A model generated the notes under the pieces. That model was not told where the DNA came from, did no database searches, and worked only from the letters and a program-made list of their open reading frames with translations. 22,807 bases of DNA from a virus, in IMG/VR virus record IMGVR_UViG_3300046809_000088, positions 1-22,807 of that record; one strand, written 5' to 3'. Position numbers and translations under genes: made by a program. Of this stretch, positions 1-22,807 are shown one piece after another (the stretch's first letter is position 1; the number at the start of each line of letters is the position of its first letter).

Positions 1-1
1 C

Positions 2-103
2 GGCTACATGGAAATCACCTGTGTCAATCCTGAAGCCGAGCCGCTACGCCGGCATTACGTGATCCGGCGCACGGTCGATTACCGGTCGATCCCTTGGTGC
101 TAG
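2..103 (+). CDS. Hypothetical protein, 3' end only
   Basis: An open frame enters from the left edge and ends at TAG (101-103). The visible 33 residues begin GYMEITCVNPEAEPL and end DYRSIPWC. I do not recognise a family. It sits immediately upstream of the nin-like block and overlaps the next possible gene by about 10 bases, as is usual for this operon, so it is probably the last part of another small early phage gene. Only the C-terminus is present, so no function is proposed. Confidence 0.5.
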   Translation, partial: GYMEITCVNPEAEPLRRHYVIRRTVDYRSIPWC

Positions 104-285
104 GCGTGGACAGGGACGAATGCTTACACCGCTTCATGGCAGCAGCGAGAGACGGACGCCGAGGCGACTACAACGCAGCTAAGGCGATCGTCGAGAGCGT
201 GAGACAGAGAAGCGGCAACGAGGCCGCAGAGACGGCAAAACGCGAACTGTGGGCGTATATCCGCAGCGAGAAGAAAACAAAATGA
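94..285 (+). CDS. Small conserved-type phage protein (DUF7696-like)
   Basis: This 63-residue basic, helical protein contains MAAARDGRRGDYNAAKAIV and ends ELWAYIRSEKKTK. The pattern of a GRRG..NAAKAIVE helix followed by a GNEAA..AKRELW helix recalls small proteins that accompany recombination genes in beta-proteobacterial phages (DUF7696-like); this is from memory and not tested. The start is uncertain: TTG at 94, GTG at 97 and GTG at 106 all lie in frame, ATG at 136 would remove the N-terminus, and none has a clear ribosome binding site. The stop overlaps the RusA start as ATGA, pointing to translational coupling. Confidence 0.6.
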   Translation: MVLGVDRDECLHRFMAAARDGRRGDYNAAKAIVESVRQRSGNEAAETAKRELWAYIRSEKKTK

Positions 286-659
286 CAGGCCAAAACGAGT
301 TACAGGGCGTCTCACAATGCTTGACGCTCCCTCTGCCGCCTTCCGTCAATAACTACTGGCGGAAATCGCAGCGCGGAATGTACATCACGAAGGAAGGCAA
401 AGACTTCCGCCAGCGTGTAGCCGAGATCGTCGCCGAGCACAACGCGATCAAGTTCGGCACATCGCGCCTGTTCATGGCTGTTCGCCTGTCGATGCGCGAT
501 CGACGTGCGGCTGACCTTGACAACCGCCTCAAGGCACTCAATGACGCGCTGGAACATGCCGGCGTGTTCGACGATGACGAGCAGATCGACGAGCTGCACG
601 TTCACCGCGGGCCGATCGTCAAGGGTGGCGAATGTTTCGTGATGATCTCGGGGGTGTGA
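282..659 (+). CDS. rusA: RusA-family Holliday junction resolvase
   Basis: This 125-residue protein is the usual RusA size (about 120). RusA is a homodimeric Mg-dependent endonuclease that cuts Holliday junctions symmetrically and resolves branched phage DNA. The hallmarks are visible: an N-terminal LPLPPSVNNYW stretch (residues 16-26), then DLDNRLK (78-84) with the two acidic residues D78 and D80 and a lysine at 84, then GVFDDDEQI (94-102) holding the third catalytic aspartate. In E. coli RusA the equivalents are D70, D72, K76 and D91. The ATG at 282 overlaps the preceding stop as ATGA; the open frame extends upstream, but that part is unlike RusA. The stop overlaps the NinB start (TGATG). 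It belongs to a nin-like recombination block. Confidence 0.93.
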   Translation: MTGQNELQGVSQCLTLPLPPSVNNYWRKSQRGMYITKEGKDFRQRVAEIVAEHNAIKFGTSRLFMAVRLSMRDRRAADLDNRLKALNDALEHAGVFDDDEQIDELHVHRGPIVKGGECFVMISGV

Positions 660-1072
660 TGGACAAACTCACGATCTTCCTCAATCGCACGAATCGCCGC
701 ATGGCGGCAGATGCGATTCATGCGCGGCCCGATGGCCACATGCTGACCATCCAGGAGCCGACGCGCACGACGCGCCAGAACGCCCTACTCCATTCGTTGT
801 TCAGCCAGATCGCGCGACAAGCCGAGTTTCACGGTCGGCGCCTCACGGCTGTCCAGTGGAAAACGCTGCTCGTATCCGCCCATTCGGTCGCGACCGGAAT
901 CGGCACTGACATGGTTCCGGGACTCGAAGGCGAATGGGTGAACATCCGCGAATCGACCGCGCAGATGGGCGTGAAGCGCCTAAATAGCCTGATCGAGTAC
1001 ACGCTTGCTTGGGCGGCCGACAACGACATTCGCATCGCAGCGGATCCGGGCATGGAGGAAATGGCAGCATGA
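659..1072 (+). CDS. ninB: NinB / lambda Orf-type recombination mediator
   Basis: This 137-residue protein is close in size to lambda NinB/Orf (146). Orf binds single-stranded DNA and SSB and helps load recombinase in the Red pathway. Features like lambda NinB are an N-terminal basic strand (LTIFLNRTNRR), the segment TIQEPTRTTRQNALLHSLF (like TIQE.NRS.DQN..LW), QAEFHGRRLTAVQWKTLL (like RQVEWHGRWL...WK) and the VPGLEGEWVNIRESTAQM block (like VPNLAGNGFVVIGQSTSRM). The start at 659 shares one base with the rusA stop, and the stop overlaps the next gene as ATGA. Pairing of rusA and ninB matches the ninR region of lambdoid phages. Confidence 0.93.
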   Translation: MDKLTIFLNRTNRRMAADAIHARPDGHMLTIQEPTRTTRQNALLHSLFSQIARQAEFHGRRLTAVQWKTLLVSAHSVATGIGTDMVPGLEGEWVNIRESTAQMGVKRLNSLIEYTLAWAADNDIRIAADPGMEEMAA

Positions 1073-1434
1073 CAGGCAAAGAGCAGATCTTATCGCTCCT
1101 GCAATCGGGCGAATACACGCGCCACGAGATCCAGGCGATCGTCAAGATGACGACTGGCGGCACGAACAACGCGATCAAGCAGCTTCGAAACGAGGGGCTT
1201 GTCTATGTCGCCCGGTGGGAGCGCCAAGAATATTCGCGGGGCTTCACCGGCAATCAGCTCGCCGTCTACCGGGCCGGCACGAAGCGCGACGCAAAGCGAA
1301 TCGCGAAATTCACAAAGGCGGAAGTGTGCAAGGCATATCGGACCAAGTACGCCGCCATCCTGAAAGCGCGGTATGCAGCTAAGAACGGCCAGCAGATCAA
1401 TCCGTTCGCGCAACTTCTGTGGAGCCAGCAATGA
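1069..1434 (+). CDS. Winged-helix DNA-binding protein
   Basis: This 121-residue basic protein begins MTGKEQILSLLQSGEYTRHE. Residues 1-50 read as a winged helix-turn-helix: a first helix, a second helix in EYTRHEIQAIV, a probable recognition helix in TGGTNNAIKQLRNEGLV, and a wing in YVARWERQEYSRG. The fold resembles MarR- or DprA-type winged helices found in many phage early proteins. The second half, with RDAKRIAKFTKAE and a tyrosine/lysine-rich stretch, is helical and unrecognised. The ATG at 1069 overlaps the ninB stop. It could be a local regulator or a recombination accessory protein; the sequence does not decide. Confidence 0.75.
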   Translation: MTGKEQILSLLQSGEYTRHEIQAIVKMTTGGTNNAIKQLRNEGLVYVARWERQEYSRGFTGNQLAVYRAGTKRDAKRIAKFTKAEVCKAYRTKYAAILKARYAAKNGQQINPFAQLLWSQQ

Positions 1435-1835
1435 AGCGATCAGGATTCAAGCGCAAGGAGCCGAAGCCGTTCGAGCTTGCCGATCGCAAGACGACGCTCA
1501 AGCGCACGGCGATGAAGTCGCGCGTCAAAAAGCCGACCGTTGCTGAAGGCTCGAAATATCTTGCTGCGTGCCGCGGCGAGCGATGCTATCTCGGCGTGAT
1601 CTGCGGCGGCGAAGCGTCGCCTGAAATTGTTGTCCCCTGCCACAGCAATCAAGGCAAGCACGGTAAAGGCATGGGGCTGAAGGCTGACCACACCTACACC
1701 GTTCCGGGGTGTCACTGGTGCCACCAATGGCTAGACGCTGGCAAGGCAAGTCGCGAAGAAAAGTTCTCAACATGGGATCGCGCTTACGGCGAATGGAAGT
1801 TCGTGCGCGATGGAAAAATGGAAGCATCAGCATGA
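1431..1835 (+). CDS. YbcO/DUF1364-family putative metallonuclease
   Basis: This 134-residue protein has a basic N-terminal tail (about 40 residues rich in K and R) followed by a Cys/His domain: YLAACRGERCYLGVICGG (43-60), VVPCHSNQGKHGKGMGLKAD (67-86) and VPGCHWCHQWLD (91-102). The spacing of ACRG.RC, the H...GKGMG.K.D segment and the CH.CH.W.D motif matches the DUF1364/YbcO family, small HNH-like zinc nucleases of defective lambdoid prophages. C47, C52, H71, C94, C97 and H98 are candidate ligands or catalytic residues. The start at 1431 gives an ATGA overlap with the upstream gene. It lies where NinG-type nucleases lie in other nin regions, consistent with a recombination or end-processing role. 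Confidence 0.82.
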   Translation: MKRSGFKRKEPKPFELADRKTTLKRTAMKSRVKKPTVAEGSKYLAACRGERCYLGVICGGEASPEIVVPCHSNQGKHGKGMGLKADHTYTVPGCHWCHQWLDAGKASREEKFSTWDRAYGEWKFVRDGKMEASA

Positions 1836-2191
1836 AAAACACAATCAATATCGGCCAACAGCCCGAAACGATCTCCCCGCACGAGCTTGCAGACGCCATG
1901 CAGCCGGGCCGAGCGTACTCGCAGGAGGAAGTCGTTGCGCTGATGCCAGGGCGCCCGCGCGCCTGCGTGCGCGACACGCTGCATCTGATGGTCGCTAAGG
2001 GGATGGTCTGGAGGAACAACAGCAAGCGCGGCGCGATCACGTTCGAACTGCTGAGCGGTGAGCAGTTACGGGATGCCGTCGAGAGCAAGACGAAGCGCCT
2101 CGACGTGCCGGATTGGATGAAGAATAACTTGGTCGGATATGAGCGATCGCAGAACGGCTTCCGCGATCTGTGTTTACTCGCGCGAAAATAA
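1832..2191 (+). CDS. HTH-like protein closing the recombination block
   Basis: This 119-residue protein is not assigned to a named family. Residues 12-80 have a winged-helix look: ISPHELADAMQPGRAYSQEE, then a helix VVALMPGRPRACVRDTLHLM, then AKGMVWRNNSKRGAITFELL, a plausible wing. The C-terminal 35 residues (DVPDWMKNNLVGYERS and on) are mixed polar. The ATG at 1832 overlaps the previous stop as ATGA. It is the last gene before a strong promoter, a position where lambdoid phages carry the late antiterminator Q. No zinc motif or Q signature is visible, so a regulatory role is only inferred from position and fold. Confidence 0.7.
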   Translation: MKNTINIGQQPETISPHELADAMQPGRAYSQEEVVALMPGRPRACVRDTLHLMVAKGMVWRNNSKRGAITFELLSGEQLRDAVESKTKRLDVPDWMKNNLVGYERSQNGFRDLCLLARK

Positions 2192-2203
2192 TACGATAGG
2201 TGC

Positions 2204-2232
2204 TTGACGGACTGATACCGCGCAAGTATTAT
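2204..2232 (+). promoter_or_regulatory. Strong sigma70-type promoter
   Basis: TTGACG (2204-2209) and TATTAT (2227-2232) are separated by exactly 17 bases. Five of six bases match consensus in each box. It lies in the gap after the recombination block and about 50 bases before the first start codon of the accessory operon (2282). This is the clearest promoter in the window and probably starts the operon that runs to about 5968. Confidence 0.85.
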
Positions 2233-2281
2233 TCATCGCAATGCAGCACACACAATAACTACACAACAGAAGGAAACCAGC

Positions 2282-2365
2282 ATGTACAACTACTACCGCT
2301 TCGCCTTATTACGTCGCGTTCTCTGCGTGGCCGCCTTCTTCAAACACGATCGAAGCCCGTTATAG
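2282..2365 (+). CDS. 27-residue leader-like small protein
   Basis: An ATG at 2282 follows a good ribosome binding site (AGAAGGAAA ending 6 bases upstream) and opens a 27-codon frame ending at TAG 2363-2365. The product begins MYNYYRFALLRRVLCVAAFF and ends KHDRSPL: aromatic and basic, with a short hydrophobic stretch. It is the first gene after the strong promoter at 2204-2232. Its quality rests on the Shine-Dalgarno sequence and spacing, not on recognised homology. It could be a leader peptide, a tiny membrane-associated protein or a non-functional frame. Confidence 0.5.
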   Translation: MYNYYRFALLRRVLCVAAFFKHDRSPL

Positions 2366-2390
2366 CTCGGTCGTATCTAAAGCAGACTGC

Positions 2391-2588
2391 ATGATGAACA
2401 CACAGAGACGCAGCGCCGCGCGTGAAGCATTCGAAGCGCTGGCGCTAGCGAAGAAACCGACGTCTGCCCTGCTACACCGCGCCTGTTCTGCATTCGTGGA
2501 TATGGTCGCGGAGATCGAGCAGCAGCGTGTGACGCTTGTGATTGGACAGACTGTTATTGCGAGAGAACATGACAGAAAGCAAGCTTGA
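2391..2588 (+). CDS. Small hypothetical protein
   Basis: This 65-residue, all-helical protein begins MMNTQRRSAAREAFEALALA, and an amphipathic helix follows (HRACSAFVDMVAEIEQQRVT). There are two adjacent ATGs, at 2391 and 2394, and no strong Shine-Dalgarno site. The gene ends 20 bases inside the next gene. I do not recognise a family. Alanine-rich small helical proteins like this are common in phage early accessory operons; no function is proposed. Confidence 0.6.
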   Translation: MMNTQRRSAAREAFEALALAKKPTSALLHRACSAFVDMVAEIEQQRVTLVIGQTVIAREHDRKQA

Positions 2589-2799
2589 AATGTGGATGTC
2601 ACCGCTGACGAACCGAATCTACATCGGGAAGTCGCGCGCGGACAGGCAGCACGGCCGCGTGGCTACGCAGAAGCAAGACGTGACCGCGCAGTGCATCAAC
2701 GGCGCCGTCGCGCATCTGGTCGCTGAAAACGATCTGGAAATCATCGTAACGCTAGACGAAGGCCGTTACCGCGTTCGAATCACGCCGGAGGCAGCATGA
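2569..2799 (+). CDS. Small phage protein, DUF7446-like
   Basis: This 76-residue protein contains MSPLTNRIYIGKSRADRQHG followed by KQDVTAQCINGAVAHLV. The pattern SPLTN.IY.G.....G....KQDVT..C..AVA.H resembles small phage proteins grouped as DUF7446; the assignment is from memory. The C-terminus (IIVTLDEGRYRVRITPEAA) would be a beta hairpin. The ATG at 2569 overlaps the preceding gene by 20 bases, and the stop overlaps the next start as ATGA, so translation is probably coupled. Confidence 0.68.
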   Translation: MTESKLEMWMSPLTNRIYIGKSRADRQHGRVATQKQDVTAQCINGAVAHLVAENDLEIIVTLDEGRYRVRITPEAA

Positions 2800-3092
2800 C
2801 CGAAAACATCCTGTGGATGCTCCACATCCAAGGCCCAGACGACATCGTAGCGGCACCGTCGAAAGAGGAAGCCGACCAGGTCGCGGCGGCATTCAACGCG
2901 TACTGGAGCGCGTATCTCGCGAAGCAGCGCGCGCAGTCAGTAGTAGAAGGCAAAAATCCGGACCACTGGCCGACCGTCACCGCAGCAGTCGCCGAATGGG
3001 ACAGCACGCCGAAGCAGCACGCGGCAAGTCTGAAACGCCACTGGCCAGACTATGCGGAGTATCTGAAGTTCTCGCCCGCTGACGCCGCCTAG
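2796..3092 (+). CDS. Hypothetical protein
   Basis: This 98-residue acidic/aromatic protein begins MTENILWMLHIQGPDDIVAA. Residues 4-45 look like a beta-alpha unit in which a strand (LWMLHIQGPDDIVAAPS) is followed by a helix (KEEADQVAAAFNAYWSAYLA). This resembles small phage proteins that begin with a strand carrying a substrate- or ligand-like GPD motif, but I recognise no family. The second half has tryptophans in HWPTVTAAVAEWDS and HWPDYAEYLKFS, a repeated HWP motif. The start at 2796 overlaps the upstream stop as ATGA. A 23-base gap follows. Confidence 0.65.
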   Translation: MTENILWMLHIQGPDDIVAAPSKEEADQVAAAFNAYWSAYLAKQRAQSVVEGKNPDHWPTVTAAVAEWDSTPKQHAASLKRHWPDYAEYLKFSPADAA

Positions 3093-3115
3093 CCACCCTT
3101 CATTTTGAGAAAAGC

Positions 3116-3703
3116 ATGACTGACAACTTCCGCGGCGACAACGCCAAGCTGGTCGAGTCGATTAAGGCGCTGCTGGCGCTCGACGAGAGCGGGTCATTGG
3201 TGCCGCACGGCGTAGGTGGGCACGCTCGCCAGCTATTGAGCGCAGCCGCATCGCGTCTCTCCGCGAGCATCGCCGACACAGCGGGGGCGAAGCCGATCTA
3301 TCAGGTTCAAGACCCATGCGAAGCGACGTGGGAAGACACGGACTGGCTCACGTACAAAAGTACAGATGGCGCTTTCGCCCGCATCGTCTACGCCGCCCCT
3401 CCCGTCACTCCGAGCGACAAGCAAGATGAATTAGGACCGTTCCGACACAAATGCAGGTCTTGCGGTGGGATATTCGGTGCCCGCCACTGGAAGCCGATAT
3501 GTTCCACTTGCCGTGCAAACGCAACGTCCATCGACAAGCAAGAGGCATCAATGACCCGCGCTGGAATCGCATGTCTGCAACGCTATGCGTTTCGACCAAA
3601 TACCAGAATGAATTCGCTCGAGAAGGATAGCGAGGGTTCGTGGCTTCGGTATTCGGATGTGGTGCGTGTTGTAGAAGGCGCGATCAAAAAGGATCCGAAA
3701 TGA
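3116..3703 (+). CDS. Composite accessory protein with zinc ribbon and SIADTAGA repeat
   Basis: This 195-residue mosaic protein has an N-terminal helical part (LVESIKALLALDESGSLVPH then GGHARQLLSAAASRL, about residues 12-47), the linker SASIADTAGAK (49-59), a stretch ending IVYAAPP of a kind common in Ea22/DUF551-like phage proteins, then a zinc-ribbon-like pair CRSC (113-116) and CSTC (129-132). The C-terminal 50 residues begin at an internal methionine (MTRAGIACLQRYAF) and end VVEGAIKKDPK. The start has GAGAAA as a likely ribosome binding site. The stop overlaps the next ATG, and the sequence encoding KKDP supplies the next gene's Shine-Dalgarno site. Function unknown. Confidence 0.7.
   Translation: MTDNFRGDNAKLVESIKALLALDESGSLVPHGVGGHARQLLSAAASRLSASIADTAGAKPIYQVQDPCEATWEDTDWLTYKSTDGAFARIVYAAPPVTPSDKQDELGPFRHKCRSCGGIFGARHWKPICSTCRANATSIDKQEASMTRAGIACLQRYAFRPNTRMNSLEKDSEGSWLRYSDVVRVVEGAIKKDPK
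3259..3292 (+). repeat. Dispersed SIADTAGA repeat, copy 1
   Basis: Core CGACACAGCGGGGGCGAAG, part of a longer block that is identical over 31 bases (3259-3289) with copy 4 and over 28 bases (3265-3292) with copy 2. It is read in the frame giving SASIADTAGAK inside the gene at 3116-3703. Confidence 0.9.
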
Positions 3704-3948
3704 CCGACGAATACAAATACGTTGACGCGAAAGGCTGCTGCTACAAATCGCCCTGCGAGCGTCCGGGCGAAGGACCGTGCGAGATGCCTGCTCGCCGCTC
3801 GAACCATGCGCATACGATGGCCGATAGTCGAGACTGCCAGCGATCGCATTGGGATGGAAAGATTGACTACAGCATGGGATACCCATGCCCTATATGCACT
3901 GTGTGCGGCGTTCGAAAGGGAGCGCCATGCAAGGGAGCGAGCAAATGA
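3700..3948 (+). CDS. Cysteine-rich small protein
   Basis: This 82-residue protein begins MTDEYKYVDAKGCCYKSPCE and ends with CPICTVCGVRKGAPCKGASK. There are ten cysteines: CC and C at 13-19, C27, C48 and a C-terminal CP.C..CG...G..C set. The C-terminal set looks like a zinc-binding knuckle, and the phrase VCGVRKGAPC recalls zinc-finger proteins of actinophages and other phages in which two or more cysteines ligate Zn. ATG 3700 sits 5-6 bases after AAGGAT and overlaps the previous stop as ATGA. No enzymatic motif is visible; the target is unknown. Confidence 0.68.
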   Translation: MTDEYKYVDAKGCCYKSPCERPGEGPCEMPARRSNHAHTMADSRDCQRSHWDGKIDYSMGYPCPICTVCGVRKGAPCKGASK

Positions 3949-4694
3949 CCATCTGGAAGACGACGCATAAGGCTGTCTGCGTGCCGCTCACCGAAGACCG
4001 AGAAGTTGCGGAACAGTGGCGCGCGAACGGATACGAAGTGATCGAATTTTCCGCCCTCGAATCCCGCGTATTGGCGGAGAGGAAGCCGAGCCCGAAAGAT
4101 CAGGCGCGCCGCTTCGTGAGCGACTTCACGAGAGAGATGGGCTTCGCGATGAGCGACCATGCACAAGAGGTCATGCTCAATCTGTTCCTGAAACATGCCG
4201 CCAGTGCGCAGAGCATCGCCGACACAGCGGGGGCGAAGCAGGACGATGTGAGGGATGCGCTCGATATTGCCGAGCAGCTTGACGAGATGAGCGACCGGAT
4301 AACCCGCTTCAGCAATTACGAAGGCGACGCGGTGTGTGCTCGCGCGGCTCAACTTCTGAGGACGTTTGCCAACCATCAAGCCGCAAGACGCAAGGTCATG
4401 AGCGACGGCGATTTGCAAGACATCGTGATGGGCCTGTTTGGTCGATACACCATTCCGGCGGATTACAAGCTAGCCAACTCGGTTGCGGAATTCGTTATGT
4501 CGAAGCTACCGCGCTCCGCGCCATACGGCGCACCATTCACGACCGACGTTGCGCACTGCTGCGGCGATCCCGAGACGTGCAACGATCCGTGCGAGCCTGC
4601 TATCGACACAGCGGGGGCGAAGGCGGTGAATGCTGCGGCTGTTACGGGAGACGGGCGTCGCGCTGCCGCCATCGCAAAGGAGAGCGGGAAATGA
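3945..4694 (+). CDS. Accessory protein carrying two SIADTAGA-type repeats
   Basis: This 249-residue protein falls into three blocks separated by the repeat: residues 1-89 (begins MTIWKTTHKAVCVPLTEDRE), SIADTAGAK at 90-98, a helical middle region (99-219) with DLQDIVMGLFGRYTIPADYK, a CC..PE.C...C cysteine cluster (205-216), then IDTAGAK at 220-226 and a tail ending AAIAKESGK. ATG 3945 overlaps the upstream stop and follows AAGGGAG; an in-frame ATG at 3927 is the alternative. The block structure suggests separate modules joined at the repeated linker. I recognise no catalytic family. Confidence 0.68.
   Translation: MTIWKTTHKAVCVPLTEDREVAEQWRANGYEVIEFSALESRVLAERKPSPKDQARRFVSDFTREMGFAMSDHAQEVMLNLFLKHAASAQSIADTAGAKQDDVRDALDIAEQLDEMSDRITRFSNYEGDAVCARAAQLLRTFANHQAARRKVMSDGDLQDIVMGLFGRYTIPADYKLANSVAEFVMSKLPRSAPYGAPFTTDVAHCCGDPETCNDPCEPAIDTAGAKAVNAAAVTGDGRRAAAIAKESGK
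4211..4238 (+). repeat. Dispersed SIADTAGA repeat, copy 2
   Basis: Twenty-eight bases identical to 3265-3292, encoding SIADTAGAK in the same reading frame, at residues 90-98 of the gene at 3945-4694. Confidence 0.9.
4604..4622 (+). repeat. Dispersed SIADTAGA repeat, copy 3 (short)
   Basis: Exact 19-base core CGACACAGCGGGGGCGAAG, giving DTAGAK (residues 221-226) in the same frame. The 5' half of the longer unit is degenerate here (CCTGCTAT instead of CATCGC). It lies in the same gene as copy 2. Confidence 0.9.
4676..4694 (+). promoter_or_regulatory. Stereotyped ribosome-binding/ATGA junction 1
   Basis: AAAGGAG (4676-4682), 8 bases ending CGGGAA, then ATGA. The Shine-Dalgarno sequence lies inside the 3' end of the upstream gene and encodes its AKES residues. 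The same layout recurs at 4872-4890. Confidence 0.8.
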
Positions 4695-4873
4695 GCAAGC
4701 CCATTGAGAAGAATGGCCCGTACAAGATCGTGCAGTCCGACGACGGACGCTTCGTGCTGCATGGATGGTACGGGTCAGTCGAAGGGACATATCTAACGCT
4801 TGAATCAGCGCGGCACGAAATGCACCGTCTGATTCATATCGACGTGCAACTTGGCGACTTGGACTATGCGTAA
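4691..4873 (+). CDS. Small hypothetical protein
   Basis: This 60-residue protein begins MSKPIEKNGPYKIVQSDDGR, continues FVLHGWYGSVEGTYLTLESA and ends QLGDLDYA. It looks like a three-stranded sheet followed by a helix, and may bind a nucleic acid or protein partner, but no family is recognised. ATG 4691 is 8 bases after a perfect AAAGGAG and overlaps the preceding stop, so I choose it over a longer upstream extension in the same frame that only shadows the upstream gene. Confidence 0.65.
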   Translation: MSKPIEKNGPYKIVQSDDGRFVLHGWYGSVEGTYLTLESARHEMHRLIHIDVQLGDLDYA

Positions 4874-4890
4874 AGGAGTCCGGGAAATGA
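4872..4890 (+). promoter_or_regulatory. Stereotyped ribosome-binding/ATGA junction 2
   Basis: AAAGGAG (4872-4878), 8 bases ending CGGGAA, then ATGA: 17 of 19 positions as at 4676-4694, although here the upstream gene has already stopped at 4873. A shorter relative, AAGGAG-CCGAA-ATGA, is at 5460-5474. Confidence 0.8.
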
Positions 4891-5474
4891 CTGAAGAACT
4901 GAAGCCGTGCCCGTTTTGCGGCGGCGAAGCATCCTTCACACTAACTGAGTCGCGCGCCGGCAAGTGGGGATTCGTGAAGTGCGGTTCCTGCGGGGCAACC
5001 TGTAACGATGACGACGTTGGCGACGCCGATTGGTGCGTTGATGTCTGGAACCGACGCGCCCCCTCCGCGAGCATCGCCGACACAGCGGGGGCGCAGAGCG
5101 CAGAGCAAGAGCGCGAGCGGTTTGAAGCAGATTACGCCGTCGTGTGGAACCGATCGATGCATGAAAACGGATGGGCGAGCGATCATACCGCCGACGATGT
5201 GAGGGCGCTTCGCGAAGGAGATACATACGGAGAGGGACGCGACTATCTCAACGCGCGCTGGGAGGGATGGCAAGCCCGTGTTGCTCTCGCCGCCCCTCCC
5301 GCGAGTTCGGTAGCCGATCAGTCTGGCGATACGGAAGTGGAGTGCAACTGCGGAAGCAACCCGCACGCTGAAAGCTGCCCCGTGACGTCGCATGTTCGCG
5401 CTTTGTTCGCGGCATGCTGGACAGAAGCCGCTATGGACAAGGAAATCGCCGCCATTGCCAAGGAGCCGAAATGA
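4887..5474 (+). CDS. Lar-like zinc-ribbon accessory protein with SIADTAGA linker
   Basis: This 195-residue protein starts with a restriction-alleviation (Lar)-like zinc ribbon: LKPCPFCGGEA (5-15), VKCGSCGATC (30-39) and a WNRRA end (54-58). C8, C11, C32 and C35 are the probable zinc ligands. The linker SASIADTAGAQ follows (60-70). A second module (79-138) contains FEADYAVVWNRSM, then YLNARWEGWQARVALAAPP, the YL..RWEGWQAR pattern seen in many composite phage accessory proteins. A third Cys motif, ECNCGSNPHAESCP, sits at 152-165. The start follows AAAGGAG by 8 bases. Lar proteins protect phage DNA from type I restriction, but here only the ribbon is shared, so that role is not assured. Confidence 0.75.
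   Translation: MTEELKPCPFCGGEASFTLTESRAGKWGFVKCGSCGATCNDDDVGDADWCVDVWNRRAPSASIADTAGAQSAEQERERFEADYAVVWNRSMHENGWASDHTADDVRALREGDTYGEGRDYLNARWEGWQARVALAAPPASSVADQSGDTEVECNCGSNPHAESCPVTSHVRALFAACWTEAAMDKEIAAIAKEPK
5063..5093 (+). repeat. Dispersed SIADTAGA repeat, copy 4
   Basis: Thirty-one bases identical to 3259-3289, again in frame as SASIADTAGA, here followed by CAG instead of AAG. It links the zinc ribbon to the second module of the gene at 4887-5474. Confidence 0.9.
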
Positions 5475-5968
5475 GAAAGCGCACGATCAGAAAGCACGTC
5501 GCTACGAAAGACGTCATCACTACCCTCTTCAACGGCGACTTACCGTTACAGGGCGACGAGCGAACGAACGTTCTTACGTCTGTTCACGCAGCCGCCATCT
5601 CCCTTGCTCGCGGCGATGGGCAGAAAGACGCATGGGACAAGCTTGTCTATGCAATGAATATTTCCATCATTCTGTGCGAGACGGCCGGCAATAAGGAAGT
5701 CGGGTTGCAAGCGCTCTATGACGCACAGAACGCGCTGATTGACGCAGCGGAACGCTACAACACAACCGGGCGACTCGTGTTCGGGCCTGGCGGATTGCCG
5801 GCGCTCAATGGCGGCATCCATGTATTCGAGGCGCTTGTCGATACGGTGACGCGCAGGCAGTACGTGCGGGCATCGGATGAGGTTCTGAGGCGGCTGAACG
5901 CGGGGAAGGCTGTTCAGATACGCAGGGGACGGGTGACGGAACGGTTTGAGTTGAGACGCGCCGCATGA
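5471..5968 (+). CDS. Hypothetical protein ending the accessory operon
   Basis: This 165-residue protein begins MRKRTIRKHVATKDVITTLF, with a basic N-terminus and then a largely helical body. The central stretch includes MNISIILCETAGNKEVGLQA followed by a long helix, and the C-terminus is arginine-rich and ends FELRRAA. It has the look of small phage proteins of 150-170 residues found in proteobacterial early regions, but I cannot name a family. ATG 5471 lies 5 bases after AAGGAG and overlaps the previous stop as ATGA. It is followed by a 101-base regulatory gap, so it is probably the last gene of the operon. Confidence 0.68.
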   Translation: MRKRTIRKHVATKDVITTLFNGDLPLQGDERTNVLTSVHAAAISLARGDGQKDAWDKLVYAMNISIILCETAGNKEVGLQALYDAQNALIDAAERYNTTGRLVFGPGGLPALNGGIHVFEALVDTVTRRQYVRASDEVLRRLNAGKAVQIRRGRVTERFELRRAA

Positions 5969-5973
5969 TGTAC

Positions 5974-6004
5974 ACGTGTGCGCACACGCGCATACGTGTG
6001 CGTC
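5974..6004 (+). repeat. Mutually exclusive inverted repeats upstream of parA
   Basis: A perfect 14-base palindrome CGTGTGCGCACACG is followed 5 bases later by another CGTGTGCG arm. The middle arm CGCACACG can pair with either flanking CGTGTGCG. This could be a centromere-like or operator site for the partition proteins, or an RNA switch at the end of the upstream transcript. No T-run follows, so it is not an intrinsic terminator. Confidence 0.6.
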
Positions 6005-6014
6005 ACTCCCCCCA

Positions 6015-6050
6015 TTGATGTTTGCGCAAGTATGGACTAGGATTTGCGCA
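6015..6050 (+). promoter_or_regulatory. Probable par promoter with two operator repeats
   Basis: TTGATG (6015-6020) and TAGGAT (6038-6043) are 17 bases apart and fit a sigma70 promoter. Direct repeats TTTGCGCA at 6021-6028 and 6043-6050 are centred 22 bases apart, about two helical turns: one abuts the -35 box, the other overlaps the -10 box and expected start. Such placement suggests autorepression, usual for par operons. GGGGAAG then precedes the parA ATG at 6070. Confidence 0.65.
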
Positions 6051-6069
6051 CAATAACAGGGGAAGTAAC

Positions 6070-6720
6070 ATGACCATCATAGCGGTTGTGATGCAGAAGG
6101 GTGGCGTCGGCAAGACAATGACCGCTACCAACGTCGCCGGTACGCTCGCCATGCAGGGCGGCTCTGTGCGCCTGTATGACGCCAATCCGTACCAGTCCAG
6201 CGCGTACCAGTGGGGGCAGTTGCGCATCGATGCCGAAGTTCCGCAGAACCTAAGCGTCGTGCGGGTCGACCAGAATTACGGGCACGCCGTCACTGCTGAC
6301 GCGCCGAACTTCGATCACATCGTCATCGACTGCCCGCCGAACCTCGATATGGAAACACGCGTCGCGATGGCATTGGCTGACATAATCCTGATTCCGTTGC
6401 GGATAGGCCAATTTGACGCCTGGAGCCTCGCGCAGACGGCGCACATAGTCAGGCAGAGAAGGGCGACGGTAACGGCGCCAGTGCGCGCTATCGCCTTTGT
6501 GAACGCCGTTCCGCATTACATCAGGGCGGAGCTTGACGAATCGATCGACGTTATCCGTGAAATGGGCGACTTCGAACTAGGCCCAACGATCGTCGACCGG
6601 GCGGCATACCGGAAGGGCGCGAAACTAGGGTTGTCGGTAATGGAGTTGCCGGCCGAATACCGGGACGGGAAAGCGAGTGACGAGTTCGGCACACTGATGG
6701 CGGGGGTTCTCAATGGCTAA
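6070..6720 (+). CDS. parA: ParA-family partition ATPase (short, type Ib-like)
   Basis: This 216-residue protein has no N-terminal HTH, the size of type Ib plasmid ParA proteins. It has the deviant Walker A QKGGVGKT (9-16), the signature lysine K10 being ParA/MinD-specific. The A' region reads LYDANPYQSS (35-44), an NP where DP is usual, and Walker B is HIVIDCPP (83-90). ParA binds DNA non-specifically with ATP and moves cargo through a centromere-bound partner. The start at 6070 follows GGGGAAG; an in-frame TTG further upstream is less likely. The partner gene overlaps its stop by eight bases, and Rep follows directly. Plasmid-type segregation is implied. Alternatively it could be an orphan ParA that regulates other genes. 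Confidence 0.93.
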   Translation: MTIIAVVMQKGGVGKTMTATNVAGTLAMQGGSVRLYDANPYQSSAYQWGQLRIDAEVPQNLSVVRVDQNYGHAVTADAPNFDHIVIDCPPNLDMETRVAMALADIILIPLRIGQFDAWSLAQTAHIVRQRRATVTAPVRAIAFVNAVPHYIRAELDESIDVIREMGDFELGPTIVDRAAYRKGAKLGLSVMELPAEYRDGKASDEFGTLMAGVLNG

Positions 6721-6961
6721 TCCTCCCCTGAACCGAAGCGCCGTCGACGCCTTCATCGGCCAGCAGCCAGCAAAGCCAGAGAACGAGGCGCAGCCGACAT
6801 TCCGCGAGCGGGACTCGACGCAGCGGATGGCGGTGAATATGCCGAAAAGCTTGTATGAGGAATTGCGCGCGTTTATGAAGCTGACGGATACGCCAATGTC
6901 TGACCTGCTTGTCGAAGGGGCGCGACGCGAGCTGGCGAGGCGGAAGCAGGGCGGGATATGA
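6713..6961 (+). CDS. parB: Ribbon-helix-helix partner (ParB/CopG-like)
   Basis: This 82-residue protein has a polar, probably disordered N-terminus (1-36) and a C-terminal ribbon-helix-helix: QRMAVNMPKSLYEELRAF (37-54), then a turn with TDTPMSDLL and a second helix VEGARRELARRK. Residues QRMAVNM would be the DNA-contacting strand of the dimer. In type Ib par systems such small RHH proteins bind the centromere and repress the operon, and their flexible N-terminus stimulates ParA ATPase. The gene overlaps parA by 8 bases and rep by ATGA, so all three are likely co-translated. The symbol is by analogy: it is not a classic HTH-type ParB. Confidence 0.82.
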   Translation: MANPPLNRSAVDAFIGQQPAKPENEAQPTFRERDSTQRMAVNMPKSLYEELRAFMKLTDTPMSDLLVEGARRELARRKQGGI

Positions 6962-7521
6962 ATCAGGGCCAACTTTGGGACGAGTTGGACGCCGATACGA
7001 TATGGGTCCACGTTCTGAGAAGCACGCCGCTTGATGCGATGGGGATAAACGCTATCGCGGTATATGTCATGCTCAAGACCTATACGGATTTGAACAACGG
7101 AACGGCGTTCCCTGGCGTCGACACGCTGGCCGAACGCCTCAAGACTTCTCGCGATACTGTCGAACGCGCGCTGCGCCGCTTGAGGGAGCTTAAATTGCTC
7201 GATTGGGACAAAGACCCGGAGAACCGCAAGCGGAACCGTTACCGGTTTACTGAGCAGCTTCCGCTGGTGACTAAGAGCGATCGGACGCCTGCTGGAACCG
7301 CATCGGTTCCGTATGTTCCGACTGGCTTACAAGACTTCCTTAACGAACTGAAGGAATTCGCTAAGAACGGCACGCCGACTGGTCCGCAGATCGTTATCAA
7401 CCTGTCGTTGCAAATTGGCGACAACAATGTTCAGAATGTTCAGAACGTTGTGGTCGAGGGATCGTCTGTATCGCAAGATGCGATTGCAGAAATCAAGCGA
7501 AAGCTTGCCCCTAAATCTTAG
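6958..7521 (+). CDS. Winged-helix Rep-like protein (putative replication initiator)
   Basis: This 187-residue protein has residues 28-100 forming a winged helix of the type found in plasmid and phage replication proteins: NAIAVYVMLKTYTDLNNGTA, then FPGVDTLAERLKTSRDTVER (turn plus recognition helix), then ALRRLRELKLLDWDKD and a basic wing (RKRNRYRF). Residues 101-145 are a linker, and 146-168 form a short beta repeat with QIGDNNVQNVQNVVVEG. The gene overlaps the RHH gene as ATGA. Directly downstream are three iteron-like repeats, DnaA boxes and an AT-rich tract, which supports an initiator role. Known initiators are often longer, so a partition or copy-number regulator is an alternative. Confidence 0.75.
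   Translation: MNQGQLWDELDADTIWVHVLRSTPLDAMGINAIAVYVMLKTYTDLNNGTAFPGVDTLAERLKTSRDTVERALRRLRELKLLDWDKDPENRKRNRYRFTEQLPLVTKSDRTPAGTASVPYVPTGLQDFLNELKEFAKNGTPTGPQIVINLSLQIGDNNVQNVQNVVVEGSSVSQDAIAEIKRKLAPKS
7426..7449 (+). repeat. Tandem 9-base repeat within rep
   Basis: AATGTTCAG occurs twice in tandem (7426-7434, 7435-7443) and is followed by the related AACGTT. It encodes NVQNVQNV in the C-terminal beta region. It may be a protein-level repeat only. Confidence 0.7.
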
Positions 7522-7541
7522 AGAAATCTTACTTCTTATTA

Positions 7542-7561
7542 GTGCCGCACCCGTGCGGTAT
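7542..7561 (+). repeat. Iteron-like repeat R1
   Basis: GTGCCGCACCCGTGCGGTAT, near-palindromic (CCGCAC/GTGCGG arms around CC). It starts exactly 32 bases before an identical second copy. It lies just after the rep-like gene. Confidence 0.85.
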
Positions 7562-7573
7562 ATCCGGCGAAAT

Positions 7574-7593
7574 GTGCCGCACCCGTGCGGTAT
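7574..7593 (+). repeat. Iteron-like repeat R2
   Basis: Identical 20 bases to R1. With R3 it also shares the extension TATGTGG to its right. The spacing to R3 is again 32 bases. Confidence 0.85.
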
Positions 7594-7605
7594 GTGGCCG
7601 CCGAT

Positions 7606-7625
7606 ATGCCGCACCACAGCGGTAT
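7606..7625 (+). repeat. Iteron-like repeat R3 (diverged)
   Basis: ATGCCGCACCACAGCGGTAT: 16 of 20 positions match R1/R2, and the inner arm of the palindrome is lost. Its last base is the first base of the left DnaA box, so the initiator and DnaA sites touch. Confidence 0.8.
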
Positions 7626-7644
7626 GTGGATAACCTTATCCACA
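7625..7644 (+). promoter_or_regulatory. Two perfect inverted DnaA boxes
   Basis: TGTGGATAA (7625-7633, minus-strand orientation) and TTATCCACA (7636-7644, plus) are perfect matches to the strong DnaA-box consensus TTATNCACA, separated only by CC. Together they form a 20-base palindrome. Confidence 0.88.
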
Positions 7645-7679
7645 AGTGATAAACCTTATTATGTCAATTATCGTAAACA

Positions 7680-8741
7680 ATGACAAGAAACAATAACCTT
7701 GACGGCCTGCGCGGGCTGGCCGCCCTTTCTGTCGTCCTCGGCCATTGCGCGACCTATTACGGTGGCGTTCCGATCTACTTGAAGGAAGCTGCCGACTTTC
7801 ACAAGATGACAGGCCCGGAGATCTTCATTCGGCTTTGGCATACGGTATTTAATGCTGACGCGGCCGTAATGCTGTTCTTCGTGCTTAGCGGGTATGTGCT
7901 TGGCAAGTCGATGCTAAGGCGGTCAGAAGGGCCAATACAGGCGTTCTTGCCGTTCGTTTTCCGTCGAGCGACGCGCCTTTACCCTGTCGCCATCGCTGCC
8001 GCTGCGCTGCTTTGGGTGGCGCTGCCGCGCGTTACGCTGCCCGAGGCCATCTCTGCGGCCACGCTGATGGATCGTTCTGTTAATGGCGTGATCTGGAGCC
8101 TACAGGTCGAGCTGGTCGGGTCGCTCGTGATCTATGCGCTGTGGGCGACGCGTAGCCGGATGCTGGTGAGCTCACTTGTGATTGGCTTCGCGTATCTGTA
8201 TTACGCTGTGCCCGCCTGGGTTCATCCGATGACGTTTGGCCTTTTCGAAAGCATGTTTCTGATGTTTCAGGCTGCGTTCGTTTGCGGGTATGCCATCGCC
8301 TCTGGCGTCGCGCGCATCCCGAGATCGAAATTGCTGCTGCTGGCCGGAGTAGTCGCCTATCTTGGCTCGGATCTGTTTCTTGGCCGCGAATGGGGAAGCC
8401 GCTTTATGGAGATCGCAGGCGCAACAGTGATCGTCGGCTACTTTGCAAATGCGCCGATCGCGGCACTCGACAGCCGACCGGTTCAATTCCTGGGAGCGGT
8501 CAGTTACCCAATGTACATCGTTCAAATTGTGATGGTCGCCTACGGCGCGAAGTTCGTCGAGTTCGTCGCACAGAAGGCCAACCCGTTGCCGAAAGTGCTG
8601 CTGCTCGCCGCGGCCGTCGTTCCGCTCTCCCTTGTTATGGGCTGGCTTATGACGGTCACGGTCGAGCGGCCGGCAATGAGGTTGCCAGCGCTGCTGTCTT
8701 CGAAAAGGAGCGCGCCGGCATCGATTACGGAAGTTGCGTAA
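7680..8741 (+). CDS. Acyltransferase-3 (OafA/O-antigen acetylase-like) membrane protein
   Basis: This 353-residue integral membrane protein has about ten hydrophobic helices. It matches the acyltransferase-3 family: LDGLRGLAALSVVLGH (7-22, with R11 and H22 as the conserved pair), FFVLSGYVLGKS (66-77), RRATRLYP (95-102), NGVIWSLQVEL (135-145) and a late transmembrane pattern near SYPMYIVQIVMV. Members move acetyl groups from the cytoplasm onto surface polysaccharides such as O-antigen. In temperate phages they are typical serotype-converting genes that stop superinfection. Starting at 7680, the N-terminus fits the family and begins inside the AT-rich origin tract, without a clear Shine-Dalgarno site. 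Its 3' end overlaps a convergent fibre-like gene by 17 bases. The exact substrate is unknown. Confidence 0.92.
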   Translation: MTRNNNLDGLRGLAALSVVLGHCATYYGGVPIYLKEAADFHKMTGPEIFIRLWHTVFNADAAVMLFFVLSGYVLGKSMLRRSEGPIQAFLPFVFRRATRLYPVAIAAAALLWVALPRVTLPEAISAATLMDRSVNGVIWSLQVELVGSLVIYALWATRSRMLVSSLVIGFAYLYYAVPAWVHPMTFGLFESMFLMFQAAFVCGYAIASGVARIPRSKLLLLAGVVAYLGSDLFLGREWGSRFMEIAGATVIVGYFANAPIAALDSRPVQFLGAVSYPMYIVQIVMVAYGAKFVEFVAQKANPLPKVLLLAAAVVPLSLVMGWLMTVTVERPAMRLPALLSSKRSAPASITEVA

Positions 8742-9570
8742 TCATGAGGTAGTTAGATGCGGCGGTCGTGGTAAGCGTAAGCGCCGCACCGCTCGTCTGT
8801 GCGAGAACGACCGTGATCGTATCGCCCGCCGCGCAGTTCACGACCGCATTAATCGGGTGCGTGTAGTAGGGCTGCGATGCCGCGGCCGAAGGGAACACTA
8901 CCGCGCTCTGATAGATGATCGCGCCATTGCGCCAGATTTGCGCATTGATGATGCCGCCAGACGGGAAGGTTGAAGTCGCGAACTGAAACTGCGCATTCAC
9001 CAGGTATTGCGCTGCAGTCGGAGCCGTAAAGACCCCCGTCGACGGGACGAACGCAGATCCCTGATTCAACTGCGCCGTCCAGCCGGTTACGGTCACGGTC
9101 GTATTGTTCGCAACGCTTCCGCCCGCAGTATTCACCGCGATAACCTTGGCCGATCCGGTCGCCTTGAGTACCGGCGCGGTAACGGTGCCGGTGAATGTGG
9201 GCGACGCGACAGGCGCGGCACCGAGGTTCGTCAGCGCAGCCGATGCCGTCGTTGCGTTCGTGCCGCCGCTATTGATTGGGATCACGCTCGTCAGCGAATA
9301 CACGCCAGAGCTGACGCGCCCTACATAGCCAGTCGACGCCCCCGAGAACCCGTAGAGGTTGTCCAGCCCGACGCCGCCCGCTGCCGAGCCAGTACCACCG
9401 CCCGCGACGCCGACAACGCCCCACGCAGGCGCAGACGATGCGCCAGCCGAGATAATGGCCTGACCTGCAGCCGATCCGGTCGGATTGAGCAATTGCACAG
9501 GAGCCAGGGTAGCAGCACCAGCGAAAGCAGCGCAAAGAGCCAGCGCGAGGCCGGCGAAAAGTCGTTTCAT
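8725..9570 (-). CDS. Fibre-like protein with signal peptide and C1q/TNF-like tail
   Basis: This 281-residue protein starts with a convincing Sec signal peptide (MKRLFAGLALALCAAFAGA, cleavage near AGA|AT). The middle has tail-fibre-like phrases such as INSGGTNATTASAALTNLGA and PTFTGTVTAP. The C-terminal 135 residues, from about VIAVNTAGG to the end, resemble a C1q/TNF-like jelly-roll with GVFTAPTAAQYLVNAQFQFA. The reading is last in the minus-strand run, after holins and lysozyme. A signal peptide is unusual for a virion fibre, but such proteins recur in Burkholderia phages. It could be a receptor-binding tip, an exported protein or an anti-receptor. A weak AAGGC site precedes ATG at 9570. Confidence 0.78.
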   Translation of the reverse strand: MKRLFAGLALALCAAFAGAATLAPVQLLNPTGSAAGQAIISAGASSAPAWGVVGVAGGGTGSAAGGVGLDNLYGFSGASTGYVGRVSSGVYSLTSVIPINSGGTNATTASAALTNLGAAPVASPTFTGTVTAPVLKATGSAKVIAVNTAGGSVANNTTVTVTGWTAQLNQGSAFVPSTGVFTAPTAAQYLVNAQFQFATSTFPSGGIINAQIWRNGAIIYQSAVVFPSAAASQPYYTHPINAVVNCAAGDTITVVLAQTSGAALTLTTTAASNYLMITQLP

Positions 9571-9593
9571 GGTTTTGCCTTGTAGAGAAAAAG

Positions 9594-10136
9594 TTAGCCG
9601 CGGTTGTCGGTGTTGATACGGGGATCAGCCTGTGCTTTCCCGCGAAAGAACGATGCAACCCCGAGAACGGCGCCGATCGTCAATGTGAGATCCGCTGACA
9701 GGGGAACCGGTTGAACGTGAAAGAGCGGCAGAATGAACATCGACATGACGTAGAGGCCGAACACGAAGCCGATGAATGGCCGCCATGTGTATGTGGGCCA
9801 ATGGTCCGCCTTCGCCTCAGATTGCATCGTCACGTTGACATCGCCGACCGCATCAGATGCCGCCTTAATGCTCGCCTGATCGGTCGCAGCGGCAATCTGC
9901 GCCATCTGCACCTTGAAGTCGTTATCCGCCTTCTGAAGCGCTGCGATCGCGTCGGGAGACAGCCCGGCTTGAATCGCCTGCGTAACCTGGTCCGTCGTGC
10001 CTTGATCGTGGCCAAGTACTGCGCCGCTCACTGCACGCAGCGCAGCGCCTGCCACCATGCCAGCAGGACCGCCGACGACAGAAAGAGCCGTCGCCAAGGT
10101 CGGCGCGACGCCGCCAAGTATCGATTTCCAGTCCAT
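9594..10136 (-). CDS. Holin-like protein (GTA_holin_3TM type)
   Basis: This 180-residue protein has an N-terminal hydrophobic/amphipathic segment (8-35, including GVAPTLATALSVVGGPAGMV), a polar helical middle with a conserved-looking PDAIAALQKADNDFKVQM (61-78), and two C-terminal membrane helices (about 120-140 and 148-165). The motif WPTYTWRPFIGFVFGLYVM is characteristic of the GTA_holin_3TM family (PF11351), which forms pores for endolysin release in phages and gene-transfer agents. It starts at ATG 10136 with a TGATG overlap with the lysozyme stop, a typical lysis-cassette arrangement; a longer open extension upstream is rejected. It accompanies a second, different holin upstream of the lysozyme. 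Confidence 0.85.
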   Translation of the reverse strand: MDWKSILGGVAPTLATALSVVGGPAGMVAGAALRAVSGAVLGHDQGTTDQVTQAIQAGLSPDAIAALQKADNDFKVQMAQIAAATDQASIKAASDAVGDVNVTMQSEAKADHWPTYTWRPFIGFVFGLYVMSMFILPLFHVQPVPLSADLTLTIGAVLGVASFFRGKAQADPRINTDNRG

Positions 10137-10588
10137 CACACCCCCTTGCGCATCATGTCGGCTAGGCGCTGCGCCCTGCCCTTGACCTGGGTCGCCCATG
10201 CCGACGCGAGCATGCCGTCCGCCGCTTGGTTGTATTTGCCCTGCCGCATAAATACGAGCGTATTCTTGAAGCCGAGTAGCTTCGTGATTCCGAGGTTGAA
10301 CGCCATGTTTGCGATAACGCGCTGGCGAACGTCGTTCAGATCCGTCCACCAAGGTAGGTTGCGGTCGAGATCGTGGAACACGTCTTCGAGGTCGTCATCG
10401 AGCAGCGAATTCACCTGCGTGTCGTTGAGCGGATATTTCCACCCGGCAGGCAGCGGCTTCCCGTTCAGGTTATGCCCGACGCCCACCGTGGGAATGCCCT
10501 TCGTGTCGTTGTACGGCGAATAACGAACGCCCTCGTCGCGCCGCAGCTCTGCGATCAGCTTTTGAAGGTTCTCGTTATTCATCGACAT
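10136..10588 (-). CDS. T4-type lysozyme (GH24 endolysin)
   Basis: This 150-residue protein has the T4 lysozyme catalytic triad spacing exactly: E19 (RRDEGVRY), D28 (YNDTKG) and T34 (IPTVGVGHN), as in T4 E11-D20-T26. It hydrolyses the MurNAc-GlcNAc bond of peptidoglycan at lysis. No signal peptide or SAR segment is visible, so it probably depends on a holin to reach the periplasm. ATG at 10588 is six bases after AAAGGGG; ATGs at 10594 and 10582 are alternatives. It overlaps the upstream holin gene by 14 bases and ends in a TGATG overlap with the downstream holin. Typical length for this class is 145-165 aa, so it is complete. Confidence 0.95.
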   Translation of the reverse strand: MSMNNENLQKLIAELRRDEGVRYSPYNDTKGIPTVGVGHNLNGKPLPAGWKYPLNDTQVNSLLDDDLEDVFHDLDRNLPWWTDLNDVRQRVIANMAFNLGITKLLGFKNTLVFMRQGKYNQAADGMLASAWATQVKGRAQRLADMMRKGV

Positions 10589-10766
10589 TCGCATCCCCTT
10601 TGCGCAGGCGCTTGATCGACGAGTAAATCTGTAGTGCCGTGTAGATAACTGACAATGCGAGCAACACGCGCGGGAAGTTCGCGTCACTCCACGCGAGCGC
10701 CGTTGCGTACCAAGGAGGCGCGACTTGTGCGACCGTTTGCGCAACGGCCGAAGCGGTTTCTTTCAT
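10575..10766 (-). CDS. Small one-helix holin
   Basis: This 63-residue protein has a polar start with the APPWYATALAWSD segment, one clear transmembrane helix (FPRVLLALSVIYTALQIYSS, about 31-50), and a basic tail KRLRKGDANVDE. The combination of APP, a W.D patch, a LxxxIYTALQIxxxI helix and a charged tail is like the small class II/T7-type holins that precede lysozyme in many beta-proteobacterial phages. It overlaps the lysozyme start, and a terminator hairpin lies just upstream. It is likely the principal holin or an antiholin to the larger one at 9594-10136. Confidence 0.82.
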   Translation of the reverse strand: MKETASAVAQTVAQVAPPWYATALAWSDANFPRVLLALSVIYTALQIYSSIKRLRKGDANVDE

Positions 10767-10779
10767 GGGATCGGAAATT

Positions 10780-10801
10780 AAAAAGCCGCCCGGAGGCGGC
10801 T
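10780..10801 (-). terminator. Intrinsic terminator upstream of lysis cassette
   Basis: On the minus strand, AGCCGCC-TCCG-GGCGGCT is followed by a T-run (plus-strand A at 10780-10784). It sits between the 51-residue coiled-coil gene and the small holin. It would halt or attenuate late transcription before the lysis genes unless bypassed. Confidence 0.85.
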
Positions 10802-10823
10802 GTTGGCGGTAAGCGAAAGATCT

Positions 10824-10979
10824 CTACACTTCGCCTTGAGTTTGGTTCGAAAGACGAGCGTCTTTCTCTTTCGCCTCTTTCCGTAGATCAAGGACAGTCA
10901 GCTTCAATTGCGCGTTTTCGATCTGCATTTGCAGAAAAGCGCGCTGCGTATTTTCAAGTTGCTTTTCAAGATCAGACAT
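10824..10979 (-). CDS. 51-residue coiled-coil protein
   Basis: This protein begins MSDLEKQLENTQRAFLQMQI and is nearly all heptad-like helix (ENAQLKLTVLDLRKEAKEKD), ending QTQGEV. No membrane helix is present, so it is not an Rz-type spanin. ATG at 10979 overlaps the tailspike stop by eight bases, implying coupling. Small coiled-coil proteins at this place may be chaperones, fibre trimerisation aids or regulators; none is established. It is followed by an intrinsic terminator. The longer open frame upstream is only the tailspike gene's shadow. Confidence 0.68.
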   Translation of the reverse strand: MSDLEKQLENTQRAFLQMQIENAQLKLTVLDLRKEAKEKDARLSNQTQGEV

Positions 10980-12615
10980 TCTGGAATGGCACCTTATAAA
11001 GAGTCCCGTTGACGTAGACGCCGAGATAGCCAACGACGCCGCCCGCAGTCGCGTAAGTCGTATGCCCGACCACTTCGAGCGCGGGAGCCGAAAGGCTGAT
11101 CGACTGATGCCCGGAAACGTAGGAGATGCCCTGCGCGTTTCCTGCGCCGTTAAGCTGGATAGGCTGATTCGGCGCCATCGCAATGCCAACCGAATACCCG
11201 GAACCGATGTTGAGGCCGACGTTACCCGCCGATGCTCCACCGGCAAGGTTGATGCCGTAGGCAACCGAGCTTCCGCTAATGTGGATACCCTGCGCGTGAT
11301 TCGATTGGATCTCAATGCCGATGCCCTGCGTCACATGCAGAGAATTGGTACGCATAATCAGGCCGTAGATCCAGTCGCCGGACGTGTAGTTGCCCGTTAC
11401 GCCGTTGATCCCGCCCGCGGCATAGAGCGCGAAGCCTTCTGTACAGTCGCCGCCGCCCCATGCAACAGCGCTGTATCCAGTCTTGCGGACCTGAGCGCTA
11501 TCCACGCCGGTATATTTCGTCCACGTCTTTATGTCAGACTCGAAGCCGATCAGCGCGTTATCGCCTGTCGTTTTCGTGCCGTCTGCCGAGATATTGCCGA
11601 TCTCCGAGTTGTAGCCTTCAGCGAAGCCGGAAAAATTGCCGTTAGTGTTGACCTGCGTGTACGTACCGACATGCGTCTGAGCAAGACTAGTCCCGCCGTG
11701 AACGTTGATAACAGACAGAAGCCCGATCTCTTGCCCGATGGCCGTCGCCGCTACTTCGGTTTGTGCCGAGATATTGGCGTGCTGCGCGGTGTCGAGCGTG
11801 CTATTGACATACCGCAAGCTATGGAACGTGTTTCCGCCTGCGGCCGATGACGCGGGTTGGTTGTCGTAGAGTCCAAGCGAGTTCGTGTAAAGCGGCGCCC
11901 CACTGACCTTCCACGAGCCGCCAGCCGGGACGATTACCGGCCCCTGTTGCGATGCGCACGCCGCGGCGAACGCAGCAGTATTGTCGACCGCAGAACCGCT
12001 TACGCCGCCGAAGTCAGTAACGCTTACGAGATCGCGGACACGGTTGCTGACTTTGGACCCCGACGCGATCGTGCTATCTGAAACAGACCCGGCGCCAGGC
12101 GTGCCGGCTGCGATCGTCGTCCCAATCTTCACGTTGACGGCCTGCACACCAACCGGAATGGGCGCCGTGAAAGTGAGCGTCGTTCCGTTTATCGTGTACT
12201 GGTCGTCAGACTGAAACGCCGAGTCGAAGAACACCCATGCATTCGTCGACGTGCCGGGGTTAGCAGGCAGCGTCAACGTCGTCGTCGTGCCGGCCGTAAA
12301 GTCGACGCCCGCGACATACCGGGCATCGGTGACGGTCCCGACTAGCGCGGAAGTAGGGTCTTCCGTTACCTGGTCCCAAATCGTAACGCCGTTGCAGTCT
12401 TTGACGATCTGCCGGTAGACGCCAGAACCCCAAATAAGCGCCTGTCCGCGGCTGTCGAGCGAAACGGGGTTCGTATTCGGGATCGTGCCCGCCGCATCCT
12501 GATACGTGGCCTTTGGATTTAGCGTACCAGGAGCGTAGAATCCGACTGTACCATTTGCAAGCGGCGCACCGTTTTGGTCGATGAACTGCTGCTTTGCATT
12601 GGGTATAAGCTGCAT
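10972..12615 (-). CDS. Tailspike / tail fibre with head-binding domain and beta-helix
   Basis: This 547-residue protein has an N-terminal domain (about 1-92) with FIDQNGAPLANGTVGFYAPG, then NPVSLDSRGQALIWGSGVYR, the same plan as P22-tailspike-like head-binding domains: a G.PL.NG.V.FY..GT run and a LD..G.A.IW..G.Y run. Residues 104-165 form a fold module shared with the needle-position protein (see findings). From about 190, VRDLVSVTDFGGVSGSAVDN resembles the start of pectate-lyase-like right-handed beta-helices (VSVkDFGA.GDG..D). The C-terminus ends YVNGTLYKVPFQNV, a common tail-fibre terminal motif. No catalytic residues can be assigned. ATG 12615 follows TGAGGC; upstream codons reach into the terminator and are rejected. 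Confidence 0.85.
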   Translation of the reverse strand: MQLIPNAKQQFIDQNGAPLANGTVGFYAPGTLNPKATYQDAAGTIPNTNPVSLDSRGQALIWGSGVYRQIVKDCNGVTIWDQVTEDPTSALVGTVTDARYVAGVDFTAGTTTTLTLPANPGTSTNAWVFFDSAFQSDDQYTINGTTLTFTAPIPVGVQAVNVKIGTTIAAGTPGAGSVSDSTIASGSKVSNRVRDLVSVTDFGGVSGSAVDNTAAFAAACASQQGPVIVPAGGSWKVSGAPLYTNSLGLYDNQPASSAAGGNTFHSLRYVNSTLDTAQHANISAQTEVAATAIGQEIGLLSVINVHGGTSLAQTHVGTYTQVNTNGNFSGFAEGYNSEIGNISADGTKTTGDNALIGFESDIKTWTKYTGVDSAQVRKTGYSAVAWGGGDCTEGFALYAAGGINGVTGNYTSGDWIYGLIMRTNSLHVTQGIGIEIQSNHAQGIHISGSSVAYGINLAGGASAGNVGLNIGSGYSVGIAMAPNQPIQLNGAGNAQGISYVSGHQSISLSAPALEVVGHTTYATAGGVVGYLGVYVNGTLYKVPFQNV

Positions 12616-12627
12616 GCGTGCCTCAAT

Positions 12628-12651
12628 AAAAAAACCCCGCACTACGCGGGG
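12628..12651 (-). terminator. Strong intrinsic terminator between ejection and tailspike genes
   Basis: On the minus strand, CCCCGCGTAGTGCGGGG is followed by seven T (plus-strand A 12628-12634). Stem CCCCGC/GCGGGG. It lies between the gp16-like gene and the tailspike ribosome binding site. It could attenuate expression of the tailspike and lysis genes. Confidence 0.9.
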
Positions 12652-12664
12652 TCGAGGGGAAAAA

Positions 12665-12835
12665 ATGAAACCGATGAAATGGCTATTGAAGGTCGCGGCG
12701 CTTGCGCTTGTTATCGTCTCGCAAGCATGGATTCCGCTGATGATCTATGCGGCCGTGACTGACGACAACGAAAGCGGGTGGGTTTGGGATTGGCTTTACA
12801 GCGTCATCGAACCTATTGACCGCGCCTTGAGTTAG
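12665..12835 (+). CDS. Small membrane protein on the opposite strand
   Basis: This 56-residue plus-strand gene lies among minus-strand late genes. It begins MKPMKWLLKVAALALVIVSQ and has one strong transmembrane or signal-like helix (about 5-30) and an acidic, tryptophan-rich tail (DDNESGWVWDWLYSV). A GAGGGG site precedes ATG 12665 by 5 bases. The first 148 bases are unopposed; only the last 23 overlap the 3' end of the gp16-like gene. Size, strand and position suggest a moron, for example a superinfection exclusion factor, but no promoter was found on the plus strand. Confidence 0.6.
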   Translation: MKPMKWLLKVAALALVIVSQAWIPLMIYAAVTDDNESGWVWDWLYSVIEPIDRALS

Positions 12836-15221
12836 CGCGCATGGCCTCGATCAGCTTGTTTGCCTCGCCCTGAAGCCGACTCGATGCCGCACGAGCGGCC
12901 AACTTATTACCCGCCCATGCACCAGCGCCCGCGCCAGCACTCGCAGCAGCACCGCCGCTTATAGCGCCACCTAGGCCGCCACCAATCGACGCGCCGACCT
13001 TGCCGGCATGCTTCTCGATCAGGCTTCCCTTGCTCAGTCGTTGCGACTGAAGTCCAGCCCCCTCATACGAGTGAACGCCCGGCATGATCTGGCCGCCGTA
13101 GTTCAGCGTATGGAAACGCTCGACTTCATCAGGCGGGAAGGTTTGCAAAATCTTCTGCCCGACAACCGAGTTCAGCGTTTTATTCACGCTGTTCTGATTC
13201 CAGACGCCCGCCTTGCCCGCACCCTGCTCGTAGACCTCACGAGCCAACGCACCAGACATTTCGTTTTTCGCCGCTTGCGCTGCCTGCTGCAACTCTGGCG
13301 GGATCGGCGGCGCACCGTCAGGCGCACCAGCAACACGCCCTTTCGAGAGATCGTCGAACGTGTTGTAAATATGTCGCCATTGATCGATCGGCATATTGTT
13401 CAAGCGGCTCGGAATCTGCTCGACAGCGGCACCAGACTTAACGCCGTTTGCGTCTGCGTCGCCGAAAACCTGCTTGAACCCGCGGGCGCCCATGATGGTT
13501 TGCTGCGCCTGATGGATGGCATCGCCTAGCTTGTAAGCATCAGAGCCGGCCGCCGCGGCAATGTCCTGGTCGATAGCGCGATTGATTGCCCCGATGACGC
13601 GAGCGTTGCCTTCGTTCCAATCTGCATTATTCGACTTGCGCACGGCGTCCCATGCTGCGACACTTCCCGCCGGTGTCGTCTGGCTCGTTAGCGGATCGCG
13701 GAAGCCCTGATTTCGCGCAAGATCCATCAAGCGGGTAACGCCAGACACGACACGAGAATTGCCGCTGCGCTCAGCTTCCGCCATGAATTGCGGATCAGCA
13801 AGCAGCGCATCGACGTGACTCGTCTGAATCGGGTTATCGCCCGACTCAGCGCGAGCGCGATCGTAAATCTGCTGCTTAGCCTGTTGGAACCATTCGTTCA
13901 GTCCGCCTTCACCATGCACCGCGTCATTGATGACCTGGCCGCGCTGCTCGTTGTTCGTCAGGTTCGGGCTTGCGCCGGTCGCATCAATGCGCTGCTGCGC
14001 ATAGTTCGAAAGCGCCTGTTGCTCGCGCGCAATCTGACTCCGCAGGGCGATTTGCTCGGGCGTGTTATCCGAGCTGCGCGACAACGTATGCTCGCTTCGC
14101 AGCGTATCTTCGTTGCCGGTCACGACGCCAGTCCGTACCGCGTCGTTGTCCTCACCGAGGATTTCGTTAGCGATCTTCGCACGCACCGCTTGTTCTGCGT
14201 CCGGCACGTCGCCCGCATTCTTCGCCACCTTCACTTGCGGGAATGCCGAACTTCCACCGCGCGCAGCTTCCTCACCCGTCATCTGCCCCGCATACGGGTT
14301 CTGATTCGCTTCCGCGGCACCGACGCCGCGCAGCGTTGCACCTTGCGGAGCGGAACCAGGAGGCGAGCCAGGCGGAGGTCCGCCAGCGGGGCCACCAGAA
14401 GGAGTCGCGCCAGGTTGCCCGCCCATCGTCGGCTCTACGCGCTCAGCCGCCGCGGCAGGCTTGGCAGAAGATACGATGCCCGCCAGTCTGTTAGCACCAG
14501 CAGCCATTCCGGCGCCGGCCACGCCACCAGCAACGCCGCCAAGCAAGCCGGCGCCCATCTGTGCTACCGGACCTGCGCCAGCCTCTTGCGCGCCCTGTGA
14601 TGCAGCGCCGGCACCAGCGCCGGCCGCGATTTGCGCGGCAGGAGCCGCCGCCATTTGCGAAGCAATAGCCTGCGTAAGCGGGTTAGCCGCCACCGTCGCC
14701 ACCTTGCCAGCAACGCCAGCGCCGGTCGCTGCACCAGCCATCGCGGAAGCACCGGAATTCACCACGCGTTCAAGCGCGTTCTTCGGTTCTGGCGTGATCG
14801 CGTCGACGCCAGCGCGGATCGCATCGCCCGGATTGTGCAGATGCGCGCCGAATAGCGTGTTAATCGTCGCATTGAGCGGAGCGCCGACGAGATCGACCGT
14901 ATCAGCGAGGCCATGCCCTGCGGCACGAGCCGTCAGGCCGATTTGACGGCCCAGTTCGCCACCAAACGATGTAGGCTGCGCCGGCTGTTGAGGCTGCGCA
15001 GCAGGTTTAGGCGCATCTTTCGAGTCCTGCACCTGTTGCGCCATATCCAAAAGCGGATCGCTTGCGGCGCCGGTCACAACGATATTTGGAGTGCCGTCGT
15101 CGTTGACGCTTTTATCAGACTGGCGAGCGGCAGCCGGCGCGGAGGCCGCAGCAGGCGCAGACGCGGGCGATGACCCGCTGCCCTGCACTTGCTGCGCCAT
15201 AGCGAGCAGCGGATCATCCAT
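12813..15221 (-). CDS. Large ejection protein (P22 gp16 position)
   Basis: This 802-residue protein starts MDDPLLAMAQQVQGSGSS. Residues 3-13 and 55-65 are repeats (DPLLxMAQQVQ). Residues about 110-230 are Ala/Gly-rich and hydrophobic, including GAATGAGVAGKVATVAANP and a long run of small residues, and a second glycine/alanine patch lies near the C-terminus (GASIGGGLGGAISGGAAASA). Such patches fit membrane-inserting ejection proteins; the middle is helical and charged. It is the last of three ejection genes in P22 order (7, 20, 16). P22 gp16 is about 609 aa, so this is longer. ATG 15221 shares one base with the preceding stop (TAATG). Function is inferred from order and composition. Confidence 0.82.
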   Translation of the reverse strand: MDDPLLAMAQQVQGSGSSPASAPAAASAPAAARQSDKSVNDDGTPNIVVTGAASDPLLDMAQQVQDSKDAPKPAAQPQQPAQPTSFGGELGRQIGLTARAAGHGLADTVDLVGAPLNATINTLFGAHLHNPGDAIRAGVDAITPEPKNALERVVNSGASAMAGAATGAGVAGKVATVAANPLTQAIASQMAAAPAAQIAAGAGAGAASQGAQEAGAGPVAQMGAGLLGGVAGGVAGAGMAAGANRLAGIVSSAKPAAAAERVEPTMGGQPGATPSGGPAGGPPPGSPPGSAPQGATLRGVGAAEANQNPYAGQMTGEEAARGGSSAFPQVKVAKNAGDVPDAEQAVRAKIANEILGEDNDAVRTGVVTGNEDTLRSEHTLSRSSDNTPEQIALRSQIAREQQALSNYAQQRIDATGASPNLTNNEQRGQVINDAVHGEGGLNEWFQQAKQQIYDRARAESGDNPIQTSHVDALLADPQFMAEAERSGNSRVVSGVTRLMDLARNQGFRDPLTSQTTPAGSVAAWDAVRKSNNADWNEGNARVIGAINRAIDQDIAAAAGSDAYKLGDAIHQAQQTIMGARGFKQVFGDADANGVKSGAAVEQIPSRLNNMPIDQWRHIYNTFDDLSKGRVAGAPDGAPPIPPELQQAAQAAKNEMSGALAREVYEQGAGKAGVWNQNSVNKTLNSVVGQKILQTFPPDEVERFHTLNYGGQIMPGVHSYEGAGLQSQRLSKGSLIEKHAGKVGASIGGGLGGAISGGAAASAGAGAGAWAGNKLAARAASSRLQGEANKLIEAMRANSRRGQ

Positions 15222-16747
15222 TAGAACGCCCCCATTTTCTTCATGGCCGAATAGTCCTCCATCCATTGCCCGAGCTTGCCGCGCGCCTTCATTTCCTGCA
15301 TCGCGGCTTCCTGCTCTTGCGGATTGTTGAGCGCGCGGACATACGACACTTCCGGATTAAACGACTTATTCCATTGCGCTTCCCACTCGTTCAGTTTCGA
15401 CGTGTTGTTGCCGTTCGCAGCGAGGTACGCCGTTTCCGCCTGATGCTTCTCGAATACGGCTTGTTGCAGCCCCTTGACGTGCATGATCGACTTGTAGAGC
15501 GCAGGCCCGTTCATCGTGTCAGCGCTTGGCTGACCAGCCTTGACCGCCGCCAAACGTGCGTCACTGCCCGACATGCCGAGCGCTTGCGCAGCCTGATCCG
15601 TTGCACTGTTAAGGTAATTCGACAACAGTTGACGGCTCTCGACCGCATCCTTGCCAACGGGCACGCCGAACGAGTTCAACACAGCCGCGGCGTCGATTGC
15701 CCCGCCCGAACCCTTGCCCTTCATCGTGCTAGAGATGAGCGACGCGGCGTTGTCGTATTGCCCCATAACTTGCTTGGCAGTCGATGCGGCCGCCGTTAGA
15801 GCGCCGTAACGCTTGCCTGCGTCGTCGGCAATGCCCGCGGCACCTAGCGCCGGCCCGGTCGGAACAAAGCCTCGCGGAGCGCCAGGAGCGGAGCCGGACG
15901 GCATAGGAGCAGCCTGGCCGCCGCTTGTCGGCATGTTCGCCGGCTGTGCGACGGTCGGGATAGGAGGCGGCTGACCACCCACAGCAAACTGCGAACGCGG
16001 GATATTTCCGCTTTCGCCGGTCGACCGGTCGTAATAAGGAGTCGGAGTGCTTGCGGATACCGGGTCCATCGTTTTGTTGATGGTCGTTCCGACGATGCTC
16101 GGATTCGTAATCGGGTTTGTGTCCTTGTACATGATCGAGCCGCCAGAATCGATCTGCGTCGGCTTTGCGGTGATCGAATCAAGCTGCCCGGCAGCATCTT
16201 TCATGGAAGCAAGTTTTTGCTGGAACCATGCTGCGCGTTGCGTTGGATCTTGCGGCACCTGCTGAATAGTGCTTGCCACCATATTGGGGTCGACGTGCCC
16301 GAGCTTCGCAGCGTCCGCTCCGATGGTCAGCAACTTCCCATTGAAGTTCGGGTCGCTCGGATCTAGCGTCGCGAACTGTTGCGCCAGGAACCCGATCGCC
16401 TTCTTATAGTTGTCGATCTGATCGTTGTTCATTCCGATCTGACCTTTGTCGTACGTCTGCTGTGCCTGCCGCGCGTCCATGACGTTTTTCATGGTCGTCG
16501 CGTAGTTGTACGCAGAATCAGGATCAGCAGCGATCAGTGCAGACAGCTTATTCGTGTCAAGTTGACCCGTATTCGGATCGACCGCCTGCTGATAAGCCGC
16601 AGACGTTGCCCGGTTTGCGGCAAGCGCTTGCTGTTGCGCGAGGCCGTTCGCGTTATACGCGCGGAACTGTGCAACCTGGAGCGCCTGCTGAAGTGGGTTG
16701 AACTCGGGCGCTTTTGCATTTAGCGCGATCGATGTATCGAGGGGCAT
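15221..16747 (-). CDS. Ejection protein (P22 gp20 position)
   Basis: This 508-residue protein has a helical N-terminal half (FNPLQQALQVAQFRAYNANG then LAQQQALAANRATSAAYQQA), a central part with proline-rich low complexity (about 260-300), and a helical C-terminal part. P22 gp20 is about 471 aa; these proteins leave the virion with the DNA and help it cross the periplasm. The gene lies between gp7- and gp16-position genes. The start at 16747 is preceded by AGGACA; the stop overlaps the next gene by one base. No enzyme motif is visible. Assignment is by synteny and composition rather than any firm signature. Confidence 0.82.
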   Translation of the reverse strand: MPLDTSIALNAKAPEFNPLQQALQVAQFRAYNANGLAQQQALAANRATSAAYQQAVDPNTGQLDTNKLSALIAADPDSAYNYATTMKNVMDARQAQQTYDKGQIGMNNDQIDNYKKAIGFLAQQFATLDPSDPNFNGKLLTIGADAAKLGHVDPNMVASTIQQVPQDPTQRAAWFQQKLASMKDAAGQLDSITAKPTQIDSGGSIMYKDTNPITNPSIVGTTINKTMDPVSASTPTPYYDRSTGESGNIPRSQFAVGGQPPPIPTVAQPANMPTSGGQAAPMPSGSAPGAPRGFVPTGPALGAAGIADDAGKRYGALTAAASTAKQVMGQYDNAASLISSTMKGKGSGGAIDAAAVLNSFGVPVGKDAVESRQLLSNYLNSATDQAAQALGMSGSDARLAAVKAGQPSADTMNGPALYKSIMHVKGLQQAVFEKHQAETAYLAANGNNTSKLNEWEAQWNKSFNPEVSYVRALNNPQEQEAAMQEMKARGKLGQWMEDYSAMKKMGAF

Positions 16748-16766
16748 TCGTTATGTCCTGTTCTCG

Positions 16767-17585
16767 TTAGCTGCCGGCCGGAGTCCAGCCCGGAACGCCG
16801 ACTGATGCGGCGTTGCCTCCACCGCCTGCGTTGTTCTGCAACATGCCGTAGGTGAAGGCCATATTTCCGGTATTGCCGAGCGCACTGCTCAGTGCATTAG
16901 CGCTACCGACCGTGCCGGATGCCTGCGCATTGGCTGCGCTCGTCATCGTGTTGCCTATGCTGTTCGCAGTCGCCGCACCGAGAGAGCCGTTCGTCGCGGC
17001 TGCGTTCTGGCCGTTGCTGACCAGCCCTTGCAAGCGGTTCACTGCGTTCGACGCGCTGCTGTAATTCGTGTTGAACGTCTGCAACGCGCGGTTATAAACG
17101 TCGTTGTATGTCGAATCAGCCAGGCCCGTCGCGTAGTTCGCGGCGCCCTTCAACGCTGCGCCTGATGTGCCAAGGCCACGCGCAGCGGCACTATTCTGTG
17201 TCGCCTTCAGCCCTTGGTTAAGCGTGAACTGATACCCCGGCGTTGCCTGCGCCTGCGCCTCCGTCGGAGCCGTGAACGACTGATGCAGAATGTTATTGTC
17301 GTTGACGCTATCGAGCGAAACAGATCCATCAGGGTTCTGGCTGATGTTGTAGCCCATCGCGACCAAAAGCGGATTGATCGACGACGAGCCGAGCTGCAGG
17401 TACGGCTGTAGATTCTGCTGCGTCTGCTGCCATTGCTGCTGCTGAAGATCTGCGGCATAGTTTGCTGCGTTAGCCTGCGTATTCGCCGCGCTCTTTGCGC
17501 CCTGCGACGAGATATAAGCACCACCGACAGCGCCGACACCTGCAGCAATGCCGCCGATTGCAGCGGCCGAAAGTCCAAATGACAT
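16767..17585 (-). CDS. DNA injection protein (P22 gp7 position)
   Basis: This 272-residue protein starts MSFGLSAAAIGGIAAGVGAV, a glycine/alanine-rich helix that looks like a membrane-inserting or signal-like segment, followed by YISSQGAKSAANTQANAANY and glutamine-rich helices. Residues 115-150 contain TPGYQFTLNQGLKATQNSAA then RGLGTSGAALKG, a motif (PGYQF.L.QG..A....A.RG...SG) common to gp7-like DNA transfer proteins. The glycine- and alanine-rich C-terminus ends in GWTPAGS. P22 gp7 is about 229 aa and enters the cell first. Two bases separate its start from the cupin-like gene. Confidence 0.88.
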   Translation of the reverse strand: MSFGLSAAAIGGIAAGVGAVGGAYISSQGAKSAANTQANAANYAADLQQQQWQQTQQNLQPYLQLGSSSINPLLVAMGYNISQNPDGSVSLDSVNDNNILHQSFTAPTEAQAQATPGYQFTLNQGLKATQNSAAARGLGTSGAALKGAANYATGLADSTYNDVYNRALQTFNTNYSSASNAVNRLQGLVSNGQNAAATNGSLGAATANSIGNTMTSAANAQASGTVGSANALSSALGNTGNMAFTYGMLQNNAGGGGNAASVGVPGWTPAGS

Positions 17586-17587
17586 GT

Positions 17588-18040
17588 TTACCCCTCTAGC
17601 CGGTTGGCGATCGCTTGCTTATTGTCGGGACCGCCGAGCAGTTCACTCTTCTTCGATTCGGTCAATTCCTCGACGAGCTTGTCTAGGTCCGTTTCATCGG
17701 TCGCATGAACCGTCGTCCAATACGTGTCTTCGTGAGCAAACCCCGCTCGCTTGGCGCCAGGCTTCGACGAAAGAATCGCATGCGCGTCACTGATGCGCTT
17801 CACGCCGTCATCAGTTGTGACAGTGATATCGCCGGATATGATGCAAAGATGCTCGGTCTTGTGAATCGCGCCCGTCAAGACTGTGCCTTTCGGAATCAGC
17901 ATCTTTCGCGCATACAGGCCGGGCGCGAAGTGATTCCAGACCGGGCAATCAACTTGCCGCATCTTCGCGACCTGATCTTCAAGAGCGAAGACTTTCCCGC
18001 GTATGTCGTCGACGCCATCAATCAGAACCACGTCGCTCAT
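17588..18040 (-). CDS. Cupin-like phage protein
   Basis: This 150-residue protein has a central beta-rich core typical of a cupin barrel: YARKMLIPKGTVLTGAIHKT, then EHLCIISGDITVTTDDGVKR and SSKPGAKRAGFAHEDTYW. The histidines in AIHKTEH, the GD turn and the PGAKRAGFAHED segment are like the metal- or ligand-binding loops of cupins, though the full HxH...E...H set is not complete. It occurs between needle-position and gp7-position genes, so it may be a minor virion component. Translation is coupled to the upstream gene by ATGA. Whether it binds a ligand is not visible. Confidence 0.72.
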   Translation of the reverse strand: MSDVVLIDGVDDIRGKVFALEDQVAKMRQVDCPVWNHFAPGLYARKMLIPKGTVLTGAIHKTEHLCIISGDITVTTDDGVKRISDAHAILSSKPGAKRAGFAHEDTYWTTVHATDETDLDKLVEELTESKKSELLGGPDNKQAIANRLEG

Positions 18041-18375
18041 GCGCTATCCTTTACGTATTCGATGCCGCTTATGCTTATCGAGCAGCCGTTACCGTCCGCG
18101 AAAATCTGCGTTCCCGATTCCAGCTTGTGATTGACCAGTTCCGGAAACTGACCCGTCGCACCCGCAACAATGGTCTTTGCGGCAATGCGCGTCGTTGCAT
18201 CTGCCGCCCGGCCGCTCGGAACCTTGTAGACGTTCAGCGTCACGGCGCCCCCAGTCGGGTTGTTGGCGCTTGCCGCCTGGATAGATGCTGAAGTCGAGGC
18301 CGGCGCGGTATAGAGGCTCGACGCCGCACCAGTCAGCGTCGCACCCTTGACCATTTCTTTATAGGTCGTTGTCAT
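18037..18375 (-). CDS. Small structural-type protein
   Basis: This 112-residue protein begins MTTTYKEMVKGATLTGAASS. It is beta-rich, with LYTAPASTSASIQAASANNP then GGAVTLNVYKVPSGRAAD, and a C-terminal GNGCSISISGIEYVKDS. This small jelly-roll-like or Ig-like pattern is common in phage virion proteins placed between head-completion and ejection genes. P22 gp14 lies in this place, but no sequence likeness can be shown. It ends in an ATGA overlap with the cupin gene and starts four bases after the upstream gene. Confidence 0.68.
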   Translation of the reverse strand: MTTTYKEMVKGATLTGAASSLYTAPASTSASIQAASANNPTGGAVTLNVYKVPSGRAADATTRIAAKTIVAGATGQFPELVNHKLESGTQIFADGNGCSISISGIEYVKDSA

Positions 18376-18378
18376 TCG

Positions 18379-18999
18379 TTACCCTCTGGCATAAACCGTC
18401 TGAGTGCCGACCGGGATCGGCGATGTAAAAGTGATCGTCGTTCCGCTGACGGAATATTGGTCGCTTCCCTGGAATACGCCGTCGAAATGCACCGTTACCG
18501 CCGCGGGCGACAGATAGGCTTTGCTAAGCGTGAGCGCGGTTGTCGTGCCAGGCGTGAAGCCGCTTCCAGACGCGAACACGTCTTCGACAGTGGCAGCGAT
18601 GCCGTCTAGCTTTGCCTTATCTGCGCTCGACATGAAGCCGGCCGCCGTGCTGCTCGCAAGCGCGTGCAGATCCGGCGCATCCTGCAATCCGTGCGTCGGA
18701 ACGAACGAATCAGGCTCAGGCTCAGGCTCGCGCAGCGCTACAGCAAGAGCGGAAAGCGCCGCCTCAACATCAGCAATGCGGCGCGACAGTTCCGGTGCGT
18801 AGCTAGGCGCGACGGCCGATTCTGCCTGTTGCGCGAGCTGCGAAATCAGGCTCTTAAAATCGGCTGTGCTAGTGCCAGGAACTCCGCCCGTTCGGTTGAA
18901 CAGCGCGAGCAATAGCTGAAACCAGACCATCGACACCCGGCCCGTCTTTGGGTCGGTCATCGGAACGCCAACGTCGGGGAAATTTGCTTGCGAGCTCAT
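18379..18999 (-). CDS. Needle-position protein with fibre module
   Basis: This 206-residue protein has an N-terminal motif PMTDPKTGRVSMVWFQLLLA then LFNRTGG, a plan shared by many podovirus needle or fibre proteins. A helical part follows (about 45-90), then a repeated hinge EPEPEPDSF (91-99), the common fibre motif AAGFMSSADKAKLDGI (119-134) and a C-terminal beta module (147-206) that closely resembles residues 104-165 of the tailspike. It lies where P22 has the gp26 tail needle, which is 233 aa and closes the portal channel. A needle function is inferred from position. Start ATG 18999 overlaps the gp10-like stop as ATGA. Confidence 0.72.
   Translation of the reverse strand: MSSQANFPDVGVPMTDPKTGRVSMVWFQLLLALFNRTGGVPGTSTADFKSLISQLAQQAESAVAPSYAPELSRRIADVEAALSALAVALREPEPEPDSFVPTHGLQDAPDLHALASSTAAGFMSSADKAKLDGIAATVEDVFASGSGFTPGTTTALTLSKAYLSPAAVTVHFDGVFQGSDQYSVSGTTITFTSPIPVGTQTVYARG
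18712..18729. repeat. Six-base tandem repeat encoding EPEPEP hinge
   Basis: AGGCTC occurs three times in tandem on the plus strand, giving the EP-EP-EP hinge of the needle-position protein. Such a run can change copy number by slippage. Confidence 0.75.
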
Positions 19000-20420
19000 G
19001 TTCTAGCCCGCGATACGTCGACAAACGCACCGTTCAGCGCGGTCTTAACGGGAGCCGACCACGACAGTTCGAACACCCGATCGCGCGAGTACCCAAGGCG
19101 CTGCCATTGGACCGACGTTAGAAACTCGCCGACCTTGCCAAGCGATGCCGTCACGTAGTTTCCCCACGAACGGCCGCGATCATCAGACCAGCGCAGCCGT
19201 ATTTCTGGCGCGTCTGTATCACCTGGCAATCCGTTGCCAACTTCCATGTCCGCGATGAACTGCCGGAACAGCACGCGATTCCCATCAGCGCCGCTGATGT
19301 GCGGGAAGCTGCGTATATGCTCGATCGTATCGCCGTTGTCTGTGTAGGCGTTGGGGTCGAGCATATAGACGTTGCCAGATTGCCAGTCGCCTACCAGATT
19401 TCGCCCGCCGTTGAACGAATAGCAGTTCATGCGATGACGACTGATTGACCCGTCCGCTTCAAGATATCCGCGCTGATGCCATTGGCCGGTTGCCGTGTCG
19501 AAACACCACGTCTTGTTGGCGGTCGGGAACGTCAGCACGTAGAACGCATGGCCGCCTTGCAGATACGCGAAGCCGATCGCGTCGTCTATCCGGCTGTACG
19601 TTAGAAACTCCTGCTCTAGCGCGTGAGTCGAAACGCGCTCTGCCGCGTAGTTCCTGCCGGCGAACACGCAGCCCTGCCCTTGCAGGTCTTTCGACAGCCA
19701 GAACAGCGCGAGATCGATCTTTGCGACCGAATGTTTCGCCGCGCATCCATGTTCGATGAACACACCAGGCATGCGCCCGAAGGTGAAGTCAGACGCGCCG
19801 GTGTTGTACCAGACTTCAGTTGTCAAGTCACCGAACAGCCATATCTCGCGATGCATCACGGCAAGCGTGACGAGGTTATCGGCATACGTTGATTTGCTGG
19901 CGATATCGAGCGAATCGAACGTAATATCGTTGAACTTCGAAATATAGAAGTGCTGCGTGCCGGGTTGATTGAATACGAAATAGCCGTCGACGTAATCGAC
20001 CTTATCGGCTCCATAGAACGCCGTGTCGCTCACCGGAGACATGACGTTATCCGTCATGCTGATCGTGTAGCCGTTCGCGGTTCCGTCCACAACGAACACG
20101 CTTGTTCCGTTGTCAGCCATCGAGACGGGGCCAGCCTGTGACGAAATGATGCCGAGCAACTTATAGGCGTTCGCCGCGCTCACGAAATACACATTGGCGC
20201 CAACGACTTCATAGCGATTGCCGTTCGTCGCCGTATAGATGCAGCGCGACTCGCCAGCGGCGGGAGGCGTCGAAACGAGCGTGAGGCCGGGAGTCGGGTA
20301 GTACGTGAACGGCGCGTTGGCGTCTTGCGGGTTCTGCTCAGCGTACAAATTGACCGACCGCTGCGCGTCAGCGATGACGCTTTTCGCGGCGTATGCACCG
20401 CCAGTCAGAGGAATCCGCAT
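18996..20420 (-). CDS. P22 gp10-like DNA stabilisation / tail hub protein
   Basis: At 474 residues it is almost the same length as P22 gp10 (472). It begins MRIPLTGGAYAAKSVIADAQ, then SVNLYAEQNPQDANAPFTYYPTPG in two short phrases typical of gp10-like hub proteins (RSVNLY.E.NP, YPTPGL). The body is a beta-rich propeller-like repeat with aromatic glycine turns: VDYVDGYFVFNQPGTQHFYI, then HREIWLFGDLTTEVWYNTG, then KTWCFDTATGQWHQRGYLEA. gp10 forms the ring that joins gp4 and needle in the P22 tail machine and seals packaged DNA. The neighbouring gp4-like and needle-position genes support the call. TGATG and ATGA overlaps link it to both. Confidence 0.93.
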   Translation of the reverse strand: MRIPLTGGAYAAKSVIADAQRSVNLYAEQNPQDANAPFTYYPTPGLTLVSTPPAAGESRCIYTATNGNRYEVVGANVYFVSAANAYKLLGIISSQAGPVSMADNGTSVFVVDGTANGYTISMTDNVMSPVSDTAFYGADKVDYVDGYFVFNQPGTQHFYISKFNDITFDSLDIASKSTYADNLVTLAVMHREIWLFGDLTTEVWYNTGASDFTFGRMPGVFIEHGCAAKHSVAKIDLALFWLSKDLQGQGCVFAGRNYAAERVSTHALEQEFLTYSRIDDAIGFAYLQGGHAFYVLTFPTANKTWCFDTATGQWHQRGYLEADGSISRHRMNCYSFNGGRNLVGDWQSGNVYMLDPNAYTDNGDTIEHIRSFPHISGADGNRVLFRQFIADMEVGNGLPGDTDAPEIRLRWSDDRGRSWGNYVTASLGKVGEFLTSVQWQRLGYSRDRVFELSWSAPVKTALNGAFVDVSRART

Positions 20421-21133
20421 CAGTAATTAGATCCGCTGTAGATGTTGTAACGCTGCTTCGAGCCGAGGCCACGAGGCATCGTCATGGACGGGATTTGGCT
20501 GTTCATCCGCTTCACAACACGCTTGGCGTTTAGCGCGAGGCCCACAAGCGAATGCTGCGGGTCAAGCTGATACGACGGCGCGAGATACAAGCCAAGGTTG
20601 TAGCGAATCGCCGCCATGTATTCAGGCGGCAGGTTGACGACTTGTGCCGGCGCCGTGAACTGCGGCAGCGCTTCCATCGTGACGATGTGAAGCTGAAACG
20701 TGCTGTCCGGGATCGGGTAATACGTCAGGTTTCCGAGAGGGAAAGCCGGGTCGTAATAGGCCCACGCAGGGAACGATTGCAGCCCCTTCAACGCCAAGCG
20801 CGAATAGTCCTCCATCGACTCGATAATCCGAACCGGGTAATCGATCGGCGTCGAGCTGCCCGCATTGAGTCGCGCATATGCTGCGTTGATCTTGATCGGC
20901 CGCTGAACGTTGAAATCGCCGCCAGTGCCGACCGTGTACGTCTGTTTGCCGGTCGACTGAATCGCCGTGTCGACCAGGTGATAAACCGAGAGACGCTCGC
21001 CTTGCCACTGACCAAGCATCATGTTCAGCGTAGCAAGCGCGTCTGCGGTGTCTTCAGCCGAAATAGCCTGGCCGATACCGAGTGCGCCTATGTCCTTCAG
21101 CGCGAGCGTGATGAGGTCAACGGCGGTCGTCAT
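20420..21133 (-). CDS. P22 gp4-like tail accessory factor
   Basis: This 237-residue protein begins MTTAVDLITLALKDIGALGI. Its N-terminal part (4-48, with AISAEDTADALATLNMMLGQ and a W soon after) is the signature of P22 gp4-like head completion / tail accessory proteins: a helix with ALKDIGALG, then a glutamine/leucine helix ending LGQW. P22 gp4 is 166 aa, so this carries extra sequence: a beta-rich section (about 60-140) and a C-terminal helix with YMAAIRYNLGLYLAPSY. gp4 binds the portal and gp10. It lies directly before the gp10-like gene with a TGATG overlap. The ATG at 21133 shares one base with the preceding stop (TAATG). Confidence 0.92.
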   Translation of the reverse strand: MTTAVDLITLALKDIGALGIGQAISAEDTADALATLNMMLGQWQGERLSVYHLVDTAIQSTGKQTYTVGTGGDFNVQRPIKINAAYARLNAGSSTPIDYPVRIIESMEDYSRLALKGLQSFPAWAYYDPAFPLGNLTYYPIPDSTFQLHIVTMEALPQFTAPAQVVNLPPEYMAAIRYNLGLYLAPSYQLDPQHSLVGLALNAKRVVKRMNSQIPSMTMPRGLGSKQRYNIYSGSNY

Positions 21134-21462
21134 TAAGCAGCCTCAAGAGCGGCCCGAATCTTGTCATCGGACCATCGTTTATCAACCTTCACGCCCTTCT
21201 CTGCCGCGATCTTCAACAGGGCTTCGCGCGTGTCCACGTCGTCAGAGCCGAGCAGTGCGGATTCTTCTTCCGCGTTCTGCACAAGCTGATCGCCAATCCA
21301 TTTTGGATATGCGGCGAATTCCGGCTTCTGCTCGCGCGGCACAGGCGGCACGTATTCAGGCACCGTGAAGCCGGGCAGAGCGTCTAACTCGTCCTGGCTG
21401 TTGACGATGCGTTGCGCACCATCGGGGCCAGTCGCCCATGCGGGAAATTTTTCGTATGCCAT
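21133..21462 (-). CDS. Small protein with HeH-like C-terminus
   Basis: This 109-residue protein begins MAYEKFPAWATGPDGAQRIV and has the phrases FPAW..GPDG, YPKWIGDQLVQNAEEESALL, and a C-terminal helix-extended-helix-like module (REALLKIAAEKGVKVDKRWS then DDKIRAALEAA). The C-terminal module resembles the HeH/LEM-like small DNA or protein-binding fold found at the ends of several phage proteins; the rest is a common phage head-region type (YPKW.....VQN.EEE.ALL). It sits between coat and gp4-like genes. ATG 21462 lies after a terminator hairpin, with no strong Shine-Dalgarno site. Confidence 0.75.
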   Translation of the reverse strand: MAYEKFPAWATGPDGAQRIVNSQDELDALPGFTVPEYVPPVPREQKPEFAAYPKWIGDQLVQNAEEESALLGSDDVDTREALLKIAAEKGVKVDKRWSDDKIRAALEAA

Positions 21463-21477
21463 CGGCTCGTCAGAATG

Positions 21478-21500
21478 AAAAACCCCCGCCGAAGCGGGGG
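21478..21500 (-). terminator. Strong intrinsic terminator after the coat gene
   Basis: On the minus strand, CCCCCGCTTCGGCGGGGG (UUCG-type tetraloop) is followed by five T. It sits 22 bases after the coat stop. This would give the coat gene a much higher transcript level than the genes beyond, unless read-through or antitermination occurs. Confidence 0.92.
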
Positions 21501-21521
21501 CCGATTGCTGGATAAGCGCCA

Positions 21522-22727
21522 TTAGGAAAGGATTCGGCAGGCCATTTCCGGGTAGATCGCGCTCCAGCCGTACAAAACATCGATACGGCACGGCACAACG
21601 TCAGTGCCGATCGCATACTGGCGCGCGATACGCAGCGAAATGCCCTTGTAGTTACGACGAGCGCCCCAAGCACCGTATTGCGACACGTCTTCCAAGTCGG
21701 CCGTAGCCAGCGTGAAGGCGTTCTTGTGGTACGCGAGGTTTGCGCCATACGAAGTCGATGCCGCAACGTCCCACGTCACAACAGCAGCGTTTGCAGGACC
21801 AGCCGAAACCGTCTGATACTGCTGGTTGCTTGCCGCGGTGTTGATCGCCGGGAAGATCGACAGCGTTGCGTTGCCCGAGCCGTCAGCCGTTGCAGCCGCG
21901 GTAACGGTGAATTGACGCAGCACGCCATACGATTGACGGTTCTGCGGGTTCACTGCATAGACGCCAGCGATCGTGAACGTGTCGCCCTTCGCGACGGTTG
22001 CAGCAGCACCGAGGCCGGTAACGGTGAGCGTCGAGCCGGTTTGACCCGCGCCCGAAACAGTGCCGTTCGAACGCGTACCGGTCGTGAACGTGTTCACGTT
22101 CTGATCCATGCCGATATCGAAACCGAGCGCCGGAACGAAGATGCCCGAATCGTATTGCTCGCCGACTTGCTTCGACGGGTTCAGCAGGCCCGACGTCGAC
22201 TTGACCATCTTGCCGTTCACGGTCGGATTCCACACGGCCGCACGCTGCTTGCCGCGCTGAACTGCTTCGTTGTCCAGTTTCGTGCCAGCGTCGATCAGGA
22301 TCTGAATATCGTTCGGCGTGGTGCCTGCGGTGCCAACGCTGTTCGCGACGCTCGAAGCAAGCCCGAGGCCGTCGAAGTCCAGCTTATTGGCGATCGTTTC
22401 CATTGCCGGAACGAGGTAACGCTCCGCGAAGTCGTCGACGGTCAACGTGAGCTCGGTCGAGCTGAACTGAAAGTCGACGTGAAACTGGTTCTGCATCGTG
22501 ATCGCAACCGACGTTTCGTTCACGTTTTCGAGGCCAAGGTTCGGCCCCGACGTACCAACGAAGCGAACGGGCTTGCGCGCGTTCACGGTCGAACCAACCT
22601 TCGCGCCCGAAACGGCGAACTCGCTGCTGTATTCGCGGTTAGCGCGCGACGTGAAAGCGAGGTTGTTGGTAAGAATCTGAAGCGATTCGTCGAGGATCTT
22701 GGTCGGGGTAAGAAGCGTATTTGCCAT
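21522..22727 (-). CDS. Major coat protein, P22 gp5-like with insertion domain
   Basis: This 401-residue protein is near P22 gp5 in length (430) and shares its plan: helical N-arm (LTPTKILDESLQILTNNLAF), a long beta section with the phrase DDFAERYLVPAMETIANKL like that of P22-type coats, an insertion-domain-like part (about 219-320) with STLTVTGLGAAATVAKGDTF and AGVYAVNPQNRQSYGVLRQF, parallel to P22's I-domain (ATVTLSATTGMKRGDKISF...), and a C-terminal part ending ALCRIDVLYGWSA-like (observed VPCRIDVLYGWSAIYPEMAC). The I-domain in P22 stabilises capsid subunits and guides folding. ATG 22727 follows a minus-strand gap of eight bases. Family membership is from pattern and order, not alignment. 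Confidence 0.9.
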   Translation of the reverse strand: MANTLLTPTKILDESLQILTNNLAFTSRANREYSSEFAVSGAKVGSTVNARKPVRFVGTSGPNLGLENVNETSVAITMQNQFHVDFQFSSTELTLTVDDFAERYLVPAMETIANKLDFDGLGLASSVANSVGTAGTTPNDIQILIDAGTKLDNEAVQRGKQRAAVWNPTVNGKMVKSTSGLLNPSKQVGEQYDSGIFVPALGFDIGMDQNVNTFTTGTRSNGTVSGAGQTGSTLTVTGLGAAATVAKGDTFTIAGVYAVNPQNRQSYGVLRQFTVTAAATADGSGNATLSIFPAINTAASNQQYQTVSAGPANAAVVTWDVAASTSYGANLAYHKNAFTLATADLEDVSQYGAWGARRNYKGISLRIARQYAIGTDVVPCRIDVLYGWSAIYPEMACRILS

Positions 22728-22735
22728 CTAAGTAA

Positions 22736-22807
22736 TCAGCCTTTGTTTCGTTTCTTCCAAGCGATGTATTCCGCGGTCGAGGCGAACTCAGCCGGCTCGA
22801 CAGGCGC
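22736..22807 (-). CDS. C-terminus of probable scaffolding protein (partial)
   Basis: Twenty-three residues entering from the right edge end APVEPAEFASTAEYIAWKKR then NKG and TGA at 22738-22736. P22-like phages carry the scaffold gene directly upstream of coat, and scaffold C-termini are basic helices that bind coat; the KKRNK end fits. Only the tail is present, so the call rests on synteny. Confidence 0.5.
   Translation of the reverse strand, partial: APVEPAEFASTAEYIAWKKRNKG

What the first reader, a model, noticed from the sequence alone, without database searches (positions are those of the whole stretch)
5969..7692. Plasmid-style par-rep-origin cassette in a P22-like phage
The sequence shows parA, an overlapping RHH gene and an overlapping winged-helix Rep-like gene, followed by three phased repeats, two perfect DnaA boxes and an AT-rich tract. 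Type Ib partition plus iteron and DnaA-box origin is the P1-type plan for a phage maintained as a low-copy plasmid. The P22 morphogenesis order on the same molecule is unusual, since P22-type phages normally integrate. If confirmed, this is a podoviral phage-plasmid.
Basis: partly seen in the sequence, partly recalled or inferred. Interest (0 to 1): 0.85.

Follow-up and report, generated by a model that had tools for sequence, protein, structure and literature searches.

The report
Swappable plasmid replicon in P22-like phage
A bacterial virus built like the chromosome-integrating phage P22 carries, where such a phage would keep its integration gene, what looks like a plasmid-maintenance kit whose partition and replication parts are swapped separately between related viruses, so it probably lies dormant as a small plasmid.

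Summary
Window 6070-7521 encodes a 216-aa ParA, a small RHH-like protein and a winged-helix Rep-like protein with overlapping genes, followed by three palindromic repeats at 32-bp spacing and the window's only two perfect DnaA boxes. The phage-plasmid reading is well supported by sequence, not shown by experiment. Among 27 virus loci with ParA at least 77% identical, the gene behind parA-RHH is an initiator-like gene in 26, of different families (HTH_36, Rep_3, RepL). One P22-like relative has the reverse: 96% identical rep-origin behind a different parA-RHH. A circular 104-kb Polaromonas plasmid has the same gene order and origin layout. No tyrosine or serine integrase was found in the related records; the nearest cultured relative, PAE2, has one after its late genes. 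It suggests dimer resolution by host XerCD, but keeps integration at a host dif open. Two details were wrong: the par locus is type Ib-like, not P1's type Ia, and Rep is not in P1 RepA's family (Rep_3). Extrachromosomal state, host and copy number are untested. A new variant of a known kind.

The parts
5969..6010 (.). Candidate centromere upstream of parA: four CGTGTGCG-type octamers in both orientations
   Evidence: Copies (<=1 mismatch) at 5975, 5981, 5989, 5995; 3 of 500 shuffles reach four. 9 of 13 loci tested have 3-6 CGTATGGA-type copies at the same place instead. The motifs were chosen from the same data.
6070..6720 (+). parA, type Ib-like partition ATPase, 216 aa
   Evidence: Pfam AAA_31 2.6e-19; PHROG ParA-like; 27 of 37 virus loci found are at 77% identity or more
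6713..6961 (+). 82-aa RHH-like protein, presumed centromere-binding partner of ParA
   Evidence: conserved in the 12 loci aligned, A3; model with two helices, no PDB match
6958..7521 (+). rep: HTH_36 winged-helix protein, presumed replication initiator, 187 aa
   Evidence: relatives followed by palindromic repeats and DnaA boxes; Polaromonas plasmid homologue 35%
7540..7629 (+). Three palindromic iterons (core CCGCAC-N2-GTGCGG in the first two), 32-bp spacing
7625..7644 (.). Two perfect DnaA boxes, 7625-7633 (-) and 7636-7644 (+)
   Evidence: 10 of 13 perfect boxes in 13 phage records lie within 300 bp of the rep gene
7642..7669 (+). dif/XerCD-like site: XerC-like arm ACAAGTGATAA, centre ACCTTA, XerD-like arm TTATGTCAATT
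   Evidence: XerD arm 10 of 11 to Burkholderia dif printed in PMC2731167; the block shared with G002 ends at 7667
7680..8741 (+). Acyltransferase_3 (O-antigen acetylase-like) gene next to the cassette; a neighbour, not part of the replicon
   Evidence: Pfam Acyl_transf_3 1.4e-27; in podophage YA3 the O-acetyltransferase gene lies near int and xis

Best explanation
This is the prophage-maintenance cassette of a temperate P22-like phage, probably of Burkholderiaceae, that persists as a low-copy circular plasmid. ParA and the RHH-like protein, acting on repeats upstream of parA, segregate copies (inferred). The HTH_36 initiator binds three helically phased palindromic iterons, and host DnaA binds the adjacent boxes to open the origin (inferred). 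Host XerCD resolves dimers at the dif-like site that closes the cassette (inferred). The cassette stands where int/xis stand in integrating relatives (gene order), and a separate O-like/DnaC-like pair serves lytic replication (families shown, role inferred). The par unit and the rep-origin-Xer unit are exchanged separately between phages (shown by sequence), plausibly changing incompatibility group (inferred).
For: Same par, different rep: P22-like G006 and G013 share parA and RHH at 90-97% DNA identity and have no detectable rep or origin match; the G006 alignment ends at 6961, the end of the RHH gene; G013 carries Rep_3. Same rep-origin, different par: P22-like G002, rep and origin both 96%, no parA/RHH match, block 6958-7667. 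In 26 of 27 loci with ParA at least 77% an initiator-like gene follows: HTH_36, Rep_3 (E 1e-33) or RepL (E 2e-30) in representatives. Rep_3 of L016 is 84% identical to a Caballeronia plasmid initiator, and both have 20, 21, 22-bp iteron steps. Polaromonas plasmid pA29BJ2: parA, small ORF, HTH_36 Rep, iterons spaced 33 and 32, three DnaA boxes, no other replication gene in its (incomplete) table. DnaA boxes: 10 of 13 within 300 bp of rep, in 2.6% of 605 kb. Xer-like site with at most one mismatch in 11 of 13 records, 0.0 in shuffles. No integrase family; PAE2 has one after its late genes. Repressor-like, O-like and DnaC-like genes in G001.
Against: No record shows the element inside a cell: two genome-contig scans, for ParA and for Rep, found no relative, and no sister phage is filed as a plasmid (head closure). 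End repeats of 105-127 bp in 6 of 13 records fit circles but also permuted or terminally redundant virion DNA. Repeats were not significant in 6 of 19 origin regions (L007, three RepL, two RepL-like). The initiator label of the six HTH_36-c records is weak: HTH_36 below cut-off in both tested. The RHH assignment rests on a modest model. The Rep model is poor (mean pLDDT 59) and its best fold matches are PerR/MarR-type regulators. With published dif arms alone the window's own site only ties its shuffles. A dif-like site allows XerCD integration.
Confidence: 0.8

Rival explanations
1. The phage integrates without its own integrase: host XerCD recombine the dif-like site with a chromosomal dif, as for CTXphi-type elements, and par/rep are auxiliary.
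For: A single dif-like site in 11 of 13 records; XerD arm 10 of 11 to Burkholderia dif; no integrase family found; dif-using filamentous phages are described in Ralstonia (passages of PMC4471427) and Cupriavidus (passages of PMC10011098).
Against: The 6-bp centre differs between records and agrees with the two printed B. mallei dif centres at 2 and 0 of 6 positions, whereas dif centres vary little within a species (PMC2731167 passage). A complete plasmid replicon would be superfluous. No integrated copy was seen, but the two genome scans found no relative of any kind.
Confidence: 0.12
2. Rep and the repeats are the lytic origin, and ParA/RHH serve lytic growth or regulation; there is no plasmid state.
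For: The window Rep also matches lambda O-like and DnaD-like phage families.
Against: The same genome (G001) has a separate O-like gene (PHROG 1e-25) followed by a DnaC-like loader (8e-75), with a DnaA box at 8168 and a short tandem repeat. At the cassette place relatives have Rep_3 or RepL plasmid initiators.
Confidence: 0.05
3. The cassette is a decayed or hitch-hiking plasmid fragment with no present role.
For: No functional test is available.
Against: Genes are open and overlapping, ParA is conserved at 77-100% in 27 loci, and in 13 of 19 origins tested the repeats are more than chance.
Confidence: 0.03

Closest known systems
parABS mycobacteriophages of cluster A (RedRock, Miko and others; PMC7157519, abstract and passages read)
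   Same: Temperate tailed phages in which a partition cassette stands in place of the integration cassette of related genomes; the replication system beside it also varies (RepA in 5 of 110, RNA-based in the others); shown there to replicate as plasmids.
   Different: Other hosts; ParB partners fall in at least four families rather than one conserved small partner; no repeated motifs found by the authors at their repA origins; no Xer site in the passages read.
Phage-plasmids in general (P1-like groups; PMC10879196, passages read)
   Same: Virion genes plus replication and partition genes of plasmid type; rep/par exchanged between plasmids and phage-plasmids, with avoidance of incompatibility proposed.
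   Different: P1 uses type Ia par, Rep_3 RepA and Cre-lox (recalled); here type Ib-like par, HTH_36 Rep and a host-Xer-like site, in a P22-like phage.
Burkholderia phage KS14
   Same: First-listed cultured-phage match to ParA, 33% (Escherichia phage D6 has a slightly better E-value at 30%); maintained as a plasmid (recalled).
   Different: P2-like myovirus (recalled); no phage record matched this Rep at E 0.01.
Plasmid pA29BJ2 of Polaromonas sp. ANT_J29B (NZ_MN657148)
   Same: Gene order parA - small ORF - HTH_36 Rep; downstream iterons spaced 33 and 32 bp with three DnaA boxes.
   Different: A 104-kb plasmid with no phage structural gene named in its (incomplete) table; Rep 35% identical.
Pseudomonas podophages PAE2 (OK041467) and YA3 (PMC7326022, passages read)
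   Same: PAE2: head closure 51.6% identical and P22-type portal, coat and tail factor annotations. YA3: O-acetyltransferase gene beside the lysogeny genes.
   Different: Both carry an integrase gene there; YA3 integrates at a tRNA gene. YA3 was not compared by sequence here.
Acinetobacter pdif modules (starts of abstracts)
   Same: Modules bounded by XerC/D-like sites on plasmids.
   Different: Here one site per genome, at one side of a replicon in phages.

Membership tests
Phage-plasmid | Genes for virion and packaging | tested here: met
   Coat, connector, head closure, DNA ejection; terminase large subunit in G001
Phage-plasmid | Plasmid-type replication initiator and partition genes | tested here: met
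   initiator function inferred
Phage-plasmid | No integrase | tested here: met
   PF00589 0 of 32, PF00239 0 of 31 records; many are fragments
Phage-plasmid | Extrachromosomal replication in a lysogen | not testable with these tools
   No host record found
P22-like phage | P22-type coat, connector, head closure and ejection genes in order | tested here: met
   phrog_283, phrog_637, phrog_578, phrog_598 in this order; P22_Tail-4 in G001 at E 1.4e-5, 20 bits against a cut-off of 21; PAE2 annotations
Type Ib partition (ParF/ParG type) | Short ParA without N-terminal HTH, small RHH partner downstream, repeats upstream | tested here: inconclusive
   ParA 216 aa and gene order met; RHH fold not proven; upstream repeats
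P1-type replicon (Rep_3 initiator, type Ia par) | Rep_3 family initiator | tested here: not met
   No Rep3_N hit for the window Rep nor in G001; 7 of 31 records have one
P1-type replicon (Rep_3 initiator, type Ia par) | Long ParA with N-terminal HTH | tested here: not met
   216 aa
dif/XerCD site | 28-bp site, XerC arm - 6-bp centre - XerD arm | tested here: met
   against B. mallei dif in PMC2731167; weaker with the published arms alone
dif/XerCD site | Recombined by XerC and XerD | not testable with these tools

The most novel reading that the evidence does not exclude
Unrelated tailed phages (P22-like phages, sheath-tailed phages, an N4-like phage) and Burkholderiales plasmids share a common stock of exchangeable maintenance modules: a par operon with a fixed junction, and rep-iteron-DnaA units, mostly closed by a XerCD site that marks the right edge of exchange. 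Phages change incompatibility group by swapping replicons, and even an N4-type phage, of a group held to be strictly lytic, has a plasmid state.
Probability: 0.45. Interest if true: 0.78.

Novelty: new variant of a known kind. Interest (0 to 1): 0.66.

Why it matters
It gives a natural series of phage replicons in which the partition unit is held constant while the initiator and origin change, and one case of the reverse. That makes replacement of integration by plasmid maintenance, and diversification of incompatibility within a phage lineage, directly testable. It also adds host-Xer dimer resolution as a probable part of such phages, and points to a plasmid state in an N4-like phage, where none is expected.

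Tried and rejected
DNA searches of the window and of the cassette against the phage collection gave nothing, and the Rep protein had no match there at E 0.01. Bcep22-like phages were considered as kin: JC1 integrates at rimO; no sequence link was tested. The two genome-contig scans, with ParA alignment A2 and Rep alignment A5, gave 5 and 15 pattern matches but no relative, so host and integration state stay open; both depend on short exact peptide patterns. The RHH profile and model found no solved relative. The Rep profile and model match MarR, DnaD and PerR-type winged helices, which does not decide function. Head-closure tblastn in plasmids gave two remote hits, 27% and 23%. Rep of G004 gave only partial matches to Salinibacter and Microbacterium phages. 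Papers on this phage group: none recognised in the listings of nine searches; a 2026 catalogue (PMC13221032, abstract and passages) has 4,395 phage-plasmid-like genomes from IMG/VR, and whether these records are among them is unknown. I did not find the founding Bcep22 paper in the listing.

The iteron cross-match table says little for the two G+C-rich cores (L017 and L027 types), which match loosely elsewhere. The first DnaA count had a script error (one value carried over, end repeats counted twice) and was redone. The Xer consensus was drawn from the same records. One search repeats the scan with the B. mallei dif arms alone: the same site is the best match of the whole record in 10 of 13 (9 within about 410 bp of rep, G004 far away), and not in G028, G002 and G023; in 5 of 13 (G027, G016, G004, G026, G006) the score beats all 20 shuffles, in the others, the window's own record included, shuffles reach it.
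Full report
WHAT IS THERE. The window is a virus record and is identical over all 22,807 bases to part of a 40,065-base IMG/VR record, G001. Three overlapping genes lie at 6070-7521: parA (216 aa), an 82-aa RHH-like gene and a 187-aa winged-helix gene. ParA is clear. The third protein is HTH_36 with DnaD_N and phage replication-initiation matches. Downstream are three palindromic repeats at 32-bp spacing, which 0 of 100 shuffles equal, and two perfect DnaA boxes, the only ones in the window.

MODULE SWAPS. A scan of viral contigs with the ParA found 37 loci, 27 of them at 77% identity or more; one of the 27 is the window's own record G001. In the 25 of these 27 read (all but the truncated L015 and L032) parA overlaps the RHH gene by 8 nt. 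In 26 of the 27 an initiator-like gene follows; in L033 none was found. By type, using hmmscan on nine phage representatives, PF01051 hits in 7 of 31 records and my reading of near-identical sequences: HTH_36 types in 9 records (six of these form a subtype, HTH_36-c, whose two tested members lie below the Pfam cut-off), Rep_3 in 7, RepL in 3 and a weaker RepL-like type in 7. DNA identity by module: G006, G007-G010 and G013 share parA and RHH with the window at 90-97% (G011 and G012 at 85-94%) and have no detectable rep or origin match. G002 has rep and origin at 96% and no parA/RHH match; its neighbour gene upstream is 78% identical, so the place is the same. The block common with G002 is 6958-7667: from the start codon of rep to 2 bp before the end of the Xer-like site.

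ORIGINS. Nineteen origin regions were tested for repeats; in 13 at most 1 of 100 shuffles matched the copy number, in 6 (L007, three RepL, two RepL-like) the repeats were not significant. In the HTH_36 types with significant repeats the spacing is 31-33 bp, with one step of 43-45 bp in L017, L008 and L005; in L017 and L008 a DnaA box lies in the longer step. Rep_3 types have steps of 20-23 bp (plus one outlying copy in L016). In 13 phage records (605 kb) there are 13 perfect DnaA boxes, 10 of them within 300 bp of the rep gene, a region making up 2.6% of the sequence (the records are related, so the binomial P of 3e-14 is only a guide); five of the 13 records have no perfect box at all. The 104-kb circular Polaromonas plasmid pA29BJ2 has parA, a small ORF and an HTH_36 Rep, then iterons spaced 33 and 32 bp (1 of 100 shuffles reaches three) and three DnaA boxes. 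No other replication gene appears in its PLSDB table, which is incomplete. Phage L016's Rep_3 is 84% identical to the initiator of an 8-kb Caballeronia plasmid, and plasmid and phages L016, L027 and L031 share iteron steps of 20, 21, 22 bp. This points to Burkholderiaceae hosts (inference).

XER SITE. Reading downstream of the origins showed a shared motif, TGATAA-N6-TTATGT-N-AA, in the manner of dif. It occurs once, with at most one mismatch, in 11 of 13 records; shuffles give 0.0. In 10 of the 11 it lies 2-410 bp downstream of rep; in G004 it is 17 kb away; G028 and G026 lack it at two mismatches or fewer. Of 16 shorter relatives scanned, 14 have it at two mismatches or fewer and two do not (G003, G024). 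In the window it is 7642-7669. Its XerD arm matches Burkholderia dif (PMC2731167, Table 1 passage) at 10 of 11 positions, its XerC arm at 6 of 11, its centre at 2 or 0 of 6. The consensus was taken from these same records; with the published arms alone the same site is the best match of the record in 10 of 13, beating all 20 shuffles in 5 of 13 and only tying them in the window's own record. The centres vary between records, which fits self-resolution of dimers better than integration at one host dif; this is inference.

PHAGE CONTEXT. The late genes are P22-like: coat phrog_283, connector phrog_637, head closure phrog_578, ejection phrog_598. Pseudomonas phage PAE2, first-listed match of the head closure protein (51.6%), has P22-type annotations and an integrase gene after its late genes. 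In podophage YA3 the order is tail fibre, O-acetyltransferase, one small gene, integrase, excisionase, and it integrates at a tRNA gene (PMC7326022, passages; not compared by sequence here). In the window the acetylase-like gene lies between the late genes and rep, so by gene order the cassette stands where int stands. No tyrosine (0 of 32) or serine (0 of 31) integrase was found. G001 also has a repressor-like gene and an O-like plus DnaC-like pair, as expected of a phage with separate lytic replication. Six of 13 records have exact end repeats of 105 or 127 bp, a sign of circular assembly that also fits permuted or terminally redundant virion DNA.

SPREAD. The same ParA-RHH occurs in a 48.7-kb record with tail sheath, tape measure and baseplate genes (G027). 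A related triplet, parA, RHH-like and Rep with five repeats and a DnaA box, lies in a 77.9-kb record (G004) whose portal is 64% identical to that of Erwinia phage phiEaP8 (N4-like group recalled). It lies well inside the contig.

COMPARISON. Replacement of an integration cassette by partition and replication genes is known from cluster A mycobacteriophages, where the replication system also varies (PMC7157519, abstract and passages), and rep/par exchange between phage-plasmids and plasmids is known (PMC10879196, passages). New here, as far as the listings of nine searches show (calls given in Tried and rejected), are the P22-like setting, the separate swapping of par and rep-origin units at fixed junctions, and the Xer-like site as right border.

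LIMITS. Everything is sequence inference from metagenomic records. No host genome with a relative was found. The RHH-like and Rep folds are modelled with modest or poor confidence.

Noticed in passing
G004 (77,934 b; L077-L080): parA about 67837-68475, RHH-like 67518-67844, rep 66865-67518: An N4-like phage record (portal 64% to Erwinia phage phiEaP8) carries a parA-RHH-like-HTH_36 Rep cassette with five palindromic repeats and a DnaA box, plus a dif-like site 17 kb away; N4-like phages are held to be strictly lytic (recalled).
   Followed up: partly
G027 (48,727 b; L069-L071), parA at 484: A sheath-tailed phage record shares ParA (78% aa) and the RHH gene with the P22-like window phage, behind a different (RepL-like) Rep.
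   Followed up: partly
L006 (G005, 62,096 b), rep at 10001-10624: A further record with a related HTH_36 Rep, four repeats, DnaA boxes and a dif-like site; apart from Rep it matches no G004 protein.
   Followed up: partly
window 3259-3292, 4205-4238, 4589-4622, 5063-5096: A 34-nt direct repeat (other copies 85, 68 and 97% to the first) lies inside three different early ORFs and encodes IADTAGAK/Q or IDTAGAK; origin unknown.
   Followed up: no
G001 (L062) 7866-9410: O-like gene and DnaC-like helicase loader with a DnaA box at 8168 and a tandem 15-nt repeat at 8199-8228: probable separate lytic origin.
   Followed up: partly
L033 (G031) after parA at 9351: The one locus of 27 with par but no recognisable rep next to it; it keeps a dif-like site at 12156, as if rep had been lost or moved.
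   Followed up: no
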